Shown piece by piece: positions 1 through 64,000 of a stretch of 64,000 nucleotides of DNA. The position numbers were made by a program, and so were the translations under genes. The notes beneath the pieces were generated by a model. That model saw nothing but the letters and a program-made list of their open reading frames with translations, was not told where the DNA came from and searched no databases. This stretch comes from Candidatus Bilophila faecipullorum. GTDB lineage: Bacteria > Desulfobacterota > Desulfovibrionia > Desulfovibrionales > Desulfovibrionaceae. Position 1 is the stretch's first letter; every line of letters starts with the position of its first letter. The stretch is taken from assembly GCA_944326695.1 (NCBI GenBank), contig CALVEZ010000003.1, forward strand, positions 1-64,000, given 5' to 3'.

Positions 1-31
1 CAAACCTCCCCCACCCCCTTCAAAGACTTTC
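1..31. repeat. Partial copy of the ~110-bp intergenic palindromic element (copy 1)
   Basis: The first 31 bases carry the flank of the repeat family seen eight more times in this window: a C-rich tract followed by TTCAAAGACTTTCG. The hairpin half would lie before the window start. The orientation matches the copies at 18175, 28749 and 52272. Confidence 0.7.
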
Positions 32-101
32 GTAAGGGTCGACGAAGGTACGGGGTGCCCGCCTGCTCTACCATCGGCAAACGTCCCCCGGTTAGACAGA
101 T

Positions 102-127
102 AAAAGGCTCTTGGAAAGCCTTTTTTC
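102..127 (+). terminator. Intrinsic terminator of a gene upstream of the window
   Basis: AAAAGGCT and AGCCTTTT form a stem around a short loop, followed by a T run. Read on the plus strand this is a compact Rho-independent terminator. It probably belongs to a gene left of the window. Confidence 0.6.
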
Positions 128-149
128 AATAATCTATCGTAAGTTCCAC

Positions 150-184
150 AAAAAAGCCCGGCAGATACAACGCCGGGCTTTTCC
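150..184 (-). terminator. Intrinsic terminator downstream of ugd
   Basis: AAAAGCCCGGC pairs with GCCGGGCTTTT across a nine-base loop. On the minus strand the stem is followed by a run of T, so it can end ugd transcripts. A-runs and T-runs on both sides make it usable in both directions. Confidence 0.7.
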
Positions 185-302
185 TTTTCTACGATCCTTC
201 TACGAGCCGTGTCTTCTGCATCCCGCTTTCCCTCAGACGCTCGCACGCTCAAAACATTTTCCTCTTCCCGTCCGCACTGCACGCGACAGGGACTCCCTCC
301 GC

Positions 303-406
303 GCCGCCTCCCCATCAGTCGAAAGTCTTGGGAGGGAGAGAGGAGGGGGTTTGGGGGAGGGGAGAGAGAACCTTTCTCCAGAAAGGTGCCCTCTCCCCTC
401 CCCCAA
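303..406. repeat. ~110-bp intergenic palindromic element (copy 2)
   Basis: The copy begins with a CCTCCCCATCAGTCGAAAG flank, then a purine-rich tract, then an inverted repeat centred on CCTTTCTCCAGAAAGG. It lies just past the 3' end of ugd. The arms are less perfectly paired than in the copy at 28749. Confidence 0.8.
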
Positions 407-416
407 TTCGCACCCC

Positions 417-1745
417 TTACCTCCTGCCCACGCAAAAATACGCGAAACCGCGCCGGGCGAGGATGGAGGGGGAGTAGAGATTGCGCCCGTCAAAAAGAAC
501 CGGGGCGACGAGGGCGGCCTTCACGCGGTCAAAATCGGGATTGCGGAACTGGTTCCACTCAGTAGCCACGAGCAGGGCATCCGAGCCTTCGCAGATGGCA
601 TATTGATCATCCTCAATGGACACGAGGGGATTGTGGGCCAGCAGCTTGCGGGCATTATCCGCCGCGATGGGATCGTAGGCCCGGATGCGCATTCCACGCG
701 AAGTCAGCTCTTCGATGATGGAAAGCGCCGGAGATTCGCGCATGTCGTCCGTATTGGCTTTGAAGGCAAGGCCCCACAGGGCCAGCGTCTTGCCGTTCAC
801 TCCGCCCTGCGGCTCGAAATAGTCCGCCACGCGGTAGGCCATCGAACGCTTCTGACGGGCGTTGACGCTCTCCACGGCTTCGAGAAGCTCCGGCCTCATG
901 CCAGCCAGATGCGCGGTATGGATCAGGGCTTTCACGTCCTTGGGAAAGCACGAGCCGCCGTAGCCGATGCCCGGATAAATGAACTGATAGCCGATGCGGT
1001 GATCCGAACCAATACCCGTGCGCACGTCCCGCACGTCCGCGCCCACCTTCTCGCAAAGGGTCGCGATCTCGTTGATGAAGGAAATCTTGGTCGCCAACAT
1101 GCAGTTGGCCGCGTACTTGGTCATTTCCGCGCTGCGCACGCTCATGACGATAAGCTTCTCGCGGCTGCGGGCGAAGGGGGAATAGAGCTCCCGCATGGCC
1201 GCTGCGGTCTCTTCGGACGACGTGCCCACAATGACGCGGTCGGGCTTCATGAAATCGGATACCGCGTCCCCTTCCTTGAGAAATTCAGGGTTGGACACCA
1301 CATCGAAGGCAATGTCGGCGCCGCGCCCGGCAAGGGCCGAGGCCACCAGTTCGCGGACCCGGTCGGCGGTGCCCACAGGCACGGTGGACTTGTCCACGAC
1401 GATAAGCGGCCCCTGCATGTGTTCACCGATCTGACGCGCCACGTTTTCTACATAGGAAAGATCGCAAGAACCATCGGGACGAGAAGGCGTGCCCACGGTG
1501 ATGAAGGCGAATTCCGCGTCAAGGAGCCCCTCGGCGAGGCTGGTAGTGAAACGCAGACGCCCCGCCTCGCGGTTGCGGGCGACCATGTCTTCCAGACCGG
1601 GCTCGAAAATATGGATACGCCCGCTGTCGAGCAGGGCCACGACATCGGGATTGACATCCACGCAGCGGACATCATTGCCCATTTCCGCGAAACAGGCCGC
1701 GCTCACAAGGCCAACGTACCCCGTGCCGACAATGCAGATACGCAT
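417..1745 (-). CDS. ugd: UDP-glucose 6-dehydrogenase
   Basis: This 442-residue protein oxidises UDP-glucose to UDP-glucuronate with NAD, supplying precursors for surface polysaccharide. The N-terminal Rossmann motif GTGYVG is at residues 7-12, and the catalytic cysteine is Cys266 in GYGGSCFPKD, followed by the UDP-binding C-terminal domain. The length is normal for the family. The start is ATG at 1745, preceded by AAGGAG. It is monocistronic here, with a candidate sigma70 promoter at 1837-1865, a repeat element beyond its stop and a terminator at 150-184. No other polysaccharide genes are in the window, so which polymer it serves cannot be told. Confidence 0.95.
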   Translation of the reverse strand: MRICIVGTGYVGLVSAACFAEMGNDVRCVDVNPDVVALLDSGRIHIFEPGLEDMVARNREAGRLRFTTSLAEGLLDAEFAFITVGTPSRPDGSCDLSYVENVARQIGEHMQGPLIVVDKSTVPVGTADRVRELVASALAGRGADIAFDVVSNPEFLKEGDAVSDFMKPDRVIVGTSSEETAAAMRELYSPFARSREKLIVMSVRSAEMTKYAANCMLATKISFINEIATLCEKVGADVRDVRTGIGSDHRIGYQFIYPGIGYGGSCFPKDVKALIHTAHLAGMRPELLEAVESVNARQKRSMAYRVADYFEPQGGVNGKTLALWGLAFKANTDDMRESPALSIIEELTSRGMRIRAYDPIAADNARKLLAHNPLVSIEDDQYAICEGSDALLVATEWNQFRNPDFDRVKAALVAPVLFDGRNLYSPSILARRGFAYFCVGRR

Positions 1746-2198
1746 ATATGCTCCTTAAAAAAAGCGAGAGAGGACGGAACGCTCCTGACGACCTGCGCCG
1801 GGGGAGGAACGGCCCGGAATGCTCATATTTCGCCTCTGTGTAAACATCCGGCGGCGGGGCGTCAACTTGACTTCGGGGACGGCGGGCGGCACCTTTACGG
1901 GAGAAAGCCGTGCTGCCACGGAATGGAACAGCAAAAAATCGCGCCCCGTTCCCTGCCGGAAAAAGGCCGTCCGCCTCGGGAATGCTTCCGCAAGGGAAGG
2001 CGCGAAAGGCCCCGCCCGAGCATGAGGGAAGGGGCCGCGCGGGAAGCCTCCGCCACTCCTTGGGAAGCAGGGAAAAGATGTGCGGGGCGAACCCCGGGCG
2101 GGCTCTAAAGCGGGCCATCAATCATTTACGGCGGCGCGGCTTTATGCAAAGGAACGCAATCGGCTCGGCAGGGCTGTCCTGCTGATGAAGGGAAAACG
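1746..2198. other. Intergenic region between divergent ugd and acpS
   Basis: About 450 bases hold the ugd promoter at 1837-1865 and the acpS ribosome binding site (AAGGG just before 2199). No convincing gene, RNA or repeat is seen in the rest. Open frames here are long only because of the high GC content. Confidence 0.5.
1837..1865 (-). promoter_or_regulatory. Sigma70-type promoter of ugd
   Basis: On the minus strand TTGACG (1860-1865) and TACACA (1837-1842) are separated by 17 bases. Transcription would start about 85 bases before the ugd ATG. The -35 is close to consensus and the -10 is fair. Confidence 0.5.
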
Positions 2199-2594
2199 AT
2201 GGGGATTATCGGCATCGGGCTGGATATGGTGGAGCTTTCGCGGATTGAACGCTCGCTGCGGCGCTTCGGGGAGCACTTCCTCGACCGCATCATGGACGAG
2301 GAGGAACGCCGCGCCGTTCCCGGCGATACGGCGTCGCCCTCTTCACGGCTGACGGCGCACGTGGCCGCGCGTTTCGCCGCCAAGGAAGCGGCGGTCAAAG
2401 CCCTCGGCACGGGCTTCGCGGCAGGCATCGGCCCCCGCGACGTCGCCGTCCGCTCCCTGCCTTCCGGCAAGCCGGAACTCGTCCTTTCGGGTGCGGCGCT
2501 GGAAAAGGCCCGGGCACTCGGCGCGTCGCGCGTCCACCTTACGCTCACGCACACGCGTGACAATGCCGCAGCCGTGGTTATCCTTGAACAATGA
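2199..2594 (+). CDS. acpS: Holo-[acyl-carrier-protein] synthase
   Basis: This 131-residue protein transfers 4'-phosphopantetheine from CoA to acyl carrier protein, switching on fatty acid synthesis. The N-terminal motif [16 protein letters not shown] holds the metal-binding Asp, and [13 protein letters not shown] is the second family signature around residues 65-77. The length is typical for AcpS. The start is ATG at 2199 behind AAGGGA. hslV begins 40 bases after the stop on the same strand, so the two are probably co-transcribed although functionally unrelated. Confidence 0.93.
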
Positions 2595-2634
2595 CCGGGG
2601 CACGCCCCCTTACTCTCGAAACGAAGGATTTTCT

Positions 2635-3168
2635 ATGGAGCTTCGCGGAACCACCATCCTCTGCGTCCGGCATAAGGGACAAGTGGCGCTCATCGGCGAC
2701 GGCCAAGTCACGATGGGCCAGAGCATCGTCATGAAACACACCGCCCGCAAGGTCCGGCGGATGTACAAAAATCAGATCATCGCCGGATTCGCCGGGGCTA
2801 CGGCTGACGCCTTTACGCTCTTCGAGCGTTTTGAGGCGCATCTCGAACAAAACGGAGGCAACCTGCTGCGCGCCGCCGTGGAACTGGCCAAAGACTGGCG
2901 AAGCGACAAATACCTCCGCAAGCTCGAAGCCATGCTGCTGGTGGCCGACAAGGACTATACCCTCATGCTGACCGGCACCGGCGACGTTATCGAGCCCGAC
3001 GACGGCATCGCCTCCATCGGCAGCGGCGGCCCCTACGCCCTCTCCGCCGCGCGCGCCCTTGTCCGCCACAGCGATCTGGACGCGGAAACCATCGCCCGCG
3101 AGAGCATGAAGATCGCCTCCGATCTGTGCGTCTTCACCAACACCAACTTCACCATCGAAGTGCTCTAG
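2635..3168 (+). CDS. hslV: ATP-dependent protease peptidase subunit HslV
   Basis: This 177-residue threonine peptidase of the proteasome beta fold forms the proteolytic core of Hsl[11 protein letters not shown] near the N-terminus holds the threonines expected at the nucleophile after processing, and GDGQVTMGQ follows as in the family. The chosen start, ATG at 2635, gives the standard length. The same frame stays open upstream, but that would add a long non-homologous extension overlapping acpS. The ATPase partner HslU is not in this window, so it must be encoded elsewhere. A GC-rich hairpin at 3217-3240 follows the stop. Confidence 0.93.
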
Positions 3169-3216
3169 GCGGAAAGGGCCAACTTTCCGCAGGGGCCGTT
3201 TGTCAACGGTTTTGCC

Positions 3217-3240
3217 GCCCCGCATAGGCGTATGCGGGGC
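3217..3240 (+). terminator. Hairpin terminator after acpS-hslV
   Basis: GCCCCGCATA and TATGCGGGGC form a perfect 10-bp stem with a four-base loop, followed by the weak T-rich stretch GATTTCAT. It separates the housekeeping pair from the microcompartment regulatory region. Confidence 0.55.
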
Positions 3241-3479
3241 GATTTCATCACGTTTGCGGAAAATAATATGACATACCGAGAGGTTAAAGGGGCTTGCCGG
3301 AAAAAGCGAAGCTTGGCCCCTCATCCTTCCCCCTTGACTGAGACTCACTTTTTTGTTTGTAAAGCTACAGGGATATGAATTTCTCTTGCTTCACTAACGC
3401 AATCATGTCATAAGGATGCCTGTTGCTGCGGGTTGACGGCAAGGATCAATCCGTTTTGCGTTTTTATTCACAATCAGAT

Positions 3480-3495
3480 GATGCAAAAACGCACC
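3480..3495 (+). promoter_or_regulatory. Candidate activator-binding site UAS-1 (shell operon)
   Basis: The 16-mer GATGCAAAAACGCACC matches a family of five sites in this window with consensus GATGCA, four A/T bases, then a TGCGAC-like end. It lies about 240 bases upstream of the sigma54 promoter at 3733, a usual distance for an enhancer-binding protein. Confidence 0.55.
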
Positions 3496-3550
3496 AACTG
3501 AAAAAACCGGTGGCACATGCGCGTCGGCTTGGTCGCAGTAATGCAACATG

Positions 3551-3566
3551 GATGCAATTTTGCACC
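3551..3566 (+). promoter_or_regulatory. Candidate activator-binding site UAS-2 (shell operon)
   Basis: GATGCAATTTTGCACC is the second copy in front of the shell operon, 71 bases from UAS-1 and about 170 bases from the -24 element. Its core TGCAATTTTGCA is nearly palindromic, as expected for a dimeric Fis-type DNA-binding domain. Confidence 0.55.
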
Positions 3567-3732
3567 ATTTCGTACTCCGGCCTCAAGGCGATAACGCAAG
3601 CAAAAAGTTTGTATTCCAGATACTTGCGCGGGCATGACGGAAAGCATTCCCTGTTTATTCTAAATAGGGATACTTCCTGTTAAGTCTCCATTTCCTTGCT
3701 CTCGTTGGGGAATCATTCCGCCCCCGCAAAAG

Positions 3733-3748
3733 TGGAACGGCATTTGCT
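3733..3748 (+). promoter_or_regulatory. Sigma54 (-24/-12) promoter of the BMC shell operon
   Basis: TGGAACGGCATTTGCT has GG and GC separated by exactly ten bases, the sigma54 hallmark. It lies 47 bases before the first gene of the operon. The promoter of islA at 12859 shares the same spacing and nearly the same spacer. Confidence 0.8.
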
Positions 3749-3795
3749 CTAATGCTCACAAACCTTTTTGTGCACCACGCCAGGAGAGTCAACTG

Positions 3796-4728
3796 ATGAA
3801 AATAATCGACTTCCGCTTCCGTCCGAACACGCCGGAAATCATCAACGGCATCAAGAACAGCTCCATGTTCAAAGCCACCTGCGAGGCCATCGGGTTCGAC
3901 AAGCGCGTGCCGCAGCCCCTGCCCGAAATCGTGGCCGATCTTGATCGCCGCGGCGTCGAACTGTGCGTCGTTTCCGGCCGCGACTGCGAAACCACCTACG
4001 GTTTCCCCGCCAACAACAACAGTATCCTTGAATTCTGCCGCGCCTATCCCAACAAATTTCTCGGTTTCTGGGGCATCGACCCGCACAAGGGCATGGACGC
4101 CGTCCGCGAAGTCGAACACGTGATCAAAGACCTCGGCATGCGTGGTATCGCCACCGACCCCTATCTTGCCCACTGCCCGCCGAGCGACGCCCGCTACTAT
4201 CCCATCTATGCCAAGTGCGTCGAGCTCGGCGTGCCGGTCTTCGTGACCACCGCCCCGCCCGCCCAGGTGCCCCGCGCCATCATGGACTACATTGATCCGC
4301 GTCAGATCGACGTCGTCGCCCGCGACTTCCCCGAACTGATCCTCATCATGAGCCACGGTGGTTATCCCTTCGTCAACGAAGCGATTTTTGCCTGCATGCG
4401 CAACGCCAACGTCTACATGGACCTCTCCGAGTACGAACTCGCTCCCATGGCCGACGTCTACGTCGACGCCCTGAACAAGATGATCGGCGACAAGGTTATC
4501 TTCGCCTCCGCCCATCCGTTCATCGAGCAGGCCGACGCCATCGAAATCTACAAGAAGCTCAACATCAGCGAAGAAGTCCGCGAAAAGGTCATGTACAAGA
4601 CCGCCGCGAAGATTCTCGGCATCGACAAGGGCGTTTCCTTCAACACCACGAAGCCCATGGCCCCCAACGGCTTCAACAACGCCAAGTTCCCGCTGCCGTT
4701 CCAGCCCTTCGCCCCCATGGGACGCTAA
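3796..4728 (+). CDS. Amidohydrolase-fold protein lacking metal ligands, first gene of the BMC operon
   Basis: This 310-residue protein resembles the ACMSD-like amidohydrolase-2 family, a TIM barrel normally holding zinc. The expected ligands are replaced. The N-terminal HxH is Arg7-Phe-Arg9 in IDFRFRP. The histidine after strand 5 is Thr151 in PVFVTT. The strand-8 aspartate of GSDYPF is Ala239 in ASAHPF. Only His187 of SHGG, the usual general base, remains. The C-terminus carries a Pro/Phe-rich tail of about 30 residues. It starts at ATG 3796 behind AGGAG and is the first gene after the sigma54 promoter. The fold is fairly secure. Activity is unknown, and a structural or regulatory role in the compartment is possible. 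Confidence 0.75.
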   Translation: MKIIDFRFRPNTPEIINGIKNSSMFKATCEAIGFDKRVPQPLPEIVADLDRRGVELCVVSGRDCETTYGFPANNNSILEFCRAYPNKFLGFWGIDPHKGMDAVREVEHVIKDLGMRGIATDPYLAHCPPSDARYYPIYAKCVELGVPVFVTTAPPAQVPRAIMDYIDPRQIDVVARDFPELILIMSHGGYPFVNEAIFACMRNANVYMDLSEYELAPMADVYVDALNKMIGDKVIFASAHPFIEQADAIEIYKKLNISEEVREKVMYKTAAKILGIDKGVSFNTTKPMAPNGFNNAKFPLPFQPFAPMGR

Positions 4729-4817
4729 GGTTTCGCGGCGAATCGACATTCCGGGCAGCGCCGCGGCGTGGAAACACGTCGCGGCCTGCCGAACTGTTTG
4801 GGTAACGAGAGGATAGC

Positions 4818-6155
4818 ATGGATAAACAGGCGTTCATAGCGGCGGTGAAGGCGGCCGGCATTGTTGGTGAAGGTGGAGCTGGTTTTCCGGCGCACGTCAA
4901 GTACGCCGCCGACGCCGACACGGTCATCGCCAACGGCTGCGAATGCGAACCCCTTTTGCACACCGACCAGCATCACATGCTGCACCACGCCAACGAGATC
5001 GTCCGGGCGTTCAGCGAGCTGATGCAGGCCACGGGTGCCAAGCGCGGCGTCATCGCACTGAAGAAAAAGTACAAGGAAGCCACGAAGATTCTGACGGAAG
5101 CCATCGGCAACCGCCCCATCGAACTGGCCCTTCTCCCCAACTTCTACCCCGCCGGGGACGAACAGACCCTCGTCCGCGAAGTGACCGGCCGCTCGGTTCC
5201 GCCGCTCGGCCTGCCCCTCATGGTGGGCGCCGTGGTCGCCAACGTCGGCACACTCGTGTCCGTGGCCCACGCCCTTGACGGCAAGCCCGTCACGCACAAA
5301 TTTCTGACCGTCACCGGCGACGTGAGAAAGCCCGGCGTCGTGCGCGTGCCCATCGGCACCCCGCTCTCCGCCTGTCTCGAAGCCGCGGGCGGCCCCACCG
5401 TGAGCGATCCCGTCTTCGTTCTCGGCGGCCCCATGATGGGCCGGATGGTGGACAGCGCCGAAGCCTTTGCCAAGGAAGTCGTCACCAAGACCTCCGGCGG
5501 CCTCATCATCCTCCCCCGCGGGCATTACCTACACCGCAACGCGACCACGCCGCTGAACTTCATGCGCCGTCGCGCGGCTGCGGCCTGCATCCAGTGCCGG
5601 ACCTGCTCCGAACTGTGCCCCCGCCACCTCATCGGCCATCCCTTTGAAACGCACCGCGTCATGCGCGCCTTCGGCAGCAACGCCGAACTCACCGCCGAAA
5701 ACGGCAAGCTCGCGCTTCTGTGCTGCGACTGCGGCGTCTGCGAACACGTGGCCTGTCCTATGGGCCTGTCCCCCCGCCGCATCAATCAGGCCGTCAAAGC
5801 CGAACTGCGCGCCGCCGGGATCAAGTACGACGGCAACCGCGAGGTCGACGAGTCCTACACCCAGTGGCGCGAATTCCGCCGCGTGCCCGTGCCGCGTCTG
5901 GTCAACAAGATCGGCATCAGCCGCTACATGGACCTGCCCACCAATGATCTGGGCGATCTTTCCCCGGCTGAAGTGCGCATCCCCCTGCGCCAGCACATCG
6001 GCGCCCCGGCGCAGGCCGTGGTCAAGCCCGGCGACCGCGTCAAGTGCGGCGACGTCATCGGGGAAATCCCCGAACAGGCCCTCGGTGCCCGCATCCATGC
6101 CAGCATGGACGGCGTGGTCAAGAGCGTCGACGGCGCCGTCGTCATCGGCAAGTAG
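4818..6155 (+). CDS. PduS-like RnfC-family flavo-iron-sulfur protein
   Basis: This 445-residue protein belongs to the RnfC/PduS family, which oxidises NADH through FMN and iron-sulfur clusters. The N-terminal GIVGEGGAGFPAHVKY and CECEPLL motifs mark the nucleotide/flavin domain. A SLBB-like segment follows, then two 4Fe-4S motifs, CIQCRTCSELC and CCDCGVCEHVAC, around residues 257-320, and a C-terminal biotinyl-lipoyl-like domain. In Pdu compartments the homologue partners the iron-sulfur shell protein PduT, and a PduT-like gene follows directly here. It would regenerate NAD for the aldehyde dehydrogenase. It starts at ATG 4818 behind GAGAGG. Confidence 0.88.
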   Translation: MDKQAFIAAVKAAGIVGEGGAGFPAHVKYAADADTVIANGCECEPLLHTDQHHMLHHANEIVRAFSELMQATGAKRGVIALKKKYKEATKILTEAIGNRPIELALLPNFYPAGDEQTLVREVTGRSVPPLGLPLMVGAVVANVGTLVSVAHALDGKPVTHKFLTVTGDVRKPGVVRVPIGTPLSACLEAAGGPTVSDPVFVLGGPMMGRMVDSAEAFAKEVVTKTSGGLIILPRGHYLHRNATTPLNFMRRRAAAACIQCRTCSELCPRHLIGHPFETHRVMRAFGSNAELTAENGKLALLCCDCGVCEHVACPMGLSPRRINQAVKAELRAAGIKYDGNREVDESYTQWREFRRVPVPRLVNKIGISRYMDLPTNDLGDLSPAEVRIPLRQHIGAPAQAVVKPGDRVKCGDVIGEIPEQALGARIHASMDGVVKSVDGAVVIGK

Positions 6156-6210
6156 CCCCAATTGATACGGAAAGGGGCTTTTGCCCCTCTGACAAAAAAG
6201 GAGAGGCCCT

Positions 6211-6768
6211 GTGTCTGATTCATACACAGCCGTAGGAATGGTGGAATTCAACAGCATTGCCGCCGGCATCGACGCGGCTGACCAGATGGTGAAAACCGCT
6301 CAGGTCGATCCGCTGTTCTTCAAGACGATCTGCCCCGGCAAGTTCGTGGCCGCCGTAACCGGCGACGTGGCTGCCGTATCCGCTTCCGTCAACGCCGGAC
6401 GCGAAACCCACGCTGACGCGCTGGTGGACTGGTTCATCATTCCCAACATCCACCGCGATGTCATCGGTGCGTTGGCTGGCGCCACCACCATCAGCGAACG
6501 CGGTGCGCTCGGCATCATCGAAACCTTCTCCGCCGCCTCCATCGTGGTGGCGTCCGATGCCGCGGTCAAGGCTGCCGACGTGCAGCTTCTCGACGTGCGC
6601 GTGGCCCTCGGGCTCGGCGGCAAGGGCTATGCCCTCATGACCGGCGACGTGGCCGCCGTCAACGCCGCCGTGGAAGCCGGGTCCGCCTCCGCCGCCGAAA
6701 GCGGGCTCCTCGTGAGCAAGGTCGTCATCCCGAGCCCCGCCGAAAGCGTCTTCGAACAGATTGCCTAG
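6211..6768 (+). CDS. Tandem-domain BMC-T shell protein, PduT-like
   Basis: This 185-residue protein has two BMC domains (about residues 5-90 and 95-180) and forms a pseudohexameric shell tile. The loop KTICPGKF in domain 1 puts a cysteine where PduT binds a 4Fe-4S cluster in its central pore. It follows the PduS-like gene, which supports an electron-conducting pair. The start is GTG at 6211 behind a strong AAAGGAG. No later ATG would keep the first strand of the domain. Whether a cluster is bound is inferred from the cysteine and the context. Confidence 0.9.
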   Translation: MSDSYTAVGMVEFNSIAAGIDAADQMVKTAQVDPLFFKTICPGKFVAAVTGDVAAVSASVNAGRETHADALVDWFIIPNIHRDVIGALAGATTISERGALGIIETFSAASIVVASDAAVKAADVQLLDVRVALGLGGKGYALMTGDVAAVNAAVEAGSASAAESGLLVSKVVIPSPAESVFEQIA

Positions 6769-6786
6769 CGCAGTCAGGAGTACCCT

Positions 6787-7200
6787 ATGAGCCTTGAATA
6801 TAAACCGTCTCTCGGCTTCGTCGAAACCGCCGGCCTCGTCATCGCCATTCAGGTGGCCGATGCCATGGCCAAGGCCGCCGAAGTGGAAATCATCTCCGCC
6901 CACAAGGTCGACGGGCTGCGTGTCTGCGTGATCTGCAAGGGCGACGTGGCCGCGTGCCAGGCCGCCGTGGAGACCGGAGCCATGCTCGCCCAGAGCCTCA
7001 ACGGGCTGAACGGCTACAACATCATCCCGAGCCCGGCCGAAGAGCCCGATTCTCTCATGGACATGCTCGAGGACATCAAGCGTAAGAAAGCCGCCCGCAA
7101 GGCCGCCAAGAAGGCCCGTATGGCCGCTGCCAGCGCGCCCGCCGCGCCTGCCGCTCCCGCCGCCGAGGATGGCGCCCCGAAGGGCCGGACCAAGAAGTAG
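6787..7200 (+). CDS. BMC-H shell protein with basic Ala/Lys-rich tail
   Basis: Residues 1-92 form a single BMC domain (GFVETAGLVIAIQVADAM, then KGDVAACQAAVETG) that would assemble as a hexameric tile. A tail of about 45 residues follows. It opens with a stretch very rich in Lys and Arg (residues about 98-113), continues with Ala-Pro repeats and ends in KGRTKK. Ordinary BMC-H proteins stop near 90-100 residues. The tail could anchor cargo, bind nucleic acid or link shells; this is not known. The gene lies 18 bases after the BMC-T gene, behind CAGGAG. Confidence 0.9.
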   Translation: MSLEYKPSLGFVETAGLVIAIQVADAMAKAAEVEIISAHKVDGLRVCVICKGDVAACQAAVETGAMLAQSLNGLNGYNIIPSPAEEPDSLMDMLEDIKRKKAARKAAKKARMAAASAPAAPAAPAAEDGAPKGRTKK

Positions 7201-7265
7201 TTGACTGAGGGCGCGGACGCTTCCCGAAAGGGGGCGTCCGGCACGCCGTCTAAAGGAATTGGGGC

Positions 7266-8180
7266 ATGACCAAACGGATCATCACTGCCGAAACCGTCCG
7301 GCTGGCGTGGAAAGCCGGGCAATCGGCCGTCGTCTACGCCGAGGGCGACATCGTCACCCAGCAGGCGCAGGACGACGCCCGGCGGTACGGCCTATCCCTG
7401 ACGCCGGAAGATTCCGTCGTCCCGGAAGCGGCCTCCGTCCCCGCTGCGACCCCTGCGCCAGCGGTTCAGGAGTCTGTCGGCCAGCCCGCACAGCAGCACG
7501 TCACGACGCCCGCGCTCAGCGCCGAGCAGCTTGCGGCCGCCACCCGGCAGCTTCAGGAAGTGCTCGCGCCGCTCACGCAGGCCCTGACCGCACACGCACC
7601 AGCCCCGGCCGTCCCGCCGGTCGTGTTCACGCCCGGGGTCAACCCCATGGCTGAACCGGCTCCGGCACGGCCTCAGGCGGATGAAGCCCTGATCGCCGCC
7701 ATCCGCGGTAGGGTCATGGCGGCCCTCCCCGCCGGAAGCGGCGTCGATGTGGCCTTCGTCGACCGCCTGATCAAGTCGGTCCTCGCGGAAACGGACGACG
7801 CTTCTCCCGTACAGGCCGAAGCCCGCCCCGGCATCCGGCAGGCCGGCGGGGTCACCCATGTGGACAGCCGGGCCCAGCGCCGGGCAAGCGTCCCCGTCAA
7901 GGGCAGCGTGGCTGTCATGGACGTGCTGTCTCCCGCCAGGGGCGACGCTGCGGCCGTGGGCTTTCTGGAATGGGAAAACCTCTCGTTTTCCTGGACGTTC
8001 CGGTGTACGGAAGTGCTCGTCGTGCTGGAAGGCGAACTGAATCTGAGCATTGAGGGCACGACGTTCAGCGCGGCCCACGGAGACGTGTTCAGCATTCCCG
8101 CAGGCACGGAAGCGGTCCTTTCCGCCTCCGGGCACGTGAGATGCACGACGGTCGCCGTGGCCGCCGAGCCGCGTTCCTAG
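7266..8180 (+). CDS. EutQ-like cupin protein
   Basis: This 304-residue protein has three parts. The N-terminal module (residues 1-48, ITAETVRLAWKAG) is also seen in EutT-type proteins. An Ala/Pro linker with a helical segment follows to about residue 200, and the C-terminal cupin domain spans residues 205-304. It matches EutQ of ethanolamine compartments, for which acetate kinase activity has been reported. No ackA is in the window, so this protein could convert acetyl phosphate to acetate and ATP beside the phosphotransacetylase. That role is inferred. It starts at ATG 7266 behind AAAGGAATT. Confidence 0.8.
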   Translation: MTKRIITAETVRLAWKAGQSAVVYAEGDIVTQQAQDDARRYGLSLTPEDSVVPEAASVPAATPAPAVQESVGQPAQQHVTTPALSAEQLAAATRQLQEVLAPLTQALTAHAPAPAVPPVVFTPGVNPMAEPAPARPQADEALIAAIRGRVMAALPAGSGVDVAFVDRLIKSVLAETDDASPVQAEARPGIRQAGGVTHVDSRAQRRASVPVKGSVAVMDVLSPARGDAAAVGFLEWENLSFSWTFRCTEVLVVLEGELNLSIEGTTFSAAHGDVFSIPAGTEAVLSASGHVRCTTVAVAAEPRS

Positions 8181-8201
8181 ACCATAACGAAGGAAATAAC
8201 C

Positions 8202-8972
8202 ATGATCTTTCTTACCGAAGAAGACGTCAGACAGCGTTGCGAGCTGGGGCAGGGAGGCGAATTCTGCCTTCAGGCCGGCGAGCGCCTGACTCCGGCGGCT
8301 ACCGAGCTGTTGCGCAGCCGCAACTGCCGGGTGATCCTGCCCGGTCAGTGCACTGTGGAAGCGCCCGCCGCGGACAAAGCGCCTGAAAAACCCGAGCCCG
8401 CTCCGGCGGTTGAAGCCGCTCCCGCCGCGCCCGCGGCCCCGGCGGACTCCTCCTTCCCGGACGGGACCTATCTTGACGCCGACACCGTGGTCTCCAAATC
8501 CCACCCGCGCATCTTCCTGCGCGGCAAGCTGGATACGCTCATTTCCAGCACGGTGCTGGTACAGACCGGCTTCGACGGCAACAACAAGCTGCCCGCCGTC
8601 CTCAAAAACGGACTGGCCGACGTCAACGTGTGGCTGTGGCAGATTCTGCAGGCCGAAGTCTCCGGTGAAGCGCTCCCCGAGCAGGCCCTCTGCGGCATGA
8701 ATGCCGAAGCGCTCCGCCTCGTCTCCCACGACCCCATGACCTATCTGGGTCAGGGGCACCTCGTCCCCGACGTGGCGCTCGGCCCGAACGTCGCGCTCCT
8801 GAACTGGCTGCGCGCGCAGGTCCGCGAGGTCGAAGTGGCCTACGTGCAGGTCGGTATGGATCGGGAAGACCTTCTGACTTCCCTCAACCGCCTGAGCAGC
8901 GCCATCTATGTCCTCATGCTTCTGACCGTCGTAGCCGAATCCGGCCGCGATATCACCAAGGTTGGTCTGTAA
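8202..8972 (+). CDS. EutT-like protein (cobalamin adenosyltransferase fold) without the metal motif
   Basis: This 256-residue protein aligns with EutT along its length. It has an N-terminal FLTEEDVRQRCELGQGGE module, a linker, then the helical domain with SKSHPRIFLRGKLDTLISS, LVSHDPMTYLGQGHLVPD and LNRLSSAIYVLML. EutT normally binds metal through a His and a Cys-Cys-x2-Cys motif between the two domains. Here that stretch is an Ala/Pro-rich linker with no cysteine or histidine. The neighbouring lyase is a glycyl-radical enzyme that needs no B12. Either it keeps a nucleotide-binding or scaffold function, or it adenosylates cobalamin by another route. It starts at ATG 8202 behind GAAGGAAA. Confidence 0.75.
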   Translation: MIFLTEEDVRQRCELGQGGEFCLQAGERLTPAATELLRSRNCRVILPGQCTVEAPAADKAPEKPEPAPAVEAAPAAPAAPADSSFPDGTYLDADTVVSKSHPRIFLRGKLDTLISSTVLVQTGFDGNNKLPAVLKNGLADVNVWLWQILQAEVSGEALPEQALCGMNAEALRLVSHDPMTYLGQGHLVPDVALGPNVALLNWLRAQVREVEVAYVQVGMDREDLLTSLNRLSSAIYVLMLLTVVAESGRDITKVGL

Positions 8973-8973
8973 A

Positions 8974-9966
8974 ATGAGCGTGTTCGAACGTTGTCTGGAA
9001 AAGTGCCGCGCCAAGAAAGGCGTGGTGGTCTACTCCGACGGTGAAGACAAGCGCGTGGTTTCGGCCGCCGCCAAACTGATCCGTGAGGGCCTTGTCGAAC
9101 CGGTCCTGATCGGCGATCCTGAAAAGGTCCGCGCCGCCCTCCAGGAAAGCGGCGAGACCGGCGTTTCCCTTCAGGTCATCAATCCCTTCAATCCGAGCCT
9201 GCTTGAGCACAACGCCTCCGAGTACATGGCCATCCAGAAGGCCAAGGGCAAGGACATCACGGAAGAGGACGCGCTGAAGGCCGTCAAGAATCCGCTCGCA
9301 GCCGGGGCCCTCATGGTCCGCCGGGGCGAAGCTGAAATCGGCGTGGCCGGAAACCTTTCCTCCACTGCCGACGTCATCCGCGCCGGGCTGCGCATGATCG
9401 GCACCGCCGCCGGGACCAAGACCGTATCGAGCTTCTTCTTCATGCTGAAGGACGAGAAGGTCTGCATGTTCACCGACTGCGCGGTCATCCCCGATCCCAC
9501 CTCCGCCCAGCTCGCGGACATCGCCGTCAGCACCGCCGGGGTCTACAAGCGCGTCATGGGCGACGAGCCCCGCGTGGCCCTGCTCTCCTTCTCCACGAAG
9601 GGCAGCGCCAAGCACGAACGCGTCGACAAGGTCATCGCCGCCCTTGAGGAAATCAAGACGCGCGAACCCAACCTGATGGTCGACGGCGAGCTCCAGCTCG
9701 ACGCCGCCGTGGTGCCCGAAGTCGCCCGACTGAAGGCCCCGGGCAGCCAGGTGGCCGGAAACGCGAATGTTTTCGTGTTTCCCTCTCTCGAAGCCGGCAA
9801 CATCGGCTACAAAATCGCGCAACGCTTTGGCGGCTGGACGGCCCTCGGGCCCCTGCTCCAGGGCTTTGCCCACGGTTGGCATGACCTTTCGCGGGGATGC
9901 AGCAGCGACGACATCTACAAGATCAGCGTCGTCGGGCTCGGCATGAACCGCGGAGGACAGCAATAA
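8974..9966 (+). CDS. eutD: Phosphate acetyltransferase, EutD type
   Basis: This 330-residue protein of the Pta/EutD family converts acetyl-CoA and phosphate to acetyl phosphate and CoA, recycling CoA for the aldehyde dehydrogenase. It has the PTA fold with VVVYSDGEDKRVVSAA at the N-terminus, NPLAAGALMVRRGEAEIGVAGN in the middle and a C-terminal SLEAGNIGYKIAQRFGG signature. It is not of the PduL type found in many compartments. The start is ATG at 8974, one base past the preceding stop. An in-frame TTG lies 12 bases upstream but is less likely. A large hairpin follows the stop. Confidence 0.9.
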   Translation: MSVFERCLEKCRAKKGVVVYSDGEDKRVVSAAAKLIREGLVEPVLIGDPEKVRAALQESGETGVSLQVINPFNPSLLEHNASEYMAIQKAKGKDITEEDALKAVKNPLAAGALMVRRGEAEIGVAGNLSSTADVIRAGLRMIGTAAGTKTVSSFFFMLKDEKVCMFTDCAVIPDPTSAQLADIAVSTAGVYKRVMGDEPRVALLSFSTKGSAKHERVDKVIAALEEIKTREPNLMVDGELQLDAAVVPEVARLKAPGSQVAGNANVFVFPSLEAGNIGYKIAQRFGGWTALGPLLQGFAHGWHDLSRGCSSDDIYKISVVGLGMNRGGQQ

Positions 9967-10016
9967 CGGAACGGCACACAACGGTAACGCGTTACCCGAT
10001 ACGTTGTTCCGTTCCG
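9967..10016 (+). other. Large intra-operon hairpin before the BMC-H gene
   Basis: CGGAACGG (9967-9974) pairs with CCGTTCCG (10009-10016), and the apex is the perfect palindrome GGTAACGCGTTACC (9983-9996). Middle segments ACAACG and CGTTGT also pair. It sits between eutD and the small BMC-H gene, 37 bases before its start codon. It has no T-run, so mRNA processing or stabilisation is more likely than termination. Confidence 0.6.
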
Positions 10017-10053
10017 GGTAACCAAGCTAACAACAATCCTAAAGGAGTTCAAA

Positions 10054-10332
10054 ATGGACGCTCTTGGCATGATCGAAACCCGTGGTCTGGTTGGTCTCAT
10101 CGAAGCTGCTGATGCTATGGTCAAGGCTGCCCGCGTGCAGCTCGTCTCCTACGAACAGATCGGCGGCGGCTATGTGACCGCGCTGGTCCGCGGCGATGTG
10201 GCCGCCTGCAAAGCCGCTACCGACGCCGGCGCCGCCGCTGTGCAGCGCGTAGGCGGCGACCTCGTGGCCGTCCATGTCATTCCTCGTCCTCATCAGGACC
10301 TGGAAGCCGTGTTCCCGCTCAGCCGCAAGTAA
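10054..10332 (+). CDS. BMC-H hexameric shell protein, PduA/PduJ type
   Basis: This 92-residue protein is one BMC domain: [26 protein letters not shown] at the start and [15 protein letters not shown] in the second half. It is the canonical small hexamer that makes up most facets, and its pore loop would pass isethionate and products. It has a very strong ribosome binding site (AAAGGAG, seven bases before ATG), and a hairpin precedes it. Both suggest it is made in excess of its operon neighbours. Several short GC-rich hairpins follow before the pentamer gene. Confidence 0.95.
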
Positions 10333-10464
10333 GCCCGACCGCCCGGCCTTGAGCCGGGCCCGGTACTGCTCGTCAGCCTCGCCGGGGCCTATGCGCCCCG
10401 GCACGGCTTTGGCTCCTTACGGAATTGCTCCTGAGGGGCTTCCCCTTCAGGAACGGAGAAAGGC

Positions 10465-10758
10465 ATGGAACTCGCAAAAGTCGTTGGTCAGGTCGTTTCC
10501 ACGGTACGATGCCCCGAATTGCCGTACAACTCGCTCCTCCTCGTTGAACTGCTCAACGGGAAGGGGGAACCCGCCGGTCGTTGCCAGGTGGCCGCGGACC
10601 CCATCGGGGCGGGAGAGGGTGAATGGGTCATCGTTTCCCGAGGCAGTTCCGCGCGGTTCGCCATCGACAAGGACGCGCCTCTGGACTTGGTCATTGTCGG
10701 CATCGTCGACCATGTGAATGCCGGTAAGGAAGCCCTGTATCGCAAGAATCAGGGGTAA
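10465..10758 (+). CDS. BMC-P vertex protein, EutN/CcmL type
   Basis: This 97-residue protein of the EutN/PduN/CcmL family forms pentamers that cap the vertices of the shell. It opens with MELAKVVGQVVSTVRCPEL, the usual first strands, and ends with LVIVGIVDHVN, the last strand and turn of the fold. It is the only pentamer gene in the locus, so it should be essential for closed shells. It starts at ATG 10465 behind GGAGAAAGG. The aldehyde dehydrogenase gene follows after about 190 bases containing a possible 24-codon reading frame. Confidence 0.95.
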   Translation: MELAKVVGQVVSTVRCPELPYNSLLLVELLNGKGEPAGRCQVAADPIGAGEGEWVIVSRGSSARFAIDKDAPLDLVIVGIVDHVNAGKEALYRKNQG

Positions 10759-10874
10759 AAGCCCCTTTCGCGGAGTCTTCCTCCGCCGGACGGTTCGCCG
10801 TCCTCCCCGTGGCCGGGACGCGGTCCCCCCACATGTTTCCCCCATCTGCCGCGCTTGGACCGGAAGGCAGCAAC

Positions 10875-10949
10875 ATGAAGAAACAGGCCCCCCGCCCGGC
10901 AGTCCGCGAGGATTGCGGGGTCCTGACGGGCTTCCAGCATAGGAGATAG
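10875..10949 (+). CDS. Possible 24-residue small reading frame coupled to the aldehyde dehydrogenase gene
   Basis: An ATG at 10875, nine bases after GGAAGG, opens 24 codons ending in TAG at 10947-10949, two bases before the dehydrogenase ATG. The peptide begins MKKQAPRPAV and is basic with no recognised domain. The Shine-Dalgarno sequence of the next gene lies inside its last codons. It may simply keep ribosomes on the leader and couple translation. It may also be chance. Confidence 0.3.
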   Translation: MKKQAPRPAVREDCGVLTGFQHRR

Positions 10950-10951
10950 AT

Positions 10952-12406
10952 ATGGACGTGCGCCAGCAAGACGTGGAACGCATTGTCGTTGAAGTTCTCA
11001 AAAAGATGATGTCGGATCAGCCTTCCGCGGCTGCGACGACGATGGTTTCCGCCTGCGGCTGCGACAGCGGCGACTTCGGCCTCTTCGATCAGCTCGAAGA
11101 CGCCGTGAAGGCCGCCGAAGCTGCCCAGAAGAAGATCGCCACCGTCGCCGTGCGCGACAAGATCATCGCCGTCATCCGCAAGGCCGGTCTTGAAAACGCC
11201 AAGGCCTTCTCCGAAATGGCCCACAACGAAACGGGCATGGGCCGCGTAAGCGACAAGATCGCCAAGAACATCCTTGTTTGCGAACGGACCCCCGGCACCG
11301 AATGCCTCTCCCCCATGGCCATTTCCGGCGACATGGGCCTGACCCTCATTGAAAACGCTCCTTGGGGCGTGATCGCTTCCGTGACGCCGTCCACCAACCC
11401 GACCGCCACGGTCATCAACAACGCCATCAGCATGATCGCCGGCGGCAACGCCGTGGTCTTCGCTCCCCACCCCAATGCGAAGCGTTCTTCCCAGACGGCC
11501 ATTCAGGTCCTGAACAAGGCCATCATCGAAGCGACCGGCATCGCGAACCTGCTCGTCGCCGTGAAGGAACCCACCATCGAAGTGGCGCAGCAGCTCTTCT
11601 CGCATCCGCGCATCAAGCTGCTCGTGGTCACGGGCGGCGAAGGCGTGGTCGCGCAGGCCCGTAAGGTCGCCACCATGCGCCTCATCGCCGCCGGCGCCGG
11701 CAACCCGCCGGTCGTCGTCGACGAAACCGCCAATATCGCCCGCGCCGCCCGCAGCATCTACGACGGCGCCTCCTTCGACAACAACATCATCTGCGCCGAC
11801 GAAAAGGAAATCATCGCGGTCGACTCCATCGCCGATCAGCTCAAGGCCGAAATGAAGGCCATCGGCGCGGTGGAAATCAGCCTCGAACAGGCCGACGCCG
11901 TGGCCCGCGTGGTCCTGCGCGACTACCCGCAGGTCGCCGGCGGCAAGAAGCCTTCTCCGAATCCCAAGTGGGTGGGCCGTGACGCCGCCGTCATCGCCCG
12001 CGCCGCTGGCATCGACGTGCCGGATAGCTGCCGCCTGCTCATCATCGACGTGAAGCGCGACATCGACCACGTCTTCGCCCGCACCGAACAGCTCATGCCC
12101 GTCGTGCCGCTGCTGCGCGCCAAGGACGTGGATGAAGCCATCGAATGGGCCCTGATCCTCGAACGCGGCCTGTCCCACACCGCGGGCATCCATTCCCGCA
12201 ACATTGACAACATGGACAAGATGGCCCGCGCCATGAACACCAGCCTCTTCGTCAAGAACGGCCCGCATCTCGCCGCCCTCGGCGCTGGCGGCGAAGGCTG
12301 GACCACCATGACCATCTCCACCCCCACCGGTGAAGGCGTCACCTGCGCCCGCTCGTTCGTGCGCCTGCGCCGCTGCTGCGTGGTCGACAACTTCCGCATC
12401 GTCTGA
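10952..12406 (+). CDS. CoA-acylating aldehyde dehydrogenase, EutE/PduP type
   Basis: This 484-residue enzyme oxidises acetaldehyde with NAD and CoA to acetyl-CoA. The catalytic cysteine is Cys281 in FDNNIICADEKE, and VTPSTNPTATVINN and LLVVTGGEGVV form the nucleotide site. Residues 1-20 (DVRQQDVERIVVEVLKKMM) form an amphipathic helix followed by a loose linker, the form of encapsulation peptide seen on PduP, so it should be lumenal. It would detoxify the acetaldehyde released by the lyase. It is the last gene of the shell operon, followed by a hairpin at 12423-12446. It starts at ATG 10952 behind AGGAGAT. Confidence 0.93.
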   Translation: MDVRQQDVERIVVEVLKKMMSDQPSAAATTMVSACGCDSGDFGLFDQLEDAVKAAEAAQKKIATVAVRDKIIAVIRKAGLENAKAFSEMAHNETGMGRVSDKIAKNILVCERTPGTECLSPMAISGDMGLTLIENAPWGVIASVTPSTNPTATVINNAISMIAGGNAVVFAPHPNAKRSSQTAIQVLNKAIIEATGIANLLVAVKEPTIEVAQQLFSHPRIKLLVVTGGEGVVAQARKVATMRLIAAGAGNPPVVVDETANIARAARSIYDGASFDNNIICADEKEIIAVDSIADQLKAEMKAIGAVEISLEQADAVARVVLRDYPQVAGGKKPSPNPKWVGRDAAVIARAAGIDVPDSCRLLIIDVKRDIDHVFARTEQLMPVVPLLRAKDVDEAIEWALILERGLSHTAGIHSRNIDNMDKMARAMNTSLFVKNGPHLAALGAGGEGWTTMTISTPTGEGVTCARSFVRLRRCCVVDNFRIV

Positions 12407-12422
12407 TTGCGTTGCGCTTGAA

Positions 12423-12446
12423 AAGGGGGAGGCCAGCCTCCCCCTT
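12423..12446 (+). terminator. Hairpin terminator of the shell operon
   Basis: AAGGGGGAGGC pairs perfectly with GCCTCCCCCTT across a two-base loop, 16 bases after the dehydrogenase stop. The T-tract is poor, so it may only attenuate read-through into islA, which has its own promoter. Confidence 0.55.
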
Positions 12447-12547
12447 CCACTTCCGGCTCGGGTGTTTTCGCCCCGCCGTCCGCTTCCTGGCTCCCGCCTT
12501 CTCTCAGCTATTAAAACCTTTTTTCACAAAAGCGTTGCAGCCTCTCA

Positions 12548-12563
12548 GTCTCATTTTTGCATC
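12548..12563 (-). promoter_or_regulatory. Candidate activator-binding site UAS-3 (islA)
   Basis: Read on the minus strand the site is GATGCAAAAATGAGAC, matching the other four at 14 or more of 16 consensus positions. It lies about 300 bases upstream of the islA sigma54 promoter and is the most distant of three there. Confidence 0.45.
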
Positions 12564-12704
12564 ATTTTTGGCCTTTTTCTTTGCTTCTCCTTTCTCATGC
12601 CTCTTTTTTTAGCCGTAAAATCAAAGAGATAAAAAAGCCTTTTCAGGAAACGTTCCTTTTTGGCATGGCGTGAGGTCCTTCATTCGACCTCGAAAAAGAG
12701 GTTT

Positions 12705-12720
12705 GTCGCAAAAATGCATC
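12705..12720 (-). promoter_or_regulatory. Candidate activator-binding site UAS-4 (islA)
   Basis: On the minus strand this is GATGCATTTTTGCGAC, equal to UAS-5 except for the A/T centre. It sits 54 bases (about five helical turns) from UAS-5 in the opposite orientation, a layout suited to cooperative binding. Confidence 0.6.
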
Positions 12721-12758
12721 ATACCGATTCGCCTTTTCAGGATTTATTCCTGATAGAC

Positions 12759-12774
12759 GATGCAAAAATGCGAC
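12759..12774 (+). promoter_or_regulatory. Candidate activator-binding site UAS-5 (islA)
   Basis: GATGCAAAAATGCGAC has the core GCAAAAATGC, a dyad with an A-rich centre. It lies 85 bases upstream of the -24 element, the usual position for the proximal enhancer site of a sigma54 promoter. Confidence 0.6.
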
Positions 12775-12858
12775 TCACATCCTCCGCCCCAAAGAGGCAA
12801 GAAACACCGTTTTTCACAATAGTCTGAAATCACAAGAAAACATTTTTCAGATAACCTC

Positions 12859-12874
12859 TGGCACGGCACTTGCT
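12859..12874 (+). promoter_or_regulatory. Sigma54 (-24/-12) promoter of islA
   Basis: TGGCACGGCACTTGCT matches the sigma54 consensus TGGCAC-N5-TTGCW at every position, with GG-N10-GC spacing. It lies 109 bases before the islA start codon. With three upstream sites and an activator gene downstream, regulated strong expression is expected. Confidence 0.9.
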
Positions 12875-12982
12875 TTACTCTCTAGCAAGATAAGTGAAGA
12901 AGCGAACGAGAACTTCCGCGTGTTTGTCCACAGGAAAGCTCCAAGCCTCCATACAACCTTAATACCTATACGGAGAAACATC

Positions 12983-15475
12983 ATGGCTCAGCTTACCGAA
13001 GTCAAATCTCCTCATGAACAGCGTCTTGAAGACAAGATCGCCGGCAAAGAAGACATCTATCGCGAATCTCACAAGCGCGTGTTCAAGCTGCTCGAACGTT
13101 TCGACGGCCAGAAACCCGCCATCGACGTCGAACGCGCCCTCTACTTCACCCAGTCCATGGCCGAAACCGTTGGCCAGCCGCTGGTTCTACGCTGGGCCAA
13201 GGCTCTCATGAACGTCGCCAAGAACATCACCGTCATGGTGCAGGACGACCAGCTCCTGCTCGGCCGCTGCGGTGGTCATGACGGCCGTTACGGCATCCTC
13301 TATCCCGAACTCGACGGCGACTTCCTTGACATCGCCGTGCGCGACCTGCCCACCCGTCCTCAGTCTCCGGCCGCCATCAGCCCCGAAGACGCCAAGATCG
13401 TGGTCGAACAGATCGCTCCCTTCTGGAAGGGCCGCACCTACCATGAAGCTCTGAACAAGGCTCTTCCGCCCGAAGTCCACAAGCTGACCTACGACGATCC
13501 CGACGGCCTCATCTCCCGCTTCATCGTCAACGAAACCTCTTCGTTCCGTTCCTCCATCCAGTGGGTGCACGACTACGAAGTCGTCCTGAAACGCGGCTTT
13601 AACGGCCTGAAGCAGGAAATGGAAGAAAAGCTGGCCGCTCTTGATCCCGCCTCCCCGGTGGATCAGGTGGACAAGCGTCCCTTCATCGAAGCCACCATCA
13701 TGGTGTGCGACGCCATCGTGCTGTGGGCGAAGCGCCACGCCGAAGCCGCCCGCAAGGCCGCCGAAGCCTGCGCCGATCCGGTCCGCAAGGCCGAACTCAT
13801 CCGCATGGCCGAAAACGCCGAGCACGTGCCCGCCAACCCGGCCCGCGACTTCTACGAAGCCGTGCAGTCCCAGTACTTCACCCAGATGTTCTCGCGTCTG
13901 GAACAGAAGACCGGTACCACCATTTCCAACGGCCGCATGGACCAGTACTTCTATCCCTTCTACAAGAAGGACATGGAAGCCGGCACCCTGACCGATGAAA
14001 AGACCCTCGAATACCTCGAATGCATGTGGGTCGGCATGGCCGAGTTCATCGACATGTACATCTCCCCCGCCGGCGGCGCCTTCAACGAAGGTTACGCTCA
14101 CTGGGAAGCCGTCACCATTGGCGGCCAGACCCCGGACGGCCGCGATGCGACCAACGATCTGACCTACCTCTTCCTGAAATCCAAGCGCGAATTCCCGCTG
14201 CACTACCCCGACCTCGCCGCTCGTATCCACAGCCGTTCGCCCGAACGTTACCTGTGGGACGTGGCCGAAACCATCAAGTTCGGCTCCGGCTTCCCCAAGC
14301 TGTGCAACGACGAAGAATGCATCCCGCTGTACGTCTCCAAGGGCGCGACCTTTGAAGAAGCCCTTGACTACGCCGTGTCCGGCTGCATCGAAATCCGTAT
14401 GCCCAACCGCGACACCTACACCTCCGGTGGCGCCTACACCAACTTCGCCACTGCCGTTGAAATGGCTCTCTATGACGGCAAGATGAAGAAGTACGGCGAC
14501 GTGCAGCTCGGCATCAAGACCGGCGACGCCCGCAAGTTCAAGACCTGGGAAGAATTCTGGAACGCCTACCTGCAGCAGCACATGCTCCTGCTCCGCACGA
14601 CGTTCGTCCAGCAGTACATCGTCATCCAGACCCGCGCCAAGCACTTCGCTCAGCCCATGGGCTCCGTGCTGCACGCTCTGTGCCGCAAGCACTGCATCGA
14701 CCTGCATCAGCCCCAGATTCCCGAAGGCCTGAACTTCGGCTACTTTGAATTCATGGGCCTCGGCACCGTCATCGACTCCCTGGCCGCCATCAAGAAGCTC
14801 GTGTTTGAAGACAAGAAGCTCACCATGGATCAGCTCGTCGACGCTCTCGAAGCCAACTTCGAAGGCTACGAAGACATCCAGCAGCTCCTCCGCACGGCTC
14901 CCTGCTACGGCAACGACGACGAATACGCCGACGAAATCGGTCGCGAACTCGACCGCATCGCCGTGGGCTTCGCCGCCAAGTACGGCAAGGAAATGGGCAT
15001 CAACAACGACTGCCGTTACGTGCCCTTCACCTCTCACGTGCCTTTCGGCAAGGTTGTTTCCGCGACCCCGAACGGCCGCGTAGCCTGGTTCCCGCTGTCC
15101 GACGGTTCTTCTCCGTCTCACGGCGCCGACCACAACGGCCCCACCGCCATCCTGCTCTCCAACCACAACACGAAGAACTACGGTATGCGCGCCCGCGCCG
15201 CCCGTCTGATCAACGTGAAGTTCACCCCCAAGTGCGTTGAAGGCGATGCCGGTACCGAAAAGCTGGTGCAGTTCATCCGTACCTGGTGCGACCTGAAGCT
15301 GTGGCACATCCAGTTCAACGTCATCAACGCCGATACCCTGAAGAAGGCCCAGAAGGACCCGCAGAAGTATCGTAACCTCATCGTCCGCATCGCCGGGTAC
15401 AGCGCCTACTTCGTCGACCTGACCCCCGATCTGCAGAACGACCTCATCGCCCGTACCGGCCACGACCAGATGTAA
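12983..15475 (+). CDS. islA: Isethionate sulfite-lyase (glycyl radical enzyme)
   Basis: This 830-residue glycyl radical enzyme cleaves isethionate (2-hydroxyethanesulfonate) to acetaldehyde and sulfite. The PFL-like domain carries Cys468 and Glu470 in [10 protein letters not shown], and the glycyl loop RIAGYSAYF holds Gly805. Arg189, Gln193 (RSSIQ) and Arg678 fall at the sulfonate-binding positions described for IslA/IseG. Choline lyase would show GCVEP and diol dehydratases differ at these sites. The start is ATG at 12983 (GGAGAAACATC). An upstream GTG at 12920 would add 21 unrelated residues. It has its own sigma54 promoter and a terminator before its activator. Sulfite released here would feed dissimilatory sulfite reduction. 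Confidence 0.94.
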
Positions 15476-15514
15476 GTTCTGGCCGCTTGCGGCAATCGGG
15501 ATGAATGATTAAAT

Positions 15515-15548
15515 AAATGGCGGGCCGGATTTTCTGGCCCGCCATTTT
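15515..15548 (+). terminator. Attenuating terminator between islA and islB
   Basis: AAATGGCGGGCC and GGCCCGCCATTT make a perfect 12-bp stem with a nine-base loop, followed by TT. It lies 39 bases after the islA stop. It should reduce transcription into islB, which is needed in much smaller amount than the lyase. Confidence 0.75.
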
Positions 15549-15582
15549 CCACACTCAACGCTCATCAAAAACGAGGTAGTCC

Positions 15583-16521
15583 ATGGGTTCCTTTGAAGAT
15601 AGAAAGGCGACCGGAACCGTCTTCAACATTCAGAAATATTCCGTGCATGACGGTCCCGGCATCCGTACCATCGTCTTCCTGAAGGGCTGCCCCCTTTCGT
15701 GCAAATGGTGCAGCAACCCCGAATCACAGGCTTCCCACCCGCAGGTCGCCTACAACAAGGGCCGCTGCATCGGTTGCCACCGCTGCATGAAAGCCTGTCA
15801 GCAGGATGCCATCAGCATCAATGAAGACGGTACCCTCAAGCTGGACCGCAGCAAGTGCGACGTCTGCAAGACGCTCGACTGCGCGCACGCCTGTCCCGCC
15901 CAGGGCATGATCATCTACGGCGAGGACAAGACCGTCGATCAAATCCTCAAGGAAGTGGAAAAGGACGCCATGTTCTACGCCCGTTCCGGCGGGGGCATGA
16001 CCCTGTCCGGCGGCGAACCGCTCATGCACGCCAGCATCGCCCTCCCGCTCCTGCGCGAGGCGCGCCATCGCCGCATCAAGACGGCCATCGAAACCTGCGG
16101 CTGCATTCCGTGGGAAACCCTCAAGGAAGCGGCCCCCTTCCTCAACTATGTCCTCTTTGACGTCAAGCAGATGGACAGCGCCAAGCACCGCGAAGGCACA
16201 GGCGTGGGCAATGAGCTGATCCTCAGCAACCTCAAGAAGCTGATCACCGAATTTCCCAATCTGCACGTGCAGGTCCGTACCCCCATCATCCCCGGCTTCA
16301 ACGACAACGACGAATTCGCCGTGGCCCTCGGGGAATTCCTGAAGGGCCATGAGAACGTCGGTTATGAAGCCCTGCCCTACCATCGTCTCGGCACCCAGAA
16401 GTACGACTTCCTGAGCCGCGACTACGAGATGGGCGACGTCAGCCTTCCCGACGGCGTAGCCCAGCGCATCCAGCGCATCGTGGACGAAACCCGGGGCGCT
16501 CCGGCTCCGGCCGCGAAGTAG
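15583..16521 (+). CDS. islB: Isethionate sulfite-lyase activating enzyme (radical SAM)
   Basis: This 312-residue radical SAM protein installs the glycyl radical on IslA. The SAM cluster cysteines are Cys36, Cys40 and Cys43 in GCPLSCKWCSNPE. An inserted ferredoxin domain follows with CIGCHRCMKAC and CDVCKTLDCAHAC, typical of activases for enzymes other than pyruvate formate-lyase. The SGGEP motif (MTLSGGEPLMH) binds SAM. It lies 107 bases after islA with the terminator between. It starts at ATG 15583 behind ACGAGG. A terminator at 16547 closes the unit. Confidence 0.93.
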   Translation: MGSFEDRKATGTVFNIQKYSVHDGPGIRTIVFLKGCPLSCKWCSNPESQASHPQVAYNKGRCIGCHRCMKACQQDAISINEDGTLKLDRSKCDVCKTLDCAHACPAQGMIIYGEDKTVDQILKEVEKDAMFYARSGGGMTLSGGEPLMHASIALPLLREARHRRIKTAIETCGCIPWETLKEAAPFLNYVLFDVKQMDSAKHREGTGVGNELILSNLKKLITEFPNLHVQVRTPIIPGFNDNDEFAVALGEFLKGHENVGYEALPYHRLGTQKYDFLSRDYEMGDVSLPDGVAQRIQRIVDETRGAPAPAAK

Positions 16522-16546
16522 GCGCTTCCCCCTCCGCGAACACTGT

Positions 16547-16576
16547 CCCTGCCCGTCCCGACGGGCGGGGATTTTT
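16547..16576 (+). terminator. Intrinsic terminator after islB
   Basis: GCCCGT and ACGGGC form the stem around CCCG, extended by flanking C and G runs, and ATTTTTATT follows. It separates islA-islB from the activator gene, which has its own promoter. Confidence 0.75.
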
Positions 16577-16695
16577 ATTGCCCTTTCGCCCATAGGCGGC
16601 ACGGCGGGCGCAATCGCCCGGAAAAAGAGGCCCCCAGCGCCCCGCTTCCGGCGGCACGACTCCCGCGAAGCATTCGGTCTTCCTGCTTAGATGCC

Positions 16696-16724
16696 TTGAC
16701 GTTCTCGTGTTCAGGCACTAGCAT
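16696..16724 (+). promoter_or_regulatory. Sigma70-type promoter of the activator gene
   Basis: TTGACG (16696-16701) and TAGCAT (16719-16724) are 17 bases apart. The start point would be near 16731, about 40 bases before the activator ATG. No UAS copy is present here, which suggests constitutive expression of the regulator. Confidence 0.6.
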
Positions 16725-16772
16725 GAGAAATCAATTCCCCTGCAATCATTTTATTTCTTACCCCCACCACCT

Positions 16773-18173
16773 ATGGAAGACCCCATCCGCTCTCTCGCCC
16801 TGCACTTTGAAAGCATCCTCGACATCCTGTCCGACGGCGTGTTCATCAGCGACGTGGAGGGCACGACGCTTTTCGTCAACAAGATGTATGAGACGCTCAC
16901 CGGTCTCCGGCAGGATGAGATTCAGGGCCAAAACATCCGCACCCTCGTACAGCAGGGCATCTTCGACCGCGTGGTCAATCCGCAGATCGTGGAAACCGGA
17001 AAACCGGCTACCCACGTCCAGCAGCTTGCCAACGGCAAACGCCTTGTGCTCACCGGCTACCCCGTCTTTGACGAGAAGGGGCAGCTTTGCCTTGTTGTGA
17101 CCTTCGCGCGCGACATCACCGTCCTCACACAGTTGCAGGACGAAATGACGGCGCAGAAAAAACTCATTGAGCAGTTCCATGACCGCCTCGCTTTCATGGC
17201 CCGCGAGCAGACCCGCGAGCTGGTGCCGGTCTTCGCCAGCCGGGAAATGAAGGACGTGATGGGCCTTGTGGAGCGTTTCGCCAGTTCGGACGCCACGGTC
17301 CTCATCCTCGGGGAAACGGGCGTGGGCAAGGACGTAGTGGCGCGCATGACCCACGAACTCAGCCCGCGCAAAGAAAAGATGTTCCTCAAGGTGGACTGCG
17401 GCGGGATTTCCGAGAGCCTGACCGAATCCGAGCTTTTCGGCTACATGCCCGGCGCGTTCACGGGCGCGGGCAACAAGGGCAAGAGCGGCTATTTCGAAAT
17501 GGCCGACGGCGGCACGGTCTTTCTCGACGAAGTGGGCGAACTGAGCCTCGCCATGCAGACCCGCCTGCTGCGCGTGCTCCAGGACGGGGAAATCATGCGC
17601 GTTGGCTCCTCCAAGCCGCGCAAGGTTGACGTGCGCATCATCGCGGCCACCAACCGCAATCTGGCCGAGCGCGTGGAAAAGGGGCTTTTCCGGCGCGATC
17701 TCTACTACCGCCTCAATGTGGCCGTGGTGAACATCCCGCCCCTGCGCGAGCGGCCTGACGACATTGAGCCCCTGATCACGCATTTTCTCAGCGTCTTTAC
17801 CACCAAGTACCGCAAGCACATGAACCTTGCGCCCGGCCTTATGGAGGCCCTGCGGCAGTATTCATGGCCGGGCAACGTGCGCGAGCTGCAAAACCTGATG
17901 CACAGCATCGTCATCACCAAGGATCACGGCCCGCTCACGGTCAAGGACCTCCCCCGCCACATGACGGGCATTGAAAACGAGGAGCTTTTCTTCCCCGACG
18001 ACGGCATCAACTACGACCGACCCCTCAAGGACATCATGGCCGACATCGAACGCGGCATCCTGCGCAAGGCCCTCAAGGTGCACGGCTCGGTCCAGAAAGT
18101 GGCCGAGGTCTTCAAGGTCAACCGGAGTACCATTTTCAGAAAGCTGCATTCGGAGAAGGATGGGAATGAGTGA
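16773..18173 (+). CDS. Sigma54-dependent transcriptional activator (PAS-AAA+-Fis)
   Basis: This 466-residue enhancer-binding protein has an N-terminal PAS sensor (residues about 5-120), a AAA+ domain and a C-terminal Fis-type helix-turn-helix (VQKVAEVFKVNRSTIFRKL). The AAA+ domain has Walker A GETGVGKD at 180-187 and the GAFTGA sigma54-contact loop at 227-232. It is the only such regulator in the window and lies right after islB. It is therefore the best candidate to bind the five 16-bp sites and fire the promoters at 3733 and 12859. What the PAS domain senses cannot be told. The ATG at 16773 has no clear Shine-Dalgarno sequence. Confidence 0.9.
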   Translation: MEDPIRSLALHFESILDILSDGVFISDVEGTTLFVNKMYETLTGLRQDEIQGQNIRTLVQQGIFDRVVNPQIVETGKPATHVQQLANGKRLVLTGYPVFDEKGQLCLVVTFARDITVLTQLQDEMTAQKKLIEQFHDRLAFMAREQTRELVPVFASREMKDVMGLVERFASSDATVLILGETGVGKDVVARMTHELSPRKEKMFLKVDCGGISESLTESELFGYMPGAFTGAGNKGKSGYFEMADGGTVFLDEVGELSLAMQTRLLRVLQDGEIMRVGSSKPRKVDVRIIAATNRNLAERVEKGLFRRDLYYRLNVAVVNIPPLRERPDDIEPLITHFLSVFTTKYRKHMNLAPGLMEALRQYSWPGNVRELQNLMHSIVITKDHGPLTVKDLPRHMTGIENEELFFPDDGINYDRPLKDIMADIERGILRKALKVHGSVQKVAEVFKVNRSTIFRKLHSEKDGNE

Positions 18174-18174
18174 G

Positions 18175-18290
18175 ATTGGGGAAGGGAGGGGGAAACTTTC
18201 TCCAGAAGGGGGGAGCACCCCCACGTTTCCCCCTCCCTTCCCCAAAGCCCATCCCTCCCTCTTCAAAGACTTTCACGTGGTGGGGAGGCC
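18175..18290. repeat. ~110-bp intergenic palindromic element (copy 3)
   Basis: The element starts two bases past the activator stop. Its hairpin arms, GGAAGGGAGGGGGAAAC and its complement, are interrupted by an altered loop. The flank with TTCAAAGACTTTC follows. It probably serves as the 3' end of the activator transcript. Confidence 0.75.
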
Positions 18291-18423
18291 GCGTGGCAGG
18301 AGTTCGTTTCGGCTCCAGTCGGGGTGAAACAACGCAAGAATAAAGGCCGGACATTTTTATAATGGTCGGTCTTTACATGTTTTCAGCCTCTGACTGTACC
18401 GAGGAGCGTCACGGCGGCCTCGA

Positions 18424-18483
18424 AGCGATAAAAAGCGGTTCCGTGTCCGGCGCAAGCCGGATGCGGAACCGCTTTTTATCGCT
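18424..18483. terminator. Long bidirectional terminator between the activator and lutAB
   Basis: A 20-bp arm (AGCGATAAAAAGCGGTTCCG) pairs with its complement 20 bases later, and TCCGGC and GCCGGA pair inside. A/T runs are built into the stem, so it can end transcripts from both converging genes. Confidence 0.75.
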
Positions 18484-18555
18484 CCGAGGGGGTCTGGGGG
18501 GAATCATTCCCCCCAGCGGGTGCAGGGCAGCGCCCTGCCCGCCGGAGGCATTCTC

Positions 18556-20712
18556 CTACTTCTTCACGTTTTCAGCCAAAAGCTCCGCGATGTGCGTCAC
18601 CTTGAGGCCCTTGCCGTCCTTTTCCGCGCCGCCGCGAATCTGGAGCACGCAGCCGGGGCAGTCCATGACCACACGCGCCGCGCCCGTTTCCGCGATGCCG
18701 TCCAGCTTCTTGCGCAGGAGCGCGGCGGAGACTTCGGGGAACTTGGCGGAATAGGTGCCGCCGAAGCCGCAGCAGACTTCCTCTTCCGCCGCAGGCACGT
18801 AGTCGGCGGCGGCGGCGATGAGCTCGCGCGGCGCTTCCTTGACGCCGAGGCCGCGGCACAGATGGCAGGAGGCGTGATACGTCACCTTCTCGTCGCTATG
18901 ATTGAAGCTGTCGGCGGTGAGGCCAAGCTTTTCCTTGGCAAAGGTGCTAAAGTCCATCACCTTGTCGGCAAGGGCGCGGGCGCGGGCCAAACGGCCGGGC
19001 TGATCCGCAAAGAGCTCCACATAGCCTTCCTTGAGCTGCGAGGCGCAGGAGGCGCAGAGGGTCAGGATGACGTCGTAATGGCCCTTTTCAAAAGCGTCCA
19101 TGTTCTGGAGCGCCACGTCGCGGGCGGTCTCGCGCTGGCCCATCATGACCACGGGCAGGCCGCAGCAGGACTGTTCCATGGGGAAGTCCACCTGCATGTT
19201 GTGGCCGTGCATGAGCTTCACCGCGGCCTCAAGCTGCTCGGGATAGACGAAATCCTGCACGCAGCCAGCGAAAATGGCCACACGCAGGGAGGGGTTCGCG
19301 GAAACGGGACGGTCCATCTTCTCCCAGCGGTCGCGGAAAGCCTTGTCCGCAATGGCGGGCAGGGCCCGGAACTCGTTGTCCTTGGCAAACATGGCGGGCA
19401 GGTGACGGATGAACTTCTCGCCGCCCGTGAGCGGCTTCTGGGCGTACTTGGCGAACTTGAGCAGGGTATGGAACGCCTTGCGGTTCTTCAGCGTGGAAGC
19501 CAGCAGGTTCATGGGCAGGCTGTTGCCGTCCTGCTCAATGTACCGCATACGGATTTCCTCGATGAGGCCGGGCAGATCGATGCCCGCCGCGCAGACGTTC
19601 TTGCAGGCCTGACAGTTCACACAGTTCTGCACCAGCGCCTTGGCGCGGTCCTTGCCGTGGAAGAGGTAGGTCAGGATGAGCCCGATGGCCCCGATGTAGA
19701 TGTAGCCCATGCGGTGGCCGCCCACGAGCCGATAGACCGGGCACACGTTGGCGCACGCGCCGCAGCGCACGCAGCGCAGGGCCTGCGAGAGGACGGGGTC
19801 TTTCAGCACGGCCTTGCGTCCGTTGTCCACGAAGACCACGTGCATGCTCTTCTTGCCGTCGGGAGCCGAGCCCGTGGGCACGCTTCCGGCGATCCACGTG
19901 ACGTAGGAGGTCAGGTGCTGGCCCGTGGCGTTGCGCGGCAGCACGCGCAGGGTCGCCACCGCGTCGTCGAAGGAAGGCACGAGCTTGTCGATGCCGCCCA
20001 CGGCCACGTGCACGCGGGGCATGGTGGTCACCATGCGGGCGTTGCCCTCGTTGGTCACAAGGCCGATGGCCCCGGCCTCGGCCACGGCGAAGTTCATGCC
20101 GGAAATGCCCATGTCGGCTTCCGCGAACTTGCGGCGCAGCTCGCGACGGGCCACGCGCACGAGGCTGACGATGTCCTCGCTTTCGGTCTTGCCGGTTTCC
20201 TTGCTGAAGGTGTCGGCCACCTGCGTGCGCGAAAGGTGGATGGCGGGCATGACCATGTGGGAAGGCCCTTCGTGGCGCAACTGGATGATCCACTCGGCAA
20301 GGTCGGTTTCCACCACTTCCATGCCCTTGGCCTCAAGAGCCGTGTTGGTCTGGATTTCCTCCACGGTCATGGACTTGGACTTCACCACCGACTTGCAGCC
20401 GTTTTCCTCGGCGATTTTCGCGATGATGCGGTTGGCGTCGGCGGCGTCTTTGGCGAGGTGCACCTGCACGCCGCGCTTTTCGGCCTCTTCCTTGAAGCGT
20501 TCGAACAGCTCGTCGAGGTGCTTGACGGATTCGTTCTTGCGGGCCGCGATGTCGGCGATGAGCTCGCGCTCGTCCATGCCGGAGAAGATACGTTCGCGGC
20601 TGGCGCGGTAATCCACCGCGAACTTGTCCAGAGCGCGACGCTGGAACGTATCGTTCAGGGCCGCGGACAGGTCGGTACGGTAGCTTTTTATATCGCGTGC
20701 GGGTTCTTTCAT
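18556..20712 (-). CDS. Fused LutA-LutB lactate-oxidation iron-sulfur protein
   Basis: This 718-residue fusion of two lactate dehydrogenase subunits passes electrons from lactate to the respiratory chain. Residues 1-420 are LutB/LldF-like: a LUD domain then CVRCGACANVCPVYR and CVNCQACKNVC clusters. The C-terminal half is LutA/LldE-like with CCG repeats (SCCGLPVVMMG, VCCGFGGTYS) and cysteine pairs that bind further clusters. The same fusion is known in Desulfovibrio. The start is ATG at 20712 behind AAGGGG. A 12-codon upstream extension is possible but less likely. lutC precedes it by 55 bases. No lactate permease is next to it. Confidence 0.92.
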   Translation of the reverse strand: MKEPARDIKSYRTDLSAALNDTFQRRALDKFAVDYRASRERIFSGMDERELIADIAARKNESVKHLDELFERFKEEAEKRGVQVHLAKDAADANRIIAKIAEENGCKSVVKSKSMTVEEIQTNTALEAKGMEVVETDLAEWIIQLRHEGPSHMVMPAIHLSRTQVADTFSKETGKTESEDIVSLVRVARRELRRKFAEADMGISGMNFAVAEAGAIGLVTNEGNARMVTTMPRVHVAVGGIDKLVPSFDDAVATLRVLPRNATGQHLTSYVTWIAGSVPTGSAPDGKKSMHVVFVDNGRKAVLKDPVLSQALRCVRCGACANVCPVYRLVGGHRMGYIYIGAIGLILTYLFHGKDRAKALVQNCVNCQACKNVCAAGIDLPGLIEEIRMRYIEQDGNSLPMNLLASTLKNRKAFHTLLKFAKYAQKPLTGGEKFIRHLPAMFAKDNEFRALPAIADKAFRDRWEKMDRPVSANPSLRVAIFAGCVQDFVYPEQLEAAVKLMHGHNMQVDFPMEQSCCGLPVVMMGQRETARDVALQNMDAFEKGHYDVILTLCASCASQLKEGYVELFADQPGRLARARALADKVMDFSTFAKEKLGLTADSFNHSDEKVTYHASCHLCRGLGVKEAPRELIAAAADYVPAAEEEVCCGFGGTYSAKFPEVSAALLRKKLDGIAETGAARVVMDCPGCVLQIRGGAEKDGKGLKVTHIAELLAENVKK

Positions 20713-20767
20713 GAGGCGGTATCCCCTTATAAGGTCTACGGGAAGCATGATTCCCGGGAAGAAAAGA

Positions 20768-21355
20768 CTAGTCGTTGATCAGCACGGCGTGCAGGTACAA
20801 AGGACCGTGGACGCCGAGGGTGAGCACACGCTCGATGTCCGCGGTACGGCTCGGCCCGCTGATGAAGGCCAAAAATTCCGGCTCGGCCTTGGCGAAGAAT
20901 GTGCGCAGGGTTTCCGCGCCGTATTCGTTGCCGGGCAGAATGGTGGAGCGGCGGATGAGCAGCACGCTGGTTTCGGGGAGCATGGTGGCGAGGCGGACGT
21001 CCTCGTCCGTGCTTTCCACGACGCAGGTCCCGGTGTCGGCAAAGCCGCACGCGGCCCACGCCACGCCCACTTCCATGCCTCCGGCATAGTCGCGCAAACC
21101 CTTTTCCACAAACGTCAGCCCCCGTTCCTCGCATCCCTTGCGGAGAGCTTCGGCCTGCTCGGACGGCAGACCGGGCGCGGCAAGGACTTTTCCCCTGCCC
21201 TCGGGTTCGGGGCCCATGAGCTGTTCATGCGGTTCGGCGGACTGGCACAGTTCAAGGGCGTACTGCAAAGCCTCGTCCACGGACGCGACTTCCTTCACCG
21301 TGGCCGAAATAGCGACGGACCGTTGTTTCCAGAGTTCAGCAGACGTCTGTTCCAT
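20768..21355 (-). CDS. lutC: Lactate utilisation protein LutC/LldG
   Basis: This 195-residue protein of the LUD superfamily is the third subunit of the non-flavin lactate oxidase. The motif GVAWAACGFADTGTCVVES and the later ISGPSRTADIERVLTLGVHGP are the family's conserved C-terminal half, common to LutC and LutB. It is the first gene of a two-gene operon read on the minus strand, with the fused LutAB next. The start is ATG at 21355, with AACCAGGAAAA upstream as a ribosome binding site. A candidate promoter lies at 21432-21460. Confidence 0.9.
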   Translation of the reverse strand: MEQTSAELWKQRSVAISATVKEVASVDEALQYALELCQSAEPHEQLMGPEPEGRGKVLAAPGLPSEQAEALRKGCEERGLTFVEKGLRDYAGGMEVGVAWAACGFADTGTCVVESTDEDVRLATMLPETSVLLIRRSTILPGNEYGAETLRTFFAKAEPEFLAFISGPSRTADIERVLTLGVHGPLYLHAVLIND

Positions 21356-21431
21356 TGTTTTTTCCTGGTTACGTGTGAGGTACGGGCACGAGCGCGGGAG
21401 GCGGCGCGCCGTAACAAGAAGTATTCCTCAT

Positions 21432-21460
21432 AGTATGTTTATTTTTTGGGAATTAGGCAA
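21432..21460 (-). promoter_or_regulatory. Sigma70-type promoter of lutC-lutAB
   Basis: On the minus strand TTGCCT and CATACT are separated by 17 bases, in the only strongly A/T-rich stretch before lutC. The -10 is imperfect. Confidence 0.4.
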
Positions 21461-21629
21461 GACCCGGCTTCCCTTATCTTTTTCGAAATAATGTGCCGCA
21501 TTCCCTTTCATTCCCGAGAAAAGGCGCCCGGGGCCCCGCCCCGCGACGAAAAAAGGCCGCAGGGAAAAAACGCTTTTTTGAAGCCGCCTCCCCCGCCGGG
21601 GTCTCAGAGCGAGCGCCCGCCCGGGTTCG

Positions 21630-23120
21630 CTACTCGATCCAGCCCGCCGCACGTTTCACGGCCCGGTGCCACTGATGGAGCAGCGCAGCACGTCGCTCCT
21701 CGTCCATGCGCGGCTCGAAACGGCGATCAAGTTTCCAGAGCGAGCACAATTCGTCCTCGCCCGCCCAGAAGCCCACGGCCAGCCCCGCAAGGCAGGCCGC
21801 GCCGAGGGCCGTGGTTTCGGTGATCACCGGCCGCTCCACGGGCACGCCGAGCACGTCAGCCTGACACTGCATGAGCATGTTGTTGCGGCTGGCTCCGCCG
21901 TCCACCCGCAGGGCGGTCAGGGGGAGGCCGGAATCCTTTTCCATGCAGGCCATGATGTCGAGCGTCTGGAGGGCGATGGCTTCGAGGGCGGCGCGGGCCA
22001 GATGCCCCCGGGTGACGCCGCGCGTCAGGCCCACGATGGCCCCGCGCGCGTACTGGTCCCAGTAGGGCGCGCCGAGCCCGGCAAAGGCCGGCACGAAGAA
22101 GACCCCGCCGTTGTCCGGCTCGGAGGCGGCCAGCGCCTCGATTTCCGAAGCCTCGCGGATGAGCTGGAGGCCGTCGCGCAGCCACTGCACCACGGCCCCG
22201 GCCATGAAGACGCTTCCCTCAAGGGCGTAGCGCAGCCCGTCCCCGCAGTGCCAGCCCACGGTGGTCAAAAGATTGTTGGCGCTGCGCCGCGCTTCCCGGC
22301 CCGTGTTCATGAGCAGAAAGCAGCCCGTGCCGTAGGTGTTTTTGGCCATGCCGGGCGTCATGCAGGCGTTGCCGAAGGCCGCAGCCTGCTGATCCCCGGC
22401 GTTGCCCGCCAGCGGCAGCCGCTGCCCGAGGAATTCGGGGTGCATATGGCCCATGACGCCGGAGGAGGGCACGACCTGCGGCAGCATGGAGCGGGGAATG
22501 CCCAGCGTTTCGAGGAGTTCCTCGTCCCAGTCGCCGGTATGGATGTTGAAAAGCAGTGTCCGGCTGGCGTTGGAGGGATCGGTGACGTGCGCCTCCCCTT
22601 TGGTGAAATTCCAGATCAGCCACGAATCCACCGTGCCGAAAAGCAGCTCACCCGCCTCGGCCTGCGCCCGCGCCCCCGGCACGTTGTCGAGAATCCAGCG
22701 GACCTTGGTCCCGGAAAAATAGGCGTCGAGCACAAGCCCGGTCTTGGCCGCGAAAACGTCCGCCTTGCCCGCCTCGCGCAGGGCGTCGCAAAACCCCGCC
22801 GTGCGGCGATCCTGCCAGACGATGGCGTTGCAGACGGGCGCGCCCGTCCTGCGGTTCCAGACGACGGTGGTCTCGCGCTGGTTGGCGATGCCCACGGCGG
22901 CCACGTCCGCCGCCTCCACACCCGCCTGACGCAGGCAGCGGGCGGCCACCGTAGCCTGACTGTCGAAAAGTTCGTTGGGATCATGTTCCACCCAGCCCGG
23001 CTGGGGATAGCGCTGCGAGAACTCCTGTTGGGCCATGTGCACGATGCCGCCCAAACGGTCGAACAAGATGGCGCGCGAACTGGTGGTGCCCTGATCAAGG
23101 GCGAGGAGATAACGGCTCAT
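21630..23120 (-). CDS. glpK: Glycerol kinase
   Basis: This 496-residue FGGY-family kinase phosphorylates glycerol with ATP to glycerol-3-phosphate. It begins [18 protein letters not shown], the phosphate-binding motif. It also holds the substrate region [11 protein letters not shown] and the second-domain signatures [14 protein letters not shown] and [11 protein letters not shown]. The length is standard. The chosen start, ATG at 23120, has AAGGAG upstream. The same frame is open further upstream but without homology. It is divergent from the glycerophosphodiesterase and Ugp genes, forming a glycerol/glycerol-3-phosphate module. No glycerol-3-phosphate dehydrogenase is in the window. Confidence 0.95.
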
Positions 23121-23411
23121 GGCAACTCCTTGAAACGTTCGGAATGAAGACACACGTCCACCATAAACGCTTGCGCCGTGATGATAAAGACGTGGACAGC
23201 CGCCGCGCCGCCTTCTTTGCGTACTGCAACGCGCCCCCTGAGGTCCGTAGAAAAGGCGCAACGCCGCCCGCCCTGTGCAGGGCATAGGCGAAGTACGCCT
23301 GAATTCTCGACAAAATGGCTCTTCCACGTTATGTTGGATTCCATTCAGAAAACGCCGGGATGTCCTCTGCGGCCTCCCCGCATTCCTTTTTCCGCACTCC
23401 GCAGGTCCTTC

Positions 23412-24254
23412 ATGCGCAAAACCATTGATTTCCATGTGCGTCCTCCGTTTCCGCTCGTCGTGGCCCACCGTGGCGCACGCGGGCACGCCCCCGAAAACAC
23501 GCTGGTTTCCGCCGCCCTCGGCCATGCCGCGGACGCCGATCTCTGGGAACTTGACGTCAACTACACCAAAGATGGCCGTCTTGTGGTGGTCCACGACGAC
23601 ACCCTGACCCGTACCACCAACGTGGAAAGCGCCTTTCCGGGCCGTCCTTCCTACCGCGTCTGCGACTTCACTCTGGAGGAAATCAGAAGCCTCGACGCGG
23701 GATCGTGGTACGCCGGGCGCGATCCCTTTGGCCGTGTCGCCGCCGGGGAGCTCGACGCCGCCACGCTCAAAGGCTTCGAGGGCCTGACCGTGCCCACGCT
23801 GGAGGAGGCGCTGCGCCTCACCAAAGACAAAAGCTGGTACGTCAACGTGGAAATCAAGGACCACGCCCGGCTCGTCGGTCACGAAACCGTCACAAAAGAC
23901 GTGTTAGACCTCATCCGCCGTCTGGATATGACGCAGCAGGTGATCATCTCCTCCTTCCAGCACCGTTATCTGGAAGAGTGCCGCGCCCTGTGTCCCGACA
24001 TGGCCACCGGAGCGCTTGTGGAGCACCTGCGCCCCGCCGATCCCGTGGGCCTCTGCCGCCGTTTGGGGGTCAACGCCTACCACCCGGACCGGAACATCCT
24101 CGCCCCCGGCGATCTGGCTGCCCTGCGCGATGCGGGCTTCGCCGTCAACGTCTGGACGGTCAACGACATGGACGAAGCCCGGCGCCTCGTCTCGGAAGGC
24201 GCGAGCGGCATCATCACCGATTTTCCCGCCGCCTGCCGCAAAGCCCTCGGCTAG
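23412..24254 (+). CDS. Glycerophosphodiester phosphodiesterase
   Basis: This 280-residue GDPD-family TIM barrel hydrolyses glycerophosphodiesters to an alcohol and glycerol-3-phosphate. The signature [12 protein letters not shown] carries the catalytic His-Arg. The metal-binding ELDV and the second catalytic histidine in VVHDDTL follow, and VNVEIKD is also conserved. No signal peptide is seen, so it is probably cytoplasmic, like UgpQ. The start ATG at 23412 follows CAGGTCC. The Ugp transporter begins 184 bases downstream, so imported glycerophosphodiesters would be cleaved here. Confidence 0.9.
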
Positions 24255-24438
24255 GCGGGGAAAAGCCCTGTCCGGGAGCTTCGGACAAGCGGCTCTCTCT
24301 TTTTTCGGCTTTTCCACCCCTGAAGCGGGGAGGGACGGCCCTCTCCCGTCGGCACGCGGTTCCGGCGGGCGTTCCGGGGACTGGCCCCGGAGAGGTTACA
24401 ACCGGACGGCCACCCCGTCCGCCACTGCAGGAGAACAC

Positions 24439-25758
24439 ATGCGTTCATTCCGTCTGATGGCTCTGCTGGCCATGTGTCTGATGTTGCTGGCCGCGCCCGT
24501 GCAGGCCAAAACCACCATTACCTTCTGGCACGGCATGGGCGGCGAACTCGGCGAGATCACCGACGACCTGATCAAGGAATTCAACGCGTCTCAGGATCAG
24601 TACGAGGTCAAGGGCGTCTACAAGGGCAACTACGACGAGGCCATGACCGCCGCCATCGCCGCCTTCCGCGCCAAACAGCACCCCAACCTCATTCAGATTT
24701 TTGAAGTGGGCACCGCCAGCATGATGGCCGCCAAGGGCGCCGTCCGCCCCGTCTACGAAATCATGGAAGCCGCCGGCACCCCGGTGGACGTCTCCAAGCT
24801 CCTCGGCTCCGTAGCCAGCTACTATTCCTCCACGGACGGCAAGCTCATCGCCATGCCCTTCAACGCCTCGACCACCGTCCTCTACTACAACAAGGACGCC
24901 GTGAAGAAGGCAGGCGGCGATCCCGACAAGTTCCCCGCCACGTGGCCCGAAGTGGCCGAACTCGCCAGGAAGATCAAGGAATCCGGCGCGTGCAAGTACG
25001 GCCTGACCTCCGGCTGGCAATCGTGGGTGCAGCTTGAAAGCTTCTCCGCGTGGCACAACGTCCCCTTCGCCACCAACAACAACGGCTATGACGGCTTTGA
25101 CACCAAGTTCCTCTTCAACAGCCCCCTGCACGTCAAGCACATCGACTTCCTCTCCAAGCTCCAGAAGGACGGCGTGATGGTCTACGTGGGCCGCAAGTCC
25201 GAAGCCATCAACGCCTTCACCTCGGGCGAGGCGGGCATCCTCATGAATTCCTCCGGCTCCTACGCCGCGGTCAAGGCCGGGGCCAAATTCGACTGGGGCG
25301 TGGCTCTGCTCCCCTACTGGCCCGACGTGAAGGGCGCGCCGCAGAATACCGTCATCGGCGGCGCGGCCATCTGGGCCATGGCGGGCCACTCCAAGGAAGC
25401 CGAAAAGGGTTCCGCCGCCTTCCTCAACTTCCTGCTCAAGCCGGAAGTGCAGGCCCGTTTCCACCAGCTCACCGGGTACGTGCCCGTCACCCTCGAAGGC
25501 TACGAGCTGACCAGGCAGCAGGGCTTCTACGACCAGAACCCCGGTACGGACATCGCCGTGAAGGCGCTCTCCGACAAGAAGCCCACCATCAACTCCCTCG
25601 GCCTGCGCCTCGGCAACTTCGTCCAGATACGCAACATCATCGACGAAGAGCTTGAGGCTGTCTGGGCGGGCAAGAAGACCGCAAAGCAGGCCCTTGACGC
25701 CGCCGTCGAGCGCGGCAACGCCGAGCTGGCCCGTTTCGCCAAGGCCAACAAGAAGTAA
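24439..25758 (+). CDS. ugpB: Periplasmic glycerol-3-phosphate/glycerophosphodiester-binding protein
   Basis: This 439-residue ABC substrate-binding protein of family 1 is close to UgpB. Residues 1-23 form a Sec signal peptide (SFRLMALLAMCLMLLAAPVQA, cut after AQA-like QA). The mature protein opens with TTITFWHGMGGELGE, the UgpB-like start. ATG at 24439 lies behind GCAGGAGAA. The same frame is open upstream inside the phosphodiesterase gene but is not the start. It is the first gene of ugpB-A-E-C. Substrate assignment rests on similarity and on the adjacent phosphodiesterase and glpK. Confidence 0.88.
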   Translation: MRSFRLMALLAMCLMLLAAPVQAKTTITFWHGMGGELGEITDDLIKEFNASQDQYEVKGVYKGNYDEAMTAAIAAFRAKQHPNLIQIFEVGTASMMAAKGAVRPVYEIMEAAGTPVDVSKLLGSVASYYSSTDGKLIAMPFNASTTVLYYNKDAVKKAGGDPDKFPATWPEVAELARKIKESGACKYGLTSGWQSWVQLESFSAWHNVPFATNNNGYDGFDTKFLFNSPLHVKHIDFLSKLQKDGVMVYVGRKSEAINAFTSGEAGILMNSSGSYAAVKAGAKFDWGVALLPYWPDVKGAPQNTVIGGAAIWAMAGHSKEAEKGSAAFLNFLLKPEVQARFHQLTGYVPVTLEGYELTRQQGFYDQNPGTDIAVKALSDKKPTINSLGLRLGNFVQIRNIIDEELEAVWAGKKTAKQALDAAVERGNAELARFAKANKK

Positions 25759-25859
25759 ACGGCCCGTCGACGCCGCAACGAGGAGATGCCCGCCAGCCGC
25801 GGGCATCCCTCTTTTCCGGCCTCCTCCGGGAAACGCCCCAAACCGCATAAGGAGCCCCC

Positions 25860-26753
25860 ATGCAGGATGGACGTTACGCGTTCTCGGGCAGAAAACATCT
25901 GCTGCTGCCCCTTCTTTTCCTGCTGCCCCAACTCGCCGTCACCGTGGTCTTTTTCTTCTATCCCGCCGGTGAAGCGCTCATGGGGTCGTTCTACATGGAA
26001 GATTCGTTCGGCCTTTCACGGGAATTCGTGGGATTCGACAATTTCATCACCCTCTTTGCCGATCCCAGCTACCTGGAAACGCTGCGTCTGACGCTCGTGT
26101 TCAGCCTCGCCACCATCGTGCTGACGATGGGCACGGCCCTGCTCTTCGCCGTGCTCGCGGATCAGGTGAACTGGGGCGGCACGCTCTACAAATCCATGCT
26201 CATCATCCCCTACGCCGTCGCGCCGCCGCTCGCGGGCGTGCTCTGGCTCTTTCTCTTCAACCCTTCCGGCGGCGTCCTGACCGAGGCCCTGCACCACTTC
26301 GGCTACACGTGGAACCACAAGATCAACGGGGATCAAGCGCTCTTCCTGCTCGTGGTGTCCGCCTCGTGGAAACAGATTTCCTACAATTTCCTCTTCTTCC
26401 TCGCCGGGCTGCACGCCATCCCGCGTTCGCTCATTGAAGCCGCCGCCATCGACGGCGCATCCCCGTGGCGGCGTTTCCGCACCATCATCTTCCCGCTCCT
26501 CTCGCCCACGAGCTTCTTCCTGCTTGTGGTCAACACCATCTATACTCTCTTCGAGACCTTCGGCATCGTCCACGCCGTCACGCAGGGCGGTCCCTCCAAG
26601 GCCACCGAAACGCTGATCTACAAGGTCTTCAACGACGGCTTCATCGGGCTTGATTTCGGCGGCTCGTCGGCTCAGTCCGTGGTGCTCATGCTCATCGTCA
26701 TGGTCCTGACCTTCCTCCAGTTCCGGTATGTGGAACGTAAAGTGACCTACTAG
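25860..26753 (+). CDS. ugpA: Ugp ABC transporter permease A
   Basis: This 297-residue inner-membrane permease has six predicted membrane segments. The EAA loop ([20 protein letters not shown], about residues 192-211) contacts the ATPase. The N-terminal segment [22 protein letters not shown] and the [14 protein letters not shown] motif near the C-terminus are typical of UgpA. It follows ugpB by about 100 bases and is followed by ugpE after 14. ATG at 25860 has AAGGAG upstream. Confidence 0.92.
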
Positions 26754-26767
26754 AAAAGGAACGCGGC

Positions 26768-27613
26768 ATGGTAGAAAAGAAAGGAATGGGGAAGGCCGTG
26801 GGCCACGCGGTGCTCTGGTTCGGCATCGCCATCGTGCTCTTTCCCCTCTACATCGCGCTGGTCGCCACGAGCCACACCTACGACGTGCTCATCGGCTCCA
26901 CGCCCCTGTGGTTCGGCGGCGAATTCATCAAGAACTTCACCACGGTGCTCACCGAGGGCCTGAAAGCCTCGGGCGGCATCCCCGTGTGGGTGATGATGGC
27001 CAACAGCCTCGTCATGGCCCTCGGCATCGCCATAGGCAAGATCGCCATTTCCATCACGGCGGCCTACGCCATCGTCTACTTCCGCTTTCCGGGCCGCGAG
27101 CTGTGCTTCGTGCTCATCTTCATCACGCTCATGATGCCCGTGGAAGTGCGCATCGTACCCACCTTTCAGGTGGCGGCGAACCTGAATTTCATCGACAGCT
27201 ACATGGGGCTCGTCCTGCCGCTCATCGCCTCGGCCACGGCGACCTTCCTCTACCGCCAGATGTTCATGACCATCCCGGCGGAACTGCTTGAAGCGGCCCG
27301 CATCGACGGGGCCGGGCCGTGGCGCTTCTTCGTCGACGTGGTGCTGCCCCTCTCGCGCACCAACACGGCGGCCCTCTTCGTGGTGCTCTTCATCTACGGC
27401 TGGAATCAGTACCTCTGGCCCCTGCTCGTTACCAATCAGGAAAACATGTACACCATCGTGATGGGCATCCAGCGCATGGTGAACATCCCCGACGCCGTGC
27501 CGGAATGGAACCTGATCATGGCGGTCGCCCTGCTCGGGATGCTGCCGCCGCTCCTCGTCGTGCTCGGGATGCAGAAACTCTTTGTCCGTGGCCTCGTGGA
27601 AACCGAAAAATAG
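26768..27613 (+). CDS. ugpE: Ugp ABC transporter permease E
   Basis: This 281-residue permease partners UgpA. It has six predicted membrane segments and an EAA motif in ELLEAARIDGAGPWRFFVDV near residues 176-195. The motif WNQYLWPLLVTNQENMYTI near residue 218 is characteristic of UgpE and related sugar permeases. It starts at ATG 26768 (AAAAGGAACGCGGC) and lies between ugpA and ugpC with short gaps, so co-transcription is nearly certain. Confidence 0.92.
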   Translation: MVEKKGMGKAVGHAVLWFGIAIVLFPLYIALVATSHTYDVLIGSTPLWFGGEFIKNFTTVLTEGLKASGGIPVWVMMANSLVMALGIAIGKIAISITAAYAIVYFRFPGRELCFVLIFITLMMPVEVRIVPTFQVAANLNFIDSYMGLVLPLIASATATFLYRQMFMTIPAELLEAARIDGAGPWRFFVDVVLPLSRTNTAALFVVLFIYGWNQYLWPLLVTNQENMYTIVMGIQRMVNIPDAVPEWNLIMAVALLGMLPPLLVVLGMQKLFVRGLVETEK

Positions 27614-27636
27614 ATCGCTCTCAAGAGGATACCAGC

Positions 27637-28737
27637 ATGGCACGCGTCCAGCTCCAGAACGTGGAAAAGACCTTCAACAAGAACAAAGTCCTCAAGGGCA
27701 TCGACGTCGAGGTCCCGGACGGCTCCTTCATGGTCATGGTCGGGCCTTCGGGCTGCGGCAAGTCCACGGCCCTGCGCTGCATCGCCGGGCTTGAGGACGT
27801 CACGGGCGGCCGCATCCTCATCGGGGACGAGGATGTCACCCGCAAGGAACCCAAGGACCGCAACATCGCGATGGTGTTCCAGAACTATGCCCTTTATCCG
27901 CACATGAACGTCTTCGACAACATCACCTACGGCCTCAAGGTGCGCGGCATCCCGGCGGAGGAGCGCAAGCGCCGCGCCGAAGAAGCGGCCAGGCTCCTCG
28001 GGCTCGACGGTCTGCTTGAGCGGATGCCGAAGCAGCTTTCCGGCGGCCAGCGCCAGCGCGTGGCCATGGGCCGGGCCATCGTGCGCGAGCCGAGCGTCTT
28101 CCTCTTCGACGAGCCGCTCTCGAACCTTGACGCCAACCTCCGCAACCAGATGCGCATCGAACTGCGCCGCCTGCATCAGCGTCTGGCGACCACCAGCATC
28201 TACGTGACGCACGATCAGGTGGAAGCCATGACCCTTGCGGAAAAAATCCTCGTCCTCCGGGCCGGGAACATCGAGCAATACGGCACGCCGGACGACATCT
28301 ATCTCCATCCGGCCTCTGTCTTTGTGGCCCAGTTCATGGGCTCTCCCTCCATGAACATGATCCCCGCCACCACGGACGGCGAAAGGCTGCTCCTCCCCGA
28401 TGGGACGGCCCTCTCCGGCGTGACCGCCTCGGACATCCGCCTGTCCGCCGCGCCCTCCCGCGACGTGCTGGTGGGCCTGCGCTGCGAGGACCTGCTCCTC
28501 GATCCGGAAGGCGCGGTCCACGTCACCGTGGACATCATCGAAGCCCTCGGCCCGGACACGCTGGCCTACTGCCATCCCCTCGGCGGCAAGGCCGTCAACG
28601 GCGTCGCGGACCAGAGCGCGATCATCGTGCGTCTGCCCGGCACCCGCCGCCCCGCCCCGGGCGACGTCATCCGCCTCACCGTCCGCCCCGGACACGGGCA
28701 CGTCTTCGATCCCGTCAGCGGAGCGAGGTGTCTGTAG
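27637..28737 (+). CDS. ugpC: Ugp ABC transporter ATPase
   Basis: This 366-residue ATPase energises UgpAE. Walker A is GPSGCGKST, the signature is LSGGQRQRVAMGRAIVREP, Walker B is VFLFDEPLSNLD, and the switch histidine is in YVTHDQ. A C-terminal TOBE/OB regulatory domain from about residue 240 is typical of the MalK/UgpC group and may bind a regulator. ATG at 27637 follows AAGAGGAT. The operon ends at the perfect palindromic repeat (copy 4) a few bases after the stop. Confidence 0.94.
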   Translation: MARVQLQNVEKTFNKNKVLKGIDVEVPDGSFMVMVGPSGCGKSTALRCIAGLEDVTGGRILIGDEDVTRKEPKDRNIAMVFQNYALYPHMNVFDNITYGLKVRGIPAEERKRRAEEAARLLGLDGLLERMPKQLSGGQRQRVAMGRAIVREPSVFLFDEPLSNLDANLRNQMRIELRRLHQRLATTSIYVTHDQVEAMTLAEKILVLRAGNIEQYGTPDDIYLHPASVFVAQFMGSPSMNMIPATTDGERLLLPDGTALSGVTASDIRLSAAPSRDVLVGLRCEDLLLDPEGAVHVTVDIIEALGPDTLAYCHPLGGKAVNGVADQSAIIVRLPGTRRPAPGDVIRLTVRPGHGHVFDPVSGARCL

Positions 28738-28748
28738 GAGGAAAAGGC

Positions 28749-28850
28749 ATTGGGGAAGGGGAGGGGGAACCTTTCTAAGAAAGGTTCCCCCTCCCCTTCC
28801 CCAAACCCCATCCCCTCCCTCTCCAAAGATTTTCGACTTTATCGAATCCC
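28749..28850. repeat. ~110-bp intergenic palindromic element (copy 4, perfect stem)
   Basis: Bases 28750-28804 form a perfect 27-bp stem with a one-base loop, from TTGGGGAAGG to its complement. One arm is almost pure purine. The flank with CCAAAGATTTTCGACTTTATCG follows in two parts. It lies 12 bases after ugpC and probably forms the 3' end of the operon transcript. Confidence 0.9.
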
Positions 28851-29104
28851 TTTTCCCCGCTTTCCCTGTGGATGGAAAACGCGGAGGTATGGTATTGCTT
28901 CAAGATGACCCGGCGGGCGAAAGCGGACGCCGCTCTTCCGGCTTTGGAGCGCATCTTCAACGTCCATACCTGCTAAGCAGGGCGGCTTACACGCAGGCAA
29001 AAGAACGGCGAGGCGGCAAGATTCCTCACGGAAAAACGTCCTTCGGGAGCAAAGGCTGGGGGGTCACATTCCTTGCTCCCTAGGCTAAAAACTTCCGCTC
29101 TTTC

Positions 29105-29215
29105 TGAACTCCTGCGGCGCAACCTCCCCACTGGTCGAAAGTCTTTGGAAGTGGGGGTCCGGGGGAGGAACCTTTCTTCAGAAAGGTTCCTCCCCCGGTG
29201 CCTTCCTCCCCCTCC
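29105..29215. repeat. ~110-bp intergenic palindromic element (copy 5)
   Basis: This copy has the GCGCAACCTCCCCACTGG flank, then TCGAAAGTCTTTGGAAG, then a hairpin centred on CCTTTCTTCAGAAAGG. It faces the opposite way to copy 4, about 260 bases away, in the gap between ugpC and the AraC gene. Confidence 0.85.
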
Positions 29216-29293
29216 CCCCTTCTCCCCGATGAGCAACATCGTGCAAGACGTCCGGGCCTGAAAGGGGTAGATTGGCGCTTCACGGGGGAACAC

Positions 29294-30118
29294 ATGATCA
29301 AGGAAAGACGGAGCATCCACTACGACGCTGATCTGGCGACTGAAGCCTACTGGCTCCAGAACGTGCTGGAGCCATTCCCGAACCATTTCCACGACTACTA
29401 CCTGATCGGCTTCGTCGAGAAGGGCGTCCGTGAACTGGCCTGCGGGGGCGAGAAGTACATCACCCGGGAGGGCGATCTCTTCACCCTCAACCCGCACGAG
29501 CCGCACGGCTGCCGCTCCTACGACGGCAAACCCTTCCACTATCGGGGCATCGGCATCAAGCCGGAGGTCATGCGCCGGGCCATGTGCGAAATCACCGGAC
29601 AGGCCATGCTGCCCCGTTTCAGCGAACGCATCCTGCCGCAAAGCGAGTACGTCTGCCTGCTGCGCGAGCTTCATACGATGATCGTCGAAGAAAGCCGGGA
29701 ATTCCGCAAAGAAGAAGTTTTTTTGCTCTTTCTGGGCCAGTTGCTCAAGGACAACGCCGGGGAGACGCTGCCGGAAGAGACGCGGGACGAAACGGGCATC
29801 GGGGCCGTCTGCGCCTATCTCGAAGCGCACTACGCGGAGCCGGTAACGCTGGACGGGCTCGGGGACGTGGCCGGGCTCAGCAAATACCACCTTTTGCGCT
29901 CCTTCACGAAACAGAAGGGCATTTCACCCTATCGCTATCTGGAAACCCTGCGCATCGCAGAGGCCCGCAAACTCCTTGAGCGGGGCGTACCCCAAATCGA
30001 GGTTGCCCTTCAGACGGGCTTTGCGGATCAAAGCCATTTTTCCCGCTTCTTCAAGCGGCTCATCGGGGTCACGCCCCGCCAGTATTCGGAAATCTTCAAC
30101 GTCGGCAGACAGGCATGA
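29294..30118 (+). CDS. AraC-family transcriptional regulator
   Basis: This 274-residue regulator has an N-terminal cupin-type sensing domain (FPNHFHDYYLIGFVEKGVREL, LNPHEPHGCRSY) and a C-terminal AraC DNA-binding domain with two helix-turn-helix units (LDGLGDVAGLSKYHLLRSF, and IEVALQTGFADQSHFSRFFK). The start ATG at 29294 has GGGGGAA upstream. Longer frames would run into the repeat element. Its stop overlaps the start of the EamA exporter gene (ATGA), so it very likely controls that exporter. The ligand is unknown. Confidence 0.9.
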   Translation: MIKERRSIHYDADLATEAYWLQNVLEPFPNHFHDYYLIGFVEKGVRELACGGEKYITREGDLFTLNPHEPHGCRSYDGKPFHYRGIGIKPEVMRRAMCEITGQAMLPRFSERILPQSEYVCLLRELHTMIVEESREFRKEEVFLLFLGQLLKDNAGETLPEETRDETGIGAVCAYLEAHYAEPVTLDGLGDVAGLSKYHLLRSFTKQKGISPYRYLETLRIAEARKLLERGVPQIEVALQTGFADQSHFSRFFKRLIGVTPRQYSEIFNVGRQA

Positions 30119-30996
30119 AAAACGAAACCGTCCTCGGGCATATCCTCACCCTCCTGACCATCATCATCTGGGGGACCACCTTCGTTTCGACCAAGGTACT
30201 CCTGCGGGATTTCACGCCCATCGAAATCCTCTTCTTCCGCTTCACCCTCGGTTACCTTTCCCTGTGGCTCATCCGGCCCCGCCTTCCCAGCGCGGGCGAG
30301 CGCACCACGCGGCGTCAGGAAGTTTTTTTCGCGGCGGCGGGGCTCTGCGGCGTCACGCTCTATTTCTTGCTGGAAAACATCGCGCTGACCTATACCTTCG
30401 CCTCCAACGTGGGCGTCATCATCTCGGTGGCCCCTTTCTTCACCGCGTTGCTCGCAGCGTGGCTGCTTGACGGCGAGCCCCTGCGCAAACGCTTTTTCGT
30501 GGGTTTCGGCGCGGCGCTCACGGGCATCATCCTCATCGGCCTGAACGGGAATTTCGTGCTCCAGCTCCACCCCGCCGGGGACATCCTCGCGACGCTGGCC
30601 GCCGTCGTCTGGGCCTGCTATTCCATCCTCATGAAGAAAATCGGTGCCTTCCGCATCAATATGGTCGTGTGCACGCGCAAGGTCTTTTTCTACGGCCTCC
30701 TCTTCATGCTGCCCGCGCTCTTCATTTTCGACTGCCGCCTCGGGCTCGAACGCTTCGCCTCACCCGTCAACACCCTGAACATGCTCTATCTGGGCGTCGG
30801 CGCTTCCGCGATCTGTTTCGTCACGTGGAACTGGGCCGTCAGGATTCTCGGCGCGGTCAAGACCACCGTCTACATCTATCTCGTGCCCGTAGTCACGGTC
30901 GTCTCGTCCGTCATCATCCTCCACGAAACCATCACCCCCCTCGCCGTCGTCGGCACGGCCCTTACCCTCGCCGGGCTGGTCGTTTCTCAGAAGTAA
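30115..30996 (+). CDS. EamA/DMT-family transporter
   Basis: This 293-residue membrane protein has ten predicted helices in two EamA repeats. It starts ILTLLTIIIWGTTFVSTKVLL and the second repeat starts near LATLAAVVWACYSILMKK. Such proteins usually export amino acids or related metabolites. Its ATG overlaps the stop of the AraC regulator by four bases, indicating translational coupling. The substrate cannot be predicted. Confidence 0.88.
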   Translation: MKNETVLGHILTLLTIIIWGTTFVSTKVLLRDFTPIEILFFRFTLGYLSLWLIRPRLPSAGERTTRRQEVFFAAAGLCGVTLYFLLENIALTYTFASNVGVIISVAPFFTALLAAWLLDGEPLRKRFFVGFGAALTGIILIGLNGNFVLQLHPAGDILATLAAVVWACYSILMKKIGAFRINMVVCTRKVFFYGLLFMLPALFIFDCRLGLERFASPVNTLNMLYLGVGASAICFVTWNWAVRILGAVKTTVYIYLVPVVTVVSSVIILHETITPLAVVGTALTLAGLVVSQK

Positions 30997-31114
30997 AAAA
31001 GAGGCTTTTTCTTCAGGATTTTTTTACCTGTTAATATATGGTAATTATTGTTTATTTACTTTTTGATCATGCCGAAAGGCAACCGCTTCCTGGCCTTGTG
31101 GCCTTTGGCGGCGC

Positions 31115-31143
31115 TTGACATTAATTCGATATCAAACTAATAC
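31115..31143 (+). promoter_or_regulatory. Sigma70 promoter of the MarR gene
   Basis: TTGACA (31115-31120), 17 bases, then TAATAC (31138-31143) is close to consensus. The -10 ends only eight bases before the MarR ATG, so the transcript would be leaderless or nearly so. The operator at 31122-31139 fills the spacer. Confidence 0.75.
31122..31139 (+). promoter_or_regulatory. MarR operator 1
   Basis: The site TAATTCGATATCAAACTA is an imperfect dyad lying between the -35 and -10 of the MarR promoter. It matches, in reverse complement, the site at 31599 at 15 of 18 positions. This placement predicts autorepression. Confidence 0.65.
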
Positions 31144-31151
31144 TGCATTCC

Positions 31152-31571
31152 ATGACGTACAGCGCTATTTTCTCACATGCCAGCCGCCTGCGCGAGATGG
31201 GCAACCGTTTCATCCTTGCGGAACTGGGAAAAGCCGGACTCACCGATCTCGCCCCCAGCCACGGGGATGTTCTGGTGCACCTTCTGGCCTGCGAAACCTG
31301 CAATATGAGCGATCTCGCCAAGCGGATACGCCGGACCAAGTCCACCGTGACCACGCTGGTGGAAAAGCTGGAACGCAACGGCTATGTGGAGCGCCTGCCG
31401 GACCCCACGGATTCCCGGGGGGTGCTTGTACGTCTGACGGGCAAGGGCCGCGCCCTCGAACCCGCTTTCACGGCCATTTCCTCCGGCTTGCACGGGCTTC
31501 TCGCCCAGCGGCTGAGCGACGAGGAAGCGGCGCTTCTGGAACGCCTGCTCGCGAAGTGCATCAACGCCTGA
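31152..31571 (+). CDS. MarR-family transcriptional regulator
   Basis: This 139-residue winged-helix repressor has its recognition region in MSDLAKRIRRTKSTVTTLVEKLERNGYVERLPDP in two parts and the wing in DSRGVLVRLTGKG. There is no Shine-Dalgarno sequence before ATG 31152, and the promoter -10 ends eight bases before it, so a leaderless mRNA is likely. A later ATG at 31197 would cut off the first dimerisation helix. The same operator recurs before the cupin gene downstream, which it should also control. Confidence 0.88.
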   Translation: MTYSAIFSHASRLREMGNRFILAELGKAGLTDLAPSHGDVLVHLLACETCNMSDLAKRIRRTKSTVTTLVEKLERNGYVERLPDPTDSRGVLVRLTGKGRALEPAFTAISSGLHGLLAQRLSDEEAALLERLLAKCINA

Positions 31572-31598
31572 GCGGGCCGCCGTTTTTTCGAGGGCAAA

Positions 31599-31616
31599 TA
31601 GTTCGACATCTAATTA
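31599..31616 (-). promoter_or_regulatory. MarR operator 2, before the cupin gene
   Basis: Read on the minus strand the site is TAATTAGATGTCGAACTA, matching operator 1 at 15 of 18 bases. It lies 15 bases before the cupin start codon and partly overlaps its ribosome binding region. Confidence 0.65.
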
Positions 31617-31631
31617 AAAAGGAGAAACATC

Positions 31632-32015
31632 ATGGCCCACTACGCCTTGGCGCACATCGACCTCACGCAAAACCGCAGCGAACTGCACGATCTTCTGCAT
31701 CTGACGGGCGCGGAAGTTTCCTACAACGTCCTCCCCGCCGGGGCAGGCGTGCCTTTCGTCCATCGGCACACGCAAAACGAGGAAATCTATTTCATCCTTG
31801 AAGGGGAGGGAACGCTCTACATCGACGGCGAAGAGCTTCCCCTCAAGGCCGGAGACGTTTTCCGCATCGATCCGCAGGGAGAACGCTGCCTGCGCGCCGC
31901 GGACGGCGACGCCATGCGCTTCATCTGCATTCAGGCCAAGGCGGGCAGCCTTGAGGGTTTCACCATGAACGACGCCGCACTCACGCAACCAGACGCCAAA
32001 CCAAGCTGGCTGTAA
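31632..32015 (+). CDS. Small cupin-domain protein
   Basis: This 127-residue single-cupin protein shows the metal-binding motif 1 FVHRHTQNEEIYFILEGEG in GxHxHxxxxE style and the second motif around LKAGDVFRIDPQGERCLRA. It could be a metal-dependent isomerase, a dioxygenase-like enzyme or a small-molecule sensor; the substrate is unknown. It starts at ATG 31632 behind AAAAGGAG, 60 bases after the MarR gene and just after operator 2. It is the obvious target of that repressor. A terminator follows at 32096. Confidence 0.85.
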   Translation: MAHYALAHIDLTQNRSELHDLLHLTGAEVSYNVLPAGAGVPFVHRHTQNEEIYFILEGEGTLYIDGEELPLKAGDVFRIDPQGERCLRAADGDAMRFICIQAKAGSLEGFTMNDAALTQPDAKPSWL

Positions 32016-32095
32016 GCCCGCCTTCCATCGGGGAACGGCCACACGCGGAAAGGCGGTAGCTCACCCTGCGATGGAACCCGTGAATACGGGAAAAA

Positions 32096-32133
32096 ACAAG
32101 GGAGGCCCTTTCGCAAGAAAGGCTCTCCCTTGT
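32096..32133. terminator. Terminator after the cupin gene
   Basis: ACAAGGGAG and CTCCCTTGT pair, with CCTTTC and GAAAGG pairing inside around GCAA. A-rich sequence precedes it and TCTTGT follows. It lies between convergent genes and may serve both. Confidence 0.65.
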
Positions 32134-32259
32134 TCTTGTGGCCTGCCCACATCTTCCCGCGTATATCCACGCCTTGACCCTCTCAAGGGTCACGGTTTCC
32201 CCGGCAGAAAAATGTTTGGAACATCAACAAACAAGTTTTTTCTAAAATAGGCGGAACGC

Positions 32260-33252
32260 CTAGACCAGATACGCCTTGTTGACAACGCTCTTTGGTTCGC
32301 CCTTCATCCATCCGGCGATGTTTTCGGCCATGATACGGATGATGTTGCGGCGGGCGGCGAGGGTCGCCCACGCGATGTGGGGCGTCAGCAGCGTGTTGGG
32401 ACTTTGCAGCAGGGGGTTGTCCGCCTTGATGGGCTCCACGGACGCCACGTCCGCGCCGAGCCCGCCCAGCTTGCCGGAAGCGAGCGCCGCAGCTACGGCG
32501 GCCTCGTCGAGCAGGGGGCCGCGCGCGAGGTTGAGCAGGATCGCCCCGTCCTTCATCATCGCCAGCGTAGAGGCGTTGATGATGCCGCGCGTCTGGTCGG
32601 TCAGGGGGCAATGCAGGGACAGCACGTCCGACGCCCGGAACAGTTCGTCGCGCTCGACGAAATCGACCGGGTAGGACGCGGGCGCGGCGGAGGCGGCAGC
32701 TTCGGCGGCGGACTTGCGCGGCGAGGCGGCCATGACCTTCATGCCGAAAGCGTGGGCCAGTTCCCCTACCCGGTGCCCGATGGTCCCGAATCCGAGGATG
32801 CCCATGACCTTGCCGGTCAACTCAACCTGCGGCGTATCCCAGAAGCACCAGTCCGGCCCGGCGGCCCAGCGCCCGGCCCGGATGCCCGCGTCGTGCAGCG
32901 CGGTGCGGCGGCACAGTTCGAGCAGAAGGGCAAAGGCGTGCTGCGCCACGGCCTCGGTCCCGTAGTTGACCACGTTCATGACCGGAATGCCCCGCTTGCC
33001 CGCCTCCGCCACGTCAACCACGTCGTAGCCCGTGGCCACGACCCCGATGCAGCGCAGATCGGGCAGGGCCGCCAGCGTCTCGGCATTCAGGCGGGTCTTG
33101 TTGGTAATGAGGACTTCCGCGCCCCGGCTGCGCTCCAAAATGGCTTCGGACGGCGTGCGGTCGTAGACGGTCACGTCGCCAAGGGCCTCCAGCGAGGTCC
33201 ACGGATTGTCGCCGGGATTCAGGGTATAGCCGTCAAGGACCACAATTTTCAT
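32260..33252 (-). CDS. D-isomer-specific 2-hydroxyacid dehydrogenase (hydroxypyruvate/glycerate type)
   Basis: This 330-residue NAD(P)-dependent enzyme has the Rossmann motif GILGFGTIGHRVGELAHAFG and the catalytic Arg, Glu and His of the family (LNLARGPLLDEAAV and LTPHIAWATLAAR). It probably interconverts hydroxypyruvate and D-glycerate, because a glycerate 2-kinase gene lies divergently 344 bases away. ATG at 33252 gives the standard length. A longer frame extends upstream without homology. Glyoxylate or other 2-oxoacids remain possible substrates. Confidence 0.85.
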   Translation of the reverse strand: MKIVVLDGYTLNPGDNPWTSLEALGDVTVYDRTPSEAILERSRGAEVLITNKTRLNAETLAALPDLRCIGVVATGYDVVDVAEAGKRGIPVMNVVNYGTEAVAQHAFALLLELCRRTALHDAGIRAGRWAAGPDWCFWDTPQVELTGKVMGILGFGTIGHRVGELAHAFGMKVMAASPRKSAAEAAASAAPASYPVDFVERDELFRASDVLSLHCPLTDQTRGIINASTLAMMKDGAILLNLARGPLLDEAAVAAALASGKLGGLGADVASVEPIKADNPLLQSPNTLLTPHIAWATLAARRNIIRIMAENIAGWMKGEPKSVVNKAYLV

Positions 33253-33446
33253 GTCGCCGCTCCATGTTGAGGTGCAAAGGAGGGCAAACGATACCGGATG
33301 CCTTCGCCCTTTGACAAGAGGCCCCTCCCTGCGCCAAAAGAAAGGCTTCGGCAGCCTTTCCCGGTTGCCCCCCTTATCAAGGGCCATTCCCCATTCCCCT
33401 CAACCCCCTTTGCCGCACAGAGACCACCCTCACAAAAAAAGGGGAA

Positions 33447-33557
33447 CGCTTCCGAACAGGGATTCAATAAAGTCGAAAATCTTTGGAGAGGGAGGGATGG
33501 GGTTTGGGGAAGGGAGGGGGAACCTTTCTCTAGAAAGGTTCCCCCTCCCTTCCCCAC
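33447..33557. repeat. ~110-bp intergenic palindromic element (copy 6)
   Basis: GAACAGGGATTCAATAAAGTC begins the flank in two parts, then GGTTTGGGG, then a near-perfect hairpin centred on CCTTTCTCTAGAAAGG. It lies only 40 bases before the glycerate kinase start codon, unlike most copies, which sit at 3' ends. It may therefore influence that gene's leader. Confidence 0.88.
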
Positions 33558-33596
33558 TCTTCCCTCTTCCTTCCCCTCCACCCCCAAGGAGCCGTC

Positions 33597-34970
33597 ATGA
33601 ACGATCTTCCCGCCTGCTATCCCGTCCCTGTCCTGCGCCGCCTCACGGACGCGGCCCTGAGCGCCGTTTCCCCGGACGGAGCGGTGCTCCGCCACCTCCG
33701 TCTGGACGGCGACCGGCTCACGCTCATCGGAGAAGACGGTGAGACGGCATGGTCCGGCGACCTGCGCTCCTTCCGGCGCGTGCGCGTGCTCGGGGCGGGC
33801 AAGGGAGCCGCGCCCATGGCCGCCGCGCTGGAAAGCCTGCTCGGGGACCGCATCAGCGACGGCCTCATCGTAGTCAAATACGGGCACGACCTCCCGGAAG
33901 GCCAGAAAACACGCCGCATCCGCGTCCGCGAGGGCGGGCACCCCGTCCCGGACGAGGCGGGCGCGGCGGCGGCAGCCGAAATCGTGGACATGGCGCTCGA
34001 CTGCGGCCCGGACGATCTGATCCTCTGCGTGTTCACGGGCGGGGCCAGCGCGCTCACTCCGGCACTGCACCCCGACATTTCCCTGGAAGACATGCGGACG
34101 CTGACGAACCTGTTGCTGGAATGCGGCGCGACCATCCACGAGATCAATACGCTGCGCAAGCACCTTTCCCGCTTCAGCGGGGGCGGGCTCGCGGCGGCGG
34201 CCTGCCCTGCTACCGTACTCGGGCTGATCGTCTCGGACGTGGTGGGCGACGATCTCGACGTCATCGCCTCCGGCCCCACCGTACCGGATTCCTCCACCTT
34301 CGCGGACTGCCTGCGCGTCATCGAGAACTATGATCTGCGCTGGCGCCTGCCCGCCGCCGTCTGGACGCACGTCGAGAAAGGCTTGCAGGGCCGCACCCCG
34401 GACACGCCCAAGGCCGGGGACGCCGCTTTCGGCAAGGTGCGCAACGTGCTCGTGGCCTCGGTCCGGCAGGCGTTGGAGGCGGCCGCGCAGGAAGCGCAAG
34501 GCTGCGGCTTCAGGCCGCGCATCCTCACCACAACGCTCACGGGCGAGGCACGCGAAAAGGCACGCGATCTGGTGGACGAGGCGCGACGCACACAGGCGGC
34601 GCTCAGGCCCGGGGACGCGCCCGTCTGCCTCCTCGCCGGAGGGGAAACCACCGTGACCATACGCGGGAAAGGCAAGGGAGGCCGCAATCAGGAAATGGCC
34701 CTTGCCGCCACCCTCGCACTGGCGGATGATGAGGGCATCGACCTCGTCTGCGTGGGCACCGACGGCACGGACGGCCCCACCGACGCGGCGGGCGGCTTCG
34801 CTTTCAGCGGCGATCTCGCCCGTTTGCGCGCGCTCGGGCTGGAACCCCGGAAGCATCTGGACGGCAACGACAGCTACCCTCTCCTTCTGCGCGCCGGCAC
34901 GCTCCTGCGCACGGGGCCGACGCGCACCAATGTCATGGACGTGACCATCATCCTCGTCCGGCCCAAATAA
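33597..34970 (+). CDS. Glycerate 2-kinase (GckA/TtuD, MOFRL family)
   Basis: This 457-residue protein phosphorylates D-glycerate to 2-phosphoglycerate. It has the DUF4147 N-terminal domain (VLGAGKGAAPMAAALE, CVFTGGASALTPAL, LRKHLSRFSGGGLA) and the C-terminal MOFRL domain (LLAGGETTVTIRGKGKGGRNQE, then GTDGTDGPTDAAGG). The start ATG at 33597 follows AAGGAG. With the divergent dehydrogenase it forms a route from hydroxypyruvate or tartronate semialdehyde to glycolysis. Confidence 0.9.
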   Translation: MNDLPACYPVPVLRRLTDAALSAVSPDGAVLRHLRLDGDRLTLIGEDGETAWSGDLRSFRRVRVLGAGKGAAPMAAALESLLGDRISDGLIVVKYGHDLPEGQKTRRIRVREGGHPVPDEAGAAAAAEIVDMALDCGPDDLILCVFTGGASALTPALHPDISLEDMRTLTNLLLECGATIHEINTLRKHLSRFSGGGLAAAACPATVLGLIVSDVVGDDLDVIASGPTVPDSSTFADCLRVIENYDLRWRLPAAVWTHVEKGLQGRTPDTPKAGDAAFGKVRNVLVASVRQALEAAAQEAQGCGFRPRILTTTLTGEAREKARDLVDEARRTQAALRPGDAPVCLLAGGETTVTIRGKGKGGRNQEMALAATLALADDEGIDLVCVGTDGTDGPTDAAGGFAFSGDLARLRALGLEPRKHLDGNDSYPLLLRAGTLLRTGPTRTNVMDVTIILVRPK

Positions 34971-35300
34971 CAAAAACGTCAAAGCGATTCAGGCTTGATT
35001 TCAGGTATGTACAAGGCGACCAAAGCGGTGTAAGCGATTTCGCTACGGTCGGCGGGACGGTGGGTCGCTTCGGGTGTGCCCGCATGAAATCAGCCGCCGC
35101 AAAACCGTCTTTTCCAATCAGCCCGGTTGCACAGGGAAAGGCCATACGGACGGGCCCCGCCCCTTCGCTCTCCTGCGCCCGCTTGTTGGAAAATCCGGTT
35201 TTTCGCGGGGATTCTATGGGGGCCAAGGGACAAGCCGCCCGGTGTTTTTTCCGGCCGCAGGAGGGGGAACGTCCCCCGCAAGCCACAACGGAGAGGGAAC
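34971..35300. other. Intergenic region before cstA
   Basis: About 330 bases carry no gene or clear repeat. No convincing promoter was found by eye, although the cstA promoter should be here. A GGAGAGGGAAC ribosome binding site precedes the cstA ATG. Confidence 0.4.
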
Positions 35301-36734
35301 ATGTCTGGAGTATGGTATTTCTGGGGCAGCCTCGCCCTGCTGCTCGGCGGCTATTATGTCTACGGGGCCTTTGTGGAGAAAGTCTTCGGCATCGACGCGG
35401 CGCGCCCCACGCCCGTCAAAAGCAAAAAGGACGGCGTGGACTACATCGAACTGCCGCGCCACAAGATTTTTCTTATCCAACTGCTGAACATCGCCGGGCT
35501 CGGGCCCGTCATCGGCCCCATCCTCGGCGCGCTCTACGGGCCTTCCGCGCTTTTGTGGGTGGTTCTGGGCTGCATTTTCGGCGGGGCTGTGCATGACTAC
35601 TGCTCGGCCATGATGTCACTGCGCTACGGCGGCGCGTCCTATCCCGAGGTCATCGGCCGCAATCTCGGCTCGGGCGTGCGGCATTTCATGGAAATCTTCG
35701 CCATCATCTTCATGATCATGGTCGGCGCGGTCTTCGTGCTCGGCCCGGCGGCCCTGCTCGCCAACATGACGGGATGGAACATCACGCTGTGGACGGCGAT
35801 CATCTTCATCTACTATTTCCTCGCCACCATCCTGCCCATCAACACCATCATCGGCCGCATCTATCCGTTCTTTTCCGTCTTCCTGCTGGTCATGGCCTTC
35901 GGGCTGGCCGGGGCGCTTCTGCTCGGTGACAGGCCGATCCTGCCCAACACCGACTTTTTCGTGAACACCGATCCCTCGGGCCTCCCCATCTGGCCGCTGC
36001 TCTTCATCACCATCGCCTGCGGCGCAATCAGCGGCTTCCACGCCACGCAGTCGCCCATGATGACCCGCTGCATGGAAAGCGAGCGCCATGGCCGGATGCT
36101 CTTTTACGGCCCCATGATCGCCGAGGGCGTGCTCGGGCTCATCTGGGTGACGCTCGGCCTGTCCTTTTATGAATCGCCCGAAGCGCTGGCCGCGGTGATC
36201 AAGGAGGGGACACCCACGCTGGTGGTCAAGGAAATCTCCATGTCGCTGCTGGGATCGGTGGGCGGCGTCCTCGCCATCATCGGCGTGATCGTGCTCCCCA
36301 TCTCTACGGGCGACACGGCCTTCCGCAGCGCGCGGCTCCTCGTGGCCGACACCCTGCACATCGGACAGGGGCCCCTTGCCAAACGGCTCATGGTAGCCAT
36401 CCCGCTCTTCATCGCGGGCATCGCCCTGACCCTCGTGGATTTCGCGGTCATCTGGCGCTATTTCGGCTGGGCCAATCAGACCATGTCCTGCGTCACCCTC
36501 TGGGCCGTGGCCGTCTACCTGGCGCGCCGGAAGCGTTTCCACTGGATCGCCTCCCTGCCCGCCGCATTCATGACCGTGGTCTGCATCTCCTATCTCTGCT
36601 ATGCCAAGATCGGCTTCGGCCTGTCCCTTGAACTGGCGACCATCATCGGCGTTGTCGCAGGCGTGGGCGGGATGCTGCTCTTCCTCAGCAAGGGCCGCGT
36701 TATGCCGGAAACCGGCAACGAAGCACGCTGCTGA
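35301..36734 (+). CDS. cstA: CstA-family carbon-starvation/peptide or pyruvate transporter (short form)
   Basis: This 477-residue membrane protein has about 13 predicted helices. Family motifs include NIAGLGPVIGPILGALYGP, GGAVHDYCSAMMSLRYGG and SGFHATQSPMMTRCM. CstA of E. coli has about 700 residues. This shorter form lacks the C-terminal extension but appears complete, with a clean start at 35301 and a terminator after the stop. E. coli members import peptides or pyruvate. Here pyruvate would fit the lactate and glycerate genes nearby, but the substrate is not shown. Confidence 0.85.
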   Translation: MSGVWYFWGSLALLLGGYYVYGAFVEKVFGIDAARPTPVKSKKDGVDYIELPRHKIFLIQLLNIAGLGPVIGPILGALYGPSALLWVVLGCIFGGAVHDYCSAMMSLRYGGASYPEVIGRNLGSGVRHFMEIFAIIFMIMVGAVFVLGPAALLANMTGWNITLWTAIIFIYYFLATILPINTIIGRIYPFFSVFLLVMAFGLAGALLLGDRPILPNTDFFVNTDPSGLPIWPLLFITIACGAISGFHATQSPMMTRCMESERHGRMLFYGPMIAEGVLGLIWVTLGLSFYESPEALAAVIKEGTPTLVVKEISMSLLGSVGGVLAIIGVIVLPISTGDTAFRSARLLVADTLHIGQGPLAKRLMVAIPLFIAGIALTLVDFAVIWRYFGWANQTMSCVTLWAVAVYLARRKRFHWIASLPAAFMTVVCISYLCYAKIGFGLSLELATIIGVVAGVGGMLLFLSKGRVMPETGNEARC

Positions 36735-36753
36735 TCATCCCGTTGAACACACA

Positions 36754-36780
36754 AAAAGCCCGGCCTTGGCCGGGCTTTTC
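36754..36780 (+). terminator. Intrinsic terminator of cstA
   Basis: AAAAGCCCGGCC pairs with GGCCGGGCTTTT across TT. It lies 20 bases after the stop and is a textbook Rho-independent terminator. Confidence 0.85.
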
Positions 36781-37054
36781 CATTATGGAAAGAAGACGGA
36801 GCTCGGGCGGGGCCGCCCTGTAAGAAAATCCGCCCCGAAAAAAACCATGAAACCGCTCCACAGAAGGACCGAAAAGCCCCTCAAAGGGCAACGCGGCCCC
36901 TCCGCCGAAGCGCATAGTTGCGGTCTCGTACCCCCAACTGAAAGGGCAACGTCCCCAAAGGCCGCTTTTCCCGCCTCGCGCAGAACTTCCCGCCGACGAA
37001 GCGTCGATGCCCTGCCGGGCCGGAACATCGGGGACGCCAAGCCGTAGCTCCCCG
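36781..37054. other. Intergenic region between cstA and the Hpt gene
   Basis: This stretch between converging genes shows no gene, RNA or repeat-family copy that I can support. It contains two AAGGGCAACG stretches of no clear meaning. Confidence 0.4.
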
Positions 37055-37423
37055 CTAGAGGCCGGAAGCCTTCAAAGCCCGGATCAGGGCCTCGAGCTCC
37101 CGATCCATCGCGTCGATAAGCTCCCCTTCATGGCTCACGTCGTCGTGCTTGACGGCCTGTTCCGCCGCGAGGACATAATCGGCCAGCGGGACAAGGGAAA
37201 GGTTGCCCGCTACGCCCTTGAGGGTATGCAGCTCGGCGTGGGCCTTTTGCCGCTCCCCGGCCTTGAGCGCCTCCCGGACACGCTCTCCCGCATCCCCATA
37301 GCCGGAAACGAACTTGGAGAGCAGCCTGCGGTACAATTGTTCGTTTCCCATAAGACGCTTGACGCCGGATTCCCAGTCAACGCCGGAAATCGGCCTGCAT
37401 CCTTGTTCTTCCCTGTCTGACAT
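37055..37423 (-). CDS. Histidine phosphotransfer (Hpt) domain protein
   Basis: This 122-residue protein is almost entirely one Hpt four-helix bundle. The phospho-accepting histidine is in AELHTLKGVAGNLSLVPL. Such free-standing Hpt proteins relay phosphate between hybrid sensor kinases and response regulators, but no kinase or receiver gene is adjacent. The start is ATG at 37423, behind AGGGGGAA. A frame 18 codons longer exists without a ribosome binding site. Its upstream neighbour on the same strand is an unrelated membrane protein gene. Confidence 0.85.
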   Translation of the reverse strand: MSDREEQGCRPISGVDWESGVKRLMGNEQLYRRLLSKFVSGYGDAGERVREALKAGERQKAHAELHTLKGVAGNLSLVPLADYVLAAEQAVKHDDVSHEGELIDAMDRELEALIRALKASGL

Positions 37424-37597
37424 GCGTTCCCCCTCTGCGAAAGCCGGCCGCACCGACGCGCTCGACCGTATCGACAAACTATGCCAAACATGCTGATCCT
37501 TTGCAATGTATCCCGGTCAATTCTCAGGGCGTGCTTTCCTGCCAGACGGTTCCGGTATCGATTCGGTCCCTCTTCTCCACCGCCTGCGGCCCTTGCC

Positions 37598-38224
37598 TTA
37601 CGCCGTCTCTTCCGGGGACGCGGCCTTTCTCTTCCGTGAGGTCTGCCAGCGGTTCAGAATATCGAATGTCCATTCCAAAATCGGGAGCGGTGTCACCACA
37701 GGAAGCACGGAAAAGTCGTTTTCGAACGTCTCTCCTTCTATACACGCTTCAAGATGCAGCCGAAGCACGGAACCACGGTTCCCCTGCTTCACCCAGTACG
37801 GCGCCATCGCGTCCTCCGGTTCAACAGCCTGCACAGTCCACCGGAACAGGGAAAAATCGCCAATATACAGAGAGTCCCCGACAAAGACGAGCCGCTGTCG
37901 GTTCAGCAGCGCGAGCAGCCCCACCACGGCCCCGACCGCCGCTAGCACGACGAAGGCAAGCAGAATGGGCCACGTCGCGGCGGCGTCTCCGACCATCTGG
38001 AAGAGACAAAACAACATCGCCCCGCAAAAAAACATGCCCATTACGAAGAGGACCAGCAGCCGTGACCGGTATTCAAGCATCAGCGCACCGGGCGCGGACG
38101 TCTCCTCCGGCGGCAGCGACAACGCCGCGCACTTGTCCGCAAATTCCCTGTCCGAAGGGCGAAACACCCCGATGCCGAGTTCGCGCGCGGACTTTCCGTC
38201 TTCCTGCGTAAAAAACGTGGCCAT
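37598..38224 (-). CDS. Two-helix membrane protein of unknown function (paralogue A)
   Basis: This 208-residue protein has a cytoplasmic N-terminal segment (SARELGIGVFRPSDREFADKC), two membrane helices near residues 65-85 and 95-118, and a soluble C-terminal domain with RQRLVFVGDSLYIGDF and a tail of basic residues. It is not recognised as any named family. The gene at 38372 is a clear paralogue. The start is ATG at 38224 with a strong GGAGGAAGGAG. A longer frame upstream reads through the CRISPR-like repeats and is not believed. Confidence 0.75.
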   Translation of the reverse strand: MATFFTQEDGKSARELGIGVFRPSDREFADKCAALSLPPEETSAPGALMLEYRSRLLVLFVMGMFFCGAMLFCLFQMVGDAAATWPILLAFVVLAAVGAVVGLLALLNRQRLVFVGDSLYIGDFSLFRWTVQAVEPEDAMAPYWVKQGNRGSVLRLHLEACIEGETFENDFSVLPVVTPLPILEWTFDILNRWQTSRKRKAASPEETA

Positions 38225-38253
38225 ACTCCTTCCTCCGTTGGTTACACATTGCG

Positions 38254-38341
38254 GAAATCTCCCGCAACGCGGGGAAAACACCAATAAACAGTCGCAAAAT
38301 GCACTCCAAGACAAACATCTCCCGCAACGCAGGGAAAACAC
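38254..38341 (-). CRISPR. Two-repeat CRISPR-like unit (28-bp repeats, 32-bp spacer)
   Basis: Bases 38254-38281 and 38314-38341 match at 25 of 28 positions. Each contains CTCCCGCAACGC, a short palindrome, and ends GGGAAAACAC. The 32 bases between them are unique. On the minus strand the repeat starts GTGTTTTCCC, reminiscent of type I-E repeats. No cas gene is in the window. It lies between two paralogous genes and may be a remnant or a chance duplication. Confidence 0.45.
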
Positions 38342-38371
38342 AGGGCGGTGCGATCGGCGGCGTCCGTTCTT

Positions 38372-38860
38372 CTATGAAAAGAGGGACAGCAGCTCGATAT
38401 TCCTTGTAGGGGGGCACAGCCGCAGGGATATTCCGACGTTGGGCTGGCGATGCCAATACACGTCCATGTCCTCGGCAGCATTCACCTCGCGGACCTCCCA
38501 CCACAGGCCGTGATAGGCCCCGCTGTAAAGGCCCCTAGCGGTAAAAACGATCCTCTGGCGGGAACGCAGGAGCCTTACGCAGCCGTACATGAGGAGTGCG
38601 GCCATCAGCACCGACACTTCCGACGGCATCAGATGCCAGGCAATGAAGACGGCGACGGCACCGAAAACGATCACGATACCGAGCATGAACGGGCTGTTGA
38701 GGTCATACTCAAGCATAAGCGCTTCCCCGTCCTCTTCCGGGAGGTCCAGCTTCATCTGGCGGCACTTCTCCCCGAACGCCGGATCGGAAGGGGCAAACAC
38801 GCCGATGCCGCAGGCCCGGGCGGTGGCCGCCTCTTCCTGAGAAAGCAGCTCATTTTCCAT
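38372..38860 (-). CDS. Two-helix membrane protein of unknown function (paralogue B, shortened)
   Basis: This 162-residue paralogue of the protein at 37598 shares ARACGIGVFAPSDPAFGEKC, ALMLEY, two membrane helices and RQRIVFTARGLYSGAYHGLW. It ends after NIELLSLFS, about 45 residues before the end of its paralogue. The shortening occurs 30 bases before the CRISPR-like unit, so a rearrangement there may have removed its C-terminus. The start is ATG at 38860 behind GAGGAAGG. Function is unknown. Confidence 0.7.
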   Translation of the reverse strand: MENELLSQEEAATARACGIGVFAPSDPAFGEKCRQMKLDLPEEDGEALMLEYDLNSPFMLGIVIVFGAVAVFIAWHLMPSEVSVLMAALLMYGCVRLLRSRQRIVFTARGLYSGAYHGLWWEVREVNAAEDMDVYWHRQPNVGISLRLCPPTRNIELLSLFS

Positions 38861-39309
38861 CGCCTTCCTCCCCCACGCGGGGCGCTGCGCCGTCCTGCCC
38901 ATGCCCTTGCAACGGCGAGACCGACTTCCCACTACACCCGTGGGCGGGCCGACGGTTGCAACGTCAGGCTTCGTGGCCTTTCTTCCCGCGAGCCGTGAAG
39001 CCAAGGAGCGGATTCGCCCTCCCTCCGCACCCGCGCAAGCCGCTCCCGCCGAGGCCGAGGTAGACCCGCCGCAGCCTCGTGCGCAAACGGCGTCCCTCAG
39101 AGCCTCGGCCTTCTCTCCGTCCCCCTCTCCTGCACAGGCGAGACGGCAACCCTTTCGAGAAGCGGCAGGAAGGGCTTCTCCCTTTTCCGGGCTGTCCGCC
39201 GCCCGAAAAAACACTTTCCTCTTTCCTTACCGCCTCGGTCCCGCCGTTTCAAGGGACGCACGCCGTAGGGCTTCCTTTTCCGCAGAAGCCTCACAAAATT
39301 CTCTCAGCC
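38861..39309. other. Intergenic region between divergent paralogue B and the CoA-disulfide reductase
   Basis: Roughly 450 GC-rich bases contain no gene I can support. Open frames cross the region in several phases but lack ribosome binding sites and homology. The promoter of the reductase gene lies at its right edge. Confidence 0.4.
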
Positions 39310-39338
39310 TTGCGAATTGGCCGGGAAGCGTGTATGCA
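39310..39338 (+). promoter_or_regulatory. Sigma70-type promoter of the CoA-disulfide reductase gene
   Basis: TTGCGA (39310-39315) and TATGCA (39333-39338) are 17 bases apart, about 50 bases before the start codon. The match to consensus is moderate. Confidence 0.45.
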
Positions 39339-39390
39339 CGAAATCGACTTTCCCGTACCTTTATCCCTCATCAGCAGAAAGGGAGGCAAT

Positions 39391-41112
39391 ATGTCCAAAA
39401 ACGTAATCGTCATCGGCGGCGTGGCCCTCGGACCCAAGGCGGCGAGCCGTCTCAAGCGGCTCGATCCTTCCGCCAACGTGACCATGATCGACGAAAACAC
39501 CAATATTTCCTTCGGCGGCTGCGGCATCCCCTACTATGTCTCCGGCGAAATCAATTCCCTTGATGCGCTGCGCTCCACAACCTACGGCACCGTGCGCACC
39601 CCCGACTATTTCGAGCACAAGGGCGTGCACACCCTCAACCGCACCCGCGTGACCGCCATCGACCGCGCCGCCAAAACCGTAACCGCCAAGAATCTGGACT
39701 CGGGCGAAGAAGCGACGCTCCCCTACGACCGCCTCGTCATCGCCACGGGCAGCACCCCCAAAGTGCCGCCCGTCGAAGGACGCGATCTCAAGAACGTAGG
39801 CGGCGCGAACAACCTTGAGGATGCCGACGCCCTGCGTCAGGCCTGCGCTTCGGGCAAGGTCCAGAGCGCAGTGGTCATCGGGGCGGGCTTCATCGGCATG
39901 GAAATCGCCGTCGCCCTCGCCGACATGTGGGACATCAAGACGAGCGTGGTGGAATTCATGCCGCAGGCCATGCCCGGCGTCATGTCCGCGAGCCTCTCCG
40001 ACATGGTGCGCCACGATCTTGAAGAGCACAACGTGGACGTCTACACCGCCGAGAAGGTCCAGCGTCTGGAAGGCGAAAACGGCGAAGTGCGCCGCGTGAT
40101 CACCGACAAGCGCACGCTTGAGGCCGATCTGGTCATCTTCGCCACGGGCTTTGCGCCCAATACCGCGCTGGCCCGTGACGCCGGGCTCGATCTGGACGAA
40201 CGCACCGGCGCGATCCTCGTCAACGAATACATGCAGACCTCCGATCCCGACATCTACGCGGGCGGCGACTGCGTAGCCATCCCCAACCTGATCACCGGAA
40301 AGCCCTTCGTGCTCGCCCTCGGCTCGCTCGCCAACCGGCAGGGCCGCGTCATCGGCACCAACGCCGCCAGCGAAAGCGGCACTGTGGCCGCCTTCCACGG
40401 CGCCGTGGGTACGTGGTGCGTCAAGCTCTTCAAGATGTCGGCCTGCGGCACGGGCCTGACCATCGAACGCGCCAAAGCCGCGGGCTTCGACGCCGTTTCC
40501 GCCAGCCTCGAACAGCTCGACCGCGCCCATTTCTACCCCGAAAAGCACATGATGTCCCTTGAGCTCGTCGTGGAGCGCGGCACGCGCCGCGTCCTCGGCC
40601 TTCAGGGTGTCTGCGAGGATGGGGACGCGCTCAAGGCCCGCATCGACGCCGTGGCGACCATGCTCCAGTTCGGCAAGCCGACCATCGACGACCTCGCCAA
40701 CGCCGAAATCGCCTACGCCCCGCCCTTCGCCTCGGCGATGGACGCCGTCAACGCCGTAGCCAACGTCGCGGACAACATCCTCTCCGGCCAGCTCAAGCCG
40801 ATTTCCTCCAAGGAATTCGGTGAACTCTGGAAAAACAGGGCCGAAAACAACGTCTTTTTCGCTGACTGCCGCCCCGCCGTGGCGGGCAACGCCACCGCCG
40901 CCAAGTATCCCGGCGAATGGCACGCCATCGCCCTTGAGGACGTGGAAAGCAAGTTCGACTCCATCCCCAAGGACCGCCCCGTGGCGCTGGTCTGCAACAC
41001 CGGCCTGCGCTCCTATGAGGTGATGCTCTACCTCCAGAAGCACGGCGTAACCGATGTAGTCAACGCCCTCGGCGGGATGCAGGCCCTCATCAAGCGCGGC
41101 GACGCCATGTAG
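39391..41112 (+). CDS. CoA-disulfide reductase/NADH-dependent (per)sulfide reductase with rhodanese domain
   Basis: This 573-residue flavoprotein has three parts. The pyridine nucleotide-disulfide reductase core has FAD motif VIVIGGVALGPKAA, NADH motif VVIGAGFIGMEIA and redox-active Cys44 in SFGGCGIPYY. A dimerisation domain follows. The C-terminal rhodanese domain has Cys535 in LVCNTGLRSYE. Family members reduce CoA-disulfide, CoA-persulfide or sulfane sulfur with NADH. In a sulfite-reducing organism it may recycle sulfane sulfur. The start is ATG at 39391 behind GGGAGG. A terminator follows. Confidence 0.88.
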   Translation: MSKNVIVIGGVALGPKAASRLKRLDPSANVTMIDENTNISFGGCGIPYYVSGEINSLDALRSTTYGTVRTPDYFEHKGVHTLNRTRVTAIDRAAKTVTAKNLDSGEEATLPYDRLVIATGSTPKVPPVEGRDLKNVGGANNLEDADALRQACASGKVQSAVVIGAGFIGMEIAVALADMWDIKTSVVEFMPQAMPGVMSASLSDMVRHDLEEHNVDVYTAEKVQRLEGENGEVRRVITDKRTLEADLVIFATGFAPNTALARDAGLDLDERTGAILVNEYMQTSDPDIYAGGDCVAIPNLITGKPFVLALGSLANRQGRVIGTNAASESGTVAAFHGAVGTWCVKLFKMSACGTGLTIERAKAAGFDAVSASLEQLDRAHFYPEKHMMSLELVVERGTRRVLGLQGVCEDGDALKARIDAVATMLQFGKPTIDDLANAEIAYAPPFASAMDAVNAVANVADNILSGQLKPISSKEFGELWKNRAENNVFFADCRPAVAGNATAAKYPGEWHAIALEDVESKFDSIPKDRPVALVCNTGLRSYEVMLYLQKHGVTDVVNALGGMQALIKRGDAM

Positions 41113-41181
41113 GAAGGCGGCCCGGCGGAACCTTTTCCCACCCGCCGGAACGCTCCTCAGTAACGCGACAAAAACGTGCAC

Positions 41182-41220
41182 AAGGGCAAAAGCGATGCCG
41201 CAAGCCTCGCTTTTGCCCTT
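41182..41220. terminator. Terminator after the CoA-disulfide reductase gene
   Basis: AAGGGCAAAAGCGA pairs with TCGCTTTTGCCCTT around an 11-base loop. The T-run is within the right arm. It lies 70 bases after the stop. Confidence 0.65.
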
Positions 41221-41290
41221 CCTTTCGCATTCTCGCGCCCTTGCCACGCGCCGTCACTCCCGGTAATGTGGCCCAAACAAGGACGTAGCG

Positions 41291-42175
41291 ATGACTATCG
41301 CATCCCCCAAACACAACCGCACGGAAATACCGATGAAACGCAAGCTCTTGTGGGCCTTTCTGCTTCTGTGGCTTTTGCTGACCGCCTACCTGCTGTTCCT
41401 GTCCAACAAATGGGCTTCGGCGGCCACGCCCTCCTATGCCGCCTCCACCGCCGTCACGACGGAGAACTTCGCTGACCTGCTGCGCGAAACGCTCCAGAAA
41501 AACCCCGATCTGCTGCTGAGCGTCCTGCGTGAAAACAGCGAGGCAGTGCTGGACATCGCGCAGGAAGGCTCCAACCAGAAACGCCACAAGGCCCTGCTCA
41601 ATCAGTGGAAGGCCGAACTGAACCAGCCGAAAAAGGTGGACATCGCGGGCCGTCCCTTCCGCGGCGCGGCGGACGCGCCCGTGACCGTGGTGGCCTTCTC
41701 CGACTTCACCTGTCCCTACTGCCAGCAGGCCGCCGCGACCATGCAGAAGGTGCTGCAGGACAATCAGGGCAAAATCAAATACGTCTTCAAGCACTTCCCG
41801 CTCGAAAGCACCGGCATTGCGCGTATGGCCGCGGAATATCACGTGGCGGCGTCCCGGCAGAGCCCCGAACTGGCGTGGAGGTTTTATGACCTGCTCTTCG
41901 CGGGCCGCGCCGAGGTGCTCAAGGACGGCGAACCGGCCATTCTCAAGGCGGCGCAGGAGGCGGGGCTGAACATGAAAAAGCTGGCCGCCGACGTCAAGAA
42001 AAAGGACGTGCGCGCGGAAGTGGACGCCGACGTCGCGGAAGGGCAGGCACTCGGCGTGCAGGGCACCCCGTATTTCCTCATCAACAATCTGGTGGCCCGG
42101 GGCGCGCTTTCCTCCGAACTTTTCAAAGAGGCCATCAACATGGCCCTGCAAGCCGCACCTTCCGGGCAGAAGTAA
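41291..42175 (+). CDS. Membrane-anchored DsbA-family thiol-disulfide oxidoreductase
   Basis: This 294-residue protein has an N-terminal signal anchor (residues about 17-36, LLWAFLLLWLLLTAYLLFL). A helical segment follows, then a DsbA/DsbG-like thioredoxin domain with active site CPYC at residues 141-144 and the cis-proline loop GVQGTPYFLINN. It resembles BdbD/ScsC-type periplasmic oxidoreductases. ATG at 41291 follows AAGGACG. An internal ATG at 41333 is the alternative. Its stop overlaps the ribF start by one base, so the two are translationally coupled. Confidence 0.87.
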   Translation: MTIASPKHNRTEIPMKRKLLWAFLLLWLLLTAYLLFLSNKWASAATPSYAASTAVTTENFADLLRETLQKNPDLLLSVLRENSEAVLDIAQEGSNQKRHKALLNQWKAELNQPKKVDIAGRPFRGAADAPVTVVAFSDFTCPYCQQAAATMQKVLQDNQGKIKYVFKHFPLESTGIARMAAEYHVAASRQSPELAWRFYDLLFAGRAEVLKDGEPAILKAAQEAGLNMKKLAADVKKKDVRAEVDADVAEGQALGVQGTPYFLINNLVARGALSSELFKEAINMALQAAPSGQK

Positions 42176-43218
42176 TGATCATAACCCGTACGCTTGAATC
42201 GCTCGATCAACCTTTTCCCATTGACCTTTCTCCCGGCTCCTGCGTCACGGTGGGCAATTTCGACGGCGTGCATCTGGGGCATCGGGCCTTGCTTTCCCTC
42301 ACCCTTGAGCGCGCGGCGGCGACGGGCGGCGTGCCCGTCGCCGTCACCTTTGCGCCGCATCCGCTGGAAGTGCTGACCCCGCACGCCCCGCCCCGTCTCA
42401 CCACGCCGGAAACCCGCCTTGCCCTCCTTGAAGCCTCGGGCATGGCCCTCGTACTCCTCGTGTCCTTCACGCCCGAACTGGCCGCGCTCCCGCCGGAAAC
42501 CTTCGTTCGCCGCGTGCTCCTCGACACGCTGAACATGCGCGAACTTCTCATCGGCTATGACTTCACGCTCGGCAAGGGCCGCTCAGGGACGCCGGAGGTG
42601 CTGGCGCGCATCGGCAAGGCCGAGGGTTTCCGGGTAGACCGCCTTGAGGCCCTGTCCGTCCATGACGAAGTGGTCAGTTCCACCCGCATCAGGGACCTCC
42701 TGCGTCAGGGGCAGGTATGGGAAGCCAGCACCCTGCTCGGACGCCTTTACTCCGTACAGGGCGAAGTGGTGCACGGCAAAAACCGGGGCGGGCGGCTTCT
42801 CGGCTTCCCCACCGCCAACCTCGCGCCCACGTCCGCCATGCTGCCCAAGCCGGGCGTCTACGCGACGCTGGCCACGCCGTCCGAATCCGCCGGAAGCGGC
42901 CTGCCCGCCGTGCTCGATCCCACGGCTCCCGCGCCGGATACCCGCCCCGCCGTGACCAATATCGGCTACAATCCCACCTTCGGGCCGGGTGCTCTGACCG
43001 TGGAAACCTTTTTGATGGATTTCGACGGCGATCTGTACGGCAAGCATCTGGAAGTGGCCTTTCTCGAACGCCTGCGCGGGGAAATCTCTTTTACCGGCCC
43101 CGAAGCCCTGATGGAGCAAATCCGCAAGGATACGGACCAGGCGCGGAAAATCGTGGAGAGGGCAGCCTCTGGCGGCAAGGGGGCTACCGCCCCCTTGACC
43201 CCTGTCCGGGGGGAATGA
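42175..43218 (+). CDS. ribF: Bifunctional riboflavin kinase/FAD synthetase
   Basis: This 347-residue enzyme makes FMN and then FAD from riboflavin. The N-terminal adenylyltransferase has VTVGNFDGVHLGHRALL and the ISSTRIR-like VVSSTRIRDLL. The C-terminal flavokinase has GRLLGFPTANLAP and NIGYNPTFG. Its length is normal but the C-terminus ends in a Gly/Thr/Pro tail. ATG at 42175 overlaps the preceding stop. A strong terminator lies at 43295. It would supply cofactors for the many flavoproteins here. Confidence 0.94.
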   Translation: MIITRTLESLDQPFPIDLSPGSCVTVGNFDGVHLGHRALLSLTLERAAATGGVPVAVTFAPHPLEVLTPHAPPRLTTPETRLALLEASGMALVLLVSFTPELAALPPETFVRRVLLDTLNMRELLIGYDFTLGKGRSGTPEVLARIGKAEGFRVDRLEALSVHDEVVSSTRIRDLLRQGQVWEASTLLGRLYSVQGEVVHGKNRGGRLLGFPTANLAPTSAMLPKPGVYATLATPSESAGSGLPAVLDPTAPAPDTRPAVTNIGYNPTFGPGALTVETFLMDFDGDLYGKHLEVAFLERLRGEISFTGPEALMEQIRKDTDQARKIVERAASGGKGATAPLTPVRGE

Positions 43219-43294
43219 TTCCCCCCGGACCCCCTCGGTTATGGTGTCATCACGGGCGGGGCGGCTCAGGAGCTTGGCCTTTCTCCTACGTCAA

Positions 43295-43327
43295 CAGGGC
43301 GGAAGCACGCTTCCGCCCTGTTTTTTC
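43295..43327 (+). terminator. Intrinsic terminator of ribF
   Basis: CAGGGCGGAAGC pairs with GCTTCCGCCCTG across AC and is followed by TTTTTTC. It lies 77 bases after the ribF stop. Confidence 0.85.
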
Positions 43328-43337
43328 TTCGCCGGAA

Positions 43338-43455
43338 CGAACTCCCGCAGCGCAACCTCCCCACCCGTCAAAAGTCTTTGAAGAGGAAGGGGGGAGGTTT
43401 GGAGGGGGGAAGGGGAAACTTTCTGAAGAAAGTTTCCCCTTCCCCTCTCCAAGTC
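43338..43455. repeat. ~110-bp intergenic palindromic element (copy 7)
   Basis: The flank GCGCAACCTCCCCACC and GTCAAAAGTCTTTGAAGAGG is followed by a purine tract and a hairpin centred on ACTTTCTGAAGAAAGT. It lies between the convergent ribF and pth genes and abuts the pth 3' end. Confidence 0.88.
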
Positions 43456-43466
43456 TTCTTCTCTCC

Positions 43467-44063
43467 CTACTCCAACACAAACGAATTCGCCGCATGGGTG
43501 GCCGCGGGGACGTCGCCCTGCACGAAGAGGCGGACAACGTCGACGGCGGCCGGGGCCAGCTTGCGGAAGGCGTCCTGATCGGCGGGCGTGAGGCGCCCCA
43601 GAACCCAGTTGACGGTGTCCTCCCCACCGTGGGGAGAACGGCCTATGCCGAGGCGCAGGCGGTAAAAATCCGGCGTGCCCAGACGCTGCGTGATGGACTT
43701 GAGGCCGTTGTGCCCGGCGTTGCCGCCGCCCTTCTTGAACTTCATCCGTCCCGGCAGCAAGTCAAGCTCGTCATGCACGACGAGAATCCGATCCGGCGTG
43801 ATGCGGTGCCAGGCGGCGAGGGGCTGGACACATTCGCCCGAGAGATTCATGAACGTCTGCGGCTTGGCGACGAGCCATTGATCCGGCCCACCGGGAAGCG
43901 TGGCCTTCCATAGCTCGCAGCGGAACTTGTCACCCGACATGGAAGAAACATTCCGGGCCTCGCGCAAAAGCTCATCCACAAAGAGAAAGCCCATATTGTG
44001 GCGGGTCGACTCGTATTGCCTGCCCGGATTGCCCAAACCGACGATCAGCCCTGCGACAGCCAT
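43467..44063 (-). CDS. pth: Peptidyl-tRNA hydrolase
   Basis: This 198-residue enzyme frees tRNA from stalled peptidyl-tRNA. The family start LIVGLGNPGRQYESTRHNMGF holds the catalytic histidine, and PQTFMNLSGECVQPL, VVHDELDLLPGRMKFKKGGGNAGHNGL and YRLRLGIGRSP complete the signature set. ATG at 44063 follows GAGAGAGG. It is the last gene of the ispE-tRNA-prs-rplY-pth cluster, with a terminator and a possible structured RNA between it and rplY. Confidence 0.95.
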   Translation of the reverse strand: MAVAGLIVGLGNPGRQYESTRHNMGFLFVDELLREARNVSSMSGDKFRCELWKATLPGGPDQWLVAKPQTFMNLSGECVQPLAAWHRITPDRILVVHDELDLLPGRMKFKKGGGNAGHNGLKSITQRLGTPDFYRLRLGIGRSPHGGEDTVNWVLGRLTPADQDAFRKLAPAAVDVVRLFVQGDVPAATHAANSFVLE

Positions 44064-44108
44064 AACAAACCTCTCTCAAAACATCGTTGACGTGACGAGC
44101 TCAGGCCA

Positions 44109-44135
44109 CAAAAAAAGGAATCCTGTGGATTCCTT
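44109..44135 (-). terminator. Intrinsic terminator between rplY and pth
   Basis: On the minus strand AAGGAATCC pairs with GGATTCCTT across ACA and is followed by a run of T. It would end most rplY transcripts before pth, so pth may need read-through or its own promoter. Confidence 0.75.
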
Positions 44136-44189
44136 CCCGTTTTTCCTGAGCCCTTGAGCCGCCCCCGCTCGAAAAGGGGGGGAAGCAAC

Positions 44190-44303
44190 ATCGCCTCGGG
44201 GAGAGAAACCCTGCGGCACGACCCGGACGGGCCGTGGCAGAAATCCCTTGGAAGCAGCGCGGCCTTTCCCTTGGAAAGACGCCCCTTCCCTCCCCGAGGC
44301 GAT
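44190..44303 (-). other. Possible structured RNA between rplY and pth
   Basis: A 14-bp outer stem (ATCGCCTCGGGGAG, 44190-44203, with its complement at 44290-44303) encloses about 86 bases. Inside, CACGGCCC with GGGTCGTG, and CTTTCC with GGGAAAG, can form two hairpins. It begins right after the rplY stop. No known RNA family is recognised. It may be a 3' UTR element of rplY. Confidence 0.4.
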
Positions 44304-44311
44304 ACGTTTAG

Positions 44312-44893
44312 CTATTCAGCCGCCGCATCGTCGCCGCCGCCGGGCATGAGCACGGAAATAATGGCGTAGTTGTTGTCGTAAGCGGCCTTGACGCCTTCGG
44401 GAAGCTGCACGTCAGCGATCTGGATGGTCGTGCCCACGTCCATGCCGGAGATGTCGATGGTCACCTTGGCAGGCATATCGAGGGGCTTCGCCATAAGCTG
44501 AATCTGTTCGCGGTAGGTTTCGAGCTTGCCGCCCACCTTGGTGCCGCGAGCCACGCCGCTGAATTCGACGGGCACGGTGATCTTGACGGGCTTGTCGAGA
44601 TCGACGCCGTAGAAGTCGATGTGCGTAAAGTTGCTCTTGATCGGGTCGCGCTGGGTCTGCCAGATGAGCACGGGATGCGTGCCTTCGCCTTCGATTTCAA
44701 GGTTGAACACTGTGGTGCGGCCAACCTGCGAGAAAATCTTGGTCAGCGCGCGGGCGGACATCTGGACGGGGATGTTTTCGCCCTTGGCGGTGTAGAAAAC
44801 GCCGGGGACGAGTTCTTCCTGACGGGTACGGCGGTTCGCGCCCTTGCCGAGACCGGCGCGCTTCTGAACGCTGAGCACTTTAAGATCGGACAT
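44312..44893 (-). CDS. rplY: 50S ribosomal protein L25 (general stress protein Ctc type)
   Basis: This 193-residue protein has the N-terminal L25 5S rRNA-binding domain (LSVQKRAGLGKGANRRTRQ) and a C-terminal TL5/CTC beta domain with VPVEFSGVARGTKVGGKLE and VTIDISGMDVGTTIQIADV. The tail is Ala/Glu-rich. The start is ATG at 44893, behind AAGGAGAAC. A frame ten codons longer has no ribosome binding site. It follows prs on the same strand by about 100 bases, the usual order in many bacteria. Confidence 0.94.
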   Translation of the reverse strand: MSDLKVLSVQKRAGLGKGANRRTRQEELVPGVFYTAKGENIPVQMSARALTKIFSQVGRTTVFNLEIEGEGTHPVLIWQTQRDPIKSNFTHIDFYGVDLDKPVKITVPVEFSGVARGTKVGGKLETYREQIQLMAKPLDMPAKVTIDISGMDVGTTIQIADVQLPEGVKAAYDNNYAIISVLMPGGGDDAAAE

Positions 44894-44990
44894 GTAAGTT
44901 CTCCTTGCCCTGCCGCGGCGCAACCGCGGGGGCAGATTCGCTGTGATGGCCGGAATCCCGGAGGATGCCGGAGAGGTTTTTCCTCGTTGC

Positions 44991-45926
44991 CTAGAAGAGC
45001 ACGCTCACGGAAGAGCCCGTGTGGATGTTGTGGATGCTCTTGGCAAGGAGGCTGGCCACGGAAACGACCTGCAGCTTCGGGCAGACTTCAAGGCGTTCGG
45101 CGGACGGGATGGTGTCCGTGATGACGACCTTGGAAAAGACCGAGCTGTTGAGGCGTTCGAGGGCCGGACCGGAAAGGACACCGTGCGTGGCGCAGGCGTA
45201 GACCTCGCGCGCGCCTTCGCGCAGCAGCACTTCGGCCCCGGCGCAGATGGTGCCCGCGGTGTCGATGATGTCGTCCACGAGCACGGCGATCTTGCCTTCC
45301 ACATCCCCGATGACGTGCGTCGCCGTGGCCTGATTGGGCCGGTCGCGGCGCTTGTCGATGATGGCGAGGGGAGCTTCGATGCGCTTGGCGAAGGAACGGG
45401 CGCGTTCCACGCCGCCGGCGTCGGGAGACACCACGACGATCTCGCCCTTCATGGCCATGAAGGGTTCAAGCAGCACCTGCGACGCGAACAGATTGTCCAC
45501 GGGGCAGTTGAAGAAGCCTTGAATCTGTCCCGCATGCAAATCCACCGTCACCACGCGATGGGCTCCGGCGGTAGACAGGAAGTCGGCCACGAGCTTGGCG
45601 CTGATGGGCGCGCGCGGGCTGACCTTGCGGTCCTGACGGGCATAGCCGTAGTAGGGGATGACAGCGGTGATGCGGCCCGCGCTGGCGCGCTTGAGCGCGT
45701 CGAGCATGAGGCAGAGCTGCATCAGATTGAAGTTCACGGGCGCGCAGGTGGGCTGAATGACGAAAACATCGTCGCCGCGCACGCTGCTGCTGATTTCGAT
45801 GCGGCTTTCGCCGTCGCTGAACTTCTCGCACAGGGCCGGGGTCAACTGGCAGCCGAGGTGTTCGCAAATGGCCTGAGCCAAAGGCGCGTTGGCGGTGCCG
45901 GTCAGAATTTTGAGATCGCCGTACAT
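44991..45926 (-). CDS. prs: Ribose-phosphate pyrophosphokinase
   Basis: This 311-residue enzyme makes PRPP from ribose-5-phosphate and ATP. Signatures include [23 protein letters not shown], the metal-binding [12 protein letters not shown] and the PRPP loop [13 protein letters not shown]. The start is ATG at 45926, behind a weak AAGG-type site. A longer open frame runs into the tRNA-Gln gene and is rejected. It lies between tRNA-Gln and rplY in the conserved housekeeping order. Confidence 0.95.
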
Positions 45927-45970
45927 AAGGGGAGGCCTTCCGGTTGAGAAACCTCTAAAGCGCAAAAAAA

Positions 45971-46046
45971 TGGCTGGGGCGGAAGGACTTGAACCCTCGA
46001 ATGACGGGACCAAAACCCGTTGCCTTACCTGCTTGGCTACACCCCA
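45971..46046 (-). tRNA. tRNA-Gln (anticodon TTG)
   Basis: On the minus strand the 76 bases start TGGGGTGTAGCCAAG and end with CGCCCCAGCCA, so CCA is encoded. The acceptor stem TGGGGTG pairs with CGCCCCA (one T-G wobble). The anticodon stem ACGGG/CCCGT encloses the loop TTTTGGT, giving anticodon TTG for glutamine. The T-arm GAGGGTTCAAGTCCTTC is normal. It lies between ispE and prs, its usual neighbours. Confidence 0.95.
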
Positions 46047-46079
46047 GCGTGACAAAGATTTCCTTGACGGGTGGAAATC

Positions 46080-47003
46080 TTACAATGCGTGGACATGAAC
46101 GGCCACGTCTTTTTCCCGGAAACCCTCCGCCACCCTGCGGGCGTCCTCCGCCCTCCTGAACAGGCCGAACAGGGAGGAACCGCTGCCGCTCATCACGGCC
46201 ACAAACGCTCCTTCCCGAAGAAGCCGTTCCCGGAGGCGGCGCAAACGGGGAAACGCCTCGAACACGGGCGGCTCAAAACTGTTTTCAAGCCAACGGATCG
46301 AAGCCCTGCCCGCGGAAGGGTTCTGAGAGGCATGGTTTATAGCCTCATTCCGGCCTTCTGTCAACGGCACGGGGCGGCTTTTCGCCCATCTGTCCCACGC
46401 GCCGTAGGCCCACGGCGTGGAGACGCGCTCGGCCGGGCAGAGCAGAACAAGGCTTGCCCCACCCACCCCGGATTCCTCCAGCCATGCCGGGCAGGGCGCG
46501 AGGCGCTCCCCAATGCCCGAGGCACGGCAGGGAACATTATAGAGGAAGAAAGGCACGTCCGCCCCGATGCGGGCCGCCAACGCCGCCAGATCGGAAACTG
46601 GCAAAGGCGCGGGGGCGATGGCGTTCAACCAGCCGAGGAGCGCGGCGGCGTCCGCGCTGCCCCCGCCAAGCCCCGCCCCGTGCGGGATGCCCTTCTCAAG
46701 CGCCGCCTTCACCGCCGGGCGAAAACCCGACGCCTCGGCAAAAAGGCGGTAGGCTTTGGTCAGCGTGTTGTCCACGGGATCGATGCCCGGCACGTCGCAG
46801 CCGAGGGTCAGCCCCGCCCCGCCGCCGGGGGAGAGGCGCAGCGTATCGAAGGGCTCGCGCAAGGGCACGAACACCGTATCCAGCTCATGCCAGCCATCGG
46901 GCCGCACGCCCGTAATCCGCAGCGTCAGGTTGATCTTGCAGCCCACCCGCAGGCTTGTCTCCTCACCGCTTGCAAAGCGTTCCCGCATCCCTTGCGTTTC
47001 CAC
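46080..47003 (-). CDS. ispE: 4-diphosphocytidyl-2-C-methyl-D-erythritol kinase
   Basis: This 307-residue GHMP kinase acts in the non-mevalonate isoprenoid pathway. It has KINLTLRITGVRPDGWHEL, the ATP-binding PHGAGLGGGSADAAA and the C-terminal VMSGSGSSLFGLF. The start chosen is GTG at 47003 because AAGGAGG lies seven bases before it. The frame stays open 15 codons further and an ATG occurs five codons later. It is first in the ispE-tRNA-prs-rplY-pth order. Confidence 0.93.
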   Translation of the reverse strand: METQGMRERFASGEETSLRVGCKINLTLRITGVRPDGWHELDTVFVPLREPFDTLRLSPGGGAGLTLGCDVPGIDPVDNTLTKAYRLFAEASGFRPAVKAALEKGIPHGAGLGGGSADAAALLGWLNAIAPAPLPVSDLAALAARIGADVPFFLYNVPCRASGIGERLAPCPAWLEESGVGGASLVLLCPAERVSTPWAYGAWDRWAKSRPVPLTEGRNEAINHASQNPSAGRASIRWLENSFEPPVFEAFPRLRRLRERLLREGAFVAVMSGSGSSLFGLFRRAEDARRVAEGFREKDVAVHVHAL

Positions 47004-47268
47004 CGTTCCGCCTCCTTGCCGCGCCCAAGGCGCTGTTTGTCCGTCCAAACGATATGTTCCGATTTTCTTTTATCATCTTTCGTGTTCCAACGTTTGACAA
47101 GCCCTGTGGACTCATGGCACAAAACCCGTGTCTAAGAGGCTTTCCATCCTAAAAATACGGATGGGGGGCGCAAGGGGGTTCCTTCGCCTGCCGCCTTTTT
47201 GGACGGAGGAAGGCGGGAGGTTCTATCTCCCTGACAACACCAACGATACCCGAGAGGGGGAGGTTTCT

Positions 47269-48384
47269 ATGGCACGCGCATGGATGAAAGCGGCTGTCGC
47301 GGGCATGGCCATCATGGCTATGGCCGCCCCGGTGCATGCTGCCGACACGATCAAAATCGGCGTTCCCGGCGCCCACTCCGGCGACCTTGTTTCCTACGGG
47401 ATGCCGAGCCTCAACGCGGCCCGCATCGTCGTGGAGGAATACAACGCCAAGGGCGGCATCCTCGGCAAGCAGATCGAAATCATTGCCCAGGATGACCAGT
47501 GCAAGCCCGAACTCGGCACCAACGCCGCCACCAAGGTTCTTTCCGAAGGTGCGGCCGTCGTGATGGGCTCCATCTGCTCCGGTGCGACCAAGGCGGCCCT
47601 GCCGATCTACAACGACGCGAAGATCGTGTCCATTTCCCCCTCGGCCACCACGCCCGAACTCACCCAGAGCGGCGAGCATCCCTATTTCTTCCGCACCATC
47701 GCCTCGGACGACATGTCCGGCCATCTCGCCGGGACCTTCGCCAAGGACAAGCTCGGTCTGAAGAAGGTGGCCCTCCTGCACGACAAGGGCGACTACGGCC
47801 GCGGCTTCGTCAACTACGCCCGCGAAATCCTCGAAAAGGGCGGCGTGGAAATCGTTCTTGAGGAAGGCATCACTCCCGGTGCCGTGGACTACGGCGCGGT
47901 GATCCAGAAAATCCGCAAGTCCGGCGCCGAGGGCATCATCTTCGGCGGCTACCATCCCGAAGCCTCCAAGCTCGTGCAGCAGCTCGCCAAGAAGAAGGTG
48001 CAGGTTCCCTTCATCGGCCCCGACGGGGTGAAGGACGCCCAGTTCATCAAGGTAGCCGGCAAGAACGCCGAAGGCGTCTACGCCACCGGCCCCACCGACG
48101 TTTCCAAGCTGCCCATGAACATTCAGGCGCACGAGAACCACAAGAAGAAGTACGGCTCCGAGCCGGGCGCCTTCTATGACAACGCCTACTCCGCGACCAT
48201 CGCGCTGCTCGAAGCCATCAAGGCCGCGGGCGGCACCGATTCGCAGAAGATCATGGAAGCCCTGCGCACCAACGAAGTGGACACGCCCCTCGGCAAGATC
48301 AAGTTCGACGCCAAGGGCGACGCCGAAGGCATCGGCTTCTCCATCTATCAGGTGCAGAAAGGCCAGTTCGTCGAGCTGAAGTAA
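47269..48384 (+). CDS. livK: Branched-chain amino acid-binding protein
   Basis: This 371-residue periplasmic binding protein of the Leu/Ile/Val family has a Sec signal peptide (residues 1-24, ending PVHA). The mature part begins ADTIKIGVPGAHSGDLVSYG, and VMGSICSGATKAALPIY is the ligand-site region. ATG at 47269 follows GAGGTTTCT. The frame is open upstream without homology. It heads the livKHMGF operon. TTGACA at 47093 may be a -35 but lacks a good -10. The actual ligand could be another amino acid. Confidence 0.9.
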   Translation: MARAWMKAAVAGMAIMAMAAPVHAADTIKIGVPGAHSGDLVSYGMPSLNAARIVVEEYNAKGGILGKQIEIIAQDDQCKPELGTNAATKVLSEGAAVVMGSICSGATKAALPIYNDAKIVSISPSATTPELTQSGEHPYFFRTIASDDMSGHLAGTFAKDKLGLKKVALLHDKGDYGRGFVNYAREILEKGGVEIVLEEGITPGAVDYGAVIQKIRKSGAEGIIFGGYHPEASKLVQQLAKKKVQVPFIGPDGVKDAQFIKVAGKNAEGVYATGPTDVSKLPMNIQAHENHKKKYGSEPGAFYDNAYSATIALLEAIKAAGGTDSQKIMEALRTNEVDTPLGKIKFDAKGDAEGIGFSIYQVQKGQFVELK

Positions 48385-48622
48385 CGATCCACGCGCATCC
48401 GCCCGCCGGATACGCGACGCCGCACGTTCACCCTGCATCTTGCCCTTTGCCGCGAGGTGCAGGGTGAACCGCACGTAATATCCGGCGGACGACAAGGCGA
48501 CGATCCTTTATTTTCCACTATTTTCGGCATTCCATCACCGCGCGGGCGGAATGGGACGTTTCAGGGAGCAGCTTCCCGGACGGGGCTTCGCCTTTCGCCG
48601 GAGCAACCAGCGAGCAAGGCCA

Positions 48623-49531
48623 ATGGATTTGCAATATTTCATCGAACTTTTTTGCGGCGGGCTCACCAGAGGCAGCATCTACGCGCTCATCGCGCTGGGC
48701 TACACGATGGTGTACGGGATCATCGAGCTTATCAACTTCGCCCACGGCGAAATCTACATGATCGGCGCCTTCACCGCGCTCATCGTGGCGAGCGCCCTCG
48801 GGATCATGGGCTTCCCGGCCGCGGGGATCATCGTCATTGCGGCGCTGGCGGCGGTCATCTGGTGCGCGGCCTACGGCTATACCATCGAGAAGATCGCCTA
48901 CCGCCCCCTGCGCGGCGCGCCCCGGCTCTCTCCCCTCATCTCCGCCATCGGCGTGTCGATCTTCCTCCAGAACTATGTGAGTCTGGCCCAGACCTCCGAC
49001 TTCGTGGCCTTTCCTCAGCTCATCGGCGAATTCGAGTTTCTGGACCCCATTTCCCACATCATCGGCACCAGCGACTTCCTGATCATCGCCACGAGCTTCG
49101 TCACGATGGTGGCCCTGACCCTCTTCATCCAGTACACCAAGATGGGCAAGGCCATGCGCGCCACCGCGCAGAACCGCAAGATGGCCATGCTGCTCGGCAT
49201 CGACGCCGACCGGATCATCTCGCTGACCTTCATCATCGGCTCGTCGCTGGCGGCCATCGGGGGCGTGCTCATCGCCAACCATGTGGGCCAGATCAACTTC
49301 TTCATCGGCTTCATTGCGGGCATCAAGGCGTTCACGGCGGCCGTGCTCGGGGGCATCGGGTCCATCCCCGGCGCGATGGTCGGCGGCCTTGTCCTCGGCC
49401 TGTGCGAGAGCTTTGCCAGCGGCTACGTGTCGAGCGCCTACGAAGACGCCCTCGCCTTCGCCCTGCTGGTGCTCATTCTTATCTTCCGTCCGGCGGGCAT
49501 CCTCGGAAAGCCCAAAGTCCAAAAGGTTTAG
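48623..49531 (+). CDS. livH: Branched-chain amino acid ABC permease LivH
   Basis: This 302-residue inner-membrane permease has about eight predicted helices. The LivH start GLTRGSIYALIALGYTMVYGII, the loop NFAHGEIYMIGAF and the cytoplasmic MRATAQNRKMAMLLGID ending in GIGSIPGAMVGG are typical. ATG at 48623 is preceded by AGCAAGG. A 240-base gap after livK contains an inverted repeat (GCACGTTCACCCTGCA and its partial complement) that may limit read-through from the abundant binding protein. Confidence 0.93.
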   Translation: MDLQYFIELFCGGLTRGSIYALIALGYTMVYGIIELINFAHGEIYMIGAFTALIVASALGIMGFPAAGIIVIAALAAVIWCAAYGYTIEKIAYRPLRGAPRLSPLISAIGVSIFLQNYVSLAQTSDFVAFPQLIGEFEFLDPISHIIGTSDFLIIATSFVTMVALTLFIQYTKMGKAMRATAQNRKMAMLLGIDADRIISLTFIIGSSLAAIGGVLIANHVGQINFFIGFIAGIKAFTAAVLGGIGSIPGAMVGGLVLGLCESFASGYVSSAYEDALAFALLVLILIFRPAGILGKPKVQKV

Positions 49532-49540
49532 GGGGTCGTC

Positions 49541-50785
49541 ATGAACATTATCCTCAAGGCGCTCATGGTCAGCGTGTGGTTCATGGCGCTCACCTTCCCG
49601 CTCGTCGTCATGAAGGTCGACGCGCTGAACAACGCCATCTCCTTCCGCTGGGAAAACATGGCCACCATCGGTGCGGGAGCCTTCGTGCTCTCCATTTTCT
49701 GGCGCTGGAGCATGGAACGCAAGGCCAGCGGCCGGGCGTCATCCGGGCCTTCCCTTTTCGCGCGTACCCTTGAGCAGGTCCGCCAACCCAAGACCCGCGT
49801 GGCCTGCCTCGGGCTTATCGCCGCGCTGATGATCGCCATGCCCTTCATCAGCTCCATGTATCAGGTCAACATCATGATCTCGGCGCTGATCTACATCATG
49901 CTCGGCCTCGGCCTGAACATCGTGGTCGGCCTCGCCGGACAGCTCGTGCTCGGCTACGCGGCCTTCTACGCCGTGGGCGCGTATACCTACGGCCTCCTGA
50001 ACACCTATTTCGGCCTCGGCTTCTGGGCCGTGCTCCCGGTGGGCGGCATCATGGCGGCGCTGTTCGGGCTCATGCTCGGTTTCCCGGTCCTGCGGCTCAA
50101 GGGCGACTATCTGGCCATCGTCACCCTCGGCTTCGGGGAAATCATCCGCCTCGTGCTGGAAAACTGGACCGATGTCACCAAGGGCTCCTTCGGCCTCTCC
50201 AACCTCAGCCGCCCTTCCTTCTTCGGCATGGAAATGGGCGTGACCGAGGCCACCAACTACATTTACTACATCGTCCTCGCGGCCGTGGTCGTGACCATCA
50301 TCGTGGTCGGACGGCTCAAGCATTCCCGCATCGGCCTTGCCCTGCAAGCCCTGCGCGAAGACGAAATCGCCTGCGAAGCCATGGGCATCGACCTGACCAA
50401 GGTGAAACTTTCGGCCTTCGCGCTCGGCTCCTGCTGGGCGGGCTTCGCCGGAGTCATCTTCGCGGCCAAGACGACCTTCATCAACCCCGCGAGCTTCACC
50501 TTCATGGAATCAGCCATGATCCTCTCGATGGTGGTGCTCGGCGGCATGGGCTCCGTGCTCGGCGTGACCATCGCAGCGGCCATTCTGGTACTTGCGCCCG
50601 AATACCTGCGCGCCTTCTCGGAATACCGGATGCTGCTTTTCGGCGCGGTCATGGTGATCATGATGATCTACCGCCCGCAGGGGCTCATTTCGGGTGAAAA
50701 GCGTACCTACAAAATCACGAACAAGGACAAGGTCGACCGCACCGAATCGGTCTTCGATGCTCCTGCCGCCGGAGGTCAGGCATGA
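49541..50785 (+). CDS. livM: Branched-chain amino acid ABC permease LivM
   Basis: This 414-residue permease pairs with LivH. An N-terminal extension with two helices precedes the conserved core, which starts near LGLGLNIVVGLAGQLVLGYAAFYAVGAYTY in two parts. The loop ALREDEIACEAMGIDLTKVKL contacts the ATPases. The length matches LivM with its extra N-terminal region. The stop overlaps the livG ATG by four bases. Confidence 0.93.
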   Translation: MNIILKALMVSVWFMALTFPLVVMKVDALNNAISFRWENMATIGAGAFVLSIFWRWSMERKASGRASSGPSLFARTLEQVRQPKTRVACLGLIAALMIAMPFISSMYQVNIMISALIYIMLGLGLNIVVGLAGQLVLGYAAFYAVGAYTYGLLNTYFGLGFWAVLPVGGIMAALFGLMLGFPVLRLKGDYLAIVTLGFGEIIRLVLENWTDVTKGSFGLSNLSRPSFFGMEMGVTEATNYIYYIVLAAVVVTIIVVGRLKHSRIGLALQALREDEIACEAMGIDLTKVKLSAFALGSCWAGFAGVIFAAKTTFINPASFTFMESAMILSMVVLGGMGSVLGVTIAAAILVLAPEYLRAFSEYRMLLFGAVMVIMMIYRPQGLISGEKRTYKITNKDKVDRTESVFDAPAAGGQA

Positions 50786-51573
50786 ATACCCCCGTGCTAG
50801 AAGTAAGCAACCTGTCCAAGAACTTCGGCGGATTGCGCGCCCTCAACGAAGTGGACCTCACTATCAACAAGCAGGAGATCGTCGCGCTCATCGGTCCCAA
50901 CGGCGCCGGGAAGACCACGTTCTTCAACTGCATCACCGGCATCTACGTGCCTACCGAAGGCACGGTGCAGCTGCACACGGCCGAAGGCGGGACTGTGACG
51001 CTCAACGGCATGAAGCCCAACGAGATCACCGCGCTCGGGATGGCCCGCACGTTCCAGAACATCCGCCTCTTCCCGACCATGACCGTGCTCGAAAACGTCA
51101 TGATCGGCCGCCATTGCCGCACAAAGGCGGGCATCCTCGGCGCCGTGCTGCAAGACCCGCGCACCCGGCAGGAGGAGCAGGACACCATCGACCGCAGCTA
51201 CGAGCTTTTGCGCGAGGTGGGCCTGAACATGCACTACAAGGACGAGGCGCGGAATCTCCCCTACGGCGCGCAGCGGCGGCTTGAAATCGCCCGCGCGCTG
51301 GCGACCGATCCCTCCGTGCTGCTGCTCGACGAGCCCGCAGCGGGCATGAACCCGCAGGAAACCCTTGAGCTCAAGACGCTCATCCTGCACCTGCGCAAGG
51401 AGTTCGGCCTCTCCATCCTGCTCATCGAGCACGACATGTCGATGGTCATGTCCCTTTCGGATCGCATCTACGTCATGGAATACGGCTCCCGCATCGCCAT
51501 GGGCACGCCGCAGGAAGTGCGCGAGAATCCCCGGGTCATCAAGGCCTATCTTGGAGAGTCCGACCATGCTTGA
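50782..51573 (+). CDS. livG: Branched-chain amino acid ABC ATPase LivG
   Basis: This 263-residue ATPase has Walker A GPNGAGKTTFFN, signature LPYGAQRRLEIARALATDP and Walker B VLLLDEPAAGMNPQE with the switch histidine in LIEHDMSMVM. The Tyr/Pro form of the signature is usual for LivG. ATG overlaps the livM stop, and its own stop overlaps the start of livF by eight bases, so translation is coupled through the operon. Confidence 0.95.
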   Translation: MNTPVLEVSNLSKNFGGLRALNEVDLTINKQEIVALIGPNGAGKTTFFNCITGIYVPTEGTVQLHTAEGGTVTLNGMKPNEITALGMARTFQNIRLFPTMTVLENVMIGRHCRTKAGILGAVLQDPRTRQEEQDTIDRSYELLREVGLNMHYKDEARNLPYGAQRRLEIARALATDPSVLLLDEPAAGMNPQETLELKTLILHLRKEFGLSILLIEHDMSMVMSLSDRIYVMEYGSRIAMGTPQEVRENPRVIKAYLGESDHA

Positions 51574-52270
51574 GCTTCGCAACGTCAATACCTTTTACGG
51601 CAATATTCAGGCGCTCCGAGACGTCAACCTGCGCATCGGCGATGGGGAAATCGTGACCCTCATCGGGGCCAACGGCGCGGGCAAGAGCACCACGCTCATG
51701 ACCATCTGCGGCGGAACGCCTCCGCGCAGCGGCGAGGTCTTCTTCAAGGGTCAGCCCATCCATGCCATGAAGCCCAACAAAATCGTTGCGCTGGGCATCA
51801 GTCAGGTACCTGAAGGCCGCCTTATCTTCCCCGATCTCACCGTTCAGGAAAACCTCGATCTTGGGGCCTTCCTGCGCAACGACAAGGACGGCATCAAAAA
51901 AGACCTCGAATACATCTTCGATCTCTTCCCCATCCTTGCCCAGCGCCGTACCCAGACGGGCGGCACGCTCTCCGGCGGCGAGCAGCAGATGCTGGCCATT
52001 TCCCGCGCGATTATGGCCCGGCCCACGCTGCTCCTGCTCGACGAGCCCTCCCTCGGCCTCGCACCTATCATCATTCAGCAGATTTTCTCCATTATCGAGA
52101 AGATCAATGCCGACGGGACCACGGTTTTCCTCGTGGAGCAGAACGCGAATCAGGCCCTGCGTATCGCCCACCGCGCCTACGTCATGGAGAACGGGCGCAT
52201 CGTCATGGAAGACGCTGCGGACCGCCTCCTCGCCAACCCTGACGTGCAGAAGGCGTATTTGGGGATGTAG
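51566..52270 (+). CDS. livF: Branched-chain amino acid ABC ATPase LivF
   Basis: This 234-residue ATPase is the last gene of the operon. Walker A is GANGAGKSTTLM, the signature LSGGEQQMLAISRAIMARP and Walker B LLLLDEPSLGLAP. ATG at 51566 lies inside the end of livG. Repeat element copy 8 begins a few bases after the stop and the T-rich terminator at 52454 follows. Confidence 0.95.
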   Translation: MLELRNVNTFYGNIQALRDVNLRIGDGEIVTLIGANGAGKSTTLMTICGGTPPRSGEVFFKGQPIHAMKPNKIVALGISQVPEGRLIFPDLTVQENLDLGAFLRNDKDGIKKDLEYIFDLFPILAQRRTQTGGTLSGGEQQMLAISRAIMARPTLLLLDEPSLGLAPIIIQQIFSIIEKINADGTTVFLVEQNANQALRIAHRAYVMENGRIVMEDAADRLLANPDVQKAYLGM

Positions 52271-52271
52271 G

Positions 52272-52385
52272 GAATTGGAGGGGGGAAGGGGAAACTTTCT
52301 CCAGAAAGTTTCCCCTTCCCCCCTCCAAACCTCCCCCCTTCCTCTTCAAAGACTTTCGACCTTATCGAATCCCTGTTCGGAGAGT
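52272..52385. repeat. ~110-bp intergenic palindromic element (copy 8)
   Basis: A 26-bp perfect stem (52275-52300 with 52303-52328, loop CC) is followed by a flank with CTTCAAAGACTTTCGACC and TTATCGAATCCCTGTTCGG. The left arm is nearly all purine. It starts right after the livF stop. Confidence 0.9.
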
Positions 52386-52453
52386 ACGGCGGACATCGCG
52401 TTTTTTCTTCGAGCTTCTTTCTGATAGAGCCTACATCAAAAAATATAATGGAA

Positions 52454-52489
52454 AACGGCCCGGAATAGGCATTCCGGGCCGTTCTTTTT
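52454..52489 (+). terminator. Intrinsic terminator downstream of livF
   Basis: AACGGCCCGGAAT pairs with ATTCCGGGCCGTT across AGGC and is followed by CTTTTTC. It is a strong Rho-independent terminator 180 bases after livF, beyond the repeat element. Confidence 0.85.
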
Positions 52490-52500
52490 CGTGTGATAGA

Positions 52501-52527
52501 AGAGAGAGAGAGAGAGAGAGAGAGAGA
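52501..52527. repeat. AG dinucleotide microsatellite
   Basis: Thirteen AG units run without interruption, preceded by AGA. It lies between the livF terminator and the 3' end of the convergent YdjM-like gene, outside any credible gene. Length variation would not shift a reading frame here. Confidence 0.9.
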
Positions 52528-52623
52528 ATGGGTGTGTGTCTTTTCTTGCCTCTCACCGACATTACAAACCAAGGGATGAACGAAGAGACAATCCTCTATT
52601 GACGTAAATCTCTCGGGCGACGC

Positions 52624-53175
52624 CTATAATATCGCCCGCACGGCCTCGTCGAAGACGCGCCGGGCCTGTTCGAACTGAAGCGCGATGGCTCCAAGGGCGA
52701 TGAAAAGAAAGACGGTTTCGCGCCATGTTCCGGTGCTGACCAGATTGATGCCAAAGCGTTTGGAGCCGCCGAAGGGATAGAGCGGCACCCGCATGGGCGT
52801 GAGTGCGTCCAGAAGGATATGGATGAGGCCGCCGAGTCCCACCCAGACCAGCAGATCGTTCCCGATGCCGCTGACCTCGGCCAACGCCGCCGGCGAGACG
52901 CCGGGGAAGGTGATATGCGTGGCCCGCAGCATATCCAGCACAATCTTTTGCGTGGGGAAGGTAAAGCCGAGCGCAATGATGATCAGGTACCAGCCGAACC
53001 AGTGCGACGTCTGGCGATGAATACGCCGCCAGACCTTCTGGTCCCCCCGCGCCATTGCCGTATCGATCATGTCCGGCAATACGCTTCCAACCAGCACGGC
53101 CACCAGCGCGGCGGGATGCGCCCCGACCGCCAGAGCGCCGGCCACAGCCACCGCCTTATGCGTAAACCACTTCAT
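52624..53175 (-). CDS. YdjM-like membrane-bound metal-dependent hydrolase (DUF457)
   Basis: This 183-residue membrane protein has four predicted helices. Family motifs are the N-terminal WFTHKAVAVAGALA, GSVLPDMIDT, HRQTSHWFGWY and the later GGLIHILLDALTPMRVPLYPF, whose His and Asp are thought to bind metal. In E. coli the homologue is LexA-regulated; no LexA box is recognised here. ATG at 53175 follows a weak AAAGAG. A candidate promoter is at 53212-53241. The substrate is unknown. Confidence 0.87.
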   Translation of the reverse strand: MKWFTHKAVAVAGALAVGAHPAALVAVLVGSVLPDMIDTAMARGDQKVWRRIHRQTSHWFGWYLIIIALGFTFPTQKIVLDMLRATHITFPGVSPAALAEVSGIGNDLLVWVGLGGLIHILLDALTPMRVPLYPFGGSKRFGINLVSTGTWRETVFLFIALGAIALQFEQARRVFDEAVRAIL

Positions 53176-53211
53176 GCTCTTTATCCGTAGGCTAAAGTAG
53201 GCAAAAACGGC

Positions 53212-53241
53212 ACATTACGCGTTAGACCACGCCGAGGTCAA
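53212..53241 (-). promoter_or_regulatory. Sigma70-type promoter of the YdjM-like gene
   Basis: On the minus strand TTGACC and TAATGT are separated by 18 bases, about 37 bases before the start codon. Confidence 0.5.
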
Positions 53242-53961
53242 GCGCTTCCCCAGCCCCCCGGCCTTGCCTCCCTACAAGCCCGACTTGCGGCATCCCTCTT
53301 ATACATCGCCTGAACGTCTCCTGACTTATCCTACGCCGCATGTATGGCATCCCCACACCGTTGACCTATCTTACGCGTACGTACGGCACCCCACACTACG
53401 AATGGAACGATCGTGCTTGGGGAAGTCGGATGGCCCGCGTGCGGCCCCCATTCAACCGTGACAAGGACGCCTCCCTACCTATAAAGGCCCTCCTCACGTA
53501 GCACGCCGTGCGTACCGCCTCCCCCTCCCAGTGGGGAAAAAACAGCCCTCTTCTGCCCTGCGGCGTTGACGCTTGATGCCTCTCTTGCCCGACGCGGGAA
53601 AAACGGCCTCTTCCCTCTCGCCCGGACTACCCATGCAAATACAGTCATCCAGCCCTCCCCGCCGCTCTCTCCTCTTGAACGCAAAAAAAGCACCGGGCAA
53701 GCCAAAGCCCGATGCGCCGTAATGAAACACCCTCGTCAGCCGGAGAGCCTCTATCCCCTCCCATGTGCTAAAAAAGTCGCAACATTTTCTCCCGCCAATC
53801 CCCTCAACCTGCTTTCCCAAAAACGCCGAAAAACTGCACCGTACAGCCTCAGAGTCGCCCCCCGACAAGCGCCTCATGCTGCCCTGCGCCCCGCCCGGAA
53901 ACAATGCCTAGCCCCCTTGAGCCACAAAAAGCCTTATCCTCTTCTCACACACGACAGGAAC
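53242..53961. other. 720-base region without a recognisable gene
   Basis: No frame with a ribosome binding site and homology is present. The left part (53266-53460) has loosely repeated pieces such as CGGCATCCC, GGCATCCCC and CGGCACCCC at irregular spacing. The right part is ordinary GC-rich sequence. It may be decayed repeat or gene sequence. Confidence 0.4.
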
Positions 53962-54072
53962 TCCTGCCGCGTAACCTCCCCACCAGTCAAAAGTCTTTGA
54001 AGGAGAAGGGGAGGGGTTTGGGGAGGGGAGGAGGAAACTTTCTCCAGAAAGTTTCCTCCTCCCCTCCCCAAT
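53962..54072. repeat. ~110-bp intergenic palindromic element (copy 9)
   Basis: The flank GCGTAACCTCCCCACCAG and TCAAAAGTCTTTGAAGG, then a purine tract and a perfect hairpin centred on ACTTTCTCCAGAAAGT, lie directly against the 3' end of the helicase gene. It most resembles copy 7 in its flank. Confidence 0.88.
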
Positions 54073-54074
54073 CT

Positions 54075-57000
54075 TCACAACAATTTCATCTGCGTAGCGG
54101 TAGTCTGTACGTGACGCACAAGCCGGGTCCGGTGGAAAAGCTCCGGCAGGTCCTTGAGGAATCGCGAAGGCGGAAGCTGAAGGGCCTTGCCGTAAAGCTG
54201 GCGCTGTCCCGCATGACTGACGAAAACGGCATCCTGCGCGCGGGTCAGGCCCACATACAGAAGACGGCGCTCTTCCGCCAACGCCTCGGCGTCCGGCGCG
54301 GCGGGCGAACCGTGCAGGAGGGCGTCCGCCCCAAAGAAGGGAAGCAGCCCCTCTTCCAGCGCGGGCAGGAAGACGGCCCGGAACTCAAGCCCCTTGGCGG
54401 CGTGCAACGTCATGATCTGCACCTGTTCGGCCTGCTCGCGCACCAGATCGAGGTCTTGCCGCAGACAGACCCAGTCGAGCAGCCCTTCCCACGTCTTGCC
54501 CTGTTCCGCAAAGGCCCGCAACAGCGCGTGACAGGCCGCCGAATCCCGGAAAAGGGGAGCCAGCAGTTTGGCTTCCTCAAAATGAGCCAGCACGGCTGAG
54601 GGGCCTGCCGCCCACAGATTCTCGGGAATAGAGGCGGCCACCTGCCCGGCATCGGCCTCCGGCCTGCCCGGGCCTTCCGGCGCGGCAAAGGGCCGCCCGA
54701 AGCGCAGGCCCGCGATTTCGAGCAGAAAGGCGGCGGACGGATCAGTCCAGAAAGGCGCGGCCTCCGGCGCGGCGCAGGGCACGCCCCGGCGTTCCAAGGC
54801 CGCCTTGAGCACGGGTATAAGCGCCTTCATGCGCACGAGCACGGCCACCTCGCCCGGGCTGCATGGCGTGGGAAGCGCGGCATCGCGGCGTCGGGCGTCT
54901 TCCAGCGTGTGAGAGGTGCCGCCGAGGAGGGAGGCGATTTGATCAGCCACCCACGCGGCTTCACGCTTGGCGTCGGGCGCCTCGAAAAGATGCAGGCTGG
55001 CTTGCGTTTCCCGGGTAGGCACCAGTTTTCCGCAGGCGGCGGAGGGGCCCAGCAATGCCGAGGCCGAAGTCAGGATGCCCGCTGCGGAACGGTGGCTGGC
55101 GGCAAGAGTCACGGCCTCAAGCGTAGGCCATGCCTCACGCAAGGCCGCCTGCACGTCAGGATGCGCCCCACGGAAGCCGTAAATGGCCTGATCCGGGTCG
55201 CCGATGCCGAAAAAGCCGTTCCCGTCCTCGGGCATCAGAGCCCGGACAAGCTCGACCTGAAGCGGCGAAAGGTCCTGTATCTCGTCGACCAGCACGTCAA
55301 GCCAGCGGCGTCCCGGCTCGGTTTGCAGCCGATCCAGCCAACGTTCGAGAAGATCAGTATAGTCCGCGAGCCCACGCTCCTCCTTAAAGGCACGGTAGCG
55401 GTGCAACATGTCGGCAAGCTCGGGTGAAAGCGCCGAGCGACGCTCGCGGGCAAGGGAAAGCGTGTCCCATGCTCGCCTCGCTTCGGCGGCGGCAAGGGCA
55501 TTGGCCTTGGCAAAAACGCTGCGGGCGGTTTCTTCCGGGAGCACGGCGGGCGGCGTCTCGTCATCGGAACGGCACCATTGCGAAAGGGCAAGGGCGTGCA
55601 GCGTATCGGCCTGCGGGAGTCTGGCGTCCTTGCCCAGCGCCAGTTCCAGACGTTCGCGCAACTCGGCGGCGGCGCGGCGCGTAAAGGTAACGGCAAGGAT
55701 GTTTTCGGCAGGCACGCCATCCCGCAAAAGCCGCTGCACGCGGCCCACGAGCGTGCGCGTCTTGCCCGAACCGGGCCCGGCGAAGACGAGTACAGGATGC
55801 GGCCCCGCGTTGATGGCCTTCATCTGGGCGGCGGAATAGGGGAACGCCGTGGGATCGGGCGGGACAGCCGGAGCGGGCGCGGGAGCCACCGCCGCGAAAA
55901 GGGAAACCTGCCGGGCGGCGTGGTCCGGGCACGGTGCGCTTTTGGGTTTGCGTCCGGGCTTTTTGCGTTCCGGGAGCACGTCAAGGAGCGATGAAGAACG
56001 ATACCTTCCAGTCACAAATTCTTTGCGCTCCTCCTCACTGAAGACCTTGACTACGCCGTATTCGCCGTCGAAGCCGCCTTCCTTGATGACGTCGCCGCGC
56101 CGCATCCGAGACACGGCCTCACCGAGCGCGTCCCAGTGCTGGCGGAGATCACTTTCCGGGACGGTATGCAGGATGTCCATTTCCGAACCGAAAAGGCGCA
56201 CCAGTTCGGATTGCTTTTCCTGCACTTTCCGGCTTTTGGGACCGACGCCGAGCAGTTCGCCGATCATCTCGGGCAAGGGGAAAAGGGAGACGAAGCCGGG
56301 ATCGCCCTTCGGCATGACGGGCGCTTTGCGGTCAGCCAGCGCCATGACCCGGTGCAGCACGCCCACGGTGAGCGGCTTGCCGCAGACAGGGCATATATTC
56401 CCGAGTTTCATGGATTCTTCCGGCTCCAGCACCACGTTGCAGGCGCGATGCCCATCCAGATGGTATTTTCCCTCTTCCGGGAAAAATTCCACCGTTCCGC
56501 GGAAAATACAGCCCGGCTCGGGCGCTTCGCCTCGCGCGGTACGCCGCAGGGCATTAAAGAGGCCGTCATACGAAGGCGCGCCCTCAAAGAGGTTCGCCTC
56601 GCGGCCCAGATTTTCCCCGGAGTGCGCGTCCGAGTTGGAAACCAGCGCGTAGCCGTCCAGTTTGGACCAGAGGCGGTTCATGTCCGGGTCGGAGGAAAGG
56701 CCGGTTTCAAGGGCGAAAACATGCGAGGACAAGGACCCGAAGCAGTCTTCCAGCGCGTCGAAGCCGGACTTGGAGCCGAAAAGCGAGAACCACGGCGTCC
56801 AGATGTGCGCGGGGATGAGTACGCCGCGCTCGTCGGTTTCCAGCACCATTTCCAGCAGCCGCTCGGAATCAAGACCGAGGATGGGGCGTCCGTCGGAGGT
56901 GATGTTACCGATGGCCGCGAGCTTGGCGGACAGCTTGTCCGCGCTGTCGAGCGTCGGCATAAATACGAGGTTGTGGACCTTGCGGACCGCGCCGTCCTTT

Positions 57001-57308
57001 TTATAGATGGAGCTGATTTCCGCCTGAATGAGAAAAAGCGGATCGCTGATCCCCTCGGGCCGGGCGAAACCGGGGATTTCCTCTTCAACGGGCGTGGCTT
57101 CCCGCACGCGGTAAAGGCCGGAGTTTTCGTCATAGACGAGGTCCCGCCGCAGTTCGTCGCGCCATGCCGGATGGGTAAAGTCCCCGGTGGACATGACGGA
57201 AAGCCCTTTGATCATGCTCCATGCCGCAAGATTGCGGATATTCAGCCTGCCGCTGGTGGCGCGGGAAAAACGCGAGTGGACATGGAGGTCTGCACGAAAA
57301 TGTTTCAT
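54075..57308 (-). CDS. Endonuclease Q-like PHP domain fused to UvrD/Rep helicase
   Basis: This 1077-residue protein joins two DNA-repair modules. Residues 1-400 are PHP-type (DLHVHSRFSRATSG, then VSNSDAHSGENLGREAN) with a zinc finger CPVCGKPLTVGVLHRV, as in endonuclease Q, which nicks at deaminated bases. After a basic linker near residue 460, a superfamily 1 helicase follows. It has Walker A VFAGPGSGKTRTLVGR, TFTRRAAAELRERL, Walker B VLVDEIQDLSPLQ, GIGDPDQAIYGFRGA and the C-terminal LHAAKGLEFRAVFL and RRLLYVGLTRAQD. It would couple unwinding to damage incision. The start is ATG at 57308, with a poor ribosome binding site. Confidence 0.9.
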   Translation of the reverse strand: MKHFRADLHVHSRFSRATSGRLNIRNLAAWSMIKGLSVMSTGDFTHPAWRDELRRDLVYDENSGLYRVREATPVEEEIPGFARPEGISDPLFLIQAEISSIYKKDGAVRKVHNLVFMPTLDSADKLSAKLAAIGNITSDGRPILGLDSERLLEMVLETDERGVLIPAHIWTPWFSLFGSKSGFDALEDCFGSLSSHVFALETGLSSDPDMNRLWSKLDGYALVSNSDAHSGENLGREANLFEGAPSYDGLFNALRRTARGEAPEPGCIFRGTVEFFPEEGKYHLDGHRACNVVLEPEESMKLGNICPVCGKPLTVGVLHRVMALADRKAPVMPKGDPGFVSLFPLPEMIGELLGVGPKSRKVQEKQSELVRLFGSEMDILHTVPESDLRQHWDALGEAVSRMRRGDVIKEGGFDGEYGVVKVFSEEERKEFVTGRYRSSSLLDVLPERKKPGRKPKSAPCPDHAARQVSLFAAVAPAPAPAVPPDPTAFPYSAAQMKAINAGPHPVLVFAGPGSGKTRTLVGRVQRLLRDGVPAENILAVTFTRRAAAELRERLELALGKDARLPQADTLHALALSQWCRSDDETPPAVLPEETARSVFAKANALAAAEARRAWDTLSLARERRSALSPELADMLHRYRAFKEERGLADYTDLLERWLDRLQTEPGRRWLDVLVDEIQDLSPLQVELVRALMPEDGNGFFGIGDPDQAIYGFRGAHPDVQAALREAWPTLEAVTLAASHRSAAGILTSASALLGPSAACGKLVPTRETQASLHLFEAPDAKREAAWVADQIASLLGGTSHTLEDARRRDAALPTPCSPGEVAVLVRMKALIPVLKAALERRGVPCAAPEAAPFWTDPSAAFLLEIAGLRFGRPFAAPEGPGRPEADAGQVAASIPENLWAAGPSAVLAHFEEAKLLAPLFRDSAACHALLRAFAEQGKTWEGLLDWVCLRQDLDLVREQAEQVQIMTLHAAKGLEFRAVFLPALEEGLLPFFGADALLHGSPAAPDAEALAEERRLLYVGLTRAQDAVFVSHAGQRQLYGKALQLPPSRFLKDLPELFHRTRLVRHVQTTATQMKLL

Positions 57309-57317
57309 GGCGGAAAC

Positions 57318-58145
57318 CTAGCGTAAAAAGGGGCAAAATTCCAGTGATTCCGGGGTGAGAACCTGCCGGGGGCCGTAGAGGAACAGGGGTGGCTCGACTT
57401 CCAGGGAAGCCCGGGACCCCTTGCGCGCCTCCAGAAGGGACAGTGCCGCAGGGGAGTCCTCTTTTTTGTGAACAAATAGTAACGAAGAGGCGCGAAGTCG
57501 TGCTTCCGACAAGGCGGCGAGCATGTCAGCCGTTCGGTGCGCACCTACAAGGCAGAAAAAGCGACCTCCCGGCTTCAGCAGAGACGAAGCCGCCGCCGCG
57601 AAAACGCCGAGGGTGGAGGCGTCTCCAAAGAGCGCTGTGCGCCGGGCTTCGTCGGCTGGCAAGCGCCCGCTTCCAAGCAGCCGCCACGGGGGATTACTGA
57701 TGACGGCATCCACGAGCCCTATCTTGTTACTCATCTGTTTCAAAAAGACAGAGTCCCGCAGATCGCCGCAAAGAAAACGGAGAGACCCCGCCAGTCCGAG
57801 GCGTTGCGCGTTGCGGATTCCTGCTTCTATCAATGCGGGATAACAGTCGATCCCCCATCCCAAAGCCATGTTTCCACTCAACAACATACAGGCATGGGCG
57901 ACGATGCCGCAACCTGTTCCAAGATCAATAAACCGAGTGGCAACATTTGGAGAAAAACGTCGGCTCGCGTAAGCGGCGAGAAGAAGTGCGTCGGCGCTGA
58001 AACGGAAAGAACCTTCAGGCTGTTCCAGCCCGGCGGGAAAGGCAAGGCGGGCGGCGAGCACATCGGCGGAGGAAGGCAAACCGGATACGTCGGGCGCAAG
58101 GGCCGCTCCTTCGGCATCGGACAGCATGGTCCTGTTCGGCAACAT
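57318..58145 (-). CDS. TrmN6-like N6-adenine methyltransferase
   Basis: This 275-residue SAM methyltransferase has the GFRFSADALLLAAYA-like start (SFRFSADALLLAAYASR), SAM motif FIDLGTGCGIVAHA and the N6-adenine motif NPPW in DAVISNPPWRLLG. It resembles the tRNA1(Val) A37 methyltransferase group, so tRNA is the likely substrate. The start taken is ATG at 58145 because GGGGAGGAAGG precedes it. The frame extends 21 codons further without such a site. The helicase gene starts 10 bases after its stop. Confidence 0.82.
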   Translation of the reverse strand: MLPNRTMLSDAEGAALAPDVSGLPSSADVLAARLAFPAGLEQPEGSFRFSADALLLAAYASRRFSPNVATRFIDLGTGCGIVAHACMLLSGNMALGWGIDCYPALIEAGIRNAQRLGLAGSLRFLCGDLRDSVFLKQMSNKIGLVDAVISNPPWRLLGSGRLPADEARRTALFGDASTLGVFAAAASSLLKPGGRFFCLVGAHRTADMLAALSEARLRASSLLFVHKKEDSPAALSLLEARKGSRASLEVEPPLFLYGPRQVLTPESLEFCPFLR

Positions 58146-58253
58146 CCTTCCTCCCCGCAGAAAACCGTTCAGGGGCGCGGACGCCCTGAAAAGGGACATG
58201 AACGGCACGCTGACGGAGAGGAAGGCCCGGAGGACGCCCCTCCCCGCAAGCGC

Positions 58254-58562
58254 CTAAAAAACGTAATCGATGGCCTGCCGGGTTTCGGTGACCAGCTTGA
58301 TGAGCTCCTTGCCCACGGCGACATGCTTGGGATGCTCGGCATACGCCTTGAGCCCTTCGGCGTCGTCATGCGTGGTCATCAGGACAACGTTGACGGGCAT
58401 GGTGCAGGTGGGGAGAAATTCCGTAGAAACTTCAAGGGATTTCAAAGCGGGAATCTGCCCCATGAGGGCTTCGAGGCGTTCCTTGATGAGAGCGGCGTTT
58501 TCCGCGGCGCTCCGGCCTTCGGCTTCGGGTTTGAGCGTCCACCAGACGATGTGACGAACCAT
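58254..58562 (-). CDS. Dabb (stress-responsive alpha/beta barrel) domain protein
   Basis: This 102-residue protein consists of one Dabb ferredoxin-like domain. It begins VRHIVWWTLKPEAEG, the usual first strand, and ends AYAEHPKHVAVGKELIKLVTETRQAIDYVF. Such proteins form dimers and range from stress proteins to small-molecule binding enzymes. The function here is unknown. ATG at 58562 follows AAAAGGAG. The hypF stop lies 26 bases upstream on the same strand, so they may be co-transcribed. Confidence 0.88.
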   Translation of the reverse strand: MVRHIVWWTLKPEAEGRSAAENAALIKERLEALMGQIPALKSLEVSTEFLPTCTMPVNVVLMTTHDDAEGLKAYAEHPKHVAVGKELIKLVTETRQAIDYVF

Positions 58563-58587
58563 GATGCGACTCCTTTTGAATGATGTT

Positions 58588-61308
58588 TCAACGCAATACG
58601 CAGGCTGCCCACGCAGCCTGGCCAAACGACAGCCCGCCGTCCCCCGGTGGGAGGGCGCGGTGCGTGAGCGGCATGAGCCCGCGCCGGACGAGCGCCGCAG
58701 GCAGAAGGGAGGCGAGAGTACGGTTGTGCAGCACGCCTCCGGAGAGGGCCACGGTGCGGACGCCGCAGCGCCGGGACGCGGCAAGGGCCAGTTCCGCCAG
58801 CCCCTCCGCGAGGCTTTGATGGAACTGCCGGGCCAGCGCGGGAACGGGAACGCCCGCCTGCCGTCTTTTCAGCAGGTGCAGAAAAAAGGTTACCGTGTCA
58901 AGCTCCAGCAGACCTTCCCGTTCCAGCAAGGGAAACGGAAGGCTTTCCGTTACCGAACGGTCCTGTACATGCTCCAAACGAATGGCTGCCTGCCCTTCGT
59001 AGGTGATGACCGGGCAGAGGCCGAGCAAGGCGGCCACGGCGTCGAAGAGGCGGCCGCAGCTTGAAGTCAGGGGCGCGGCGCGACGGCGCGCCATTTCCAG
59101 AATGGCATCATGAACAGGGCGTTTGCCCTCTACGCCAAGCAGCGGGCCGAGGCTTTCGGCAAAGCGTTCCCGGCAGGGTTCGGCTTCGGGGAAGCTCAGG
59201 AAACCGCTGGCAATACGCCACGGTTCCCGGATAGCCGCCTCCCCCCCCGGAAGGGGGAAGGGCGAAAGCCGCCCCAGCCGCTGCCCGTAGTTTTCGGGCG
59301 TAGCCCGCGCCGGATCGACGTAGAGCAGCTCGCCCCCCCAGATGGTGCCGTCCGTACCGTAGCCCGTGCCGTCCAGCGCGAGGCCGAGGGCGGGCCCGCT
59401 CTCGCCGTTTTCGGCAAGAACGCCGTAGAGATGGGCGAAATGATGTTGCAGGCGGAAGAGGGGCAGGCCCGTTTCCTGCGCGTAGGCCGTGGACAGGTAA
59501 TCGGGATGCAGATCGCAGACCACGGTTTCGGGCCGGACTTCCAGCAGGCCGCTCAGATGTTCCGCCATGGCCCGGAAAAAACCGAATGTTTCAAGGTTCT
59601 TCAAATCGCCCACATGCTGGCTGACGAAAGCGTCCTTGCCACGGGTGAGGCAGAGCGTGTTTTTCAGTTCCGCACCCGTCGCCAGCACGCAGCGGCCCGG
59701 GTCACGCGGGAGTTCCAGCGGCCTCGGCACGAAACCCCGGGCGCGACGGAAAAAATGGAACGGGGGAAGACCGGAGGCGGGCTTTTGGGTCAGCGAAACG
59801 GCACGAGAAGCTCTCCCGGCAGCCCCGCTCTCCTCTCCTTCCAAAGGACACGGGGAGACGGGACAGTCCGTTTCCGCCACGGGAACGGCGGCTGTCCCGG
59901 CATGTGGATATATCTGTGCGTAAGACTCTGTGGAAAAGGGCAACAATCCTTTTGTGGGGCTTTGTAATGATGTGGACGGCCTTTCTTCCACAAGTCCGGC
60001 AAAGGGGACAGTCTCATCCTCCGCAAGCGGGCTTTCTTCCGCAAGAGAGGGCATCCGCACCGGGCCGTTAGCCCGCTTTCCGTCCTCCGTAAGGGGGCCT
60101 GTTTCCGCCTTCCCCGCACCCTGCCCTCCTCCGGGCATTCCACCGTCCTCCGGCCCTTCGCCTTCCACCCGCAGCACCGAATCGTCCGCGCGGATGAGAA
60201 TATCCCGGTTGTGCAGCAGGAAAAGGTCCGCGATGTGCCGCAGCCGGTCAAGGGCCTCCCGATTGCCGAGGGCGATGGGCTCTCCCCCTGCGTTGCCGGA
60301 GGTCATGACCAGAACGGGCGGATCGGCGTGATCCGCGAAAGCCTCAAGGAGAAGATGGTGCAGGGGCGTATAGGGGAGCATAACTCCGATGCTGTCCACA
60401 TCCGGGGCAATGCAGGGAGGCAGGACGCCCCGCGAGGCCAGAGCCACGATGGGCCGTTCCGGGGAGACGAGCACGGCGGCTTCGCGTTCGGAAACATGGG
60501 CGACGCGCCGGGCCGCCTCCATGTCCGGGACCATGACGGCCAAAGCCTTGTGGGGCCGCCGCTTCCGTTCCCGCAGCAGGGCCACGGCCTCGGCGTTGGC
60601 GGCATCGCAAACCAGATGGAAACCGCCCAGCCCCTTGACGGCCACGATGCGTCCCTCGCGCAGGGCTTGCGCCGTCCGTTCAATGGCTTCCTGCCCTTCC
60701 CGGATCGCTTCGCCCGGACTGCCGCCGGACGCGGGATCGGCCAGCCAGACGTGCGGCCCGCACACAGGGCAGGCGTTCGGTTGAGCGTGAAAACGGCGGT
60801 CGAGGGGATCATGGTATTCCGCGGCGCAGTCCGGACACAACGGAAAGCAGCTCATAGACGTGGTGGCCCGGTCGTAGGGGATGGAGCGCGTGATGGTGTA
60901 GCGCGGCCCGCAGTCCGTGCAGTTGGTGAAAGGATAGCGGTAACGCCGGTTGGCAGGATCGCGCATGTCGGCAAGGCAGCGGTCGCAGGTCGCCACATCC
61001 GGGCTGACAAGGACGGCGTGACCATGCCGCCCCTCGCTGAGCGCAATGGTGAAGGCACGCTCGCCCTCGTCAGGCGGCAGCTCTTCCCGGCGCAGGGCGG
61101 TGATGCGCGCCAACGGAGGCAGTTCGCGCTCCAGCGCGCGGGCGAAAGCGGCCAGCGCCTCGGGCGTTCCCTGTACTTCTACACGCACGCCGTCCGAGGT
61201 ATTGCCCACGTGCCCGGTCAGCCCCTCCCGCGTCGCCACGCGGTAGACAAAGGGACGGAACCCAACCCCCTGCACCTGCCCGCCGATGATGTAGCCGTGT
61301 CGTTTCAT
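58588..61308 (-). CDS. hypF: Hydrogenase maturation carbamoyltransferase HypF with a large insertion
   Basis: This 906-residue protein makes the carbamoyl-derived cyanide ligand of NiFe hydrogenases. In order it has an acylphosphatase domain (GQVQGVGFRPFVYRVA), a zinc-finger domain with four Cys-x2-Cys pairs (CDRC, CTDC, CPDC, CPVC), a YrdC-like domain and a Kae1-like domain (LALDGTGYGTDGTIWGGE, VALSGGVLHNRTL). Most HypF proteins are about 750 residues. Here an insertion of about 135 low-complexity residues (about 383-518) splits SVLRVEG from RRARGFVPRPLELP. The start is ATG at 61308 behind AAGGA. No other hyp gene is in the window. Confidence 0.93.
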   Translation of the reverse strand: MKRHGYIIGGQVQGVGFRPFVYRVATREGLTGHVGNTSDGVRVEVQGTPEALAAFARALERELPPLARITALRREELPPDEGERAFTIALSEGRHGHAVLVSPDVATCDRCLADMRDPANRRYRYPFTNCTDCGPRYTITRSIPYDRATTSMSCFPLCPDCAAEYHDPLDRRFHAQPNACPVCGPHVWLADPASGGSPGEAIREGQEAIERTAQALREGRIVAVKGLGGFHLVCDAANAEAVALLRERKRRPHKALAVMVPDMEAARRVAHVSEREAAVLVSPERPIVALASRGVLPPCIAPDVDSIGVMLPYTPLHHLLLEAFADHADPPVLVMTSGNAGGEPIALGNREALDRLRHIADLFLLHNRDILIRADDSVLRVEGEGPEDGGMPGGGQGAGKAETGPLTEDGKRANGPVRMPSLAEESPLAEDETVPFAGLVEERPSTSLQSPTKGLLPFSTESYAQIYPHAGTAAVPVAETDCPVSPCPLEGEESGAAGRASRAVSLTQKPASGLPPFHFFRRARGFVPRPLELPRDPGRCVLATGAELKNTLCLTRGKDAFVSQHVGDLKNLETFGFFRAMAEHLSGLLEVRPETVVCDLHPDYLSTAYAQETGLPLFRLQHHFAHLYGVLAENGESGPALGLALDGTGYGTDGTIWGGELLYVDPARATPENYGQRLGRLSPFPLPGGEAAIREPWRIASGFLSFPEAEPCRERFAESLGPLLGVEGKRPVHDAILEMARRRAAPLTSSCGRLFDAVAALLGLCPVITYEGQAAIRLEHVQDRSVTESLPFPLLEREGLLELDTVTFFLHLLKRRQAGVPVPALARQFHQSLAEGLAELALAASRRCGVRTVALSGGVLHNRTLASLLPAALVRRGLMPLTHRALPPGDGGLSFGQAAWAACVLR

Positions 61309-61524
61309 ACGTTTTCCTTGCGCTTGCAGGTGAGGCCCGTCCGCCGAAGGGAAATTCCGCCGTCCCTCGCGGGGCTTCAGCCGCGCGGTCGGAGGTATGT
61401 CCTTCCAAAGATAGCCTTCCCTCCGGCGTCGGGCAAGCCCGGCCCCCGCCGCCTGTTCACAGGAGCGTCTCTCTTCAGTGTCTAAAGGAGGAAATCCTTT
61501 GAAAGAGATTTAAAAGGGATGATT

Positions 61525-61972
61525 CGAGTAGCCGATGGACGCAATGGAATCGGTTTCCTCCGCCCTTGGCCACCGCTGTCTGAAGGTAGTTACCACGCCC
61601 GGGATGGAATAGGGAACGCGGCCATGACATAGGTCAATCATACGAGTAGTCGCCGCGTACGTGATAGAATAGAGCACGGCGGCATCTTCATGTTCGCGGG
61701 TGTTGGTAGTCGCCGTGCACGCGATGGAATAGGTCGTGCTCGATATTGGCGGGCAGGACAGCAAGGTAGTCGTCGCGCACGCGATGGAATAGTGCATCGC
61801 CTGCCGCAGGACCTGCCGGGTGTCGGTAGTCGCCACACCCGCAATGGAGTCGGGCACGCCGCAAGGCCGCAGGGATTCCGGGGAGGTAACCGCCGTACCC
61901 TCTGGAATCTCGGAACAACGGAAGGGCTGGCACGCACGCTGGCGGTAGGCGCCGCACCCTCGATAGGCTCAC
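61525..61972. CRISPR. Degenerate CRISPR-like array, 60-bp period (28-bp repeats, 32-bp spacers)
   Basis: Eight repeat positions recur every 60 bases. The best five (starting 61585, 61645, 61705, 61765, 61825) share GGTAGT at the left and GATGGAATAG or close variants at the right, with a variable centre such as CGCCGTGCACGC. The outer copies (61525, 61885, 61945) are more degraded. The 32-base spacers are unrelated to one another, which argues against a simple minisatellite. Repeats differ at up to eight of 28 positions, far more than in an active array. No cas gene is in the window, and the array orientation is unknown. Confidence 0.55.
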
Positions 61973-62229
61973 GGCAGCGCGGACGCTGCAGGCGTCCCAG
62001 CCGGACCCCAACCATGCCTCCCCTCACCGTGAAGGCCCGGCCAACGCCCGGAGGAAGTACCGCCCCTTGCCGACGCTTCGCCTCCCCTGCCCTTCCGGGA
62101 GGGCCACGCCCGGGAAGACGCAACCGGGTATGAAGGCAGGGGACGATCCGCAGGGCGTACAAACGAGCCCTCCCCCAAAAGGAAGCGGTGACAGACGGCG
62201 TTTTACCCGCGACGAATGCGTTGTTCCGC
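61973..62229. other. Intergenic region between the array and the ligase promoter
   Basis: No gene or repeat is supported. If the 60-base array runs left to right this would be the trailer side, and if reversed the leader. No A/T-rich leader is obvious. Confidence 0.4.
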
Positions 62230-62259
62230 TTGCGAGGCCGTAGCTTCGTTTGTTATTCT
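62230..62259 (+). promoter_or_regulatory. Sigma70-type promoter of the acyl-CoA ligase gene
   Basis: TTGCGA (62230-62235) and TATTCT (62254-62259) are 18 bases apart, about 40 bases before the ATG. Confidence 0.45.
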
Positions 62260-62298
62260 CGCTCCGTTGAGGCCGTATGCCGCCTGAGGGAGTTTCCG

Positions 62299-63972
62299 AT
62301 GAAAGAGTTTGCCGTGCAGGAGCTGACGCTGGGCCAGCTTCTGGAAAATACCGCCGCCCGTTTTCCCGACAACGACGCCGTTATCCATGCGGATCGCGAC
62401 TTGCGTCAGACGTGGTCGGAATTCTCCGACTGTGTGGATACGATGGCTCGGGGGCTCATGGCTCTCGGCGTACAGAAGGGAGAAAAGGTCGCCGTCTGGG
62501 CTACCAACGTCCCTCATTGGCTGACGCTCATGTTTGCTACCGCGCGCATCGGCGCGGTGCTCGTCACCGTAAACACCAACTACCGCAATACGGAACTCCT
62601 CTATCTGCTCCAGCAGTCCGAATCCGAAAATCTCTTCATTATTGAAGGGGTGCGGGATCACGACTTCATCGCCTCCACCTATGAGGTCATCCCCGAGCTG
62701 CGCCGCCAGAAACGCGGTATGTTGCAGGTGGAATCCCTGCCCCACCTCAAGCGGGTCTTCTTTCTGGGGTCCGAAAAACACCGGGGCATGTATTCCCTGC
62801 CCGAGGTCTTCAGCCTGGCCGGAGACGTGAGCGACGAGGCTTATGAGCGGCGCAAGGCTTCCGTTTCGCCCTATGACGTGGTGAACATGCAGTATACGTC
62901 CGGGACCACGGGCTTTCCCAAGGGCGTGATGCTCACCCACGTCAATATCGTCAACAACGGCTACTGGATCGGCTTTCATCAGAAATTTTCCCAGTTGGAC
63001 CGTGTCTGCCTGCCCGTCCCGCTTTTCCACTGCTTCGGCTGCGTGCTCGGGGTCATGGCCTGCGTCAACCACGGGGCGGCCATGGTCTTGCTGGAAGCCT
63101 TTTCTCCCGTGCAGGTCATGAGCGCCGTGGATCAGGAACGTTGCACCGCGCTCTACGGCGTGCCGACCATGTTTCAGGCCATGTTGGATCACCGCGTCTT
63201 TTCGCGTTTCGACTTCACCACTCTGCGGACGGGCATCATGGCCGGTTCGGTCTGCCCCGAGCCGCTCATGCGCCGGGTCATGGACAGGCTCGGGATGCGC
63301 GAGATCACCATCTGCTACGGTCTGACCGAAGGCTCGCCGGTCATGACCCAGACCAGGACGGACGACTCCGTGGAACGGCGCGTCACCACCGTGGGGCGGC
63401 ACATGCCCGGCATCGAAGTGACCATCCGCGATCCCGAAACCAACAAGGAAGTCCCGCCCCACACCGTGGGCGAGGTCTGCTGCCGGGGCTACAACGTCAT
63501 GCAGGGCTACTACAACATGCCCGAAGCCACCGCCGAGGCCATCGATGCCGAAGGCTGGCTGCATTCCGGCGATCTTGGATCGATGGACGAAGAGGGCTAC
63601 GTCAGCATCAGCGGCCGCATCAAGGACATGATCATCCGCGGCGGCGAGAACGTCTACCCGCGCGAGGTGGAGGAGTTCCTCCTCAAGATGGAAGGCGTCT
63701 TCGACGTGCAGGTGGTGGCCGTGCCGAGCCGCCGCTATGGGGAGGAGGTGGGTGCCTTCCTCATTGCCAAGGAAGGCGCGGACTTGGCCCCCGAGGACGT
63801 GCGCGACTACTGCCGGGGCAAAATCGCGTGGTACAAGATTCCGCGCTACGTGGCCGTGGTGGATGCCTTCCCGCTCACGGCGAGCGGCAAAATCCAGAAA
63901 TACAAGCTGCGCGAAATGGCCGCCCGCTATTTCCCCGAAGCCATGCGCGAACGGCACGAGCGGACCCTCTAG
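62299..63972 (+). CDS. AMP-forming acyl-CoA synthetase (fatty acid-CoA ligase family)
   Basis: This 557-residue adenylate-forming enzyme activates a carboxylic acid to its CoA thioester with ATP. The AMP-binding motif is MQYTSGTTGFPKGVMLTH near residues 198-215. CYGLTEGSPVMTQT, GWLHSGDLGSMDEEGYVSISGR and the C-terminal lysine in PLTASGKIQKYKLRE are the other conserved motifs. It resembles the medium- or long-chain fatty acyl ligases used with the opener VGRHMPGIEV. ATG at 62299 follows GAGGGAG. The frame is open further upstream without a site. It ends 28 bases before the window end. Confidence 0.9.
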   Translation: MKEFAVQELTLGQLLENTAARFPDNDAVIHADRDLRQTWSEFSDCVDTMARGLMALGVQKGEKVAVWATNVPHWLTLMFATARIGAVLVTVNTNYRNTELLYLLQQSESENLFIIEGVRDHDFIASTYEVIPELRRQKRGMLQVESLPHLKRVFFLGSEKHRGMYSLPEVFSLAGDVSDEAYERRKASVSPYDVVNMQYTSGTTGFPKGVMLTHVNIVNNGYWIGFHQKFSQLDRVCLPVPLFHCFGCVLGVMACVNHGAAMVLLEAFSPVQVMSAVDQERCTALYGVPTMFQAMLDHRVFSRFDFTTLRTGIMAGSVCPEPLMRRVMDRLGMREITICYGLTEGSPVMTQTRTDDSVERRVTTVGRHMPGIEVTIRDPETNKEVPPHTVGEVCCRGYNVMQGYYNMPEATAEAIDAEGWLHSGDLGSMDEEGYVSISGRIKDMIIRGGENVYPREVEEFLLKMEGVFDVQVVAVPSRRYGEEVGAFLIAKEGADLAPEDVRDYCRGKIAWYKIPRYVAVVDAFPLTASGKIQKYKLREMAARYFPEAMRERHERTL

Positions 63973-64000
63973 GCCCGGCCTCCGTTCAAGCGCCATCCGA

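Follow-up and report, generated by a model that had tools for sequence, protein, structure and literature searches.

Respiration of taurine and isethionate by Bilophila produces hydrogen sulfide in the gut. Among the genes of a Bilophila isethionate microcompartment locus is one whose product has the fold of a metalloenzyme and none of the usual metal ligands, and we asked what such a protein might be doing there. The window is the whole stretch of DNA that was analysed, 64,000 nucleotides of contig CALVEZ010000003.1 from Candidatus Bilophila faecipullorum. The gene, cargo-like among the microcompartment genes and lacking a known role, is now placed in a family that tracks sulfite release across phyla; its product is a candidate for a missing step of sulfonate catabolism, and would be a case of a metalloenzyme fold whose metal site became an arginine anion pocket.

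The isethionate locus and its amidohydrolase-fold gene

The window holds a Bilophila isethionate (islAB) locus, its gene content matching the published islAB microcompartment cluster (PMC8667426). The islA gene (12983..15475, + strand; 1911.9 bits to 7kq3, B. wadsworthia IslA) encodes isethionate sulfite-lyase, a glycyl radical enzyme (GRE) and the conserved partner of the gene under study; the R189, Q193, C468, E470, R678 and G805 of its product identify the locus as one for isethionate sulfite-lyase. Profile matches, all on the + strand, located the GRE activase gene islB (15583..16521), an RnfC/PduS-like protein (4818..6155), BMC shell proteins at 6211..7200 (PduT-like, 6211-6768, and BMC-H, 6787-7200) and at 10054..10758 (BMC-H, 10054-10332, and EutN-type BMC-P, 10465-10758), an acetylating acetaldehyde dehydrogenase (10952..12406) and a sigma-54-dependent regulator of the locus (16773..18173). 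A homologue of EutT-like cobalamin adenosyltransferase (8202-8972) lies inside this B12-independent GRE microcompartment locus; the related loci L010, L011, L012 and L014, four in all, have it as well. The NF048011 family is by name a (2S)-3-sulfopropanediol dehydratase; the sulfite-lyases IslA and HpsG (window 12983-15475 and L007 11588-14062) score about 1500 bits against its cut-off of 1000, so that automatic annotation would misname both.

The gene in question, ORF 3796-4728 on the + strand, begins with ATG and encodes 310 amino acids. It belongs to Amidohydro_2 (PF04909; 122.8 bits versus a gathering cut-off of 26.4, E 2.9e-35), and zero NCBIfam families matched it. Its AlphaFold2 model (mean pLDDT 90) has a complete barrel, and a fold search returned amidohydrolase structures at Z 20-31, with 3irs at the top (Z 31.2); model and fold matches together establish the (beta/alpha)8 barrel of Amidohydro_2, and the ORF is intact, just as the first-pass annotation had described it. 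An antisense ORF of 364 codons (3655-4749, - strand) overlaps the gene and seems to be a by-product of the composition of GC-rich coding DNA.

The B. wadsworthia counterpart of the gene, at the corresponding locus, is HMPREF0179_00649. Table 1 of PMC8667426 enters it as a hypothetical/predicted amidohydrolase, and the main text of that paper does not analyse its site, its tail or its relatives and offers no compartment-fraction data for it. In no paper that we found is the family defined below, or its tie to sulfite release, described, and searches on BB4693/3irs, on amidohydrolases with SsuD, on sulfosuccinate with fumarase and on hydroxymethanesulfonate enzymes gave nothing relevant. What is already known is the gene and one crystal structure from the family, both without function; the protein is a variant of a known fold, possibly with a new activity. 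The metallo bile salt hydrolases of Bilophila (PF07969; PMC13081902) come from the same organism and the same superfamily and are tied to taurine use, but they are secreted, metal-dependent and of another Pfam family, and a link of the gene to them was ruled out on the last ground.

The gene had been placed, in the earlier reading, first under a sigma-54 promoter. A sigma-54-type (-24/-12) match, TGGAACGGCATTTGCT, does lie at 3733..3748 (+), 63 nt 5' of the start codon; however, islA has a match of its own upstream (TGGCACGGCACTTGCT, 12859..12874, +), and most loci have none before the gene. A promoter of this type conserved at the gene was ruled out, an exact match standing directly before it in 5/90 loci; an exact match lies 80 nt upstream of the paralogue in the hps cluster of the same genome.

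Replacement of the metal site across a single clade

Decarboxylases and hydratases of the ACMSD/Amidohydro_2 type bind Zn or Mn via an HxH motif, a His and an Asp. The window protein is like ACMSD, gamma-resorcylate decarboxylase, LigW and LigJ in its fold (Z 20-24) and in its PF04909 profile, whereas alignment with relatives that have the full metal set (the L113-L119 group) sets its D5-R7-R9, T151, H187 and A239 against their D5-H7-H9, H151, H187 and D239. All four metal ligands (HxH, the strand-5 His and the strand-8 Asp) are missing; the strand-6 general-base His187 and Asp5 of the DxHxH motif are retained. The substitutions that the first-pass annotation had read without an alignment are thereby borne out. 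On the + strand, the Arg7-Phe8-Arg9 codons that replace the strand-1 HxH (hereafter RxR) lie at 3814..3822, the Thr151 codon at the strand-5 His position at 4246..4248, the His187 codon at 4354..4356 and the Ala239 codon in place of the strand-8 Asp at 4510..4512. Sequence comparison added a third conserved arginine of the family, Arg62 at the end of strand 2 (3979..3981).

RxR is common to 91 proteins of a GRE-linked clade, with pairwise identity down to 40%, and D5, R7, R9, R62, D95, D121, S186, H187, R202, N205, E212, E214 and A239 are among the residues invariant in all 91. Arg62 is also present in BB4693 and in SsuD- and SorAB-linked members, and His187 is conserved in the RxR members read. 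Position 239 is A/S/G in RxR members and D in the HxH relatives; at position 151 the close clade has T/S/A and most of the more distant RxR members have M, so Thr151 itself is no signature. The conservation check proposed at the outset came out positive for RxR, which all homologues read from this kind of locus retain. The locus scan took some of its seeds from M[KN][IT]IDFRF, a motif selecting for RxR, so the conservation of RxR in that scan is partly selected. A whole-protein HMM search of 395 genomes (the phylum sample), in which the motif was not required, gave 21 copies above 430 bits in 14 genomes; RxR was found in 14/14 such loci read, and the next matches fell below 230 bits and were without it.

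By DSSP positions on the AlphaFold2 model, most of the invariant residues come directly after barrel strands 1, 2, 3, 4, 6, 7 and 8, at the catalytic (C-terminal) end; the invariant polar residues there argue for an active site that was re-tooled, not decayed. The retention of RxR in homologues from this type of locus agrees with the earlier suggestion of a change of role, and a local mutation or pseudogene was ruled out by the presence of RxR in homologues and in BB4693.

When the tree was rooted on the HxH relatives, the RxR proteins formed a single clade (support 98) that includes BB4693 of Bordetella bronchiseptica (PDB 3irs/3k4w), with subclades that are GRE-linked (100), SsuD/SorAB (100) and BB4693/SDH (93). 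Across the whole clade D5, R7, R9, R62, D/E121 and H187 are kept and the strand-8 Asp is absent, except that one Hydrogenophaga copy, on a long branch, has G aligned to R62; the window protein has D5, R7, R9, R62 and H187, lacks the strand-8 Asp and falls in this clade. Plasmid-borne RxR homologues, which are about 30-60% identical among themselves and to the query used, have R7, R9 and H187 in common and R62 in nearly all, and Asp239 is absent from them. The E212 and T/S/A151 of the GRE-linked clade are not retained in the SsuD-linked clade, so that substrates may differ between the clades.

Among solved structures the closest is that of BB4693, a TIM-barrel protein of uncharacterised function, with Z 31.2 and an rmsd of 2.6 over 263 aligned residues. 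It shares the R7/R9/R62/H187/A239 pattern; it differs in having 29% identity, M at 151 and no E212, and it groups in another subclade, with SDH-fumarase-linked proteins of Cupriavidus and M. nodulans. The PDC lactonases of the LigI type (COG3618) are amidohydrolase-fold enzymes that work without a metal and bind an anion through arginines; they retain the HxH and Asp residues. COG3618 structures are among the fold matches of the window protein (Z about 20-22), but LigI is of another family and its substrate is a carboxylate. A separate Desulfobacterota branch of Amidohydro_2 without HxH and the strand-8 Asp (L084, L087, L105, L106 and L111, with CxI/CxM/CxT/CxA) retains the strand-5 His and His187.

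Linkage to sulfite-releasing enzymes and the C-terminal tail

For RxR loci flanked by 9 kb or more on each side, which span Desulfobacterota and some other phyla, an IslA/HpsG-type GRE was present in 28/28 and shell genes in 5/28; near the non-RxR relatives such a GRE was found in 0/22. On the shell count, the gene as a microcompartment marker was ruled out as the primary link. In the phylum sample the GRE was present in 14/14 genomes carrying an RxR gene (Fisher p 6e-24, relatedness ignored), GRE copy numbers per genome being lower bounds since at most two candidates were scored in each. Gene order and strand around the RxR gene vary widely among loci, so the linkage reflects more than synteny by descent.

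The partner GREs are IslA-like (R189, Q193, T312, R678, F682) or HpsG-like (A312, I682), with Q193 in all, and those adjoining an RxR gene retain the sulfonate-binding R189/Q193/R678 of IslA. The Q193A change abolishes IslA activity (PMC8473560). Four genomes with divergent GREs (47-50% identical to IslA, Ala at 193) are without the RxR gene, and the gene as a marker of any NF048011 GRE was ruled out on this account; this divergent group (L124-L127, genomes G001, G077, G174 and G041) has no high-scoring RxR gene anywhere in those genomes. Exceptions to the linkage are the sulfite-lyase GREs at L122, L123 and L136, which have no RxR gene nearby, and those at L132 and L134, with an RxR gene only elsewhere in the genome.

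The genome of the window itself carries two further RxR paralogues. One is flanked by hpsH and a TRAP transporter in an HpsG DHPS sulfite-lyase cluster (GRE 1777 bits to 6lon), the hpsGH cluster, for which PMC8397734 reports induction on DHPS. The other (L008, 7773-8606, contig C57) is an orphan whose neighbour is a UDP-glucose epimerase-like gene, on a 20 kb contig on which no GRE was found.

More distant members sit with other sulfite-releasing genes. The RxR gene adjoins or is near ssuD, along with sfnG and msuE, in Azospirillum and in two records of Methylocystis, and in Aliarcobacter it is with an ssu operon. The cluster orders, with AMH for the RxR amidohydrolase, are MFS-AMH-SorA-SorB-YeiH in M. 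bullatum, SDH-fumarase-AMH-dicarboxylate symporter-YeiH-SorAB-TauE in M. nodulans and SDH-fumarase-AMH-TauE on two Cupriavidus plasmids. Both SorA and SsuD were assigned above curated cut-offs; SorA (an equivalog) directly adjoins the gene in M. bullatum and in M. nodulans lies close by. Since the annotation of these two clusters shows, from importer to sulfite oxidase, no other enzyme known to desulfonate, the RxR protein is the best candidate for sulfite release in both. Clear sulfonate neighbours are absent from around the RxR copies of Hydrogenophaga, Caballeronia and Desulfolutivibrio and copy 2 of M. nodulans.

The window protein ends in a Pro-rich extension (residues 275-310; 4618..4725, +) closing with KFPLPFQPFAPMGR, a candidate encapsulation signal. 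A tail of 30-60 aa beyond the barrel was found in 14/14 RxR copies at loci with shell genes, and most other copies stop within 6 aa. The 7 tail-bearing copies without visible shell genes are all in genomes with BMC genes, as are 5 of 13 tail-less copies. Many tails resemble encapsulation peptides (e.g., MQDLVGEIVREVMARLGR), and the AlphaFold2 model of the L064 protein has a flexible linker followed by a helix (287-306), matching the described architecture of these peptides (PMC6325248); a linker-joined terminal extension in shell loci, as expected of BMC cargo, is thus found. Hydrophobic moments of the tails approximate that of the N-terminal peptide of the window aldehyde dehydrogenase (MDVRQQDVERIVVEVLKKM), which on internal comparison resembles an encapsulation-peptide helix, and few of them strongly exceed shuffled sequences. 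The Bilophila/Desulfovibrio version has a Pro-rich end of the PLPFQPFxPxR type that is predicted to be disordered (pLDDT <50), and an amphipathic helix was absent from the window's own tail, with zero Pro-free helix windows.

From these tail sequences we infer that the RxR protein is likely encapsulated, with an unusual signal in the Bilophila protein. The first-pass annotation had argued from the promoter that the gene matters to the compartment; this stands in modified form, because the shell-locus copies have a C-terminal tail of encapsulation type. A second type of shell locus with an IslA-like GRE (L044, L047, L068, L069, L071 and L074) also has a tailed RxR gene, and its aldehyde dehydrogenase is only about 29-35% identical.

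A candidate reaction and its alternatives

Sulfite and aldehydes form stable alpha-hydroxysulfonates at neutral pH, and the well-annotated RxR contexts have in common a pathway yielding sulfite, usually plus a carbonyl. The reading to which we incline, tentatively and at a little short of an even chance, is that the RxR protein is a metal-free enzyme of sulfite-releasing sulfonate catabolism, acting most likely on carbonyl-sulfite (alpha-hydroxysulfonate) adducts, and cargo where a shell exists. R7, R9, R62 and the conserved acids would replace the zinc site with an anion pocket beside the base His187. Substrates could be the adducts of sulfite with acetaldehyde (from IslA), hydroxyacetone (HpsG) or aldehydes (SsuD). 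In this scheme the sulfonate group would be bound by the arginines and the hydroxyl proton abstracted by either His187 or an acid, and sulfite would leave with no need for a metal, the freed sulfite then passing to respiration or oxidation and the carbonyl to the next enzyme. A sulfonate held by two arginines has a precedent in IslA (PMC8473560) and in the isethionate-binding protein IseP (PMC11668362). Where there is a shell, the C-terminal tail would bring the protein inside, alongside IslA and the aldehyde dehydrogenase. Of the several roles first offered for the protein, the one now favoured is chemistry without a metal, for example the handling of aldehydes.

Extended to the family, and held slightly more loosely still, the proposal is that RxR amidohydrolases may be an unrecognised metal-free family acting on sulfite-carbonyl adducts (1-hydroxyethanesulfonate, hydroxymethanesulfonate) in anaerobic sulfonate-respiring gut bacteria and in aerobic sulfonate users, and that in M. 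bullatum and M. nodulans the step may be that of C-S bond breaking itself. Against the adduct reading is the fact that the adduct reaction proceeds without an enzyme, so that a catalyst may be little needed.

The main rival, which we consider possible but clearly less probable, is an enzyme that is likewise metal-free and belongs to these pathways but catalyses another reaction, for instance repair of sulfite-damaged metabolites (NAD-sulfite, flavin adducts) or a hydrolase, lyase or isomerase reaction of a different small sulfonate. The gene contexts would be the same, the conserved anion pocket suits any small sulfonate or sulfite-derived anion, and the closest fold relatives are decarboxylases and hydratases; however, the isethionate, DHPS, alkanesulfonate and SDH-fumarase clusters have no other sulfonate in common, and the products they share are sulfite and a carbonyl.

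A catalytically dead protein serving as scaffold, shell adaptor or compartment regulator, among the roles first proposed, is unlikely. Loss of the four metal ligands and the presence of the tail in shell loci would fit it, but the barrel's catalytic end carries polar residues that do not vary from phylum to phylum, the conserved residues clustering at the C-terminal ends of the strands; most linked loci have no shell (GRE in 28/28, shell in 5/28) and there the tail-less form occurs, and the aerobic RxR relatives with SsuD or SorAB have no shell genes in their clusters. The protein is probably a working step in sulfonate breakdown that its tail carries into the microcompartment, rather than a dead scaffold.

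It is improbable, more so than the dead scaffold, that the protein is a metalloenzyme still, its metal moved to D5, D95, D121, H187, E212 or E214: several conserved acids are indeed close to His187, but two arginines take the normal metal positions, and E212 is absent from BB4693 and from the SsuD-linked branch. Least credible of all is an accessory factor for activation, protection or repair of the GRE itself. The gene's strict tie to a single GRE group in Desulfobacterota would suit it; against it are relatives with SsuD or SorAB in GRE-free clusters, and NF048011 GREs that lack Q193 and do without the RxR gene.

For the SDH-fumarase clusters we infer that, if adduct cleavage is the reaction, the carbonyl product would possibly be oxaloacetate, sulfofumarate hydrated at its sulfonated carbon being an alpha-hydroxysulfonate. 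As an observation on these clusters, L137 (M. nodulans pMNOD01) and L140 (C. necator pBB1) each group an SDH-like enzyme, a two-part fumarase, an RxR amidohydrolase and a sulfite exporter, with SorAB also in the L137 cluster, and the arrangement looks like an aerobic pathway for a sulfodicarboxylate, perhaps sulfosuccinate.
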